This document shows positions 1 to 64,000 of a DNA stretch of 64,000 nt, one piece after another (within the stretch, counting starts at the first letter, position 1; the number at the start of each line of letters is the position of its first letter). The DNA lies in contig JAMPIQ010000003.1 of the NCBI GenBank assembly GCA_024699855.1, forward strand, positions 8,866,001-8,930,000. Direction: 5' to 3'. Made by a program: the position numbers and the translations under genes. Origin of the DNA: Aphelenchoides besseyi (taxonomy: Eukaryota > Nematoda > Chromadorea > Rhabditida > Aphelenchoididae). The notes beneath the pieces are model-generated. The model saw nothing but the letters and a program-made list of their open reading frames with translations, searched no databases and was not told the origin of the DNA.

Positions 1-974
1 GAATACGCGATGTCGTTCGATCGACCATTTGAAATTCACGATGATATCGAAGTTTTGAAGCGAATGGGAATGGCACACGGTTTGGATACAGGAAGAGTTG
101 AAGATGTTGATGTTGACAGAGTCAAGAAATGTTTGCCACCCGCGTTACGCATCTACATTGATCAGATTGTAGATGGCGAACAAGGTACTTAATTTTATAG
201 TTGTTTTTACTTTTATTGTTTTTAGAAGAACAAGGAACGAGTGTCGACAATATGTCTCTCGGATTGTTGCCTGAAGAAACTCAACAACCACCTGAACGAG
301 AATCTCCTCCACCACCCGAGCAAAAACCCACGAGTTACATCGCAACTCGTGCAACGCCAACGGTTAGCAATTTGGTTGCTACGTCTACGAACTCAAATCG
401 AATGACACCACCAGTTTCGACGAGCGGCATCACCAATCGTTACATTCGAAACATCGGAGTACAACGAACTTTGGGTTCTGGTGCTAGTCTGCATGGACCG
501 GTTGGTTATGCCCGTCCGATGTTTGCACGTGGTGGACTTGCGAGTCGAACGTACATTCAACGGGCTCCCGCTCCATCGGTAAGTTTGTTCTTAGTCGAAC
601 AAATTGACATCGAATTTTTAGCGTTATGTGACGCCTAGTCAATCTGCAGTCTACCAGAATGCTCAACGTTCGCACGCGCGACAACAATTGTATTTGGTTC
701 AAAGTAACGGTGGTGCTCCTCAACCGATTCAATCTAATCGCTATCAAGCATACCCACCACCACGTTCATCTCAAATCTATCAACAACGTTCAATACCATA
801 CGTGAGTTCGACTCTTCAATTGTTCTTATTGTTATTCTCTTTTAGCAAATTTCGAACACTCCACAAACTTCACGTCAACAAGCAGCTCAGCAGCCGACTG
901 AATATGTTGAGGGTCAGTACGAGTATATTGAGGTCGATGGGGCGGAAGGTGATTCTATCACATGGCTTAATTGA
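1..974 (+). CDS. dpl-1: DP (E2F dimerisation partner) transcription factor, 3' part
   Basis: This is the C-terminal part of the E2F heterodimer partner; the 5' end lies outside the window. Exons are 1-184, 226-578, 622-801 and 846-974 with phase-compatible introns of 41-44 nt, ending in TGA at 972-974. The first exon encodes the DP signature FEIHDDIEVLKRMGMA, which is nearly identical to vertebrate TFDP1, followed by the helical end of the DP dimerisation/marked-box region. The rest is a Pro/Gln/Ser-rich tail with a short acidic C-terminal end (EVDGAEGD). Family knowledge: DP binds DNA with E2F and controls S-phase genes. A polyadenylation signal AATAAA lies at 1025-1030. The identity is secure; only the 5' extent is unknown. 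Confidence 0.93.
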
Positions 975-1747
975 TTTTGTCATATTTTGTAAACTAAAAT
1001 GTTAAACTGTTATTTAAAAGATTGAATAAACACTGAATAACCAAATAGCTGTTAAAGGAACTCGTCTTTGTTGTCAAGGCAATAGAGCAGAAGACGAAGT
1101 CGTCATGCTAAACGTTTGCGTGTTGTCAGGGCAAATAAAGAGAGCGAAATGGAGCTCTGTGGGAATTCAACGTTTTTGAGCTTCTAGCCTGATGGTTGAC
1201 AACTAATCAGCTTTCATTGTTTGAAGTGACTGTTAACTACTCTGTTTATCTGTAGTTTAATATCCTCATGTTATAAACAACGTTTTTTGTTTATATTGGT
1301 ATTCTTGTTCTTCCGTTTAAATTTGCCGCTTGAATAGAGAACGGAAGTACGTCCAACCAAAACCAAATATCAAAAGGCTCTTCGTCTTTTTTGAGCTTCA
1401 CGGTTTACCGTTCAAATTGCCACGCAACTTTCTTCACGTCCTCGTGCTTTAAACGTCCATCAAGTCGGTAGTTTGAGAGTTGAAACCAACGGCAAATTAC
1501 GATTATTTTCCGCATCATCTAATCGCTCTCGACCTTTCTATTCGAACAGTCGAACGACACGTGTGTAGGTCGATGAACTTCAAGTGTTTCAAGAGAAAGA
1601 GATAAATTTGGCAACTTTTATTACTCGGCACTTCGTTCGGTTGTTTGTTCAAAACTTCATTTCGCGCTTAAACTCGACGATAAAGTTTGCTTTCAGTGTC
1701 TAACTAACTGCAATCACGAAGCCCAGGAAGCAATTCGATTAAACGAA
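975..1747. other. intergenic region between DP and the C2HC gene
   Basis: It contains the DP polyadenylation signal near 1025 and the presumed promoter of the following zinc-finger gene. I see no ORF, RNA gene or repeat that I can support. Confidence 0.5.
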
Positions 1748-2430
<683 letters not shown>

Positions 2431-2584
2431 ACGAGAATTGGAATGTAAATGTGACCACCGTTATTCTTTTTCTGTCTTTACGAGTATCTTCGAATCCCAG
2501 TGGTCTATCGTTTATAAGATGAACTTTGTGTTAACCGATCAATAAAATGGATATGTACAAGTGTTTTTGCTCATCTCCAATTGC

Positions 2585-3143
2585 TCAGACTACGGTGCTA
2601 TTCTGCAAATTCATAAAGAAAGAACGAAGCAATGCAATTAACTGCGGACTAATCGATGATCGTGGAAATGCCGACAACGGTAAACCTGTTTCTTGAATCG
2701 GGAACCCTGAACATTTGTCCAATTGAATCGTGTTGTTCTTGATTGTACCTAAAAAAAGAATTGATTGAATAACCACAGATCTTACCAGCAATCAGATATT
2801 CACTGTTTGGCCACAAATCCAAAGCTCCGCAGTTCATGAATGCAATTGGTGTTCTAATTTGCTGTGGGAGTAATGGCAAGTGAACGGTTCTTCCGCGAGT
2901 GGTTCGCAGAAACGGTGGTTTGAACTGATTGACGTATCGAATTTTGTAGAACATTTCCGAGCCAACTGCATATCGTTGAGTAATTTGAACGATAGCAACT
3001 GAAAGATTCTCAGTGAGAAGGCTTTCGAACTGAACATTACCGATATCAGCAACATTGTAAGTCGTTCGTTGGGATTTCGAAGCACAGTAACAAGCAAAAC
3101 CAACAGATATAACAGAGAACACCAAAATGATCACTTTTGACAT
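2585..3143 (-). CDS. TIMP-like secreted netrin-module (NTR) protein
   Basis: The protein begins with a signal peptide (MSKVIILVFSVISVGFA) followed directly by CYC. This matches tissue inhibitors of metalloproteinases, whose mature N-terminal Cys-x-Cys enters the protease active site. Later features fit an OB-fold NTR domain: CGALDLWPNSEYLIAG and KC. Exons are 3143-2786 and 2748-2585 with a 37-nt intron; splicing gives a C-terminus ending QNSTVV. If the intron is retained, the frame stays open with a different C-terminus ending at 2649. The role is inferred as an extracellular metalloproteinase inhibitor or matrix protein, as for C. elegans timp-1/cri-2. TIMP subtype is uncertain because the C-terminal domain is short. 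Confidence 0.72.
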
Positions 3144-3763
3144 TAAGTTAAATGGTTTTCCGTTTTCAAAATGACCATCAGATCAACTGATTTTATTCGA
3201 AGATTGTGTGTGTCTATTAAGCAAATCCGATGTCCTTGATCGCCTCTACTTTTCAGCTGTTAGACGTCTATTGAGCCCATGATAATCTCGGTCCGTGGGT
3301 CTGATCAAGGCGATTTCGTGGGTTCTAAGCAGCTCACAGAGCAAGAAACGTCGATTATATCGGCAGTCATTTGATTGTTCGATCGAGTCTAAAATACACT
3401 TTGTGTTTGATTGGTTGTACGCTGCGCGGTTACTCACTCGCTACTAAAAGTGAAATTATTTTTCAGAAAAACGTAAAGTGCAAAGTGAACACAAAAAAAC
3501 ACTTCGATAAGGTCGACAGTCAAGTTCAGAGACGAGCACGTTAAATTTTGTGCAATGAGCGTTTTGAGCATCAAAAGATGAATTTCACAATCGTGTTCCG
3601 AAATCATGTTGCGATATAAAAGAACGTTCATTGAAGGGAATCGATGGTTTATTGAACGCACATGTAAATTTGATTGAACAGATGATATTGATGTGAAGTT
3701 ATTGTTTTCTAGAGTGTGTGAATCTCCAATTAACTCATATGTTTCTAGCTCTAGAAGCCTAAA
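3144..3763. other. divergent intergenic region
   Basis: This region lies between the start codons of the minus-strand TIMP-like gene and the plus-strand CHK-like kinase, so it should hold both promoters. Minus-strand open frames here lack ATG starts. Nothing else is recognised. Confidence 0.45.
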
Positions 3764-5376
3764 ATGGTTAGTGCTAAACAGATTGCTGCTGTGGAGTTGG
3801 ATCTCAATGAAAAGGTCGGAAAACCGAAAATAACCATCGAGTGGGTTTTGAATATGCTTCTGGAGCATAATTCTCCGTTCAAGGAAGCTCGAGGTGAGAG
3901 CAAAGTAAAGAAGGTAATTTTGAAATCAAACGGCAATCTTGACAATAAAAATATCTAGGTCTCGGCAAACTACTTTAGCGAAGGTTACTGATCATGAAGT
4001 TGCATGTTTAACGAGTGCTTTCAGGAAAAGGGAATACTGCTTATCTTTACAAAACCATCGTTGAATTCACTGATCGTCCACCGTACAAGTTCATTATGAA
4101 GATCCCAACCGACGAAATCATCAACAAGTTGTTTGAACCGTTAAACATGGCCGAGGTAAGACAAGAAGTTTTGTAGAAAAATCGCGAGTATTCGATTTTT
4201 ATTTATCATTCGTCTTACACTTCAGCTTAATTTCAGAGCGTCAAAAAGGGCATTATCGACGAGATCAAACACCTTCATTGCGTTGAGTGTGAGGTTTATG
4301 GCTTATTGAAGGACATTACCGACTATCCGTTGGCTGAAGTCTACTATACGGAAAAATCAAACGAAAAAACAAACGGAATTATCGTAATGGAGGACTTGAG
4401 TGAACGGGCAACCACTTTTGGGATTTACACGAGTATTACGACCGGTCAATGTCTGAATTTTGCGCGGCATTTGGCTGATTTTCAGGTTTCTTGATCAATC
4501 AAATCATGATAATCAACTAATTAGTCGTATGTGGAATTGAAATTGGATGAAAGTCAGTGGCGAAACAAGTTCGAGAAGAATATTCACGTTCGAGATAAAT
4601 ATGATAAAGAGTTCAGAGACGGGATCAATTTGATTTTGGATTACAACGATGGTAATTGTTTCGTTGATATTCCATAACTCGTTTTCTTTTTGAACTGAAA
4701 AAAGAACTACAAGACATTCTTTCATTAGATTGGTTCAAATTCTCGGCTTATTGCGTTCAAGAAAAAGCCAAAGAATTCGGTAAATGTTAATCAAAATGGT
4801 TATTTTCAAGCGTTTTGATTGTAGATGGCGGCAGTACGCTCTGCCATGGCGATTGTTGTATGATCTCAACATTCTGTTCTTTAAACTTCCCATCTAATTT
4901 CAGGGACCAATAACGTGATGATCAAATTCTCTGAAGACGGTTCACTCAGCAATGAGATTGCTGCTTTTATTGATTGGCAGTGTTTCTTTGAAGGAAACGC
5001 TCTGTTTGATGCGGCCAGATACTTCGTCAATAGTGCCGATGCAGAGATTAGAAGAGAAATTGAAAGCCAGGCCGTTGATTTGTACTACGATCGGCTAATT
5101 GAGAATCTGCGAGTACATGATCGTAAACCGAAATTGACACGTGAACAAGCTCATCAACTGTACGAAATTGCGTACGTTCATCAGACCGGCGTTCTGGCTG
5201 AAATCTACGCTATGTTAGTGCTACCCGATGCGAAGTCTGTTTGCAAAGTGAAACAAGCGAAAGCAGCCAAAATTTACATTCGACTCCGTTTTGCTCTTGA
5301 AGATCAACAAGAACGTTTGAAGAAGTACAATCTATTGGAGAGATTTCGAGCTATTAAAGACAGTGAACAAGAATGA
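3764..5376 (+). CDS. choline-kinase-like (CHK/DUF1679) protein
   Basis: Eight exons (3764-3913, 3959-3983, 4025-4155, 4237-4485, 4525-4651, 4729-4779, 4825-4857, 4904-5376) join in frame. The joined protein shows an N-lobe segment (GKGNTAYLYK, FIMKIP with the putative ATP-binding Lys), IVMEDLS, the catalytic Brenner motif LCHGDCWTNNV formed across the last splice junction, and IDWQ, the metal-binding equivalent of DFG. This arrangement is that of the CHK-like/DUF1679 kinases, which are expanded in nematodes and arthropods and related to choline kinase and aminoglycoside phosphotransferase. The natural substrate is unknown; insect members phosphorylate ecdysteroids. AATAAA is at 5427. The fold assignment is strong, the substrate is not. 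Confidence 0.88.
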
Positions 5377-6029
5377 AAGTTTTTATTGCTTGATTATTTT
5401 GATTTATAGCTTTCAGTTTATGTTGTAATAAAGTATATGGACGCAAATCCATTTCAGCAATACGAGTAGTTAATGAACAATGTAAATAAAAGTAGTTGAA
5501 TAGACAGTTGGACTTGAAATTTGTCGAAACTTAGCTGAGAATAAGGGCGTATACATCAGCCCGTGAGTCGAGGATGCGTTTCATATTAAGCCAACTAACG
5601 TGAACCACAAGTTTGGTTCACCAAAACCATCACACCAATTCCTCAAAGTTCGAAATCTCAGATAAACAATGTAAATTGATGAAAAAATTGACAATCGTTG
5701 TAGGTTAGATTGACAGTAATCGAGGCGCCGAGATAAAGAAATTTCGACGTATCGTTTGTATTCTCCACCTTTGGTCTTACACAAATTCATTGTGTCAATG
5801 CATAACAATTTTCCGAGCAAAACGAATAAATTTCATTGGTTTTAGTGTCTTCAATGACCTTTTGCATGTTCAAAAACTGCAGCAACAGATTCTTTGCAAT
5901 TCAATTGGCCGTCAATTTCCGTACGTTTTGGTTGCAACCGTTTGATTTGCTCCGCCTTTCCGTGTTGACCGTTTGATATTTAAAACTGCAACTGAATCTT
6001 AGAGATCACAGTGAGTTTTGCTAATCAAA
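5377..6029. other. intergenic region
   Basis: It holds the 3' UTR and polyadenylation signal (5427) of the CHK-like gene and the promoter of the transthyretin-like gene. A minus-strand open frame (5581-5820) has no supporting features. Confidence 0.45.
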
Positions 6030-6487
6030 ATGAAATTCGTTGTGGTCGCCCTTTTCGTTGTACCAATTGCTCAATCCTTCATTCTTCCATTCGCGCCCAT
6101 CGTCTTGGGGCCGAAAGCACCAACCGTGTTCTTCTCGGGTCGTATAACTCATAATGGAAAAGAGGTGCCCGCATTGGTGTCGATCGAAATTCTCTACAAG
6201 TCGAATGATCATGAAGTTCCTCTCAGCGTAGTGTAAGCTATCTATCGGTCTCAAATTGGTCATTGAGTTTTAGACAAGCCAACTCGCTCTCCAACTATCA
6301 CATTGGAGTAAACGGTTTGCTTCTTCAAGATCCAAAACTTTCGCACAGTGCTTACATTCGCGTTCAATCGCTCTCAACTGATGGTGGATCTAAGGTCGTG
6401 AAATTTGAAATGGAGGACGACAAATACCAATACAATCACGACATTGAATTGGGGCGTCATTACTATGTTGATGTAGACGAAAACTGA
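6030..6487 (+). CDS. secreted transthyretin-like family protein (divergent)
   Basis: Two exons (6030-6232 and 6274-6487; donor GTAAGC) encode about 138 residues. There is a clear signal peptide (MKFVVVALFVVPIAQS), then a beta-rich domain. The order is GRITHNGKEVPALVSIEIL, a central block ending GVNGLLLQDPKLSHSAYIRV, and a C-terminal stretch with DIELGRHYYVDVDE. This order recalls the nematode transthyretin-like (TTR) family: a G.L..NGK..A.V.I strand, then P.L.....I.., then a final ...DIG...L... strand. The family's usual cysteine pair is absent, so the assignment is tentative. TTR proteins are secreted, abundant in nematodes and mostly of unknown function. AATAAA lies near 6522. Confidence 0.5.
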
Positions 6488-6628
6488 GGAATTGAATTGC
6501 ATTCTGTTGTTTATACTCAAGAAAATAAATCTTGCAGATTCTCTAGTAACCTCTTTTGCGAAGAGAAAAGATCGCACTGGCGGAGTAGAAGGTCAGAGAA
6601 CGAAAACAAGACCCGCGAAAACGGTCCA

Positions 6629-6648
6629 ACCCATCACTTTTGTTGCTT
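6629..6648 (+). promoter_or_regulatory. candidate PSE-like element of SL RNA unit A
   Basis: A 20-nt block (ACCCATCACTTTTGTTGCTT) starts exactly 60 nt upstream of the leader. Unit C has 17 or 18 of the same bases at the same distance (21201-21220). That offset is where metazoan snRNA and SL RNA genes carry the proximal sequence element bound by SNAPc. The sequence and spacing are seen directly; the function is inferred. Confidence 0.6.
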
Positions 6649-6688
6649 TCCGCTGTCCACTTGTTTTCGTTTCTGCTGCTTATCGACA

Positions 6689-6786
6689 GGATTTAAGATC
6701 CAAATTAAGGTACGAAGAGTTCCGAGCCATTTCGATGTGTTTGGAATCTCGAATTTTTGGCTCAGTTCTTGGGGACTCCCAGGAAC
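6689..6786 (+). ncRNA. candidate spliced-leader RNA, unit A
   Basis: The unit has the architecture of a nematode SL RNA. Leader: 21 nt at 6689-6709, beginning GGATTTAAGATCC and ending AAG. Donor: GT at 6710. Internal hairpin: GTTCCGAGC (6719-6727) with GTTTGGAAT (6739-6747) around an 11-nt loop. Sm-binding site: AATTTTTGG (6752-6760). Terminal hairpin: 9 bp (6765-6786). Compared with unit C, the internal stem differs at two positions that both keep G-U or A-U type pairing, and the terminal stem differs while still pairing. The leader itself can form a short GGAT/ATCC helix, as many nematode leaders do. Total length is about 98 nt. Expression and trans-splicing are not shown by sequence alone. 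Confidence 0.75.
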
Positions 6787-6888
6787 AGACAATCTGAATA
6801 ACATGAGTCTTTGAACGCCCAAAATATCGTGAAGATTCAAGAGAAAGCAACCAGTTGATTTCATTTTGTGGTTTTTGATTCGGTTGGG

Positions 6889-7294
6889 ATGCTCGTTTTC
6901 GATTGGATTTCGTCTTTTGGGTGTATGTACTCTTCGCTTTTGTGTTCGTATGTCGACGACTGTTTTCGTCCTGGTGCTCCGAGTCATCAATGGGAGTTCT
7001 GTCATTTCCAGTCGTTGATGCTGCTCTTTTTCACGGCATTTGTAGTTTCTAGTTGGATGCTTCTCATAATTACTTTTCTTTGCCGAAACTTCGATGTAAG
7101 TCAACGACGACGACAATACGAACAAAAACGACTTTTAGGAATTGAGCAGTGAGTACAAGGAGAACGTCGAGTTTGCAACCAGCAATTCGAAGGACGAGAT
7201 TCAACCAAAAAAGTCATCAGTGCATAATGTGTTGTCGGCGGCTGGTGATGTTCTGTTCAATTTTGAGACTTCGAGTGACAAGAAGAACGATTAG
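6889..7294 (+). CDS. small single-pass membrane protein, unrecognised
   Basis: Two exons (6889-7095 and 7139-7294, phase 0, 43-nt intron) encode 120 residues. The N-terminal third is cysteine-rich (FGCMYSSLLCSYVDDCF), followed by one strongly hydrophobic segment (LMLLFFTAFVVSSWMLLIITF), then a charged, lysine/serine-rich tail of about 50 residues. This fits a one-pass membrane protein, with the cysteines either lumenal or palmitoylated. I do not recognise a family. It starts about 100 nt downstream of SL RNA unit A on the same strand. AATAAA is near 7313. The open second exon and typical splice sites argue that it is real. Confidence 0.6.
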
Positions 7295-7435
7295 TTTTGT
7301 TGTTTAGTCGAAAATAAACCCGTTTATTTAATCAAAAGTAGACATGAAGACAGAACGGAAAGAGAGAAGACATTTCAATGAGACAAGCAGACTACAGTGA
7401 GAAGGTGAACCGTTAGTGGAGCTTAGAAAAGTGGC

Positions 7436-9380
7436 TTATCGTTGTTTCAGAACGGATTTCAAGTTCTTGGCGATTGTTCGTGGTGTTGAGTCCTTCATCT
7501 CCTTGAGCAGATTGACGATCTGCTCTTCCGAGACCGTCATCTCGGCCATGTTCTCCGAATTGCTCTTCAAGCTGACGTATGGATGTTCGAGCAGCTCTTC
7601 CACCGACAGTCGTTCTGCCAAGTTTCGAGTCAAACAGCACTGATAAAGGAACCAGATAACATGAGAAATGAATGTCTAACTCACCTTCAAAACGTTTTCA
7701 AGTTCGAATGACATTCTTGGTTCCTTCGGATACACGATCTTCGCCTCTCGAATCGCCAAAATCTGTCTGTCTTGACTACCAGCATTTGCGAACGGCGCAC
7801 GACCAAAATGCATTGCATAGAGAATGCAACCCAACGACCAGACGTCCGACTTCAAAGGAATCTGAACTCATTGGTTATTGAAGGCAATTCAGCAACTCAC
7901 TTCGTATCCCTCGGCATCAGGTGGACAGTTGACAGCTTCGGGTGAAATGTAGTTCAGAGTTCCTTGAATTTGTTTTCGACAAACAGTCGTATCATCAGCA
8001 GTGATCTGAGCAGCAATTCCGAAGTCAATCAGTTTGATGGAGCCTTTGACGAGAACGAAATTGGCGGGCTTCAGATCGGCGTGGACGATTTCTGAAAAGA
8101 ACAAATGAAAATGAGAAGACGATAAGCAAACTTACTGCGCGAGTGGATCACATTCACGCACTTGACCATCTCGGACCAATAGTAGCGAATTGAAGACTCG
8201 TCAAAACGCTTCTTCATTTCGCGCTCCTTAATGTAATCTCTAAAGTTTAGTTCGCCCAATTCCATGACAAGGTAAATGCTCTGGTCGGTGATTTGACTGA
8301 AAAAGAATGAGATACAAATCGAATACAAAGACTCACTAGTCGTGCATTTTGATCACGTAATGAGATTCCTGGAGCTCTTTGAGGAAAAGGATCTCGTTCT
8401 TGTACATCTGCATCATTTCGTTGTCTACTTTTTTGCGATTGACAATCTTCAGTGCCACAGGATTTTTGTAGTCTCTTGAGAAGGCCTTGTAGACCTTGCA
8501 GGAACCGCCAGAGCCTATGCACGAGTCGATAGTGAAGATCGTTCCGTTGACGGTGATTTCTGTCCCTTTGGCCAATTCGTTTCCTGTGGATCTGACAATC
8601 TTCTGAAAAGAAAGGTCATAAGAAAACTAAAGAAAACCGACTTCTTGTTTCGGAATGATGATCGAAGCTCGTCGTTTCTTTGCGGGCATAGGATTGGGCA
8701 GTGGTTTGTTGTTCGATTCGACGAGAACTCGCTGAGCCAACGGTGTTGGGATCTTGGGTAGAACCGGAGCAGCAGCTCGTGGAGGCGATTGAAGAGGTTT
8801 CGATTTCTTGGCAACTGGCACCACGATAGCCGAGGGTTTCATCGTCGATTTGGTCATTTTCGGTTGTTCCTCTGGTTGTGCTCTTGAACTCGAAGCAGAA
8901 GGAACCGGAGTGGTCGAAGCAACTTTGCCGCTCGAAGATGACCGCAAATCTGTAATTGCAAGAGGAACTAAGGAGATTGAAATTGAGAACTCGAAATTAA
9001 AAGACAAAGGAATTAGCTTCCGATTAAGCTTCGCTCTAAAAGTGGACGGCGAGATAAATTTGGCATTTCAGAGTCCAAAAATACTCGACGAGTTCCCATC
9101 CGCACCACCCTCGGTGTCACGCCCAAAATCGCCAGTGGCTATTTGGAGAATCCGTGGCAACGAAGTAGCGGTCAAAAACCGAGCACGTGCAGCGAAAAGA
9201 GTTTTTTGCAGCCGTAGGGTCATTATTCGAAAGGACAACGATTCAAGAAGACTTACCGGCTGGTACTTCACTGGCATTGTTACTGGAAGTCGTGGTGCCG
9301 GTTCGTGCTTCCAGTTCCATCAAACGCTCTTTATTTTGCTTCCGAAGAGCCTCCAACTTCTGCATCGTCGACGCTCGCAT
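7436..9380 (-). CDS. TTK: MPS1/TTK spindle-checkpoint kinase
   Basis: Exons (minus): 9380-9257, 8949-8642, 8602-8337, 8296-8136, 8091-7901, 7861-7685 and 7639-7436; the first intron is long (307 nt). The N-terminal half is disordered and Pro/Ser/Lys-rich. The kinase domain shows the glycine loop IGSGGSCKVY, ALKIV, the TTK-specific LYDYEITDQ-like block (MHDYQITDQSIYLVMELG), catalytic HADLKPANF, metal-binding LIDFGIA, the activation segment QIQGTLNYISPEA, and DVWSLGCILY. The C-terminus has VLKCCLTRN..ERLSV and a short helical tail. The match to vertebrate TTK is much closer than to any other kinase. A TTTTCAG acceptor just upstream of the ATG (9414) suggests trans-splicing. MPS1 phosphorylates KNL1/MELT repeats at unattached kinetochores. 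C. elegans is known to have lost this gene. Confidence 0.93.
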
Positions 9381-9770
9381 CCTTCTGTCCCTCGAGAAAA
9401 GAACGAGAAACAGCTGAAAACAAAAGAAATGTAAACGTGACTGCAGGATCCGGAAACAACACGCCAATAGAAAGCCGAATCAAAAGGCGGGAAAACGCCT
9501 TCTTCTTCTCGACACTATTGATTTTTATGCTTGTTGATGAAAAGCAGGACTGAAAGTTTTGTGCAAGTGCCGGGAAGATCAATCAAAGGAACATTGATGA
9601 GCGTTAAAAGACCTATGACTGACTGATGGGACTTTTAGTTTCCGAGACGGTGATTGGAATACGGACGCTGAAAGTGAGTACTCTGTTCGTCAGTCGAAGA
9701 TCAATGGACGTTAAATGCGTTGATTTGAGAACAAAAATTGTTGGATTTTGATGCAATCTATTTCATTTCA
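9381..9770. other. shared promoter region between MPS1 and MVD
   Basis: A 390-bp region separates two divergent start codons. It includes the acceptor-like TTTTCAG (9414, minus) upstream of the MPS1 ATG. No other feature is supported. Confidence 0.45.
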
Positions 9771-11044
9771 ATGGAAGAAGATGGAAATCAAATTCGTGAA
9801 GTTGTGGTCAGAGCTCCGATCAACATCGCACTCATCAAGTACTGGGGCAAAACAAACAAAGTGAGTTAAAGTTCTTGGATGTCGGTCTATACTTGCTCAG
9901 GAGCTAATCATTCCGGCCAACGACTCGATTTCAATTACAATCGACGAGCTCTACGCAGAAACAACCGTAACTTTAACTGACAGTGGAAACGACCGAGTGG
10001 TCATCAATGGTGACGAAATTGATTTGGGCAAACAAAAACGATTCAGGGTTGTCATTAAGGTATTATTTTTGGTCTTTTGGTTTAGTCGCTTGTAGGAGTT
10101 TCGACGGCTAATTAACCGTCAATCCGAAGGGCCACCGTTTTTGTCCATCTCGTCTCAGACCAATTTTGCTACTTCTGCCGGTTTGGCATCTTCAGCTGCC
10201 GGATTCGGGGCCATTGCTTTTGGACTGACGAAATTGGGCAAATTGAAAGAAGTGAAATGATGATTCGATTGGCACGTTTGGGTTCGGGATCGGCGTGTCG
10301 AAGTGTGTTGCCCGGATTTGTTCATTGGAGAGTTGTGAATGAAGGGGAAACGAGCTGTGAGGTTTGTTTTGACTTTCTTGTTGTTCTGAAATCCGTTTTT
10401 AGACTTTGGCTGGTTCCTCTGCCTGGACGAGTCTACGAGCTGTGGTGTTCGAGTTGAGTGACAGAGTGAAGGACGTGTCAAGCACAATCGGGATGCAACG
10501 AACTCTCGAGACCTCAACGCTTTTCGACTATCGAATTCGAGTTGTTGTTCCCGATCGAATTCAACGGTACGTTCGCTTTAGTGTTCATTTCATTGTGATG
10601 CTTAGATTGAAAGAAGCGATTGCTAGTTTTGACTTCAATCAGTTGGCTGAGATCACAATGGCGGACAGCAACCAACTTCACGCTGTTTGTTTAGATTCGA
10701 ATCCACCACTACGTGTGAGATTGAGATCACTTTTTGGTGTTTGTTTCATTCTTCCTTTTCAGTACTTGAGCGACGAGTCGTGGCGTCTAATTCGCTTTGT
10801 GGAGATATTCAATGGAAATGACCGGAAAGCTGCGTACACATTTGATGCTGGACCCAACTGCTGTGTTTTCGTTCAAACCGCAAATCTGCCCAACTTTTTG
10901 AACGAATTCGCTCGACACTTTGGTTTCACTTCATTGCCCACTGATCTTCTGGGCTTGTGGACACCGAAAGAAGACGGAACTTTGAAGCTGAAGAAGCTGA
11001 TTGTCAGTTCTGTTGGATCAGCTCCTCAGATTGTTAATCGATAG
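9771..11044 (+). CDS. MVD: mevalonate diphosphate decarboxylase (one apparent frameshift)
   Basis: Catalyses the ATP-dependent decarboxylation of mevalonate diphosphate to isopentenyl diphosphate. Exons are 9771-9860, 9901-10059, 10096-10361, 10403-10566, 10606-10714 and 10763-11044. Hallmarks in order: APINIALIKYWGK, the GHMP ATP-binding motif FATSAGLASSAAG, GSGSACRS, MADSNQLHA, and YTFDAGPN with the catalytic Asp. In exon 3 the frame breaks after GKLKEVK (TGA at 10258). The family match resumes one frame over at RLARLGSGSACRS. The exon is 266 nt where 267 would keep phase, so exactly one base is missing, close to an AAA run. This is more likely an assembly error than true decay, because everything else is intact. 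Confidence 0.9.
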
Positions 11045-12219
11045 TTGTTAATAAATCTGTTCATATCGGCATAGTTAAGAGACAAAGTGTTGAGTTGATC
11101 AAACTCTCGTTTATGCAATACACGATTGAAAGAGTTGTCAGAACGTTTGTGAACGCTGATCAGGAAACTCAAATTGACCGAACAAGTTTCAATCGTCAGA
11201 ACCCAGTGGAACTTGTTATACCCAAGTAACTGACCATTAATGAATCTTAATTGGTTTATTTACATGTTAACAACAAGAATCAAGGTTACTACAACAACCG
11301 GAATTGCAAGGTCTTTGAGAGTTAGTTTGGAAGCAGTTGTAAAATTGAGGGTTGAATTGCGAGTATCGGCGCATAACTATTGTTTGGTTTTATTTGTACG
11401 TTGATAGTCGAATTGAACAGAACTTTTCATTGCAGTTTCTTGATACCAACATTCCAGTGTTTTCGATGGACTGTCGAANNNNNNNNNNNNNNNNNNNNNN
11501 NNNNNNNNNNNNNNNNNNNNNNNNNNNNNNNNNNNNNNNNNNNNNNNNNNNNNNNNNNNNNNNNNNNNNNNNNNNNNNGTATTCTTCAACGGTGGTTGTT
11601 CATTAATGTTCGCTTCGTTGGTAACAATTTTCTAAAATTTGAATTTCAAATTGTCCCAAATTACCTTCTGGGAGGTGATCTGTTTGGCTGCCTTCGTCAA
11701 TTACTGCTTGCACACCATTTTAATTATGTTTAGCTCAAATCAAATACTGACTGCACCACTGTTCTAATTGCGTGTGCGTCGTTCGGTTTCGGTACGGGAG
11801 TTTATTAGATACTAAACGGGTGACAACAATCAAATAAATACGAGTAAGGATGCGAAGGCTCGGAGTTGAAAAGGACAGAAAATAAGAAAAAAAGGACAAG
11901 GAAACGAAGAGAGAAGCATCGGTCATTCAACAAGGAGATCAAAGCCGGAGAGAGAAAATACCAGTCGGGACGGAACATTTTCAGTCCAAAATCAAATGTA
12001 TAATACCATCGACGAATTTCAAATCCACTTAATTGAGATGTCCGTGTTTCTCGGTTGTAAGAGAAGAAATTTTTGCTTGAAGTTTGCGGGTAACTAGCTG
12101 ATTATGAAGTCCTAGACCTCGGGCGTCGATCGTTTGTTTGACTCGGATTCATACCAAGATTGAAAGGTTGTCGGGTTGACTGAAAACGACGATGTTAATT
12201 ATAAAGTCTTGATTTCAAC
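11045..12219. other. intergenic region with assembly gap
   Basis: AT-rich sequence between MVD and the next minus-strand gene, interrupted by the 100-N gap. I see no supportable gene in it. Confidence 0.5.
11479..11578. other. assembly gap (100 N)
   Basis: A run of exactly 100 N, the usual placeholder for a gap of unknown size. The distance across it is therefore not reliable. Confidence 0.95.
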
Positions 12220-13253
12220 TTACTCGAACACAAACTGGTAAATTTCATTAAATGGTCGCTTGTTAGAACTCGTACGAACTAGTAAAGTTCTTTTTCCATC
12301 GCTAATAATTGACTGAATCGAATCCATTAGAATACCAGTGCTTTTCCACACCAAGGTATCCAAATTCAACGACATGATCTCATGCTTTCCATTTGGTTGA
12401 CAACGAGTCAGTACGAATAGTGTTCTTCCAATACAACACAAGAAACCTGGTGTGGGAATCATGTAGGTCTAAACATACAAATTTGATTACCACATTTTAT
12501 ATATGAAAATTACCAATTCGAATCGATTTGCGATCTTCCAATTTACTGTTCGTGTTTTCACTTGAAGGCCGTTTGTGAGCGAGATTTGCAGCAGATCAAT
12601 CGGTCGACTATCTTCATCGTAAGTGGTTGATGTGTCGTAAACAAGGCCGTAAATAAAACCGTTGAAGCATCCAAATATCTCGACATCTTGTGGGACGTCA
12701 AGATGCGTTACACGGAGTTGGTCGTAAGCGTCCATTTTTACCATGAAGTGATGGCATTCATCAGGAATGCACGTCACGGCTTTCAGAAGTAGTCCGTCGT
12801 ACAAGTTGGGGGGATACGACTGTGGATGCCAAGTGTAAAGTGGAATCCAATTGCCGCCTAAGACGAAAGCCGTTTGTTCGATAAGCATAATGGATTGTTC
12901 CAAATCAATTTTTCCCAATCCCAAATATAAATCCTTCAAACGAAGCGATGTGAATAGTACAAGTGCAGTGTCCATGTTAACTGCAAAAACGTTGCGAACA
13001 TCACAGTTCTTCGTCAACGATTCTCCAATTGCGGCCAATGAAAAGTCGAGTTGAAGTGTACTAAAGAAAAAGGTAAGTAAACGGATTTGAAAAATTACGT
13101 TGTTTTGTTGTGAAACAAATCGACAATGGTCACACCCGAACTTTCGTGCATACATAAGAAACGACCATCAACTGCATGGTGAACATTGTTATGCGGCATC
13201 GGAAAGTTTCCCATCAAATGGCGTTCGTATTTAGCATTATCGTTGTTTGCCAT
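12220..13253 (-). CDS. hypothetical protein, possibly beta-propeller (kelch-like)
   Basis: Three exons (13253-13099, 13060-12514, 12468-12220) join in frame to 316 residues. The start ATG follows a CTTACAG acceptor-like site, consistent with trans-splicing. There is no signal peptide. The sequence alternates short hydrophobic strands with turns, such as GRFLCMHESSGVTIVDL, ALVLFTSLRLKDLYLG, FNGFIYGLVYD and GFLCCIGRTLFVLTRC. It ends with paired strands of the LNLDTLVWKSTG type seen in kelch or F-box-associated propellers. I cannot name a family. The consistent phases and strong coding character make the gene itself likely. Confidence 0.6.
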
Positions 13254-14164
13254 TTTTGTAGTGGTTGTAGAACAGCTGTAAGTTCGAATCAATGAAGGAT
13301 GTTAAGGAATAGCGCGAAAACAATGGACGTTGTCCGAATGAATAAGATCAACTTGGCTGCCGCGTAAATGCTCTCGAACGACAAACCGATGGGACCAGTA
13401 AACACAAGTCGGAAGCTGATCGACCACGGAAAACTGAAGAAGACAGATCAAATGAAGAACCAGATATTTCTTGGGATTATGTACAACCCAACTGTGACCC
13501 TCGCAGTAATCAAATTGAATAATAATAAGGCCTACGGATAACTGCGCAACAATCGCTACTTAATATGTCGTGTGAAACAATCGACTTTCGCACGAGGAAA
13601 ACCAAGTTTGTACGTCTGCATTCGCACTCGATGACCTGATAAACGATATAGCGCTTCCTCGAGTAATTCTGCACTGGAGGCAATCATGGAACTTGGTAAA
13701 ACGACGCCATGGATTTGAATGTAATCATACGCAACGAAGTTGTTTCACACTCTACTGATAGATTTACGGTATTCTTGAATACTTTTGTTTATTCCCTTTA
13801 TTTTACACAAACCGATGTTGCAACGACCGAGCTTTTCAAATTTGCTTTTACTCGATTTCTGCTTTCAAAATTTGTGCTTATTTTTAATTTTGTTTCCCAA
13901 TTCAATGTCTATCAAATCAAAATTAAGGCTCCAAACTTGTTATTGCAAAATAATGAAACGAAACATTTGAAACGATTCGCAGAAACACCGAAAAACGTAT
14001 GCAGACGACGAAATCTCCGGATTCTAATTGTCGTTTGTAACTTCGTAGCTTAATCGAAACTGACAATCTTTTGCCGCCCGGTTTGAGTCGAAACCGACAA
14101 CTTTCTCCTCGTTCTTGGATGTTTTAAGTGGTGTTCAAATTTGAATCCGATTCAGTTTATTAAG
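13254..14164. other. AT-rich intergenic region
   Basis: It lies between divergent genes. A plus-strand open frame of 114 codons (13709-14053) is low-complexity, Phe/Leu-rich and lacks splice or domain support, so I do not call it. Confidence 0.4.
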
Positions 14165-14879
14165 ATGCACATCTTCTATTTCATTAAGATCCAGGAGTTC
14201 GAAACCATTTTCTGTGGTTTTCGATTGTCGAATCGTGTTCTATGCACGATTTTTGCTTTGTGCCAATTGCTCGTTTCAATCGCTTCATTTCTTCAGGTTT
14301 GTTTATTTGGATTGGACACTATTACTTTTGTTCCAGCACATATACTCATGGATTGCTTTTCGTACCGTGTTCCATTGTCGTTCGAATGTTGCCACCAATG
14401 CAACGCTCGGAACTCGCTTTCTTGCCAACGACATTGTGATCTTCGATTTCGGTTTGATGCATCGTATTTTGGGGACGACAGAATGCGTTGCGAACTACTT
14501 GGACGGTGGTTACATGCGATGTTCGTGGTGCATTCAACACACCGTTGCAATGATCATTCTGTTGGCTTGTTTGGCATGTATTCCACGACCTGCGTGGTTA
14601 TTATGGCCGGGTAAGTTATTTTGAGTTTACAAATTGATATTTTCTATAGCTCTTTTTATGCAATCAACATACGTTCTTGGAATGGCAATTCTATCGATGG
14701 CAATTGCTCCAAAGATGTTAGACGCATTGACCGGAGTTGTAGATCACGAACTGAGCATTGCAATCGGAGCGTATTGTGTGGGTGTTTCGTTCAATTGGCT
14801 TTTCACTTTCATACTGTGGCATTACTACTGGGGTGTTGAGCTGCGACAAGATCAATTGCAAGCTGTTCGTGCTGCGTAA
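14165..14879 (+). CDS. four-transmembrane protein, unrecognised
   Basis: Exons 14165-14296, 14337-14610 and 14650-14879 give about 211 residues with four hydrophobic segments: LCTIFALCQLLVSIASFL, VAMIILLACLACIP, an internal STYVLGMAILSMAIAP helix, and a final YCVGVSFNWLFTFILWHYYW helix. The N-terminal tail is short and the C-terminal tail is polar (ELRQDQLQAVRAA). A first loop with cysteines could be extracellular. The layout is tetraspan/MARVEL-like, but I see no diagnostic motif such as CCG, so no family is assigned. Confidence 0.6.
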
Positions 14880-15292
14880 TCTCAATTAATGAAATTTCAT
14901 TTGTTTTTATCTTCATTAAAATCTATTCTTAGCAACGAACATCTCGTGTTCATAATCCGCTTAACCGGCAACTTAAAAAACATCGCAAAATGCAGCTGAT
15001 AAGCAGCAATCGACATTGAGTTGAACGTAGAATTCGCATCTCTCTTTTGTTTGTACGCAAAATAGTCGATGGCATTTTGTACTGCAAATATTGGAGGTGA
15101 ATGCCACCTTATCAATCAAACATTCCTTCAATATTTTATTTTTGGTTCGGTCAAAAATGCGAATCATAACAAAAGAATAAGCAAGAAATCTATTTGTTTT
15201 CCGTTTTATTTTCCAGCTTCTAATCAAATGATGGTGCATATTCACTACTTTCGTAATACAAAGAGCATGATTTGACAACAAAACGATCTCAG

Positions 15293-15517
15293 ATGTTAAG
15301 CTGTTGTGTCCTGGTTTTTAGTTTCTTCATTGGAACAACGAAAACAAAAAGCAACAACAACACACGACAAAACCCACCGTCCAGCTCCAAACTCGGCGGC
15401 AAGAGAAAAGGAGAGGAGTCAACAAATTGCGGTGGGAGCAAGGGATCCGATGAGGGCCAGTTTTTGGACTCAATGAGTTGTTCGATACACAAAATAAGCT
15501 TTCAAAAAAACAGTTGA
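15293..15517 (+). CDS. possible short secreted peptide
   Basis: One open frame of 74 codons starts with a plausible signal peptide (MLSCCVLVFSFFIGTT), directly after an acceptor-like ATCTCAG. The rest is Asn/Ser/Lys/Gly-rich with three cysteines and no recognisable domain. It lies between two convergent genes. Evidence is weak: no intron and no homology. Confidence 0.25.
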   Translation: MLSCCVLVFSFFIGTTKTKSNNNTRQNPPSSSKLGGKRKGEESTNCGGSKGSDEGQFLDSMSCSIHKISFQKNS

Positions 15518-15587
15518 AATTTAAGTTTAAACCAAGAACGTTTATTACCAATAGAATTATGTACAGAAAATAGGAACAATTTTGATT

Positions 15588-17716
15588 TCAACTGTCCATT
15601 ACAATATGGAAAGATGAACTCTTCGTTTTGATATCCGGAACGTGCAACTCCGTTGGTCCGGCGTGATTGTCGTACCCCGTTTTGATTACAGTTGGTAACA
15701 GGAAGTTGGGTGAATACGAGATAGTCGCCGATCTCGAAGCTTTCGAAGCAGCAAACGATTCTTTGGTGATCAAATTTGAGGGTTGATAAATGGACGGATG
15801 ATGGAAAGGTCCGGTCGGAATCGAGTGGTCAATCGACGAGGGCAGATAATCGCCCAAACAGGTCTTGTACGCGTATCCGCCGAGAATAGCACCCAGCATC
15901 GGACCCAAAATCGGAATCCAAAAGTACTTGTAGTTGTTAAAACTGAAAAACGACAATTTCAAAGCCATTAACTTTTTTGCACATTTTCATTTTATTGTTT
16001 TTGAGTCGTAACTTTTAATTGCCGAGCCTCATTGTGATCGTTAAAATAAAAAATTTCTCAACAAGTGCGTCAATCGCCCGTTTAGTTCGATTAGAAACAC
16101 GTTGTTGTAGTGTGCGATTCAAGGTTCGAAAACGCGTGTTATTCGAAGTCGAAACGCTGATAAGAAGCGAACGGTGTTACATCGAAAGACATGGTCGAGA
16201 AAGACGAAGAATACAATCGACTGCTTCGTTTTCGAGTTCATCAAATTTCTTGTCCTTTATGTGGACAATTCGGTTAACGGCGAAGAACACAAGCCTTGGG
16301 TTTTCGTTTACGTCAAAAGAACGACGATCTATGTCGAGAAGACGAAATGCCGATAAGCAAAAGTTGCAAACATCGAAACGACCAAACGGTTTGTTTGCTG
16401 TTTGTTTTTTGTTCTTTTTCGGACTTTGAGCTTCTAATCGAAAGTCAGGAATAGGATTGGAAACTGAGCTCGAAGAGCTTCAATTACGTAGATAACTTTT
16501 TAAGATACAACTGCTTACCTGAACACTCCCCAACCATAACCAACGGTCAGTGTCATTAGTCTCGGCGCAAAATCACGAGCAGGATTGAGAGCTGCACCAC
16601 AATTATGCGAATATTGAGAGATAATACCCCACAATGCAATTCCAATTCTAAACAACAATGACGATTAGATGCACTACGCTATCGTCTTACATCGCCGGTT
16701 GTGCCATTTTGGGAACTTTGTTACGGTCATCAGTGATTGACAAAACAATCAAAGACAAGATTGCTGTCGTGAAGAATTGATCGAAAAACGCACCGGTTAC
16801 ACTCAAGTATTCTTTTGGATATGTAGCGAAGATATCCGCAGTCGCGTTTGGACCGTGAACTTGACGAATACCGCCGTCGAAATATGAAATACCATCTAAA
16901 CAAGAGTGGGGATGATTTGCATTTTCAAAAAAATTTCCAGCTTACCGAGATAAAGAATGAAGACAAAAAGTGCGCCCAAATAGCAACCAATCAGTTGAGC
17001 CATAACGTACAACAAGAAACGTTTCAACGGAATTGCACCGAGAACGTAGAAAAGAAAAGACATTGCCGGATTACAATGAGGACCCGACTAGAAATCACAA
17101 AACTTATTGGAGGTCTGAGACTACTAGCTCACCAACTGAAAGCCAATATAGTTGGTGATTAAGATCCATAATCCCCAAGAAACCGCTATGCCGTATTCGA
17201 ACTTCTCAATGTGTGTTGTTTGGTTTTGTATCTTTTCGACAGCATTAATTGAAAGACCACCGTACTGAAATTGTTGATAAATATTAGGTTGAGGAGAAAT
17301 TATCCGAACAACCACAGAATGCCAAACGTGTGGCGTTTTGTTTTACCCAAAATGTTAATTTTCCTGGGTAATTCGTAGTGCAGTAGTAGTCGTGTTTGCT
17401 TGTGTTCCAGCTCTATTGAAGTAAAAACAATATCAACAACAAAAATTGAAGATAGCCGGTAATCCAGGAAAATTTTTAAAAAATTAACATTTTGAGTAAA
17501 AGAAAATGTCACCGGTTTGGCATTCTGTGGCTGTTCGGATAATTTCTCCTCAACCTATTAGATGTGTTAGATCGATATTACCATTAGGAAAAAACTGCAA
17601 ACCAACTCGCAAAGAACACAAGCGACCAAGTTCTTGTCCCATTCAAATCGGTCTGCTATTCTGTACAGAAGAGGATACGAGTCGGTACGATGAGCTTTGT
17701 GTAGAAGACTACTCAT
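15588..17716 (-). CDS. aquaglyceroporin
   Basis: Exons (minus): 17716-17582, 17264-17133, 17087-16946, 16895-16691, 16647-16519 and 15942-15588, all in phase. The protein is a six-helix major intrinsic protein. The first pore loop is SGPHCNPAMSF and the second is NCGAALNPARDFAPR; the Asp after the second NPA marks glycerol-permeable members. Family-typical DIFATYPKEYLSVTGAFFDQ and ITDDRNKVP occur in between. The tail after the last helix is about 90 residues and Ser/Pro-rich. Intron 1 (317 nt) is swollen by a MITE-like insertion and intron 5 is 576 nt; the others are about 40-50 nt. A CTAAGCAG acceptor precedes the ATG with stops in all upstream frames. Confidence 0.92.
17286..17556. mobile_element. 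MITE-like non-autonomous DNA transposon
   Basis: A 271-bp element inside aquaglyceroporin intron 1 is bounded by long near-perfect terminal inverted repeats of about 45 bp. The left end starts AGGTTGAGGAGAAATTATCC and the right end is its complement, with only a couple of differences inside. It is flanked by ATT on both sides, a possible 3-bp target duplication. The interior is AT-rich with no ORF. This is the structure of a miniature inverted-repeat transposable element; the superfamily cannot be named from this copy. Confidence 0.8.
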
Positions 17717-18639
17717 TTCGATTATTGAATGTTCGAATCGCTCAATCTACTGCTTAGTGACCGTAAGCACTCAAATCGAAGGGTACAGTCAAATGCTGAA
17801 GAACCGAAACGTGAAGTCACAATCTTCTCTTAATAATTGTCGTCCTGATTTTCAATACGAATAACAATGTAGTGAATGAAAAGGCGTGTGTTTTTGTTTC
17901 GATGGATTGGAATTTGAATCGACAAACAGACGGTCTAATTGTCTCCATCGATAAACCAATGATCCTCCTCCCTCTTTTGTGTTTCATCTTTTTCTTAACA
18001 AACTTATCAGTAAACACGAAAACTTTTACATGAGCACACATCTGCTCCTCGTTGTCTGCTGTCTTTCTTATCAGGGCGCCCAATTCGAAAAACCGATCTA
18101 ATCCGTTAATTGACTTCGTCGACATGTTGCTCGAGTGTGCTTGAGTTTCTGTTTGAGCAATGTGGACGTTTTGATTAGAAGATGAGGGGCGGAATGGAAG
18201 CAGATTGCTTGTAACACATGGTATTCAACACAACCATTGCATATGAAAAAAGTGCAGTTAAAATCACGAGTTAAAACCGGAAAGACCATTGAGTTCGAAA
18301 CTATACGTAGCTTATCCGGAGTTCAACCGCTTGTTTTACTTTTGTTCGGTCGCGCAGTGGACGCAGTGAACAATCTTAGGGGAGAAATACTTTATTGGTA
18401 GAATAACAACACAACACAGAACCTAATAATGGGACGGGAGAGCGGCCGAGCCTTTTTACAAAAGAAATGCCAAGCGGCAAGAACAGTCGGCTTGAGACTA
18501 TGAGGTCCGAACCACTTTATTTAAGAATCAAAAGCCACACAATGATATTCAATATGGCGGTTTCAAAAAGCAAAGTATACAATCGAGTACCATAGAATTT
18601 GCATCGGAAGTCAAAGTTGTTTATTCTATATTGCACAAA
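17717..18639. other. intergenic region
   Basis: It is upstream of the aquaglyceroporin (minus) and downstream of the myristoylation-type gene (minus). A minus-strand ATG frame (18125-17817) is followed by a GTAAAA site and could be an alternative first exon, but nothing proves it. The segment 18360-18500 is slightly GC-rich with no identity I recognise. TTTATT (AATAAA, minus) occurs near 18619. Confidence 0.4.
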
Positions 18640-19246
18640 TCACATCGCATAAGTTGAAGTAACAGTTCGACGTGTGGGATTGTCGTCCGCAATAGTCGGG
18701 ATTGCAGACGATTGCTCTTCGGTGTAAATGTTTGTCATTTTGGTCACTGGATCAAAGATCACCAAACGTCCGTTTTTGCGGTAGATCGATTTGCCGTTGA
18801 TCAATTGAACATGAACTAAGTTGTCATCGTATGGAGCCGCGTTCTCGTATTCGTTGCTTTCGTCTTCGTTGGAAAGTTGAATTGATGGTGCACCAGGATG
18901 CAAAGGACGTTGAGGATGGAGTTTCGATGATCTCACACGAACATTCTGAAACCATTGAAGTGAAAAGATGAGAAGTGAACTTACTCTTCTCGCCCACGGT
19001 AAGTTTAAATGCCCGATTGATTTCATTTGATGCAACGGTTTAATTTGAGTTTTAGTCGATGCTGTGGAGTTTGGAATGCCATGGCCGGAGATTGTAGAAA
19101 AGTTTTGTTTTTTGGTCTAAAAAGTGATTGTAAGCGGAATTAAATGGAGACATAACCTGATCAGAGTTGTTCATCACCGCGGTAACCGTCGAGTGTTTGC
19201 CTGCTTTTTCCTGTTTTTGTCGCGATTTCGATGCCGTACAACCCAT
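18640..19246 (-). CDS. putative N-myristoylated protein, unrecognised
   Basis: Three exons (19246-19157, 19116-18985, 18945-18640), phase 0 throughout, encode 175 residues. The N-terminus MGCTASKSRQKQEKAGK is a strong myristoylation plus palmitoylation signal (Gly2, Cys3, Ser at +6, basic cluster), so peripheral membrane attachment is inferred. The middle is polar. The C-terminal third contains YDDNLVHVQLINGKSIYRKN and GRLVIFDPVTKMTNIY, a possible small beta motif. No enzyme motif is visible and no family is recognised. Confidence 0.6.
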
Positions 19247-19614
19247 TTCGTTGGTCAACCGCCAAATGGAAATGAACTGGAAAATGAATGTTGGCATTAA
19301 GACCATGCAAGTTTAATCGAAGTTACTTCAAAACAACCAGTGCAGTTAAGTAGAACTTATTGAGCCTCTGAATTCGAATCCTTGTGTTTGGCACTTACGA
19401 TCAGAGAAGTAAATAATTAGTTTCTACACTCAAGTGATCGTATAAGAAAGCAATCCCCATTGTGGAATCAACATTTAAAATCGGCAACAAGAGATTACGT
19501 GTTTGCAATAGACAACCAGAGAAGCAAAAGATGACTCGTCGCCGATTGCTTTGACCCATCGGTTTTGTTGCTCACCAGTTTGCTCTTGCTCTCAGTTCTG
19601 CTGCACATTGACAA

Positions 19615-19690
19615 AGATTTTAAAATCCAATAAGGTACTTAAGCGTTCCGAACCATTTCGGGAATCTCGAATTTTTAATTGATATCGTTG
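19615..19690 (+). pseudogene. decayed spliced-leader RNA copy (unit B)
   Basis: The PSE-like block at 19554-19573 is intact. The leader region (19615-19634) equals unit C except that the first G is A, and the GTACTTAAGC donor region is identical. The unit then loses 8 nt from the internal hairpin. Its Sm site reads AATTTTTAA instead of AATTTTTGG, and the terminal hairpin is absent. The upstream 100 nt also align with unit C, so this is a duplicated, inactivated copy. Confidence 0.65.
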
Positions 19691-19718
19691 TTTTTAACTT
19701 GTGTGTGAAATTGAGTAA

Positions 19719-20634
19719 ATGTTTAGTCCTTTGGTTTTAGTATATTCAACAATAGTATTAGAGTTTTTTGAAGATGAGTTGTTCGCATTTTTGGACGAAG
19801 AAATTGAAGCTGAAGCAGAAAATCCAATGGTGGAAGAAACTCTGAACAGTTTTTATGCATCAATAAGGAAATCTTTTTTCGAAGTCTTCACACCAGCCGC
19901 TTATTCGAGAACAGCACGTCAGGTTTTCTTTTACCACTTATTATTGTTGTTGACTTTCAGTTTTCAGAGACTTCGCGACCGACTTTCTCATTTCGAAAAC
20001 AACACGGACTTTGATTTCGAATTTCGTATTGATGCGGAATTTGAAGTTTTGCATAAGGAAGTGAAAGAGTTCGGCAAATCTGAATTTATTGTTCGACCGA
20101 CGACCGATTCACTGTTCGGTCGAGCATTCGGCGACAGTTTTAGATTTCACACTGTACGTCAAGGCCTTTACTTTTTATCGTTGCTTTCTGCGGTTGGCCG
20201 GTTGAAAGAGTTAAAAAAAGAGGATCATACGTCGGCTAAATTATTGCTCAATAATTGGAGAACTTTTCTGGTGAGTGACTACCAACGTATCAGCGGTCAT
20301 GTCAAACGATTGCGAACCAAAGGTTTTAAAAAGCAAGCAGCTGATGTCAAACTGACAGCCATAGCGATTCGCGGCTACATGGCTAGTCTAACGACTTTCG
20401 TAAGTGATTCAATACGTGTTTAAGTTCGTGTTAACTGAGCATTTAAAACCGATGGAGTGCAAACAACACGTCAAAACAGAAGGAGGTTTAGTTGATTTCA
20501 TCGACACCAAGGTTGAACGCAACAAACCTCTGGTGGCTGCAGTCGGAGTTTCAGAAATTGCACTCCTTTTTGAGAACGCGACCGTCGAAGTAGAATCCGG
20601 GGTCTACGCCATTTGTTCGGATGAGAATTCTTAA
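19719..20634 (+). CDS. hypothetical helical protein
   Basis: Exons 19719-19922, 19968-20399 and 20440-20634 give about 276 residues. The first intron (45 nt) is stop-free and in frame, so it could also be retained. The second intron ends in an unusual CTGAG acceptor, but it restores frame and has the standard 40-nt size. The N-terminus is hydrophobic then acidic (DELFAFLDEEIEAEAE). The middle is rich in charged amphipathic helices, and the C-terminal part contains a CKQH motif and a VYAICSD end. I do not recognise a family. A strongly structured element begins 12 nt after the stop. Confidence 0.5.
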
Positions 20635-20645
20635 CACCACGCCTT

Positions 20646-20800
20646 GGGTCTCACACCGACTTGGGCCTTTGTACGGATCTCTAGATCCGTAGGGAACTTG
20701 TTTAGAGGAGGCCCCGCCTACTCGAAGGGAAGCTTTCGAGTGGTCGTGTCCCGATCACTCCTCAATCCGCTCCTTCTTGCAGTGAGTCGGATTCCCACCC
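20646..20800 (+). ncRNA. GC-rich structured element (ncRNA or 3' UTR structure)
   Basis: Nested pairings are visible: GGGT (20646-20649) with ACCC (20797-20800); CCGACT (20656-20661) with AGTCGG (20785-20790); and GGGCCT (20663-20668) with AGGCCC (20709-20714). The last encloses an 8-bp hairpin TACGGATC/GATCCGTA (20672-20691). Two more hairpins, 20720-20741 and 20738-20760, share the segment GAGT and exclude each other. The base composition is clearly richer in G+C than the flanks. I cannot match it to a known RNA. It may belong to the 3' UTR of the gene just upstream. Confidence 0.45.
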
Positions 20801-21200
20801 GCTTTAATTGTTGTTAAACTAGTAGCTACAATAAACTGCATAATTGGATCGTTCGATTTAATTTTTAAGTAAAGAACATCAAAACTTTACAGTTTTTTCA
20901 GTTATCGTTTTTATTGCTTTTGCCCATCGTTGCGGGCTTCGCGCTTCTGATCTTATTTTGACGGTTGGTCAGGTAAAGGAAGTCGAACGGGTAAACACAT
21001 CTTGTTGCGTGATGTCACAATACGGTGAGTGACTTCGTTTCAATTTTATCGACTCGTTTGCGTTTAGCGTTCGAAGTTCGAAACTGCTGGAGGTCGAGAT
21101 TAATATTCAACATTCAAAAACTAACAAAGATTGGCAACAAGAGATCACGTGCTCAGAAGAGAGAACCAGAGAAGCAGAAGTTGACTCGCCGATCGCTCTG

Positions 21201-21220
21201 ACCCATCGGTTTTGTTGCTC
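21201..21220 (+). promoter_or_regulatory. candidate PSE-like element of SL RNA unit C
   Basis: The block ACCCATCGGTTTTGTTGCTC begins 60 nt upstream of the unit C leader. The same block, nearly unchanged, occupies the same position in units A and B. This is the expected place and length for an snRNA-type proximal sequence element. Confidence 0.6.
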
Positions 21221-21260
21221 ACTAGTTGCTCTTACTCTCAGTTCTGCTGCACATTGGCAA

Positions 21261-21358
21261 GGATTTTAAAATCCAATAAGGTACTTAAGCGTTCCGAACC
21301 ATTTCGATGTGTTCGGAATCTCGAATTTTTGGTTCAGTTCTTGGGGATATCCGAGAAC
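21261..21358 (+). ncRNA. candidate spliced-leader RNA, unit C
   Basis: Leader GGATTTTAAAATCCAATAAG (21261-21280) followed by GT at 21281. Internal hairpin GTTCCGAAC (21291-21299) with GTTCGGAAT (21311-21319). Sm site AATTTTTGG (21324-21332). Terminal hairpin GTTCTTGG/CCGAGAAC (21337-21358). The unit is 98 nt, the same as unit A. All elements required of a nematode SL RNA are present and in order, and the leader ends in AAG like several leaders of early-branching nematodes. An upstream block of about 150 nt is shared with unit B. Confidence 0.78.
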
Positions 21359-21839
21359 AAAATTGAAGACAAGGACGTGAAAAAGAATCTTAAGAAAACA
21401 CGTCTACCAAAATCGTCGGCATCTTATTGTCAATTGACCAATGGCAAAGAAGGGGCTCAAGGATCAGTTGAATCTCTAGCGACTATTCTCGACCCAAAAG
21501 AATAAGATTGCAAATCAGCAGCCACAGAACCATTTAGTTTGTTTTCTTCAGGGGCAAGAAATAGTGATCACTACTTTCATAGCATTTCGAGCGCCCAATA
21601 AACACGTTCAACCAGCAAATTGACACGATGATTACAATCGACACCACAGTTCTTGGGTTGAGAATAAAGGCCGAGAACATTGTCGGTCATCGACCTTGTA
21701 TAGGGATTCCAATAACAAGTAGAAATTAGTGATTCGTCGAATTGAAATCTTGAAATCAAAAGCTCAGAATTTCAGTCGCTCAGCTCGGCTTTGTTTTCTC
21801 TGGTCGTCCCTTTTTTTCGCTCTGGCTTCAAGCTACGAA

Positions 21840-23351
21840 ATGTACGATCCAACTGACTTGGTTGCATTCCTTCTTCTCATTACGATTCCAAGTTTCCTTC
21901 TCGTGAACTGCAAAGGAAAGGTAAATTTAGCGGGATTTTATGTGAATTCAAATGACTTTCAGAAGAAGAAGAAACCGTCTGCAATGCAATTGGAAGATCC
22001 GGACGATCCAAAGAGTGGGGACGATGAAGAAGGCGGAATGCCGAAATGTGCAATGAAACCAACCGGAAAGCCAAGTTTTACGGGCGGTTCCAATCAACGT
22101 AATTTTGTGGAATCTCCTTTCATTTACGTTCAGTTTTTAGCTGCAGCACCGCTTCCTCCAGCGCCTAAACCGCCAGTCCAAGGAGGAATTGCCGGTAAGG
22201 CTGACAGCTTTGTTTACTTGCTAGTTTCAAGGAACCTATGATCCGAACTATCAGACGATGGCTGGATTGGGCGCTGGAGTTTTCGGGGCTGACAAAGCGC
22301 AACCGGCAGCTCCACAACCTCAAGCTCCGAAACCGCCGGCCGTTGGCGGAATTGCAGGTATGAATTGTTGATTGGATTTGAATTTGAAGTTCCAGGCACT
22401 CACGATCCAAATTACCAAACGTTGGCTGGCATTGGCGGCGATGTCTTTGGTGGCGACAAGAAAGTTGGCGGTGCAGTTCCAGCAGCACAAGCACCAAGAG
22501 TCCCGGCTCAAGGCGGGATGGCCGGTAATTAACTGTTTGAATCAGTCCAATATCTTTTGATTTGCAGGAACTCAAGACCCGAACTATCAAACGTTGGCTG
22601 GAATTGGTGGTGATGTTTTCGGAGCCGATAAGGCAGGCGGAGCGCAACCACAAAGACCGAAAGCACCCGCTCAGGGAGGAATTGCAGGTAATTTGTACAA
22701 GAAAAGAAGTCGATAGAATGTCTTTTAGGGACTCACGATCCCAACTACCAAACTTTGGCGGGTATTGGAGGAGATGTGTTCGGACAGGACAAGAAAGCAG
22801 GTGGAGTTCCGGCGGCTGCTGGCGGTCCGAAAGCTCCGATCAATCAAGAAGCGAAGGTAAATCAACAGTCAAAACCACTCAATAAACTTGTTCTCAGGCG
22901 GGAACTGCCGATCCCAACTATCAAACATTGGCGGGAATCGGTGGTGACATCTTCGGAGCCGACAAGAAAGCTGCAGGTCCAGTCGGCGGTGTTCCTCGTG
23001 CTCCACAAGCTCCGGCAAATCAACACGCGAAGGTGGGTGCTATTCTTTGTTTCTTCGTCTATTCAGTTTGCAGGCTGCCACCGCTGATCCGAATTACCAG
23101 GTTTGCCATTTCACGGCTTCATCCACTCTATGTTTAGACTTTGGCCGGCATTGGAGGAGACGTGTTTGGAGCTGACAAGAAGGCAAGCGCTCCGAAAGCA
23201 CCAGTCGCCCCAATGAATCAACAAGCAAAAGTGAGTTGCAGCAACCCAGATTGAGTAATGAATTTGTCTTCAGGCGGGAACTGCCGATCCCAACTACCAA
23301 ACGTTGGCTGGTCTCGGTCAAGACGTTTTCGGCGCTGACAAGAAGAAGTAG
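21840..23351 (+). CDS. membrane-anchored protein with eight exon-encoded repeats
   Basis: Eleven exons: 21840-21920, 21963-22098, 22141-22194, 22232-22357, 22396-22524, 22568-22687, 22729-22856, 22898-23032, 23074-23100, 23138-23230 and 23274-23351. The N-terminus has one TM helix (LVAFLLLITIPSFLLV) followed by a Lys-rich and acidic stretch. Then come eight copies of DPNYQTLAGIGGDVFGADKK-type repeats joined by Pro/Ala/Gly-rich linkers; each repeat corresponds closely to one exon. Most repeat introns are in phase 1 or phase 0 and about 40 nt. The structure implies exon duplication. I do not know the function; a cytoplasmic scaffold or a structural role is possible. AATAAA is at 23405. Confidence 0.85.
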
Positions 23352-23800
23352 TGATTTCATCTTCGGTTTCCGTTCTTTTCCATGGTCCTCTTTCTTTCGT
23401 TCCCAATAAACACTAGTCTCGCATGCAAACTGTTTTTTGATTCAATTTCTCGAGCAGATTAAGATGTAGACGAACTCTTGTTGTCAATGCAGGTTATCTT
23501 TTTATCGGCGTTCAAACTATTTGTAGACATACAAGGACACTTCTAGCAAATTTGGCTAACAAGTAAGATGGTCAAGAGGACTTCTACGAGCAAATTGGAA
23601 TCACGTTCGCAGTCGTTCATTTGCCACCGATGGTTTGGATTCTGACTTGCCATAAACTCTACTGCTTTCTGGTTCTTTAGCTTCTTGCAATCAACACAAA
23701 AAGCTAGAATTAAACTACTGATCCATCTTCGGCCGCATGGAATGACAATTAGACAGCTTCTACACGACTCACAACCTTCCATTTGACGTATACAACGAAA

Positions 23801-24367
23801 ATGCCTATGATTCCTGCGGTCGTTCATCACGTCGAATCGTTGGGACTTGCTGCGTGGCTGTGGATATTCATTGTGTAAGTTGACAACAATTCGATTTTCA
23901 GAACCTTAATAATTACTTGATTGTCCATGTCCTCTGCCTGTGCTTCACATTTTCTGTTTGAGTGTCAAAAGGTTTGTGCCTTCAACAGCCAAAACAATAT
24001 TGCTTGGAAGAAAAATTTGATCAACTACTACGCTCCGAATGAAACAACTTCCACACATTTCAACTCAAAACGCAAAGCAGTTGACCACAAGGCCCGAGGT
24101 TCATGGAGACACAGCGACCATCACCTACGACATTGTCGAAGATTTGGACTCAAAAAAAGGAAACGTGAATCAATAGAGGTATCCGATGGAAATGTCGCCA
24201 ATCAGTTCATCCGTGAAAACGGTACGCGAATCGTCTAAACTAGTAAATTTGCTAATTCATTAGCTGAACTGGAACAGAACTCCAAATCAACAAAAAGTCC
24301 ACTGAACCCGTCCATACAAACAAATCCAACGGTCATTGAAATTTCAGCCGTTTTGAACTCGACTTAA
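23801..24367 (+). CDS. possible small membrane protein, exon structure uncertain
   Basis: The frame from ATG 23801 encodes MPMIPAVVHHVESLGLAAWL and a hydrophobic WIFI end, a plausible TM segment, up to a donor at 23873. A downstream open frame (about 23961-24222) with donor GTACGC joins in phase to the last exon (24264-24367), which ends in TAA. The link between the first exon and this frame is unclear: the nearest CAG would make a 29-nt intron, and a GAG acceptor near 23960 is the alternative. A different frame between 24070 and 24150 also looks protein-like and meets the other at an A7 run. Confidence 0.35.
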
Positions 24368-24410
24368 CTTTCCACCACTCTGCAGTATTAAATTAGTAAC
24401 TTTTATTCGA

Positions 24411-24725
24411 TTAATCTTCATACACGTATCCATAATAAGCAGGATGACTGGGAGACAAGTAGGTGCACAGACATTTGCAATTCGAATGAACGTCACAAAT
24501 TCCACCGCCCGACCCACGATCAATACACCAGTTAGCACACTTGACGTTGCATTTGCTAGCACAAACGTTGTCTTCCGGAGCGATAGTCGAAGAACCTGAA
24601 ATGACAGTAAAAGAATAACGAAATATTGACAAACGTTGTTTTTCGGCTACAACTCCAAGATGGAAGACCGAAGAAGCGATAATCCACAGCATCGAAAAGA
24701 TAAGAACACGAGACAAAAACAACAT
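24411..24725 (-). CDS. secreted defensin-like (CS-alpha-beta) cysteine-rich peptide
   Basis: Exons 24725-24635 and 24595-24411. A signal peptide (MLFLSRVLIFSMLWIIASS) precedes a short mature region with eight cysteines. It includes C-x3-C (CANWC), then GIC (G-x-C) and CKCLC (C-x-C). That order, C-x3-C, G-x-C, C-x-C, is the signature of CS-alpha-beta defensins, which nematodes also make (ASABF type). The 39-nt intron is stop-free and a multiple of three, so retention would insert 13 residues before the cysteine domain. An antimicrobial or toxin-like secreted role is inferred only from the fold signature. Confidence 0.6.
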   Translation of the reverse strand: MLFLSRVLIFSMLWIIASSVFHLGVVAEKQRLSIFRYSFTVISGSSTIAPEDNVCASKCNVKCANWCIDRGSGGGICDVHSNCKCLCTYLSPSHPAYYGYVYED

Positions 24726-24954
24726 GATCGCACGACAATTCCACTTTGGAGAACTCGTTTAAAATGAACGACCAAACGCAAGAAATGAGTTTACACTCAA
24801 GAAAGAAGTCTTTCAATTTCAAATTAAAATCTAACAAGTGCTTGTCATCGGTACCCGCTGTAATTTGACTTCGTTGATATCAATCGACGCGTATCGATGA
24901 GCTGAGCATTACTGTATAAGTCATTTTTGCCCAATCGCAGAATTGGCCGAGTTA

Positions 24955-25180
24955 TTGGTCAAAAAGCAAAAACACTAGTATTGCTAAAATCGTAGTATCG
25001 ATCATGCTGATTATCGTGGTGAAGTCCGTTTATCCTTATCTCACTTCATTATGGGGATATTGGCCGTTTTATTTGGGCAACATTCACTCCGATTTATGGT
25101 CCGCTAATCTTCCCTCGGAAGTGTGAGCTGCAATAGTCGAGTGAGCAAGTGATGGGCTTGCGAACTCTTTTGGAGGTTGC
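24955..25180 (+). repeat. left arm of 226-bp perfect inverted repeat
   Basis: By eye this is identical, base for base, to the reverse complement of 25354-25579. The spacer between the arms is 173 bp. Beyond the outer ends, homology continues imperfectly for about 30 bp. The arm carries the small ORF at 25004-25126 and a tRNA-like segment at its inner end. Confidence 0.85.
25004..25126 (+). CDS. left-arm copy of a small membrane-protein gene (5' end unresolved)
   Basis: From the Met codon at 25004 the frame encodes 40 residues that are identical to the right-arm protein. The frame stays open upstream to about 24930 and remains homologous to the right copy, with an in-frame 12-bp insertion before 24955. 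No upstream ATG is visible, so the N-terminus may come from a spliced exon (a TATAAG site precedes it) or be lost. Confidence 0.35.
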   Translation: MLIIVVKSVYPYLTSLWGYWPFYLGNIHSDLWSANLPSEV

Positions 25181-25353
25181 AGGTTCAATTCTCTCTGCTG
25201 TCGAATGCAAGTTGCTGTCTTGTATCCACAAAGCAAAAAGGAAAAGGAGTAAATAGTAGGTGACTACGAGGGATCCAATCGACTTTTTTTACTTTTTGGA
25301 GTCGTTTTGGTAGAACGCAGCACTTGAAAAAGACAATCGAAGAAATCGAACTC

Positions 25354-25579
25354 GCAACCTCCAAAAGAGTTCGCAAGCCCATCACTTGCTCACTCGACTA
25401 TTGCAGCTCACACTTCCGAGGGAAGATTAGCGGACCATAAATCGGAGTGAATGTTGCCCAAATAAAACGGCCAATATCCCCATAATGAAGTGAGATAAGG
25501 ATAAACGGACTTCACCACGATAATCAGCATGATCGATACTACGATTTTAGCAATACTAGTGTTTTTGCTTTTTGACCAA
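25354..25579 (-). repeat. right arm of 226-bp perfect inverted repeat
   Basis: The mirror of the left arm. The inner ends of both arms stop at GGTTGC and are followed by different but similar T-arm-like sequences in the spacer. Confidence 0.85.
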
Positions 25580-25635
25580 TTCTGCCCATGGGCAAAAATA
25601 AGCATGCTATTCAAAGCCAGCGTAAAATTGCGCAT
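25408..25635 (-). CDS. small hydrophobic protein in the right arm
   Basis: A 75-residue frame starts at ATG 25635. It has a central hydrophobic segment (IAKIVVSIMLIIVVKSV) followed by an aromatic-rich tail (WGYWPFYLGNIHSDLW). A single TM helix is likely. The left-arm paralogue keeps the frame, with only a 12-bp (four-codon) length difference, which suggests coding constraint. I do not recognise the family. Confidence 0.45.
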   Translation of the reverse strand: MRNFTLALNSMLIFAHGQNWSKSKNTSIAKIVVSIMLIIVVKSVYPYLTSLWGYWPFYLGNIHSDLWSANLPSEV

Positions 25636-26267
25636 AGACTGATATATAATTCAGTCAAAACTGGCGGGGACCACTCAGGACCTTTCCTTGTGAGTGAAAT
25701 GAACGAAGAACGAGAAATGAAAGTTCAAAGGCTTAAGTTGATGAGCGAAAGTTTATTGGTCTACATTGTGAATAGCAGTTAAGCTACTCTGATTAGTCAT
25801 CAATCATGTGGAAATCTTTTGAAAAACCTTTCGATTTTGTCTACGCATCTTATTGTCACATCCAACTGTTCTTACGTGCACTTGATTATTTCTGATAGTT
25901 TCGTCACCTGTGGTAACCTTTGTAGAGAGGGGCGTAAAGAAACACAGCAATCGAATCTTTGCAAACAAACACACATCAGTGGAATTTCACGACTTTCTGG
26001 AATAGGACTGTGGCTTTTAAACGATTATCAGAACATGGTTTTTAAATTACAAATTCAACAAATTAAACGCAAACTAATTGGTCTGCAACAAGTGAACACA
26101 CAAACTGAACAATTTTGAAGACCATAACAAAGACCAGAAACCGTTTGCTCACTAACCGCCAAGCATTTCGATGTGTTTATGATCATGAAAGTATAATTGC
26201 AATCGATTACTTTGGAGCTAAATCCACTGACACAACACTCTACAAAGAGTAAAGTTAAGGTTTTATT
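25636..26267. other. intergenic region
   Basis: Only short unsupported frames are visible (for example 25819-26118 on the plus strand). A 14-nt stretch at about 26166 (CATTTCGATGTGTT) equals the loop region of the SL RNA units, but no Sm site or hairpin accompanies it. Confidence 0.4.
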
Positions 26268-27506
26268 TCAGGAACCTACGGTTTCCTTTTTGGCAGCATC
26301 TAGCGACGGTTTTGTTTGTGCATCGGCCTTAATTTTATTCCGTTTTTTTGATGAGAATTAGCTCTTACCTTCTTCTCTTTCCCGGTTTTCATCGACTCTT
26401 CTTTCACGTTTGTCGGTTGGTTGTTGACATTGACATCGGGAGTCAGAATCGCAGTTTTCAGACCGTCCTAAACATCAATCACTTCATCCACTAGTGCCTC
26501 GGACTCACGTTCTCTTTTTCGATTGCAGTCAAAAGAAGCTCCTGTTCTTGGACCCTTGGAGCTACTGCAAGTAATTGAAGTGGAGCAGGCTTTGCCTGTG
26601 CAACATTTAGTTTATCAAGTGCCTCTTGCACTCTTTCTTCGTACGTTTTCTGCAACCTTTTATTCCATTTTTTGAACTTGCGTTCCATCTCCAACAAGCA
26701 GCAACAAGTGGTGAATATAAGGAAACAAAAGATAGCGATAATCGAACTAAATGAACAGTCAGTCTGGTAGACAAGAGCTGGAACTTACACTAAAATGCTG
26801 TTAATAATCCAAATCACTTCTGTGTTATCCTCGTAAGGAAGAAACTGAAGTTCAGGTTCAGGCGGATAAATAGATCCAAACTAAACGCTTAAAATTAAAC
26901 AAATCGATTAAAAAACTCACAAATCGAAAAAGCAAGTGAGTTTTTTCACGAGAGAACGAAACTGAAGTATCGATCGTATACTTCGAGCGTATTTCCGTGG
27001 ATTTAACAAAGTTCACATTACATGGCCAATAAAAATATTTTTGGAAACTAAACCGGACTCCAATAAACACTGGCTCAACTTCTATGGTTATTGGAAAATC
27101 GTATTTCACACCCTCTAAACTCAATTGTTACCATCAACAACAATTCCACTTACTTACTTATGTAATAATGATTGTTTCTCATGTATATTTTACTGGAGCA
27201 GTTGCCGAACGTCATAGTAAATCTGAAATTCTGTGTGCATCTCATTTTTTGAATCACGAACTTACACTGTTTCGGGTCCGGGTGCACTTTTTATCAACTG
27301 AACCTGCACTTTAAGATACGTGTCGGGAACCAACAGCGTCGTTTTACCCGAATTGTAACTGGAATTGAACTGCCTGAAAAATTCAACGATGAAAACATCT
27401 GTTTCACGACTTTAACTCACGCTTCTTTGCCTACTTGTTTGAAAACTCTACTTTGATTCGTAACATTTAAGGCGCATACGAAGATCAACAAGATGGTTTT
27501 GAGCAT
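26268..27506 (-). CDS. type I membrane protein with cytosolic coiled coil, unrecognised
   Basis: Eight exons (27506-27421, 27373-27266, 27222-27158, 27114-26921, 26880-26789, 26746-26509, 26467-26369, 26327-26268) join in phase. Order: signal peptide (MLKTILLIFVCALNVTNQ); an extracellular beta-rich region of about 180 residues (TTLLVPDTYLKVQVQL, YDFPITIEVEPVFIGVRF); one TM helix near IINSILVSIIAIFCFLIF followed by CCC; then a basic, coiled-coil-like stretch (MERKFKKWNKRLQKTYEERV) and a Lys-rich end. The topology is convincing and the family is not recognised. The juxtamembrane cysteines could be palmitoylated. Confidence 0.7.
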
Positions 27507-27875
27507 CGAAAACCAATCGACTGAATGAGCAAAATGAAGAATGAGATTAGAGTATTGAAAGCAGAGATTAGCAATCCAAATTTGAAAGTCCAACTTATCG
27601 TTGACAATGTTAACAAAATGAATTCTTATTAAGATTGCCACTAAATGTTCTGTCTGTTAGCTTTACACGAGGTCGTTTGTGTTATATTTTGGAAGCACAA
27701 AACTTTTGTTTTCTGATCGAGACAAAAATGGCAACTTTGTTTGTTCAGCAATCCACTTGTCGGATTAAGAACCTTATGCGATTTGCGGTTTTTATAAATG
27801 CGGATGTTTACTCTCTTTCTTTTTACGGGAACTCGATTCAACGAATAGAACGAAACGGAAGGAAGTCGTAAATGA

Positions 27876-30390
27876 ATGCTCTTAGTGAAATTCAATTGGA
27901 CGACATTTGGTTTATTGGGATGTCATAGATTGGTTGTTTTGACGTTGATTTTACTTTCGATTCCATCAGAAGGTTGTTTGTCGTTTGCTGGTTGGGATTG
28001 TGACGATTCCGGTGGTCGAGGTGGCGGTTTAGGGTACTTGGGCGAATGGCTTGGAATACCCGATCTACAAAGTTAGTCAGCAAGCCTTCAAAACTGACCG
28101 AGATGTTGCAGAGTTTCTGGGCGGCGACATTGAGATCGACTTTTCAACGTTAAATCCGTTGATCAAATATCGTAAGTACTCTACGAGATTCTTTTCATTT
28201 TCGTATGTTAGCAAGTTTGTTCGGTCAATTCAAAATTCGACAAGCTTGCGAGTTGAATTGTCGATCGTTTGATGCCTTTGGCACAGAACCGTGTCGATGG
28301 CGCAACGAGTGGACTTTTGAGTGTTGTCCTGATAGCGGTGATCGGTTAGACTGGGTACGTGCAAAATATTCGTGGGGCGTTGAAGAGGGAATCACGATCT
28401 TCGGAACGGAAGAACGTGCAAGTAAGTTTGAAATGACAATCTTACATATTGTTTAGAACGTTATTACATTCTTGTTGGCTCTCAAGAGAAACTCGATCCG
28501 GAAGCGTCGGCGATGCTCGTTTCGGATCCGATTCAATGTCAAGAAGGTGATGCATTTTTGAAGTTTCGCTACTGGACTTCGCCGCGGACTTCAATTCGCG
28601 TTTGTATTCGGAATACGACAACAATTCGTAATTTCGATTGGTGTAGTGCTGAGATTACCAAAGGCGATCCGGGTCCGGCAACCGTGTTGATTCCTGGGTC
28701 GATAATGTATGACTTTGAGGTGGTTTTACATTTGTTTATAGTTTTGATAACAATTGATTTTAGATCGTGATAGAAGCTAGAAACTTTTCATACGACGCTT
28801 TTGGATTCCAAGGTGGTGTTGTAATTTTGGACGACATTTCGTATAACGCAACGGCCGTTTATAACTGTCGGAATAGTAAGATGAAATTTGATTTCAAGTT
28901 TTAATGTTAACTTTAGTACCTCATTATGAGCCGCTCATTCCAATTCCTGACAATACATGTGGTCAACTGAACTGTGAATTTGAATCAGAAGAACAATGTT
29001 ACGAACGTTTAGCGGACTCCGGTTGGCGACATGCAATTGAGCCGACCGGCAACGAGCACACGGGAGTTCGATTACTGCGACGTGGAGCTTATGCTTATGT
29101 CAAAGGCGAAGCTGCACAGATTTTAAATTTGGGTCAAGACTTTGTGATTCCACGTCAACTGATTCTCGGTTTCTGTTTTTACATGACCGTTGAAGGCACG
29201 AAATTGGCCGTCGAAAGCGAAATTGAAGGATATCAGTTGTCACGGTCAGTTGAGAAGTACATGAACAAACGTTTGGATTTAGACTCGCTGAATTTTCTTT
29301 TGTTCTCAAGCAACCTCATCAATGGCAATGCGTTCAAGTGATCTTGCAACCTGGTCGTTACAAAAGGCTCCAATTTGTTGCCGCAAAAATACCCAACGAT
29401 TTATCGTATTTGGCTCTTGATGAAGTCCACCTATTGGAACTTGACGGCGATCAGTGTGCATGCAAAAATGATCAAATCGTTGAAAGCAGATGCACAAACG
29501 ATTTCACACACGGCAACTTTTCTGTTTCTTTGGACTTATCCACGATCTCTTATGTTCATGGCACTGAAGCAACTGTCGTATGGGATGAAACAGGAATGAG
29601 AATTGATAGCGTGTCCAATCAACAAGACATCACTACAACAACGAATCCGACAGTCGAACAAGACTTACTTCCTGAGCTTGTTCAATTACCTCAATTAGCA
29701 GCTGATTTGAATTCGGAGATCGAACTTCCAACAGAAAACGTTGAGAAACTAACCAAATTCGGCAATGAATTCGTACAATCGAAGTTCATTGAAAGTGCTA
29801 CAATTCAACCGTTGGGTTTGCCACTTCCACCAAATGCTCAAATTCCAATAGTTACTGAAGAGAAAAGCGGTTTTGACTGGACATTCGATGGTAGCAGTTT
29901 GACAAAAAGACTCGAACACGAGTTTCCGTCAGATATTAAGGAAACAATTGAAAATGAAGACCCAAATTCCAGTAGTCGTCTGCTTCTGTTATTACCACCA
30001 CCAAACTTCTCTTCGTCCGAATCAAATTCAACAGTCAACGAATTGATCAATCAACTGTTTTTCGAAACGACCACAAATTTCACTGAGACGAAGAACATTC
30101 AACTAACTGAGATTCCACCGAGTTTTCCAATTGAACGTGATTTGGACATTGAGCCTGTCAATCAGTCCGATGAATTGAACTTGTTAACGAGCATAAACTC
30201 CAAGGAATCGAGTTGGATTACGTTTGGCGGTTTTAGCGACACATTAGGGCCCTTGGATTTCAAAGTCGATTCGAAAGCCAACTTTCAAACTCAACCCATT
30301 GCTCAACAAGTCGACAAGAAGACTGCTAAATGGCAAATCGAAAAAAGTGGATTCTCGTTTCCTCGTCGTCATTGGTGGCAAAAACTTTAA
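27876..30390 (+). CDS. secreted protein with two MAM domains
   Basis: Exons 27876-28033, 28077-28171, 28212-28421, 28457-28719, 28764-28875, 28917-29244 and 29283-30390. A hydrophobic signal segment (RLVVLTLILLSIPSEG) is followed by two MAM-type domains. The first has CELNCRSFD, a CRW..EWTFE block, FLKFRYWTS and GGVVILDDISY. The second has CGQLNCEFESEEQCYERL, ILGFCFYM, ILQPGRYKRLQFVAA and LALDEVHLL. The final 300 residues are Pro/Asn/Ser/Glu-rich without a TM helix. MAM domains mediate extracellular adhesion. An upstream out-of-frame ATG at 27872 overlaps the start and could dampen translation. AATAAA follows the stop closely. Confidence 0.82.
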
Positions 30391-30507
30391 AGGAATTTGA
30401 GTTGTTTATTTGAAATAAACCAAATTTTATTGCAAAATTACGACTGCGCATCAGATGAGAAGTTTGTGAAGAAAAAAGAGATCTGCGCAACAAAGAAGTT
30501 TAAACGT

Positions 30508-33209
30508 TCAAATTTGTGTATTTCGTTCATCAGAACTCGAAACCGATCGCATACAATCCATGGCTTCGTTGAAGCGTCGATCACTCTCGTGTTGAAGCAG
30601 TGCCGGTGGAAAGGCGTTGGGCGACGTGATCACACCGCTTTTGTTCCTCAAAATCACTTGTTGATAGTAAGCGTAAGTGAGTTGTCTGAAATAAAAAGCA
30701 ATTGAGTTTACGTGGTGAGAAGTTCTCACCGATTTTCGTCTTTCAAATTTCGAATCAAATCGCTTAATTCCTCGACGGTCGTTTGTGGTTCGTTGTTTGA
30801 TGTCAAGTGGCCATTTGAAGTCGAGTTTGTTGGTGTCGACGGTAAACGACCATCGCGACGTGCCTGATCGATGAGTTCGTCAATGTCGATTTCGCCATTT
30901 CGTTGCAACATACGAGTTGCCAATCCATTTGAAGTCGGTGCTTTGATTGCAGCCGTCTCTCTGGATGTTTGTTGGTTCCCAATAGGTGGCAGTGTGCCGT
31001 TCAAATCGACCGGTGCATAGCCGACCTTATTCGACGATTTGGAGCGTCGCATTTTGTTGTGGATAATTTGAGTAAAGTCACGAACGTTATCCAACGTGTT
31101 GGTCTGCAATTTCGATGGTAAGCAAACAAAAGAAGAAGTGACCAAACAACGTAAAAACTAATCCAAATTGCATGTCGTTTGTCAACAAAAAGTTGTCACT
31201 CAAACACAAAAACAACCTACCGGAATATAGTATTCGTGGAATTCGTGAGTGATTTTGTGTCCTCGAACTTGTCGTTGAAGGAAGAAACATGTTTGACACA
31301 AATCGACGTTAAAACAATTCAAACAACGAAACCGGATTCCAACAATCGGATTTGCTTTACATGCAGCACAACTCGCATTGTGTTTCGCAAACTCGGAAGC
31401 CATCAACCGATTCATAACTCGAAGCCAAACCAAAGTCTGTGGGTCTTGTTTTATCCAGTCGATGAATTGAATTTCAGTTAAAGTGGACGGCGGATTAGTC
31501 GAAAGGAAGGCGGTTACTGAGGTGTAAGAGTTCCGGATCAATGCACGAACTGATGGTTCCACGGTGTGACCGCCAAATGCACGTTCCTCTTCAATCAGAA
31601 TCGGCAACTGAAACATGAACTTCACATTATCGATCATAATCGAACCGACTCACCTTTGCTAAATCAGTGAATAGCAACTGCAAATTTTCAGATGTTGCAC
31701 GTCCGTCGTCTGCAGGTGTGTAGATGCGATACAAATAACGATACTTGTCTTCAACTTGAGCCGAACACAAGACCACCAACGTGCATTGAACCAAACGAAT
31801 TTCTAATCCGGGACTAAGTTGTCGCAAGAAGTCCGTACATGACTGGATCGCCGTTTGAACGTCCGAAACAGAACGCGGAAACTTCAAATGAGCGTTTTCG
31901 AAGCAATGTCGAAGGATCGTGAACAAACTCTCCCTGAAACAATACAAATAGACGTCGATTTTACGGTCAAACTCACCATGGTAGTCGATGGATTCCGGGC
32001 GGTAGAAGTCTGAACTGACGATCCAAATCGGACAATTCGATCAGATCCAAACGAAGTTGTTTTTGGATCGCAAAACATTTCATTCCTGTTCTGTAGGCGG
32101 AATAGCGAATTTGATTGAATTTGCGCAACTTCGGAAGCAAATCATTGATGTTCATAAGTGGATCAGGTGGCGGGAGGAAACGAGAGCTCGGAACACTCCT
32201 AAAACAAGCAAAAGGTCAATAAACTTTGTTGAAATCGAGTTCTATTCCAATCGAATTCCTCGAACCTAATCGATTAATGACTGGGTTTCTCTTCTTCATC
32301 CTTTTTTCACTCACTTCTATTCGCTCGGACGCTGCGCAAAATGAGTTCGAAAATTTCACTTCAAACAAAAATGGGCGGATGTTTTGTTCTTGTCTTTTAA
32401 TGCGCATCGCCATTTGCATTGTGGTCGCGCACGTGTATTTTCGATCATCATCACTCTCAAGGAAATGACCACCCGCTGTTTGAATCTCGACCATTGACGC
32501 ACCCCTTTTCTCTCTACATAACCTGAAGGTTTTCTCATCGTTGCGTTTGTCTTTCTTCCAGACGACCGCAAACTTTACAGTCACTTCAAAAGGGCTATTG
32601 CCGCAAATTGATGACTGCGAACTTTTCGAGTAGTAAGAACAGAATGCAAAAGGTAAATCGGAGCGTTTGTATGATTTCGAACTACTCAACAAACATCTGT
32701 CGACTAATCCAGCTGCTTATTTAGAACAAAAAAACTTACGAAATGGGAGTGGAATGAGAGTCGGATGAGGATTCAAACGAATTCGTCGAAACACAATCGT
32801 AACGAACTTGTTGATTTGAATGTTCGGAACTAAATTTAGAACATATTCAGACTTTTAAAACAAAAAACCAACTGGTTAGTTTGCGGTCGAGCTTCTTGTT
32901 TCGTTGGAGACAAGTAGGTTGCTGGCTTGACTTGAAGGGATGCTAAACCGATTGTTGATTATCAGATTCGCTGCGTAGCTTACCATTCCAAAAACCATAA
33001 CGATCGAAATTTTTCGGTTGATTGGCGTTTTGATACAAGTTCGTTTGTTCTACAATGATATTGTCGAACTCGCGGACAATATCACAGACACGTTGAGTTT
33101 TGCTCGGACCATTCAATCGGCTCGTCTTGTTCTCTTTGTCAGAAGACGAGTTTGGAGAATCGGGAGTGTTAGGACGTGGCAATGGCGGCAGTTCCATAAA
33201 TGAATCCAT
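30508..33209 (-). CDS. dystrophin/dystrobrevin-family EF-hand plus ZZ protein
   Basis: Eight exons (33209-32984, 32942-32873, 32829-32740, 32198-31977, 31933-31654, 31607-31221, 31103-30730, 30685-30508) give 608 residues. The N-terminal 150 residues are Pro/Ser-rich, without spectrin or WW repeats. RYSAYRTGMKCFAIQKQL and VEDKYRYLYRIY correspond to the two dystrophin EF-hand-like regions, and the AFGGHTVEPSVRAL block is diagnostic. The ZZ finger follows (CAACKANPIVGIRFRCLNC..DLCQTCFF..RGHK), then VRDFTQIIHNKMR and a predicted helical tail. This layout is closer to dystrophin than dystrobrevin at VRDF, but short like dystrotelin. Intron 2 uses a GTTGGT donor. Confidence 0.85.
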
Positions 33210-35214
33210 ATAGTAAGCTTAACCTGAAATGCGACAATATTTAGATCTCGTATCGGAATGAAAAAGACATTTAGCTCAACAACTATCTTCTAAATTTAAC
33301 GCGCAAAAACTCAATGAGACGTAAAGGATTGGAGGTTGCACGCAAAAGAGAAAATGTGCTTTAAGGTTACAAAGATAAGTGAAGTTGTTCTTGTAGACGA
33401 TGATCTGAAAGGCAAATTGTCTTTGAATCGTGCAGTTGGACGTTAAAAAAGCGGACGAGATTAATCAGAGGGCAAATTTCAAACGCTCTTCATTAACCAA
33501 CAGTTTTGCTCGTGAGTGAAAATCATAAGTGCGAGGTAACGGGAAATGAAAACGATCCGTTTAATGCGGAAGTTTTTGACCTTTTCGTTTTGAAAACTTT
33601 GGGACGTTGAGTCAGCAGCCGTCTGCTTTGTTTATGAATTCGATCGAATGAAAACATCACGAGACGATTGAATCTACTGGAGAACCAAAACACGTGAACT
33701 ACAGTCGTCGTGATATGTCGATGACTTCGCGCGGTCTGTCGGCAACGACTCAATTCCAACAGATGTTCATCGTTCCCCGATGACATCTGGCACACGACAT
33801 CGGGGCTTACGCGACAGAACAAACATGATTAGCGTAAAAACACGTGGATTAAACGAATCAAACCGTTTGCCTCGAAAACAACCGAAAACCCTCAACTGAC
33901 TCAGAGATGGACTGTCGAGTCAAACGCAAATCCCTACGTTTGACCGTAGGTATTGATTGAGTGCAAACCCGAGGCTAACAAAGCGGCTGCTACGCGAAAG
34001 CGGCATAACTGCAACACAAAAACTGCTTTCAGATTGTCGGCTTTAGCGGTGAAATTCGATTACCAATCAAAACTCGGTTGTTGTTTCGTATGTGTTGCAA
34101 AAACATGCAAACAAACGAGATTGCTACACGACGCAAAGACCCGTTAAAATGATTTACTGCGTCGATTCTTGACATCTTGTGTTCATCTGCTGCTGTCGTC
34201 CAACACTCAAAACGCCTCTTCGCCAATTGAACAGATGTTACTCTCGTGGTCTGAAGTGGAGAGAACAAAAACTTTCAGTTCACACACACACACGATCGAC
34301 AATTATGATCCAACGATTCTCGTGGCTGATGATGTGTGGGAAAACGCGAAGATCATTGCGGATTAAACGAGCATTCAGATTTGGCTGTGAAGCGGAGATT
34401 TGCGAGATTAGTCAAATGCATTCGCTCGAATTCGTAAACTCGCAAAATTAAAGATGATTGACAGTAAACAAAAGAATTTTCCAGAGGTCCGAAGGGATCC
34501 ACGTCCAATCTGAACATCAAAAAGTCCATGGGATCGACATTTATGCGCTGGAAAAAATGCGTGCGCGACCAAAAAACCGTTGGGACTCAAGCGGTTTTGG
34601 ATCGACGCCAACAATCGCCCTCAACCTGCGCGGAGAGCCTCTTCGGTGTTCGTCTTACAACTCGAAATGTTTGCCGAAAACATGAGCGCCGCTCGGAAAT
34701 CACGTTTGCGCACCTCGAAATGACAAACAGCGCGATGTCCATTCGCAAGCAGATCGTAAACTGCAACAGCCTGCTCGGGCAGCTAACTCGGTACCTAACA
34801 GTCAGCCAAACATGTTCACCCAACAAATTCATTTTCTCTGCGTTCTCGGCCTCGGACATCGACGAATCAAATTCTTTCATCTCTGCCGCCCGAGCAACAA
34901 AGAAACAACCAAAAGCAGACTCATCTATCAAAACGCTTGAACAATCGGTTGCAGAAAACTGAAATCTGCGTGTTTTCTTTCGCTCTGCAAAGGCATCTAA
35001 TGGTCCATCCATTAGGCCGTTTTGGTTGAGTGGATACGATAATTAGCGAGAATGAAGGTCGAGAGTTTGCGGGAAAAGTGAACGTCTTTAGAACAACGAA
35101 GGTTACAAACATACGTTTTCAATTGTCTACGCTTTTAGATTGCAAGTATTTAAACCATTTATTTTGTTATGAACTTTCTTGGGTGGTTACACAGTTGGCG
35201 GCAGTGAGCCGAAC
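33210..35214. other. gene-poor region
   Basis: About 2 kb upstream of the dystrophin-family gene (minus) and of the small plus-strand gene. Two overlapping open frames of about 140 codons (34528-34962 plus, 35012-34587 minus) exist, but neither shows splice sites or domains, so neither is called. Confidence 0.4.
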
Positions 35215-35608
35215 ATGAAGACCGATTTGTTTCCATACACAACCGAGTGCGATCGTGTAGAAAGATGTGAACAGAACGATGGAGATTATGAATTGGATGC
35301 TCGAAATTCTCATCAAACACAAAACCCGTTCAATCGACCCGACGAAAAGAACACAAGTGTTAGTAGGATAACCGAAACATTTGTATGTACAAAAGATAAT
35401 GAATTTAGATAATTGGAATTTAATACAGAAATATAACAAACGTATTTTTGATGTTCAACTGGCGAACTTGGAAGAAAGAACCGATTTGAAAATGGACAGT
35501 CAAAAGCACCGAATCAGAATCGACGAAGTGAAAGTCAATAGCGCAAAGATGCTGTTCGTTTCAAACCCATTTGTGGAAGTTGAATCAGAAAGTCTAACGC
35601 TCGTGTGA
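35215..35608 (+). CDS. small charged protein overlapping KSR in antisense
   Basis: Two exons (35215-35382 and 35429-35608; 46-nt intron, donor GTATGT, acceptor ATACAG) encode 115 residues. A TTACACAG acceptor-like site lies just before the ATG. The product is hydrophilic: an Asn/Asp/Glu-rich first half, then an amphipathic helical half (KYNKRIFDVQLANLEERTD). No family is recognised. Its last 74 coding nt lie opposite the terminal coding exon of KSR, an unusual arrangement that lowers confidence slightly. Confidence 0.5.
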
Positions 35609-37437
35609 AAGCCCAACGATCAGCCGCTTGGAATTGCCAGCAAGTACTCAGAAAGACCTGAAGATTTGCCAATCAATGAGATCAATCGTTCGACAACTCA
35701 CCTTCCAACAGTCGCGAACATCCAACGAGTGAACTTGTCGTCGAATTTCTTCAGCAGATGTGGCATAACGACTGGACGGAAACTGAGAGGTTAGTAGCTC
35801 GTAGACGATTGTTCCAAAAGCGAACATGTCCGTTTCTTGTGTGAACTCAATGGTCGAAACGATTTCTTCCAAATCCAAAGACAAGTTCTTTGCGATCTCC
35901 GGCGCGAAGTAGACGATCCAACAGTCGTCCAATTGAGCCAATCGATTTCTGAATGTGACGGTATGAAAGAAATCAACTTTGTGGACTTACATTTTGCTTC
36001 GTTGCAGTTGATAGAAATCGAAGATTGCATAGTCACTAACAACCGCACGGCCGTCTTGAATGAAAACATTTTTGCTTCTCAGGTCACGATGAATAATATT
36101 TTTTGAGTGCAAAAAGGACATCGCCTAAACACACAAGTTTAAAGAAGTTAATCGAAAGACACCAACTTGACAAATATGCACGACATATTTGGATATTTCC
36201 GGTGCTTGAAGATTCGAGTTCTTTGTTTGATGTAACAAGTTGTAGAGAGAAGATCCGTGAAAGTATTCGGTAACAATTCCGTAGTGACAGTTGATCTCAT
36301 CGACCGTGTAGCCGCAAAAGAAAACCAAATTCTCGTGTCGAGCAACACGATAGGAATCGTACAGGCGTTTGAATGTCGATAGTCGCTCACCAACAGGAGT
36401 ATATTGCATTGGAGCAATACGAACTGCTACTTGCCCGAAATGATTTGCATAGTAAACCTAAAAAAGACAACAATATAAGCCAAAGATCATTCGCTTACAT
36501 TCCCAAAGTTTCCGGCACCAATTAATCGACCGAATTGCAAATGCTCCAACGGCAATAAGTGATCATCCCATGATGTAATGCTCGACTGTTTCTGCGGTTT
36601 CAAGCCTCCGTCCTGGTCGTTCGAAGCCGAACCGTCAGATGTTGTGGATTGTTGTGAGCAGAGAGCTACGTCCCGATGTTTCTGTGGTTTCTTTACTCGC
36701 TTCTTTTCTTTCTCGTCTTCTATCGAATCATCGGAGCCGAAGAACACGTTTCGCGGTGCCATCAAACGTTCAGCGTCCAAACTCGTCGTCGTTTTGTTTA
36801 TTCGTATGGAATGTTTTTCGATTGGAGTGTTGGCTAAACAACGAGATAAACACGAGTAAATAAACAGTTCCAACTCACTTGCTGAAGTTCCGTAGCCCGA
36901 CGTGGACAAGTTGATGCTGCTGTTGATTGGTGTGGTCGGAGGTTCGGATTGACATTTCTGCACCGGCGACGGTGACCATCGACTCTGAAACAAGAGAGAA
37001 GAACGTGAACAGAAATCGACAAGTTTACTTGATTCAATTCACAAATCTTCTGAGTGAAAAGATCCTCGACTTTACGGAAAGAATACAAACAGTTCTTCGG
37101 GGTCTCGGCCAAGCAGTTCGTGTGGACGATGCTTCTAAACTGCCATCAGTGAACACTGAAGAAATGAACTCACTTGCATTGCGTGCATTTTTCGAATCCC
37201 GTCCAAAACGAAATCGATTGCGCACAAACGGCGCAATCGAGACGACTTCCCGGACGCTTCTTCCAACGTTTCGGTCCCCACTTGTGTTCGACGCCGAAAT
37301 CGGTGGTCGTCGCTTGATTGCTGGCAGCCGAACGCGTCATTTCGGCATCCAGAATTTCGGAGTTGGTTGAACGCCGCAAATTGTAAAACGTACAATCGCG
37401 AGGAAGTGAAATCGTCGAAAATTTCGATGAGAGAAAT
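35535..37437 (-). CDS. ksr: kinase suppressor of Ras (KSR), 5' end unresolved
   Basis: Exons (minus): 37437-37174, 37134-37029, 36984-36879, 36833-36499, 36457-36167, 36124-35991, 35948-35702 and 35657-35535. A C1 zinc finger comes first (CAVC...CTQCKSIVHTNC...C), then a Ser/Thr/Pro-rich linker and a RAF-like kinase domain. The domain has IGAGNFGNV, VAVRIAP with Arg in place of the ATP-binding Lys (the KSR hallmark), HENLVFFCGY, IVTEYFHGSSLYNLLH, IIHRDLRSKNVF, VSDYAIF in place of DFG, FAPEIA and TCWQF. KSR scaffolds RAF, MEK and ERK. The exon at 37437 begins in phase 2, so at least one upstream exon is missing from my model. One intron has a GTTGGT donor. Confidence 0.88.
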
Positions 37438-39793
37438 CTGAAACGATCGGACCGCGTTTTTGCTTAACATTCCGACGGCGAAAGATAAGAAACAAGCACG
37501 CAGAGCGCTTCGAAAAAACGGCTATTCGCGAACGACGTCTTCGGGATCGTGCGCTTCACGGCGATCGAATTTGCGGCACGATCGAGCGTCGACGCCGATT
37601 CTTTTTTCTCATGCGCTAAAGGAAAAAAAGACGCACGAGAGACGACGTTTGCATTAAACCATCGGAGCGGGGAAAATCATCTTCTCGCCGCCTTCTGAAC
37701 ATAACGGAACATCAATCATAACACCCATCGGGCAGTGGGAATAAAAGAGAACGATGTCCATTAGCTCCGAATAAGTTTTGTGTCCAAAAAACTTCTCTTG
37801 CTAACTCACGAACCAAAGTCGATTGATGGCAACGAAAAAGATGGTTTGCGTCCGAGAGAATGAAGGCGAATTTTGTTTAGAATCCCCGAACTGTTTATTC
37901 AAAGGGCAAGAGACCAACGAACATCACTTTCCATCCCATTCGATCAAACGATCTGAACGCGAAAAAGCCGCGAAATAACCGAAAAACAAAGATCTTTGAT
38001 TTCGATAAGAAACAGCGGTTCTCAACATCGACCTTCTCTTTTGATGATCTCCATCAACTTCGAGCAGATTGGCTCTCGGAATGAAAGGGGCCCGAACGTC
38101 AATCCGAGTGCTGAAACCGATCCTATCGCAAACAAAAAGGGCCGAGATCGACACGAACAAAAGAAGAAGACAATTGAAAGAGATCGTTTACCGTAAACTG
38201 TAACACAAGTTGGTTTCTCTCTGAAAGAAAAACTACAATGCAAGAACATCGGAATTAAAATCTGTAGCCCGGTGACATAACCCACGAACTGAAATCATTT
38301 TCTGGCGCGAATGTAAACCTTTACATTCAACTTGCAATCCGCTTTTGGCCTTAAACCTCCAATCCGCTTCAACGCGCGTTCTCAAACGCAAAAAATTTGT
38401 GAGATGCATGCAAAAACGATTTGCGCGGATGAGCGTGTGGACACGACACGTGCACTCGGCAGAAATCCGAACGCACTTAAAGATCCCGACCACTTAACAG
38501 TCGCAAGAAGAAACAATTGGGGTGCAAGAATCGGACGATCTTCTGCGAAAGAATTCACGTGCAACGGCAACAAAAACGACCGGAAATCTTTGTGCCGGAA
38601 ACGATTTCAGGTCCTCGAGTTGTTCGATGTCCGTCGAAGAGCAGCGAAGTAATTTGGTTCGAAAGTCCAAAAGAACGAACGTGAATCAGCAGTCGATACG
38701 GGTAAACTGCACTGTAGCTCGCATCCTAGAAACCCGCCAAGACCCATATCAACGGGCTCCACTCGACGAGACAAGATAAGAAACAGTGTTTTTAATGCTT
38801 TTGAAATACTCTATGACAAGTTCAAATGTAAATGTTAGTAGTAAAAATAGGTGAATATCCAAGAATTAACAGAAAATTAGCGCCGCTTGCATTCGAGAAT
38901 GCGCTTCTTCTTGTTGCAGCATCTTCATTACATTCCTGTCGTCATGAGTTTTCTAGTGCGAGATATTGTAATGAGTGAAAGCCGAGATGACATGTAAATT
39001 ATTCGTATGGTCCAGAAGCGTGGTATTGCTTATACAATTGAACCGAACTGTCCAAAAAATGCCCTGTGTAAACTGCACGATAGCTGTCCTTTGCAACACC
39101 TGCCAAAAAACAAATTAATCGACGTCGCTCGTCAAGCTGAGTTCAACGGCACCAATTTTATCGTGCGGAAGTTCCTCAGTAAAAAGTTGCCATGGTAAGC
39201 TGAAATATAGAAAATCTGTACGATGGTATCAAACGATTCTTTTTGACGAGACAAATTGAACGGTAGTATTCTTAGCACGTTTAAAACGCACGATGGCAAG
39301 ATACGATTGCGCGTCACTTGCCGCGGTTGTTCGAAAATAACACCGCTGTGTTTACTTCATCAAAAGGTGCTATCTTATAGCCATATTGTAGGGGTTTTGT
39401 AATTTTGGTATTTACCGTAGTAACTTTTACTGAATGGTTTTTACACAATAAAATCGGTACCGTTGAACTCACCGCATAGCGTGAAGTAGATTGGCATCGG
39501 TGGCGATCGACTTTCAGTGGCGGAGCTAAAGTGCAGTTACTCTGTCGATACAACTGGAAATGGTTAGTGATTCGTGACTCATCACAAAATTCTGCTTCTC
39601 AGTTATACACAGTCAATCAGCTATTCAAGAGCACAATATTGGATATAAATGGCCATCTGATTCTCTCGGCTGGAAAACTCGTGGCGTTCGTTTTGCGCTT
39701 CGAATTCGCTGCCGTTTTGTTTGGCCGCAACTGCCGAGTTGGTTTGTTTTCGGTCTATTTTCTTATTCATGTCTCGAAGTTACTAATTTCTTA
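37438..39793. other. gene-poor region upstream of KSR and the RING gene
   Basis: It should contain the missing 5' exon(s) and promoter of KSR. A 63-codon ATG frame at 39007-39198 (Lys/Cys-rich, ending at a GTAAGC-like donor) might be an exon but has no partner that I can find. Nothing else is supported. Confidence 0.4.
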
Positions 39794-40864
39794 ATGGAGC
39801 CGTTTATTTTTCGTCAAACCGCAAGTCGTCTGCGTCGTGAAGTTCGAGCTGTTGATCGACATCAACGGTAAGTCTTCTTCAAGAGTTTCGGAACGCTTGG
39901 TTCTTTAGATTGAAGGAGCAAGAGGTGATCACTTTGGAGGAATCTGAGGATGACGAATCGCCGTCCGCTTGGAGATGTTCGATTTGTCCGGTGAATTTAG
40001 AGCTTCAAACGATTCGAATTCTGAGTCCATGTGGTCACGTGGTTTGCGAGGATTGTGCCGATTCGATGTCTTCGGGTTGTTCCAAATGTTTGCAGTCGTA
40101 TAACGAGAAGATTCAACCACAGGGTCTTGGAGAGTGCGAAGTGCCGGATGTCAAAATTGAGGTGATTTGCGTTGTTTTCGAGTTTTTATTTACGTTTTCA
40201 GGAGAAGAAAGTTCAAACCGAATTGACGAATTTGAACGAAGAGATCACACGACTTGAGAGAGAATACGAGAAGTCGCGGAGTAAATGGACCAAAGAGGAA
40301 GAAAACGTGAGACGTTGATTTGTTTTTGTTTGATTCTTCTTCAGTTCGATCGTTTGATTCCGTTTCTGAAAGGTGAGCTCGTGAGAATGGAGAAAGAGAA
40401 TATCGAGGCGCAGAAACAACACGAAAAAACAGCGATTGAAGAGAAGATTATAAGCTTGTAAGTTCAAATTGAATCGGAGATTATGTTTCGGGGATTTTAG
40501 TTTATCTCAAATCGAGAATCACAAGCCATACCCTTTTGAGAGCTGCCCCCGAGTCGACGGTGTGTACATGCAAATGGCCATAAAGTGAGTGTTCGACAGT
40601 GTTCGGTTGAGTCGTTTAATTTCTAGGGCTCGAAACAAGTTCAAAGAGTTGCGAACAAACAAGAAACGCGAACTCGAAACATTTAATCAGGAGCTCAAAA
40701 AGCTTACACAAGAGAATGAGGACTTCGACAAGTTCGATATGATTCCCTTTTCGAAGCAAAACGACACAACAATCACTGACGAAGACAGCGACTATCATTG
40801 CAGACCAAAACGGGCGTGTGTTCTCGACGACGAGGATTTCGAAAACTCTGACGATTTACTTTAG
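39794..40864 (+). CDS. RING-finger coiled-coil protein (putative E3 ubiquitin ligase)
   Basis: Exons 39794-39867, 39909-40161, 40202-40306, 40345-40457, 40501-40584 and 40627-40864 give 288 residues. After an acidic Ser/Glu stretch there is a C3HC4 RING: CSIC..., SPCGHVVCEDC..., CSKC. A long charged coiled coil follows (KKVQTELTNLNEEITRLERE and KELRTNKKRELETFNQELKK), then an acidic end with a basic nuclear-type patch (RPKRA). A ubiquitin ligase role is inferred from the RING; a specific orthologue is not clear. Confidence 0.8.
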
Positions 40865-40962
40865 TATCTTACAGTTTCCGTCCAGTAGTCATGAGATTAG
40901 AATTTTATGGGAACTGGTAAATTGTACAAAGTAAATTTTCAATGAAATTGAATCGCTGTGGT

Positions 40963-42226
40963 TTAAGCCTTTCGTTTACGTTTCACTTCCACAGTCTTGA
41001 TTGTTTTGTTCAAGTGACGAATTCGAGTCGTGAACAAAACCGAATGTGCCCAACCGGCGTGTGGACCGAAGCGTTCAGCGTAGAAGTTTCCTAAACAATC
41101 GGAAATACATGGAAAATCGAATTTGACTTACCAATATCAATCATATCCTGTTTATTCGGAGCTTTTCGTTTTCGAAGTTCGGGAATGTAATGAGCTGCCG
41201 TGATCGCAAACACATGAGTATCGACCGGCACAATCTCGTTTTTGCCCAAAGCCATTAAACAAATACAATCAGCGACCTAAAAATATTGAGCAATCAAAAC
41301 GATCAGCATAACTCGACTTACTTTTGGTCCGACTCCCGGAAGTTCATTCACAAGTGCGTTGTGTGCTTCGGCGTACGGCAATTTCTTCAAATCCTCTAAC
41401 CACTCAACACCACCCAGCTTGTCAAGTTTACGAACCGAATTGGCGATATAAGCAGCTCGATAGCCGAAGCCTTCAGTTCGTAGTGTTTGCTCCATATTCT
41501 CGACACGTTCGAGCATTTCCCCCAAAGTCGGAAATGTACGAAGATGATCGACATTCACATCGATAGTCGACTGATGTTTTCGACCGTAGAGTTCACACAA
41601 CTTTTCGACCATTTCTAGAACCAAATGTGATTAAAAGTTGATTGTTAACTCACTGGAAATTCGAAGAAAATTGTTGTTTGCACTGCAAATGAACGAAAAC
41701 ACGGTCTCAAGTGGCTCCTGCTGCAACATCCGAAGACCGCATAAATTTTGACGATCGGCTTCGATAACAGAACGAAAATGAGGATCAGCATTCGACCAAG
41801 TGGTGTAAAGTTTCTGGAGATTGACGTCCAACTACAAAACCACCGAGTGATCATCAATTCAAAGAACCTACTTGTAAATAGTGACGTAGAATTGATTTGT
41901 CATCTTCGGACTTGTGAATCGAACGGAGATCGCGAGCAACAACAACGAATCCCAATTTGGTTGGATCGACGCGCCAAATCCGCCAAACTCGACCATACGC
42001 TGTGCCTTGAAAGAACTCAGACGGCCATTCAATTGACGAATCGTTGGAAGTTGACGGTAAACTTTCTTTCTCAAAAGATTCATCTGATCGATCAGAGTCG
42101 CCATTCACTTTCTTCCAACTAAACCAAACAAATGAAAATGAAAAGTTTGACGTACCGAAAGCTCTGGCCGTTCATAAGCACGATGTCCAAATTAAGCTCC
42201 TCAAGAGCACAATCCAAAGTGTTCAT
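40963..42226 (-). CDS. OGG1: 8-oxoguanine DNA glycosylase
   Basis: Exons (minus): 42226-42156, 42118-41872, 41831-41654, 41614-41322, 41276-41132 and 41090-40963. The protein excises 8-oxoguanine and cuts the AP site. Visible hallmarks: NGQSFRW near the N-terminus; FSFICSANNNFLRI; the helix-hairpin-helix LPGVGPKVADC with the catalytic Lys; PVDTHVF with the catalytic Asp; and GPHAGWAHSVLF. A basic KRKRKA end could be a nuclear signal. The order and spacing follow human OGG1 throughout, although the N-terminal beta domain is slightly shorter. C. elegans has no clear OGG1, so retention here is informative about lineage. Confidence 0.94.
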
Positions 42227-42391
42227 AATGAAACGAAATGATCCGAGGAGTTTGCGTTGTAAAGACAAATTAAAAGATCTAAACAACATTAAGACACGAT
42301 TTAAAAGAAGCGAATTGAGGTTTCCAGTTGCTTGCAAGCTGCCGAAGTTCGCTCTTCTGGTTGTTTATTTTTTTTCTTGTGCTGTCAACTG

Positions 42392-43490
42392 ATGGGTAAG
42401 ATACTAGTCGTCGGTTTAACTTGCGTTGATCTTATTTCTTTCGTTCAAAAATATCCGGATGAAGACTCCGATGCACGAGTTTTTGATCAGAAAACGAGTC
42501 TCGGCGGCAACGCTGCGAATAGCCTTGTGGTTTTAACTCAAATAGAAAAACAATGCAACGTGCCCGTAGAATCGTCGGAGTTGTTTTCTTCAGTCCCGTT
42601 GGAAAATGCGTTGCTCGACGAGTAAGTGCCCATTTGAACACTTATTTCAACTGTTGACTTTTAGTTTGATTAAAAAGACGGGAATAAAGTTGAGACGCGT
42701 AAATCGTTCAAAAGCGACATTGCCGATTTCCACCGTGATCGTCAATGAACTCACTGGAACGCGAACAATCTTACACTTTCGTGGGAATCTGCCCGAGCTG
42801 ACCGTTGATGAGTTTGTTGCTGAGTTTCCAAGTTTGAGCGAATTCTCGTGGATACATTTTGAAGGTTTGCTGAAGTACAAAGTTTGCTGATATGAAAGCT
42901 AACTCACTAGTTTAGGGCGCAATTTCGATGAGGTTCTTCGGATGATTGAGTATTGTCGAGAAAAACGAGATCCAACAAAAACAAAACTTTCCGTTGAGTT
43001 TGAGAAAGTTCGACCGTTCCCGTGGTACGAGAAAATGGCACCGTTGGTGGACGTTCTATTTGTTTCCAAAGATTTTGCCAAACACTTGGGTGAGTTGGAT
43101 TCTCTTTACACTTCATTTTGCTCTCAGGTTTTTTGACCATGGAAACTGCTGTCGTTGGACTGCAAGAACGCTTTCAACTCACGAACACGACCGTTATCGT
43201 ACCGTGGGGAGAACTGGTATGTTTCGAGAGTTCGATTTCATTTAACAAAAACTCAGGGAGTCGCCGCACGAGTTGGTCAAGATAGCCAGCTTTTGATTCA
43301 ATCGTCATTTCCACCCGAGAGAATTCAAGATACGCTGGCCGCCGGAGATACCTTCATTGCTGCGGCTCTCCATGGTTTGAATAGTCAACGACCTTTGACT
43401 GAAGTCCTTCGATTTGCGTGTATGCTTGCCGGTCGCAAATGCGGTCAACGAGGGCTCATGGATTTAGACTTAAACGGTTTGGATTTGTAA
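42392..43490 (+). CDS. KHK: ketohexokinase, copy 1
   Basis: Exons 42392-42621, 42665-42864, 42916-43089, 43128-43216 and 43257-43490 encode a PfkB-family kinase that phosphorylates fructose at C1. Motifs: N-terminal ILVVGLTCVDLISFV, LGGNAANS (sugar-binding GGN), WIHFEGRN, VDVLFVSKDFAKHL, and the C-terminal PfkB signature AAGDTFIAAALHGL with the catalytic Asp, followed by GRKCGQRG. The last exon is fused where copy 2 has an intron. The final 146 bp of coding sequence are identical to copy 2. Confidence 0.92.
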
Positions 43491-44168
43491 TCTTAACTTT
43501 TGAGTTGTTGGCACATATCAGTTCATAGAATAAACAGATTTCTATTTGCAATCAATCTTTTGTTAGCAAGACTGCTTAGTTCTCTACGTAACTTTTTTTG
43601 TAAGTTTTGACCGCAAAACAAAATTTTTGAGTTTGGTCGAACTTGATAACCCGAGAAGCACATTGGAAGCCGATTTTACAGTCAATTTTTTTGGGACACG
43701 CCGTTTTATGGATTTTTCAATCAACAATCAAAGAAGTGCTGATAGAAGAGTTCGAGGTTTTACGATCAGAATGATCGAAGATTGTCGAAGATCAGGAAAG
43801 TGTGTTGAACATGTTTTTGAGTTGTTGGGTTTTACGGTTGAACAAAACATTTGTTCCTGATGGGTATAACGTTGAATTCTTTGTAAAGATCAAAAACGCA
43901 ATTCGTTTCAATTGGCTTATCAAGAAGATTGGAAAACGAATGCAATTGACCCGATCTTTGTGTATCAAACAACCACGACGCTGCAGACTCAATTGGCTTA
44001 TCAGAAACAAGTTGCGTGTTTGTTATTCCTCGGTGATGTTGATTATCTTCCAAACAACAGGAAGATGAATGGACGTCTTGGGCGGGGTCTTAGTTGTTGG
44101 ACAAGAGTCTCATAAACGCATTCACGACCATCAAATTACGCGTTTAGAAGTCTATAATTGATTTCGAA
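43491..44168. other. spacer between the two KHK genes
   Basis: It carries the copy 1 polyadenylation signal. An open stretch (43627-43860, no early ATG) contains a short block resembling KHK exon 3 around 43760-43800 (RMIEDCR versus RMIEYCR), possibly a relic of a third copy. A 15-nt direct repeat (TCAATTGGCTTATCA) occurs twice near 43908 and 43990. Confidence 0.35.
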
Positions 44169-45335
44169 ATGGGAAAGATTTTGCTCAACGGAGTCACCTG
44201 TGTGGACATAGTGAATTACGTGGAGCGATTTCCGGAAGAAGATTCTGATAATCGAGGTGTCGACCAGGTAATCAAACTTTTCCCACAACAAATATTCTTG
44301 TTTTTGAGCTTATAACTCTCGGTGGAAATGCAACTAACTCGGCTACCGTTTTGCAACAGCTAAACGATTACACGGAGGTTTTCATGGCGCTGCCCACCGG
44401 AAACACTCTTTTCGACAGGTGAGTTCTTGTCGATTGTTGTAATCAAAGTCGGAACTTTAAAGTCTGATCGTGAAAAGTGGAGTGAACGTTAGCCGATGTG
44501 TTCATCGAAATTCTGACAATGTTCCCGTTTCGACTGTGATTGTGAGCTTAGCTAAAGGATCGCGAACAATTTTGCATCACGAATCAGATCTTCAAGAGCC
44601 GAAAGCATCGGAGTTTATTGCGGAATTCTCACATTTTTTGGGTTTCGGATGGGTGCATTTCGAGGGTAAGTTCATTTTACTTTCGATTCTTTGGTTGTTT
44701 TAAATTTGAGCCAAAGCAGGTCGAGAATTTGACGAGGTGATTTTGATGCTCGAACACGTTTGGAATCAACGAAAACAAAACGATTTGCCGTTGAAATTGA
44801 GCGTGGAATTGGAGATTCGAGTTCCAAGCGAATGGGCTCGTCGGTTGATTAACTACGTGGATGTTGTTTTCGTATCCAAAGATTTCGCCAAACAGAACGG
44901 CAAGTATCATTTGTTATTCATTGATTTCGATTTAAGGTTGGAAGAATGCGGAGAAAACGGTGGATCAAATTCAACGTCTATTCCATGCGGAGAATAAATT
45001 GGTCATTTGTCCATGGGCTGAAAAGGTTTGTAGACGTCGAACAGCAATAACCCCCAAGTTTTAGGGTGTAACGGCTCGTGAGTCCGTGAAATCGAAGTTT
45101 GTTCACGTTCCGGCATTCACTCCAAGTTCTGTAGTTGATACACTCGGAGGTTTGTTGGAACAAGTTTATGCTAATTTGTTTTTTAGCCGGAGATACCTTC
45201 ATTGCTGCGGCTCTCCATGGTTTGAATAGTCAACGACCTTTGACTGAAGTCCTTCGATTTGCGTGTATGCTTGCCGGTCGCAAATGCGGTCAACGAGGGC
45301 TCATGGATTTAGACTTAAACGGTTTGGATTTCTAA
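44169..45335 (+). CDS. KHK: ketohexokinase, copy 2
   Basis: Seven exons: 44169-44267, 44309-44418, 44463-44665, 44720-44899, 44937-45025, 45065-45149 and 45187-45335. The motif order is as in copy 1 (GVTCVDIVNYV, LGGNATNS, WVHFEG, VVFVSKDFAKQNG, AGDTFIAAALHGL). The protein has diverged widely from copy 1 except in the last exon, which is the same at nucleotide level. Intron 4 appears to be a GC-AG intron (GCAAGT donor at 44900), and intron 1 ends in TTTTTGAG. Copies 1 and 2 are in tandem on one strand, so they are a local duplication. Confidence 0.9.
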
Positions 45336-48300
45336 CGTTGTAATTGCGTTATTCACACATATCAGTTCGTAGAATTAATAAACTTCTATTTCCAATTGCT
45401 CTTCCAGTCGTCTTTCGTACTTCATTTTGATCATATAGACGGTTTAACAAGTGAGTCGCGTGCAGTGATAGAGTTAATTCAAAGATGTCTTATTCTCGTG
45501 TTTTGGAGAAGCGTCAATTGGAATAGAGGATCTGAAATACCAATGCACTAATAAAAGCTTTTAAGGTGTTCATGATTCGGATGTTCACTTGGTACTCGTA
45601 GATTAAGATTTTAAATGAACTCTTTGAAATGACATTGTTTTCATTGAGAAGTTGGAAGCACGAGAAAACGAATGTACTTTGAAAAAGCCGAAGGCGTGTA
45701 AAAAGCAGTTAATTTCATTGACTGCACGGACTCCCGACTAATCACTCGAAATGATCGGCAGTGAAAAAATGCGCCATTCGTGTAATTGAGTCTTCTCGCG
45801 AGTTACGCCATTAGTCTGATCTACCACGAGATTGACATCGAGAGTTGAACGACAATTGAAAGTTTTAGGTTTAGAGACGAGAACTTTGATTATTTCATTT
45901 GATGGTCATTTCTTCGTCTAGAATACCCTTCTGAGTGCTAATTCTTTTTATTCGCGTCAAATTGGCTGCCATTCGAAACTGCACATCCCGACCATTTACG
46001 ACAATAGAAGTTGTGGATCTTGTTTGTCGTAAAAACGTTCGATCACTGGCATTCTCCTGCAGAGTAAACGATCGCAATTGTACGCTCATCTTCAGACCGT
46101 TTGGGGAATTGACAGTTTTTCGTAATAACCCAGTACCTTTCATTGTTTTGGAAAAGTGTTTGGGCTCAAAGTGAGTATTACGCAAAAATAAACGACGTTT
46201 GAAATTTGCGATTTGTCGAGTGCCGTTAGCCGTTCGATTCGTTTGACCTTCTCGCATATCGAAAAGTTTTACGTACGCGGAAACGAGATGAACGATTGCG
46301 TGAATTGACCACGCGGTTGAGATCCGAGAACTCGAAACATCCGACTGTTTTGTGTCCAAGAGATTGACGATCGTTAGCGACGGTTCAACTTCTTTGAGTT
46401 TTCATTTACAGTTTGCATAACCCACTAAGCAGTCGTCTTTTTTCTTTGCTTCAACGAGCAGTAGCCGCCGTTAGAGTTGTTCGTCTGTTTAATATTCGAT
46501 CTGCCCGTGGCACTTGTTTTCGAATGATCGTATTTTGAGGGTTAAGGTCGGTGGGTTGTTTGTGTTGCGAGAACACCCCGCTGAGATCGCGCCAATTGAA
46601 CGGTTAATCTAAAATAGAAGGGTGGATCATTGAAGTTTTGTGCATCGGCGATAAGCGCGAATACAACGAGCGAACTGAACCCGGGACTTGAAGAATCCCA
46701 CTGAGACAAACTGGTCAGTTGAACGGGAGGAGAGAAAGCGATTAACTTGTTTCTACGAAACTAATTGTATTGGCGCGTTTCTTTCCAATAAGTTTATGTT
46801 TCCAACAGTTCTTTCGACTCCTCGAGTTTTCGATTAACGTCGACTTTTTACGTCAACCCAAAAAACTCGACTGTCAAGGTCTCTTCGGTCATTTAACGTG
46901 TAATCTCGACTATTGAGTTCATTGTTATAGTCATTTACGTGACTTCCAAAACACAGTCCGCATTCCACTTTTCGTTTTTTCTACCTCCACCATCTGAGGA
47001 AGTTAAATGCCGTGTCTAAATTTTGCTGCATCGCTGATTTTGCTCAGACGTACCCGCGACTCATCTTCTTGTTGTTGATCCACTGCCCGACATTTGCTCA
47101 TCCACTTCGTAATTTCCGAATCTGTTCGTTGTTCCATTGATCGTTAATTCGCGAGTCCAAACAACGACGCTTCTAATAATCGCCGGACAGACAACGGGAG
47201 TTAATTTCGTGAGAAGCTTCGTAATTGTGTTTCGATAATTTTCGTTGATTGACAAGTCATTCGTGAAGGAGAGAACTCGATTGGTGTTTCCGAGAATTTG
47301 AATTTCTTGCTCTTCAAACGACTCATCTCCTTTGCGGAAATGCGATTGCGGTACAAAAGAAAACGGAAAGTCGTTCTTGGTAATTTCGTTCGTCGACGAC
47401 AAATTGAGTCGAGAACGAAATGGAGATCGAAAGAACTGTTCTTTTTTTGACGCTACATCTTCTGCTCTCAACTCTTGTTTTGACCATACGCTTCGACTCT
47501 CGCAGAGACCGTCGAGGAGATTAAGTTCGTTTGTCCACTTCAATCGCTCACCTTGGCCATCGGTCTTATTTGTCTATTTGGAGCGTTCAATCGCATTTTG
47601 CTGAGTGATTTAGGCGCACAATCGAACTGTTAATGTTTGTTTCCCATTTCCGACGTTCTTCCTCGAATCTTCGTACCTATCATATCCTTGTTCTTAGCCA
47701 TCTCCTCGAACTCGCGAACTTTAATTCTCACAACAAATTTCGATTGACCTTATTTGCGCACTCATCTACTTATTTACTGCGAGGTATCCCGCTCAACGTG
47801 CACCGTCGACCCTCAAAATCTCGAAAGCCGCAAAGGAATTTGGGCGCCGAATGGTTAAAGTGCTTTCCGTTGAAATGAAGATGTTGAGCCTGTGGAACAC
47901 AAGAAATGAACTCTGACAAAACGTTTAATCAACAAATTCGCTTGATCATCGTTTGTCGACGGAAACTCGCAAGACGCGCATCTTTCGACCGACGTCGAAG
48001 GCGTGGAAAATCCACGCATGATGAGACGTCAATCTCCTTACTTTCACCACTATTCTCGACTACACTTCCTTTAACTGATTGGCGTCAAGAAGTGACATTA
48101 AGCGGCAATCGATGAGCATCTTAACAACAAGATTTCGTCTTCTTCTCAATCCATTTGTAATCCAATTTGTACACTGAAAAGGAAGAGTCCTGTGGTTGTT
48201 GTTGCGAAACCGAATCTATTAATGAAAAGCTCACTTTTAACCTTTAGTTCGATTTGACGTACTTTGCAAAGACATCGTCAGATTCAATCTCGTTTCCTTC

Positions 48301-48917
48301 ATTCCGCTTTTTAACTCAAGTAATTTGCCGTTAACGGAAATGCCTTTTTTGTGAATTTCTTGCCGAAAAGCAAATTGACTGCTCCTTCTTTCTAATTGCA
48401 CTTTCAGCAAAAATGGTAATTGAAATTGTTGTGAAGCGACGTTGTAAATCCCCTCACTTGAACGATCAAATCACTTTTACTGTTGCGCGATTTTAACAAA
48501 CCATCAATCGTGAATCTCGTTCCCATCACGCTCATCATTTTCACTTCCGATCTATCCGTTTAATATGAATGGCGCCATTCGATTTTCAAGTTTGACCACA
48601 CCCGAACGTCCTTCTGCTTGCGGTTATTAACCTCTCGAAGACGTCGCTTGATGGGAATCTTTTCGTTGTTATTTTAAGAGTGAGATCGAGTTGTTGTTCT
48701 CGACGGGACACTTCAGATGCCGACTTTTGATAACACAATCGAAATTAGACTCCAAGATTTGTGTGTGAACTTACGAGAAGCTTCTTTTGCTAATTCGTGT
48801 TATTACTCTTGGATACAAAAGTCAAATATTTTTCAGCAGTTGAACCAGTCGAATAGTCTCGATCATAAGCTTCGGCGTTCACTCGCCTTTTTCATTTCGA
48901 CTGCTCATTTCAATTCG
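45336..48917. other. 3.6-kb gene-poor region
   Basis: Long minus-strand open frames at 46359-45895 and 47543-47061 (about 155 codons each) begin with TTG, lack ATG starts, domains and splice partners, and are not called. The region is probably regulatory for the large PAN-domain gene that follows. Confidence 0.4.
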
Positions 48918-51900
48918 ATGAAGTTTCGAATTGACTGCTGCAGCTTTCCGCTGCTTCTCGGTTTCGTTCTTTCGATTACACATACCGCCGTGGTTGAAGC
49001 CACTTGTCCAACTCGTTTCTACGCTCAAGCGATAACCAACGTTCGAGCTGCCGATGTCGACATCTACTTCTCGAGGTTAGTTTCTGATTCTCGTTTATTG
49101 ATTCAAAGTCCTTTTTAGAGCCGAAGTACCAACGGCTACCGACTGCGCGGTTTTGTGTGGTCGACGCGATTTCTGTCGTACCGCAATTTACAATCACGAT
49201 GCCAAAAGCTGTGCGCTATCCTACGACATTTCCGTAGAGTGCATGTGAGTAGACAGACCCGATTAACAAGAAAGTGTACTGATTTCAGCACAAAAAAACA
49301 ACGTTACAACACTTTTCATTTGACATCTGAAGGTGCGGATTCGATTTCTCTTCTCACCTGCGTTGATTTGTGTGACAAAGAAAAACAAAAGTTTCAAGGT
49401 AATCGTTTCCTGATTTGATTTTATAATAGACATTTAACTTCAGCTGCTGATCAAACCAAAAACACCGCCTTTTCGCGTAATGAACCGCCAAAAACGCTAC
49501 AAAAATCATCGGATTTGAATACGAGAGCTCAGCTGGTCGACGAATCTGAAGCTGAGGGTAAACTTCGTGGCCACGGCGATCGTGGAAATTTTATAACTTT
49601 GACCAGAGGTGTAGCAGCAAAAACAATCGACAACGATGAATCACCGTCGAATGCAATCCTTGAGGCCTTGCAACGTTTGATGAAGACCGTTGATGCGCAG
49701 CTTCAAAACGCAACGTCGCAGCCCGCCAATCGAACTGCTGAAGTTGGTTCTGTGATCGGAAAGGTTGGTGCACAGGCTGTTGTTGAAGTCGAAAACAAGA
49801 AAGCAAAAAAAAACTCGACCGCGACTGTTGAATCTGAGAAAGTGACTCGCGAATTTGGAACTCAAATTTTTGATCTTCCCGACTTACGCAAATCACAAGA
49901 AACGGAGAGTAACGGGACAAAGAAGACCGACGAAACAAAGCGTACGATCGAAGCAGATGAATTGATTACGTCGACTAAAACCAAAAAGCGAGTTGATTTT
50001 CACGCAGCTCCATTGACCATTCAAGAGGTTTTCAACGGCACAATGAACAGCTCAGCCATTGGACGTGGACAAGTGTACCGAAGTGGTGGATCGTCGGATA
50101 ACCACAAGGGCGGTTTCTTTTCGTGGCTTCGTCCTGGTGAACGACTTCAACTGCCGGCCGATTTGAAGTTGCCTCCGGAGTTGGCTACCGTAGCTCCGGA
50201 ACTGTTCAATGCAATTCAATTGGCATCAAAAGAAAACCGAAGCCAAGAGTCACAGCCGACAAAACAAACGATCACACGATTTGCAAAGATCAGTGTGACC
50301 GATGAATCTCCGGTACAGAAGAAGCCAATAGCAACGGTTAGAGAAGTGTTCAACTCAAAAGGCGAATCGATTCCCGTTGTTCAGAATAAGAACGGTGAGA
50401 CGGCCGGCGTCGCTGAAAGTGTCGATCCAGTGGTCATCAATGGACGTCTTCTAACCGTTGATGAAATTCGTTCTTTGATCAATCGCGAGCAGTCGACATC
50501 AACCACCACTACGACTGTGAAACCGTGGAAACCTGCGAGTCGTAAGTCTATACCTTGAGGTATCTTATTTTTGATGCATTTCAGAGCTGTTTGGAGCATC
50601 AGAGGAAGATGAAGAAGAAATAGAACTCACAACAACAAAGAAAACGAAACCTTCAACGACTCAACCGCACAAACGACCGCAACACGACGAGAGATCAGAT
50701 GATGGATTTTTGAATACTTTTCTTATTAGCGGAATTTCATCGATGATACACGGAAATGGCGACCAAGAGGAACCGGAAGACGACAATTCAAACGCTGAAA
50801 AAAGTAAGTTTTTAAATCGATTGTGCATTTAACTCCTGTTTTTAGTTCGTCTATCACGTTTGGGCACAAAGAATCGTCCGGAGTTTCCGACCGAAACGAC
50901 CACCGCAAAGACGACCACTCAACAGCCTTCAACGACCACAACCGACTTTCTTCTCACATCTACAACGGGTCCCATCGTGTGTTACCGACAAATTCCACAA
51001 CAAATGCTTCTTTACGCGGCTTTCAAAACCTTCCACGACATTTCGTTGAATGAATGTCGGTAAGTCCATAACTGAACGCTATTCATCTCTCAATTTTTAA
51101 ACACATAAAATCACTTGTTTAGATGTAAATGCGCCGAAACTTGGCTTGATATGACCACTGGACCGCACTGTAAAAGCGTTTTGTACAACGAAGTTAGTCG
51201 TGAGTGTTCGTTGAATCAAGGTGACCACAACGGAAAATATGATTTGATTTACGACAAGTTAGTTGCTTCCAAACTTCTTTGTTTGACTCGATCTTTAGAT
51301 TCGTGGATTACCATTATGTTTCGTGTGACATCAAATGTAAATTGGAATTGATATTTTCGTATTCAAACGTGAGTTTTAGATCTATTGAATGCTGCAAAAC
51401 GTGTCTGTTCACGACTATCTTCAAACACCAACTTTCACTTCACTTCGCCAAAACAACACAACGAAACCAAAACAAGTGAATCGGAAGAATCCGAACCGAT
51501 GAACAGTTCCGATCAACAACGCGCAAAAGATGCGAAGGTCGCCGGTCTCGGCATTTCGAAAATCGACGAGCTGACTGATGGACTAAAGAAACTCGCAAAA
51601 ACAGCGGAACCAAAAACGACGACCACCGAGAAATCAACGACCGTTAGCTCAACAACCGTTTCAACGACAACCACTTCGGTTCCACCAACCACTATGCCAA
51701 TCTCGACTACGATTATTGCTGACGACGAATTGCTCATTCAAGAAGTCACCGGATCAACAGCTGACACTCGAGCACCACTCTTCTCCTCGACCACCTTATT
51801 GACTACGAGCAGCAACGAACCGAATGGCGAGGACGCGGACTTGTTGATTCAGGAAGTTACATCCACTGCCAATGCGACAGTCTATCCATCAACCGATCCC

Positions 51901-54176
51901 GTCGATCCAATGGCACGTTCAATTACGACAAAATGGAAAGAAGAGTCGGGTATCTTTGTTTCAACTTCAACCCAAATTTCAACCACAACTACAAGTTACG
52001 ACATTTTGACAATCAGCGGCCACACAGACGGATGTTTCGAGATTATTCACGGATTTATGATGCGATCGACGGCCGGCGGTCTCGAACACAACGTCACTTT
52101 GGCCGAATGCGAGTGTTATTGTGCCAATAGCTTGTAAGTCTAAGAACGAATAGACATGAATTTGCGAGGATTTCAGAAACTCCAAACGCTATTCATTCCA
52201 ATGCGTTTCGGCAACTTATTATCACAACGAACGAGATTGTGTTTTGAATTTGGATAACCGAGAGCTGAGTCCGGAATTGTTCATGAAGTCCTCGGATGAT
52301 GATAACGTTTCGTATTTAGGTTTGATTTGTCCACAAAGTAAGTTCTTAAAAAACGAATCTTGTCATATACATTTGTTATAGCAAAAGCAGTTGCACATCA
52401 CACAAAAGACGGTGAATGTAAGACACCATTGAAACAAAAACCGTTGATTACGCCAAAAACAACAACTCAACTACCAACACCAACTCTCGCTCCGCATACC
52501 GACGATTGTTTCCTCGAACTACCGAAGTACGTGCTCGAAGGAACGGCGTTGGCAATCGAATCGAATGTGACCGTTGATGAATGCAAATGTTATTGCGTCG
52601 ATTCGGAGCATCGTTACGGAACTGAATGTCAATCCGTGGAGTATTACTACGACTCGCAAACATGCCTTCTAAACAAAGAGAATCGTCTGTCGGATCCGGA
52701 TCGTTTCAACTACGACCCCCAGGGTTTCATGCACTCCTATTTTGATTATCGATGTCATTCAGAAAGTAAGTTGACGTTTATCTTTATGAAATTAACGCGA
52801 TTGTAGAACTGATCATGGAAATGTATGTCGAACAGGTGTGCACAAAAGTGATTGATCATCGAATCGATGAGATCGAAAAGTCCCTTGACGTTGACGAAAA
52901 TAATCATGATAACGAAGTTCACGTATGTTTTTGATTAAGAGTCTAAATAACCGGATTTTAGTTGGTCACTCAAACTCAATTACCGTATTCTTCGAAAGAG
53001 AACACCGGAAACCGACGTCACAAAACTGGAAACGAAAAAGAACGTGGATCGTATGTTAAGGTCTTGAAGTTTGTGAACGAAGATGAAACGGATTCAAATC
53101 CGATGCCGAGTTTGCTGTTAAATCCGTTAGCAACTCAAGAGAAAGAGAAGACCGATAATGAAAGTGATGAAACGAAGGTCGATGGTCGAGAGGAAGATGA
53201 AGAGAGTGAAGAGCAACGAACTGAACATCATGGATTGTTGAAACGCCGTCGAAATCGACACCGACATCGAGAACCCGCAACCTATCAATCAGAAACTGAA
53301 GAAATCATAGAATCTGATTCAACGGTCAGTGAAGAATCCAGGAAACCTTCAAAAGATCGAAATGAACAGAAAACACCAAAACTTGCGAAAACTACAACCA
53401 CTGCAACGACCGTTCAACTTACTTCGACAACAACGTCGATGCCGAAAACTACCGAGCAACCAAAAGAAACAACAACATTGAGTACTACGATCACTACGAC
53501 GACTGAGGTTCCGATCACCGAAACAACAACAGAAAAAACGACAACCGTTAAACCGAAAAAAGCTCATCAACGGATAGCGGAGATTGAAGAGTTGGAAGGT
53601 GAAGAAGAACTTCGACTTTGGGAAGCAACCAGCACCACTACACCGTGAGTTTTTAATCTCCAAATATTTCTATATTTTAATTGCAGACCCACAACAAGTC
53701 CTGTGACAACCACAACCCAACGGTCGACCACCACTCGACCTCAAACTACGTCTACGGTGAGAATTACGACGACTACAGAAGAGCCGTCAACCACCACGAC
53801 TTCCATGGTATTTTTTTAATTCGAGTTACTTTAAGTCTTTAACTTAGGTTTCGTATCCACCGGTCGGACAGTGCCGATATTCGGCGTTGTATCAAACAGC
53901 TTTTAACGGCGAACGTTTGATCAGACGATTCAAAGTTCAAAAGTAAGTGAACGTCGTTTAGCTTCTTTACATTCTCTACATTTTAGTGCCGTTCAATGTT
54001 TCCAAGGTTGCAGTTACCACAAAGATTGTCGATCAGCAAATTTGATTCATACGGGAGGGAAAGCCAAATTCTGCGAGCTTTTCAAAGACTCGGTTGTTGA
54101 TTTCCGGCGTACGGATGTTCTTTATTTTGATCGTGATGTCGTCCACTTCGATTCTATTCAATGCGATCCGGCATAA
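48918..54176 (+). CDS. large multi-PAN/apple-domain extracellular protein
   Basis: Sixteen exons join without a phase error to 1533 residues: 48918-49075, 49119-49244, 49289-49398, 49444-50541, 50585-50803, 50846-51059, 51123-51257, 51299-51336, 51380-52133, 52177-52337, 52382-52765, 52807-52922, 52962-53644, 53687-53807, 53848-53942 and 53987-54176. The start is chosen because a signal peptide (FPLLLGFVLSITHTAVVEA) follows it. Five cysteine-rich PAN/apple modules are visible, beginning at TCPTRFYAQ, VCYRQIPQQ, GCFEIIHGF, DCFLELPKY and QCRYSALYQ. They are separated by long Thr/Ser/Pro-rich mucin-like linkers. A basic LLKRRRNRHRHR site could be cleaved by furin. There is no TM helix or GPI-like end. 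A cuticle or extracellular-matrix role is inferred. Confidence 0.85.
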
Positions 54177-54483
54177 AAGTTCAATTGATTCTGTTTACTG
54201 CGCATTGACTAACTGGTCTCTTTCTTTTAAAATTCATTAGTTAACTTTTTGTATCGTTTAGTCTTGTGCTTTTTAGCTCATCTTTTGGTTCTTTCAAATT
54301 CACGCATTTTGCTTTCTGTTTTTGTTCGCTCCTGATCTCAAAACATTCAGATTGTTTATCGATTGAATAAACTATTACGCTTCAGTACTAAACTGTATTT
54401 AGATCAATGAGATAAGAAATATTACAAAAAACAGCAATTTAGATCATTGGTCAATTCAATTGCTCATGGAAAGATCTTGTTGT

Positions 54484-54716
54484 TTATCGTTTGATTTTAC
54501 GAAGAACGAGCAGCTCCGCAACTAATTGTCGACGATATGAACTATATGCAACATTTCTGTTGAGTTCATTTGCAGACGAAACTTGTAAATGAAAACATGG
54601 ATCATTTGAACAAACTCACTTTGGTTTCTGGTTTTTGATCGTCTCGCTTTCCAGATTGATAAGTTGAGATAAGGGGACGTTAATAGAACTGTTAGATATG
54701 TCATCGCAAATTTCAT
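54484..54716 (-). CDS. small basic protein, unrecognised
   Basis: Exons 54716-54620 and 54581-54484 with a 38-nt intron encode 64 residues. It starts with MKFAMTYLTVLLTSPYLNL, a weak signal or membrane segment, continues with KARRSKTRNQ, and ends in a basic amphipathic helix (RRQLVAELLVLRKIKR). The pattern resembles small mitochondrial or membrane subunits, but no family is recognised. The phase-correct short intron is the main support. Confidence 0.45.
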
Positions 54717-54872
54717 TCTTGGTCAACTACTTGATTGCGATAGTTATGTAATCAGTCAAGAACGATTATGCAAATTTGTATTTTGAAAACACTTGGATCA
54801 CAAACGAAAAAATCGAGCAGTTTTCATTTCTAACCTTCGCAAGCGATGAATCCAACTGGTGTGTTACCACAG

Positions 54873-55738
54873 CAATTAACTTTGACGAAGGAAAGATCGT
54901 GAGCAATCGTTGGCGAATCGCAAAAAAACTCGGCATTGGAGCCTATGAAGTGGTCCAGCAATTTGCTGATTTGTCTCATCCCAACTCGATGGTCGCGTTG
55001 AAAGTCGAAAAAGACGGTCAAGAGAACGGCGCGATGTTGAAAATCGAAGCAGAATTCTTGAAGCGTTTGGAAACTCTTAGATACCTTGAGCGTTCAAACG
55101 ACAAGTTCATCTACGATACGGTTTGTTGTGATTTCAAAAATAACTCAATCGCTTTTTCAGTTTATGAAATCGATTCGCGACAAACACATCCGTTTCACCG
55201 ACAATTTCGATTGGAAAGAAAAGGTGGATTTACGTCCGGCCGAAGAACGCGAAATCGTGATTGCCAATTTGGAAGTCAAAATACAGCCGTTGAGTTCGAA
55301 CGATGATACAACTGACATTCTCTCGATCACCAAAAGTAAGCGCTAATTGATTTTTGATCTAATCACTGTCGTATTCAGAAACTCCAATTGATGCAGAGGA
55401 CATCGATTCGAAGCCAATGGACGAAAGTCAAGGCCAATCATCGACTGAGCAAACGAATCGTGAATTCCAACCCACTCCATTGCGCGTTTTCAATCAGATT
55501 CCAGAACCATCGGCCAATTCAACTGAATCGGACAAAGAAAGTGTAGGAAGACACAATTCTGCACATTATCGCGAAATCAGACTTCTGAAAAAAACTCACT
55601 GACCCGAAGCTGATTCAGAAAGCCGAAGAAAAATTGTATCCGACAAATGCGGCTCATCACTACGATCCCGAACCATTTGATGTTTCGTTGAGAACATTTC
55701 TATTTGACTGTTCCACTCATTATTGTGTTCACTCATAA
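54873..55738 (+). pseudogene. TTBK-like (CK1 group) kinase remnant with internal deletion
   Basis: Exons end at 55120, 55335 (from 55161) and about 55602 (from 55379). The start resembles the N-lobe of tau-tubulin kinases: IVSNRWRIAKKLGIGAYEVV (with a degenerate glycine loop), VALKVE, and MLKIEAEFLKRL. It then jumps to sequence matching the extreme C-terminal end of the TTBK domain (FMKSIRDKHIR..DNFDWKEK). HRD, DFG and APE segments, about 200 residues, are absent. A frame break at an A7 run (55585-55595) ends the frame at 55602; the next frame continues open to 55738. No in-frame ATG is found at the 5' end. It is either a dead copy or a non-kinase product. Confidence 0.55.
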
Positions 55739-56161
55739 ATGCTTTTTGCCAAAAAATATTTATTTTACTTTACATTTGTTTACAGGAGTTCAATTGGGAT
55801 TCGGGCAGTTAAAGGTAGAGACACTGTAGTCAACAATTTCAACACTACTTAAACGCGGGAAAGAACTGGAACATAAGACATATGTCGATTTTGAATACCA
55901 TGAACTTAAGCAAGAGTTGATTGGTCAAATTGAAGATCGAAGACAAATCACTGGCCCTTGAGAGATTAAAGCATTCTGGAGCCATGAAGTACTGAACTCA
56001 TTTCTACAGATTTTGAGGTCGAGCAGCTGACATTCAATTAAGAGAACCGTATTTTAAGTCGTTACCAATAAGTGTGTTTTATATTAAATTAAAAAAGTAT
56101 GGATTACAGGTGCTATAAAACAGTCAACCAACTCAACTTTTGAATTCATTCGTTAATCCAC

Positions 56162-56261
56162 NNNNNNNNNNNNNNNNNNNNNNNNNNNNNNNNNNNNNNN
56201 NNNNNNNNNNNNNNNNNNNNNNNNNNNNNNNNNNNNNNNNNNNNNNNNNNNNNNNNNNNNN
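56162..56261. other. assembly gap (100 N)
   Basis: A run of 100 N that directly abuts a tandem repeat on its right, so the gap was probably caused by the repeat. Confidence 0.95.
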
Positions 56262-56512
56262 TGCATGAAAATACAAAACTGTACAAAATTGGTATCATTC
56301 AACTCCAAATTTGGTCACGTGAACAGAAATCACATGCATAGATAATGCATGAAAATACAAAAGTCTCCAAAACTGCACAAAATTGGTATCATTCAATGCC
56401 GAATAACGTCAGGAACTCGAAAATCACACTGAGATCACAAGCAGTCGACCATAAATGAAAACAGATTTGAACAAAATTACTATCATTCAACTCCAAATAA
56501 AGCACCGAATAC
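56262..56512 (+). repeat. tandem repeat, about 85-110 bp unit
   Basis: Three successive imperfect units share the core ACAAAATTGGTATCATTCAA (the third copy has ACTATC). The first two also begin with TGCATGAAAATACAAAA, at 56262 and about 56347. The array probably continues into the adjacent gap. Confidence 0.7.
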
Positions 56513-58407
56513 AAAAGTAACACTTTTATTACTGTAAACAGGTAATGACCAAAAATGGACTACAACATTCTCTCTCTTTTACTTGCGTGTAAACGAAAAG
56601 TAGCAACAAAAGTTGCGCTTTTGATCGAACAAATGAGACGGAATTTTGATCATAATTCCACTATGACGTGGACCAATCTCCATGGCTGCAGGTGGCGAAG
56701 AGAAGAAGAATTGTGCGTTGTTGCCGTTGAAAAGTGTTTGTGAGCGCGAATCGTGACTGCTCTCGGAAGCATCGTAGTCCAAAGGACGTTGCGCGTCTTG
56801 TCCCGACTGAACACAAGCTCAGTTTTTTTATCGGGCCGACTTACCATTTCAAATATCAGAGGGAAAAAAGAAGTCAACCAACTGTTCGGCTCAGTGACAA
56901 ATGGAACCAGCACCAGTTGTTTCGAAATCCGTGACTGTTGCGAACTGATCGAAAAAGTATTTCGAAATCGCGAAAACTCATCAATCATCCACCTATCACT
57001 TTTTATTACCTTTGCACACCAAAAACAATTGTTCATTTTGTAAGAAAAATTTCGAACTCTTATGCTTAGGCTATACAAAGGCTTCTTGCAATCAACAATC
57101 ATTTACGACTGAATGAAATGTAAACGCCGAGACTTTTGTTACGTTCGACGAATTGAGTAGGAATGGAAATAACAACACCGTTTTTTTTGTCTTGAACAGT
57201 GCATGTTGACGGTGAAGAAACCAACGAACGTGTGCTTTCTGCCATCGAACTATTCGACGCGTCGTATGTCAGAGGTCGTTGAGGAAACTCGTTTGCCCAA
57301 AAAAAGTGAAAATGTTTGGTGGCCCCAAGTTCGTTAAAACAACTCTTCTTACATTCAATACATTGCTTATTTCATTCAACACAGGCTTCTTTTGATCAAC
57401 TCGCTTTCAACCACTTTCCCAACATTCCAAAAAAAAAAACACGCCCAGCAACTCAACCAACGTTCATCGACGGCCGTCTGCTGTCAAACCGGCAATTCAA
57501 TCCAAAAGTCCAGCTGCCTGTGTCTTATCTTTCAACCAACTCACTACCGGTTTCACAAACTTCAATCAGCTTTTTCGGACTTCCTTATCCCCAACATTTT
57601 TAAACTCAACTTCCAACTGCAAATCAAAATCAACCATCCAGTGTTCATCGGGCTTTCGATTAAATTCAAAACGATTTGCTTTTAATCACATTTCAACAAC
57701 ACAGTCATCGACTCGTTCAACGATCATTGACATTTGCGATTCTCCAAAACTGCTCGCTTTCTCAATTGCAAACCCAGCAACTCCGTTTTTGCTCTCAACT
57801 CCCAAACCAACACTTAACTCACTTTTCAACCTTTAACAGCCCACTCGAACTCTCGACAACAACTCCACGTCGCTTATTGCCATCATCAACAATCAAACAA
57901 CCCGATCTTGGCCTTCTAATCAATTCCTCCCATCACTTATCGAACAAATTTCGAACTCAATCGCTCAAACCCAAAAGCCGTCTATAGACGGTATCGAAAC
58001 AACGACTTCGAATTTTGTTTCAATTCCTCAAACATTCCATTTCAACAAACTGCGCATCGAACCCTCTCAAATTTGCATTCAAAAAATCTGACCCTTTTTC
58101 TCATTTCAAAATCAATCAATTACCATAACTCGACGCTCGCTCTTTTCATTCGAAAATAAACGCGAAGGAAGTCGGTCGCACACAGACAGACAAACTGTTC
58201 TGGCTTTTTTGGTTCGGATTGGATTACTAGTAGTCATTTCAAATTGTGCGTTGTTCTTGGCATGATGTGTCGCTTGAAATCTTTTGGCTAGTGAAAAACT
58301 TTTTTATGAGATTTAGTATTTCGTATGCATTTTGTTTTATTCTTGAGTACTTGCACACTCATTTATTAAAATATTCGTTTCATTTATTAATTAAAACAAA
58401 TTCGATA

Positions 58408-58500
58408 TACAGGCTGTCCCAGCACAACCGGAAGATTTTGAACGCTTATTTCTCGGCGATTTCTGAACCGTTTTTATGCGGCTTTGGTTGTTGATAAATA
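58408..58500 (+). mobile_element. degenerate transposon end
   Basis: The sequence TACAGGCTGTCCCAGCACAA, followed by TTCTCGGCGATTTCTGAACC, resembles the CAGGGTGTCCCA-type termini of many DNA transposons (mariner-like and related). No transposase or matching right end is found nearby, so only a fragment is claimed. Confidence 0.35.
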
Positions 58501-59781
58501 AGACTGTCAGTTTTTTTGTTTGGCGTCGAGAAAAGTTGCAACATTCTATCGGAATGGCTCGAAAATTGCATCTCGGCCAAAGGATGCAGAATTTGACGAA
58601 ATTTCCAATGATGAGCGTTTTGGACGGTCATTTTTTTCAATCGTTCATCCCTTAAATTTCAACACTTTTTCCGTTGTTTTCTATGAATTTGTGCATTCGT
58701 CATTCAAAATCGTCCACTGCTCGATCAATCAATTCAGGTGTGTCGTTCGTATGTTGCGCGTTGTTTATTTCATGACTTCTGGCGCACTTTTGAATGCCGG
58801 GCGATTTCGTCCGTATCTACGGGACATCTTGCTTTCACTTCTATCCATTTAATCTAACTATTGTCTTCAAGTGCTGCACTTTGCGTTCGTTTATTGTTTC
58901 TGTTCAGTTGTGTCGTTCGATTGCCAACGAATCGGCGGTTTTCTCTCCGCCCAATTCGCCCTAAAGTAAATCGTGATCACCTATATAACTAAGCGACACC
59001 AATACTGCTCGTTGCATTAGTGCTTTTCTGTTTGATAGTAGTCGTATGAGTGTTTGGTTGATCGTATTGGTGGTTAGTGGTGTCTTCCGTTAGCTGTTCA
59101 AATTTTTGATTGATCTCGACGTTCATATTCATTTCAAAAGTTGGACGGTTTCTGTTTTTATTACTTGCAAGCAGCAGACAAAGTGATTTCTTACCGACTA
59201 TCTTTATTGCCATGTACTTGGTCCTCGTGCGCGTTCTTTTTGGCAATTGAATTGCGCAGGTGCTCGTCTTCTTTCTAGGGCATCGAATGTCAAAACCCAT
59301 AGCACAAATCTAATGGTTATTGCCGGCATCAAAACAGCGACTTTGGACTCTTTCAATACTAAAGTCGCATCTTATTTCACAGCCAAAAACAACATTCAGA
59401 ACAATTTGCTAGCTTTCAATCACATCTGCTAACGAACGTTGATCAAAACCAATTGCATTTCTTCAACTCCGATGAAATTCCAACTTTGAATCTAAGCTTC
59501 ATTCCGCAACTTATTGCAAACTCGAACTTTAAAATCGACAGCTCGAAACTAATGGCTGTTGATGATACCAAGCCAGCGGCTTGAACATTTTCTCGATCAT
59601 TTCACTTCGACAATTGCGAGCATAAACCGAACATTAAATTAGCATAAGAGAAGAAGAAGAGTGCCCATTCGAAATGTGTCTTCCCTTTTTGCGTCCACTT
59701 CGCGCGCTTTTTTGCTTCCTATGGACATTTTCGCGCGTCGTCGTTCAATTCCACATTAATGCTTGGATTGATTTCAGTAAA

Positions 59782-61267
59782 ATGTTTCTTATAGTCGAAC
59801 TACGCGACCATGAAGACAAATGTCATGACTCTGTTAGGCTGGAATTTGAAGCGCAGGTCTGTTTTCTACTCATTTAATAAATACAATTTATTGTTTAGGC
59901 GACAATCAAGCAGTTGACAGATAAAATACAATCTGTGTTCAAAATTGCGCCAGAAATGCAACAAGTAGTTGATAGCAACAATCGCCGCATTGATCTATTA
60001 GTTAGCACACTTGAAGATGCGGCAATTCAAGATATGGAAACTTTGATCGTGGTTAGTTATTTTGGCACATAATTTTGGTATTTTTATGTTCTAGAAACAT
60101 GCCAACTGGGATGCCTGGACGGAATTTAATATTTACTTTGACTTAGCGAAAAAGTATGTGGGCAAGAAACGAGATGACAAGGCAAAAGAAAACATCAAAT
60201 ATGCGTTCAAACAATTGACGATTCTTAACGAGTCCGACTTTTTTTCCGCGTACAGAAGGTTTAACAGCCGATTTCGCGAGTTCAACGAAAATTACGCATC
60301 GTATTTGGACACCGACGACGATCAATTAAAGAAGGCAGCAGAGTCTTATTTTGCACTTCTTTTCAAGGACGATCCACAGAATCCGTCTATTCAAACTGTT
60401 TTTAGCTCCAAACCGAACAGCGGTGCACAGGTAAATTTTGGCAGAATGAACAAATAAAGACAATACATTTTAGGGAGGCTTGATTTGCTTAGTTAAGCGA
60501 TCCGAAGAAATTCTTGGCAACTACTATCTGAAGTCGCACTTGGGACTATCACCAAAGACTCCATCAGGTCATCAAGCTGTCGATCTCCGCGAATTGCTGA
60601 TCTACAAGCTTCTGCAATTGCTGGGAATAGGGCCGGTCGTACACTTTCTTCCAAATGCGCATATGTCTTGTTTTGGTCTTTACATCGCAACCGAAGAAGG
60701 TGATTTTAATATGAAGAACAAAAACTAATATTCACTTTTAGTGCCGGGTTTTCGAACAGCACGTGATGTCCGCATGCCTACATATGAATCCTACAAACTT
60801 GACATCCTCCGTGAAATTTTCTATCTAATCGATCTGCGTTCAAACAACACCAATTATGGCTTGAATGAAAACGACAAGCTGTGCATTGTCGACTTTCAGG
60901 TATGTTAAGATCATTTTTATAATTCTATCGACTAAAAAAGAAGATCTGCTTTTTTGATGAATTTGGAGGAATCATTTCAGACAACTGTATAGCTTTAGTG
61001 TTCTTTATTTAGATTGGAAATCACGCAAGAAGCATCAAAAGGTCATACTTGAAATCAAATGAGCGCATTGAACTTTACAAAACCTGTATGCGAGATTGGA
61101 GACTTCCGGATGCGGTGAAAAATGCTGACGAACAAATTGTACGTCAAAAGGAACTATTAAAAGACCATTCGATCTCTGCTAAAGCAACCGAGAACTACGA
61201 CGATTACCTACAAAAAATCTCGGATAACATTCAACTTGTCAGTGGAATTCTTCAAGATCCTTGTTAA
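59782..61267 (+). CDS. nematode-type uncharacterised protein with kinase-like fold
   Basis: Exons 59782-59856, 59899-60051, 60095-60430, 60474-60699, 60742-60899 and 61013-61267 give 400 residues. The ATG follows a GATTTCAG acceptor by 4 nt, a good trans-splice site. The N-terminal 190 residues are helical and charged. The second half has GGLICLVKRS, VDLRELLIYKLLQLLGIGPV, GLYIATEE and a short VDF near the end, an order I associate with nematode families of unknown function that look like degraded kinases. No catalytic motif is certain. A C-terminal helical tail follows. AATAAA lies near 61283. Confidence 0.65.
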
Positions 61268-61381
61268 GTCTCTGTTTTCATATGCAATAAATTGTTTCGG
61301 AGTCTATGCATGAACGTGTCATTCAATGGGCGGAATTGCACATCAAGATATAAATGAAAAGATCGGATGTTTGGATCAGTT

Positions 61382-61761
61382 TCAAGGGAATACTCCTGCA
61401 TAAAGAATGCTGCTACCAGCAGAATTTACGCCGTAAGCCATGTGCACAAACGGCTTGTCGACTTTGATCTTCGTATAAGCTGAGCGTTTCGGACGTTTTT
61501 GTAAAATCATCTGTTCAGCAAAGCCCTGTAAAACGCCAATACCAATTGAGTTGATCTACAAAGACAACATTTAGATGAGTGGTTGAGAATATAGCATTCC
61601 TTGAATTCGATTTTTTGAGTGAAACCGCCGTGATACACACGTTTGGAAAACATGTTTGGAATATCGGCTTTCTTTGGATCAAAAAGTTTCTTGACCCCAA
61701 TTTTTCACAGTTGATGTTCAAATGTGGCCGAATGTTCAAGATCGAAACTCGGAAGTGTCAA
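61382..61761 (-). pseudogene. serpin-like pseudogene (C-terminal part)
   Basis: After a TTTCAG acceptor (minus, 61762) the frame reads LTLPSFDLEHSATFEHQL, then a TGA stop (61707-61705), then KIGVKKLFDPKKADIPNMFS in the same frame. Both halves match the conserved serpin block before the reactive loop. The last exon (61555-61382) has VDKPFVHMAYG...GSSILYAGVFP, matching the serpin C-terminal strand. The hinge region typical of inhibitory serpins (E.GT.A) is not visible, and the splice donor between the blocks is decayed. Upstream exons could not be assembled. Confidence 0.55.
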
Positions 61762-62770
61762 CTGAAATGTGCAGAACACGTGAATTCGAAGGGTGAAAAC
61801 TGAAACGGACAACACTCAAAAGTTTCAGACAATTGATTGACCTCTTGCACGTGGAATACCAACGAGCAGTCAGTCGATTGGGTAAATCGCTTTCTAAATT
61901 TGACTATTCCGGCAATTTGCTCGATCTCCGAATGTTGAAGCCGTTGATTTCACTCCTTTCTTCCCGAACCAGAAGTCAGACTCCACGAACGACTGTTCAA
62001 TCAATGTCATGAAAAGCTTCCCGTAGGTCGTGTGCTCCTCTTCATTGAGGACCAGCGAAAAACGACGGCGAAAACAAAGTAAGCGGTTTTGATTTCTTCC
62101 AATTTATTTGGTTTTTCAGGTTCAATTCATTTACCACGTGGTCACAACCGATAATCCCACAACGTTTGTTGCCGTTCGTGTACTTTTTGTTGGTCAGCTG
62201 TAGACAATGTTGGTATGACACGAATGTGAATAGATTAGCAGCAGCAATTTCTGTAGACAAATAACATTGACGATCGTGGTAACGGTCCATAATGTTCTCG
62301 TCGATCCATTGGTACATAACGTGAAAAGACGGACTCATGCAAAAACACATTGATTATGTTGAACATCAATTCAAATACCATGAGATATCGTTGTGTATTG
62401 ATGAGGAGCAGAATTGGACGAGTGTAAGCATGTAGTTGAAGATGTAGGCCTGAAATACGATCGTAAACAAATCGATTAGCAACAAACTGACCGTTTCATT
62501 CCTGCTGTCCATCCAAAAATTCGGTCGTTCAAACACCTTGAGAAATTGAGAAATTGAAATCGAACGTGCAGATCGCAAAGATAACTCGAAAACGTACATG
62601 ACCGAGATCAAAATTTTGGTGCTATAACGGGTGGACATATCGGCAATAATTGGACCTGAAAAATCACAAAGTCGACAAATAAACCCGTTTTGTTGCTTAT
62701 ATTTCACACTCGATACACAACCTAAGAAGAAATCAGAATTGGAACTTTTACTCATCATATTCATTCCTTT
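61762..62770. other. region upstream of the serpin remnant
   Basis: It contains minus-strand open frames (for example 62779-62366 and 62350-62042). Short serpin-like hints such as a QWIDENIMDRY segment fit a helix of that family, but frames are broken and splice sites unclear. It is probably the decayed 5' half of the same serpin. Confidence 0.35.
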
Positions 62771-63133
62771 ATGTCTCAACGAACGGCTGCGTATTCCACT
62801 GTTCGGGGATTATTGCCGGTGACATCGTTTCTCCAACGATTGAAATCCGCGAATTCGGATCAGAAGCGGCGAGATCTAGTGGCCGATGCTACCGGAGCCG
62901 AACTTTTGGCGTTGGTTGAGATTGCCTACAATGTGTTGCATGCGCATTTTCCGTTGAAACACCGACAACTCGAGCGCTTGCGGCCACACGCGCCACTTGT
63001 CCGAAAACTTTCGCGAGTACGAAGTGAGAGATCGGCACGTCGACTCGTTCAATCGGGAGCAGGTGTTGCGGCACTAATGCCGATTATCACCCCCATTTTG
63101 ATTCATTTGTTGGCTTCCGTGCGCCACGACTAG
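62771..63133 (+). CDS. Polinton/Maverick-like small basic protein
   Basis: An intronless ATG frame of 120 residues. It is rich in Arg/Leu and ends with a basic patch, then LVQSGAGVAALMPII and a hydrophobic tail. A KL(V/L)..GG(G)F(L)..L-type end after basic residues is a recurrent feature of a small ORF in Polinton/Maverick and adintovirus-like elements of animals. Its intronless state, higher G+C and tight spacing to the next ORF contrast with the surrounding host genes. The assignment rests on remembered family patterns and is not proven. Confidence 0.5.
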   Translation: MSQRTAAYSTVRGLLPVTSFLQRLKSANSDQKRRDLVADATGAELLALVEIAYNVLHAHFPLKHRQLERLRPHAPLVRKLSRVRSERSARRLVQSGAGVAALMPIITPILIHLLASVRHD

Positions 63134-63154
63134 TTGCTCGATTTATCGGCTCTG

Positions 63155-63784
63155 ATGGCGCGGACGTTTGTTTTGGTTCCACCGGAACGTCTTCGTGATA
63201 ACGTGTCGGAATTGATGGCCCGAAAAATGTCGGACAATTTTTTAACGAACGCGATGTTGATGCTCGAGAAAATTTACACTGACAAAAAGCTCTCGACAAG
63301 TCAACGAAATTTGTTGATGAATCAGGCACTAGTCGGCTATTTGAAACAATGGAAAGCTGTCGAAAGCAAACCGGTGGCTGTCACTCTGACCGATCAACCA
63401 AACAATCCGTCGCCCGAAATGACCGCCGCGATTACGACCAAAGAGGAATTGCCATCGAACATTACAGAGTCCGGGGATGGTGAAACAGTCGCTGAAATCA
63501 CAGACGAGCCGCCAAAGAAAAAAGTCAAGATCACAACTCCAAAGAATTCAACTCCCTCGGCGAAGAAAAAGTTGACGGTAAAACCGAAAAGCGCAAAAGC
63601 GACCTCCGAGACGAACTCTCCTATCGCCGGAACCGTAACCTCCGAAACAGCCTCTCCAACGACTGGCTCTCTCCCCACAATCAAGCCGACAGCCGCCGCA
63701 AACAAGCCGCCTGTTACCGCAAAATCGCAAAAGTCGACCATTGGGCAAAAAGAACAATCAGCCAAAGAACAGTGGGGATATTGA
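63155..63784 (+). CDS. Polinton/Maverick-like ORF with FVLVPPERL motif
   Basis: Starting at ATG 63155 the frame encodes about 209 residues. It opens with ARTFVLVPPERL, then an amphipathic helical block (MLMLEKIYTDKKLSTSQRN) and YLKQW. A long Lys/Thr/Ser/Pro-rich disordered region with a nuclear-type PPKKKVK follows. The opening LVPPE-L, short-helix and YL pattern recurs in an accessory ORF of animal Polinton/adintovirus-like elements. The frame ends at TGA 63782-63784; the next frame continues immediately after, which may be a frameshift or a separate ORF. Confidence 0.5.
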   Translation: MARTFVLVPPERLRDNVSELMARKMSDNFLTNAMLMLEKIYTDKKLSTSQRNLLMNQALVGYLKQWKAVESKPVAVTLTDQPNNPSPEMTAAITTKEELPSNITESGDGETVAEITDEPPKKKVKITTPKNSTPSAKKKLTVKPKSAKATSETNSPIAGTVTSETASPTTGSLPTIKPTAAANKPPVTAKSQKSTIGQKEQSAKEQWGY

Positions 63785-64000
63785 GAAACGTAAGGCGGAT
63801 TTTGAACGCATGTGGCTCCAAATGAACGAGAATCCATTGGAATACGGAATTGATTCACGGAATCGTGTTTACAATACAATATCCAAACGCCCGATTCAGG
63901 GCAGTAATGCGAAAGACGCATTGGCATTTCTCATGAACACCGGCACATTCAACAAAGCACCTGCTGGTACACGCACAATGAAAAACCATTTGATTGCGAT
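63785..64000 (+). CDS. continuation or third ORF of the Polinton-like element, partial
   Basis: Directly after the stop at 63784 another frame is open to the window edge. It encodes a basic, Asn-rich segment (MWLQMNENPLEYGIDSRNRV). It could be the shifted remainder of the preceding ORF or an independent gene using the ATG near 63809. The end is cut by the window. Confidence 0.4.

Follow-up and report, generated by a model that had tools for sequence, protein, structure and literature searches.

The window analysed here is a stretch of 64,000 nucleotides (C3:8866001-8930000) from the genome of the rice-parasitic nematode Aphelenchoides besseyi, which comprises 47.4 Mb in 31 contigs, three of them large (18.1, 17.8 and 10.0 Mb). 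Three large contigs fit the 2n=6 given for this species (PMC11555361, in part). On the plus strand, positions 6689-6786 of the window hold a candidate spliced-leader (SL) RNA gene whose 98 nt can be read directly. A 21-nt leader ending in AAG (GGATTTAAGATCCAAATTAAG, 6689-6709) is followed by a GT splice donor (6710-6711, context AAG/GTACG), an internal hairpin in the intron-like part (helix 2, 6717-6750, present in the fold with an open Sm site and in the alignment fold), a predicted Sm-binding site (AATTTTTGG, 6752-6760) and a terminal hairpin, GTTCTTGGG-GACT-CCCAGGAAC (6765-6786), of nine pairs, one of them U-G. The original prediction had claimed a leader of this length, which is borne out base for base, together with the donor, the internal hairpin, the Sm site and a 9-bp terminal hairpin, all within 98 nt, and each is where it should be. 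The loop region of the terminal hairpin, GGGGACTCC, also occurs in the SL2-like gene L030. Elsewhere in the window, the open reading frame at 10406-11044 matches Pfam MDD_C, mevalonate diphosphate decarboxylase (E 5.7e-42), and that at 4915-5376 matches DUF1679/ecdysteroid kinase-like (E 2.7e-08 and 1e-05).

Compared with its dinucleotide shuffles, the 100-nt stretch 6689-6788 has the better fold (z -2.99), 2 of 200 shuffles being equally good. In the predicted fold the leader forms a 5-bp hairpin with itself. As is expected of an SL RNA, the molecule is about 100 nt long and its Sm site is flanked by hairpins, although the free minimum-energy fold pairs part of that site; when the site is held open, a three-hairpin fold results that is 1 kcal/mol weaker (-30.9 versus -31.9). 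A leader of about 20-23 nt standing directly before GT, another feature of such RNAs, is found in the window copy and in 12 other intact members of its family.

An snRNA-type promoter lies upstream (6602-6641, plus strand), and the transcription start of the RNA was placed by its distance from the PSE. The prediction of a block about 60 nt away proved correct, as the PSE core ACCCATCACTTTT occupies 6629-6641 at -60, with CCCATC from -59; the part of the promoter further upstream resembles, judged by eye, that of SL1-like and SL2-like genes. A second intact copy of the gene in the window has the core ACCCATCGGTTTT (21201-21213, plus strand), and the same 13 bases stand at an equal distance before the U2 genes L037-L040. 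Of the 13 copies found first, 10, a decayed one among them, have a CCCATC that begins at -59 or -60, and the other three (L003-L005) have CCTGTC in its place. For counting, identical upstream regions were collapsed; the SL1-like set came from 8 loci, the U2 set from 10 of 11 loci (L043 is without the required 5' string), and the decayed L013 counts among the family upstreams. Between -61 and -57, CCCATC is present in seven of nine distinct family upstreams, all seven exact, against 0.30 in shuffles with up to one mismatch allowed. If one mismatch is tolerated, it lies within these positions in 8/8 distinct U2 upstreams, 7/7 SL1-like, 2/2 SL2-like and 1/6 U1, the U1 genes having it mostly at -56. 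The distinct SL1-like upstreams and L030, L031, L116 and L117 carry CCCATC or a one-base variant near -60. Thus an snRNA-type promoter, whose core and spacing are common to U2 and SL1-like genes, stands before the window gene, and the upstream block is, by its sequence, the snRNA promoter element of this genome. In Caenorhabditis elegans an snRNA promoter motif has the PSE as its core, and an SL2 RNA promoter fell to 3-7% when either half was mutated (PMC2527325, in part).

The gene is one of many. A DNA search of the genome gave 13 related copies on C1 and C3, of which 12 are intact and one is decayed. Two of these also lie on the plus strand of the window, and neither was mentioned in the original prediction. 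The second intact gene (21261-21358) has the leader GGATTTTAAAATCCAATAAG (21261-21280) and its donor at 21281; it scores 109.8 bits with model R1, but an identical RNA (L006) sat in the alignment behind that model. The decayed copy (19615-19714, 35.0 bits with R1) has a leader that starts AGAT and an 8-nt internal deletion, and has lost the GG of the Sm site and the terminal hairpin. A pattern for the 3' half, allowed up to three mismatches, matched 57 sites in the genome versus 17 in the reversed control. The 13 sites with zero mismatches are the 12 intact copies and L031; four others are an intact member (L118), a decayed member (L119) and two SL RNAs with a different leader (L116 and L117), and L030 is also among the 57. 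Many of the remaining 39 must be chance matches. With L118 and L119 added, the family has 15 members, 13 intact and two decayed. The intact members carry eight distinct leaders of 20-22 nt, six starting GGAT and two GGGT, where the leader of L118 was taken to start at the second of three G, which puts its CCCATC at -59. All 13 keep AAG/GT, an Sm site and GTTCTTGGGG of the terminal hairpin while leader length varies, though keeping these three is also how intact was defined. The window leader itself has two mismatch-free occurrences in the genome, in the window copy and in L002. As there are 13 genomic copies, and the stretch that L006 has in common with L007, and likewise with L009, is just 218 bp long (from -118 to 2 bases beyond the end of the RNA), the window gene is not a chance arrangement. 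L007 and L009 have 982 bp in common.

Duplicated blocks permit a comparison of the RNA with its surroundings. The RNA is cleaner than its flanks in the blocks of L001/L002 (0/98 differences versus 107/1109, 101 of the 107 lying downstream), L006/L008 (3/98 versus 169/1497) and L011/L012 (0/98 versus 33/679). The difference reaches p<0.05 in four of nine pairs with flanks, these pairs overlapping in their members, and gene conversion could be another cause of it. Covariation is thin: within the family both partners have changed in one of 17 consensus pairs, and in five of 20 when L030 and L031 are added. The MAFFT alignments A1 and A2 misplace the gap in the leader, and covariation in the leader was left uncounted there; model R1 rests on A2 and shares this flaw. 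Pairing of the leader with the bases before the Sm site is a possibility, and this long-range pairing was matched by under 4% of shuffles in only two of nine sequences.

We then asked where the family stands among known small RNAs. The covariance-model search proposed with the original prediction, made with Rfam, gave a match of the window copy to Rfam SL2 (RF00199) at 23.3 bits, below the cut-off of 41, while no Rfam family reached its gathering threshold anywhere in the window. The copy L008 scores 26.2 bits, and L030, at 42.8 bits, is the one SL2-like gene of the genome above the SL2 cut-off. L031, L116 and L117 form a bridge, as they join GGTTT leaders (GGTTTATTTACCCAGTACAAAG in L031, GGTTTTTACCTAGTACTATTAAG in L116 and L117) to a 3' half resembling the one in the window family. 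The window family, L031 and L116 have an Sm site with five T and a GGGG-type terminal loop, and L030 has six T, whereas the SL1-like genes have four T and another terminal loop. Model R1, whose nine source sequences include L030 and L031, finds the held-out L116, L117, L118 and L119 at 42-77 bits; it gives SL1-like genes 11-28 bits or no match, and does not match any of six control loci (two each of U1, U2 and LTR-like). R1 also hits L031 on the minus strand (15.4 bits); this hit was rejected, its sequence being without a donor-like leader.

In a genome search with Rfam SL1, in which 50 of 10971 candidates were scored, 42 places were listed at E<=10; none was over the cut-off and none was one of the 13 family copies. 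The Rfam scan of the locus keeps only the best match of a clan and could hide one to SL1. Since the SL1 and SL2 searches each gave matches at E<=10 in 4 of 14 control genomes, none over the cut-off, weak matches to either in this genome include chance ones. By its Sm site, terminal loop and bridging relatives the family is apparently nearest the SL2 class, and nearer SL2 than SL1; as the window copy and L008 score below the Rfam SL2 cut-off, this filing denotes likeness rather than membership.

The window gene is thus very likely one of a dispersed family of SL RNA genes, and its small RNA very probably supplies other mRNAs with a short leader at their front. This agrees with the original prediction, which is supported by the architecture as checked, by the snRNA promoter element and by the SL RNA genes that bridge to the SL2-like ones. 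We infer that the snRNA promoter element, some 60 bp upstream, would direct RNA polymerase II to make a capped RNA of about 98 nt; that Sm proteins would bind AAUUUUUGG to form an snRNP; and that the 21-nt leader would be trans-spliced from its GU donor onto the acceptors of other pre-mRNAs. The likeliest specialisation would be for the downstream genes of operons, because the five-T Sm site, the terminal loop and the bridging relatives are nearer SL2. It is highly improbable that the gene encodes another Sm-class small RNA (SmY or an unnamed snRNA) whose AAG/GT goes unused as a splice donor. Such an RNA could also have the PSE and Sm site, which U2 genes share, but the donor is retained while leaders vary in length and sequence, and the bridging RNAs bear GGTTT leaders. 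Rfam includes SmY models, and its scan of the locus at E<=10 gives SL2 and one bacterial family, with SmY unlisted. We also consider it unlikely that these are disused SL RNA genes, an expanded and mostly silent family: two of 15 members are decayed, leaders vary, and no leader copy within one mismatch is found outside the family, but 12 of the 13 first-found copies keep the donor, Sm site and terminal hairpin, and in three duplicated blocks the RNA shows significantly less change than the flanks.

A reading that contests the operon role only, and whose likelihood therefore overlaps with that of the SL RNA explanation, is that these are working SL RNAs used promiscuously and without SL2-type specialisation. 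We regard this as quite possible, if short of probable. In Globodera pallida most genes appear to be spliced to any SL (PMC4054857, in part), and 45.5% of the trans-spliced transcripts of Heterodera glycines receive at least two SLs (PMC6362198, in part); the Sm site and terminal loop of the window family nevertheless side with L030/L031 and not with the SL1-like genes, and so do the model scores, although L030 and L031 were in the model. More tentatively, the family may be a lineage-specific set of SL2-type snRNPs in A. besseyi that has lost the GGTTT 5' end, has kept the pairing of the leader by compensation (GGAUU/GAUCC inside the leader, GGAUU/AAUCU before the Sm site) and serves operon resolution. 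The SL2-like relatives have GGUUU with AAACC where the window family has GGAUU with AAUCU.

Leader copies elsewhere in the genome have some bearing on use. Two leader patterns, with up to two mismatches, matched 5 and 15 sites (1 and 0 in reversed controls), of which 13 are known copies and seven have two mismatches; the leader of L118 falls outside the patterns. Family leaders, that of L118 excepted, have no copy within one mismatch outside the family in the genome, and for the leader of L031 no copy outside SL genes turned up within three mismatches. This absence fits minor or operon-bound use, and also disuse. The seven two-mismatch sites were rejected as SL genes, none having GT directly after. 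One of them, the single-copy L061, matches the last 18 bases of one leader, but was counted as chance; by eye it resembles a usual intron end (TTTTTAG) followed by coding sequence. In the other six the match at the 3' end covers no more than 13 bases.

The SL1-like genes of this genome have the leader GGTTTATTAACCCAAGTTTGAG, for which 122 sites within three mismatches were found (2 in the reversed control), 100 of them listed. This leader also occurs in LTR-like repeats, at 33 sites on C1, C2 and C3 (L074-L093 and L095-L107; for example C1:1363824 and C1:1370754). Of 40 chosen regions, 39 (not L110) hold a site within three mismatches, and of the 41 sites in total 33 are without an Sm site and 8 resemble SL genes, a ratio that does not stand for a genome frequency, as the regions were mostly picked for not resembling SL genes. 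Some repeat copies are alike as far as the final base of the leader and diverge from there (L074/L092 and L100/L101), and TGT...ACA ends in some (L084, L104 and L106) are those of putative LTRs. The likeliest cause would be that retrotransposon RNA was trans-spliced and then copied back, as has been proposed for SL1 sequences flanking PAO retrotransposons in Brugia malayi (PMC7181701, in part). If so, the leaders embedded in repeats would be indirect genomic evidence that A. besseyi trans-splices SL1-like leaders.

The kind of gene described here is known; its leader sequences are unmatched in the literature searched. The original prediction had not recognised the window leader from known sets, and its 13-base start is indeed absent from 5.39 million open-licence papers, the search being of these papers alone. 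Absent too are all five 13-14-base starts, which represent seven of the eight leaders, L118 having the exception, and the leader of the SL1-like genes. SL2-type SL RNAs (Rfam RF00199; C. elegans SL2) are alike in their length of about 100 nt, in a leader followed by GT, in the Sm site AATTTTTGG and in a terminal hairpin with GGGG, and a PSE promoter, as here, is also a feature of the SL2 RNA loci of C. elegans (PMC2527325, in part), but their leaders start GGTTT and not GGAT or GGGT. A. besseyi is placed in the suborder Tylenchina (PMC11555361, in part), in which Aphelenchus avenae likewise has many leaders, with 12 variants, four of them ending CAAG and called SL2-like by the authors; none of the 12 starts GGAT or GGGT, and they were found on mRNAs, whereas the A. 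besseyi family is known from genes alone (PMC2825203).

Species-specific and diverse spliced leaders are already known in plant-parasitic cyst nematodes (PMC6362198 and PMC4054857, both in part). HgSL3-13 of H. glycines are likewise a species-specific leader family with hairpins and an Sm site; HgSL4-13 came from a BLAST search of the genome, the approach also taken here, while HgSL3 was shown on cDNA and by RT-PCR, and the likeness to the A. besseyi family is one of description, not of leader sequence (PMC6362198, in part). According to the Bursaphelenchus xylophilus genome paper, SL2 trans-splicing appears to be absent from that species (PMC3164644), and A. besseyi falls in one clade with Bursaphelenchus (PMC11118728, in part). 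As A. besseyi carries SL2-like and SL2-related SL RNA genes, that statement can be retested. Read searches that expect GGTTT leaders would miss mRNAs with GGAT or GGGT leaders, if such mRNAs exist.

The genome has further SL1-like genes. L094 (C3:8864150), 1.85 kb left of the start of the window, has a PSE-like block and an Sm site. L108, L109 and L111 have leaders ending AAAG (GGTTTATTAACCCAAGTTAAAG and GGTTTATTGACCCAAGTTAAAG), a promoter-like block and an Sm site. Among the matches listed there are also five divergent head-to-head pairs of SL1-like genes, at C1:4361910/4362243, 4550352/4550685, 4694679/4695012, 4755796/4756129 and 4854184/4854517, with leader starts 333 bp apart in each.
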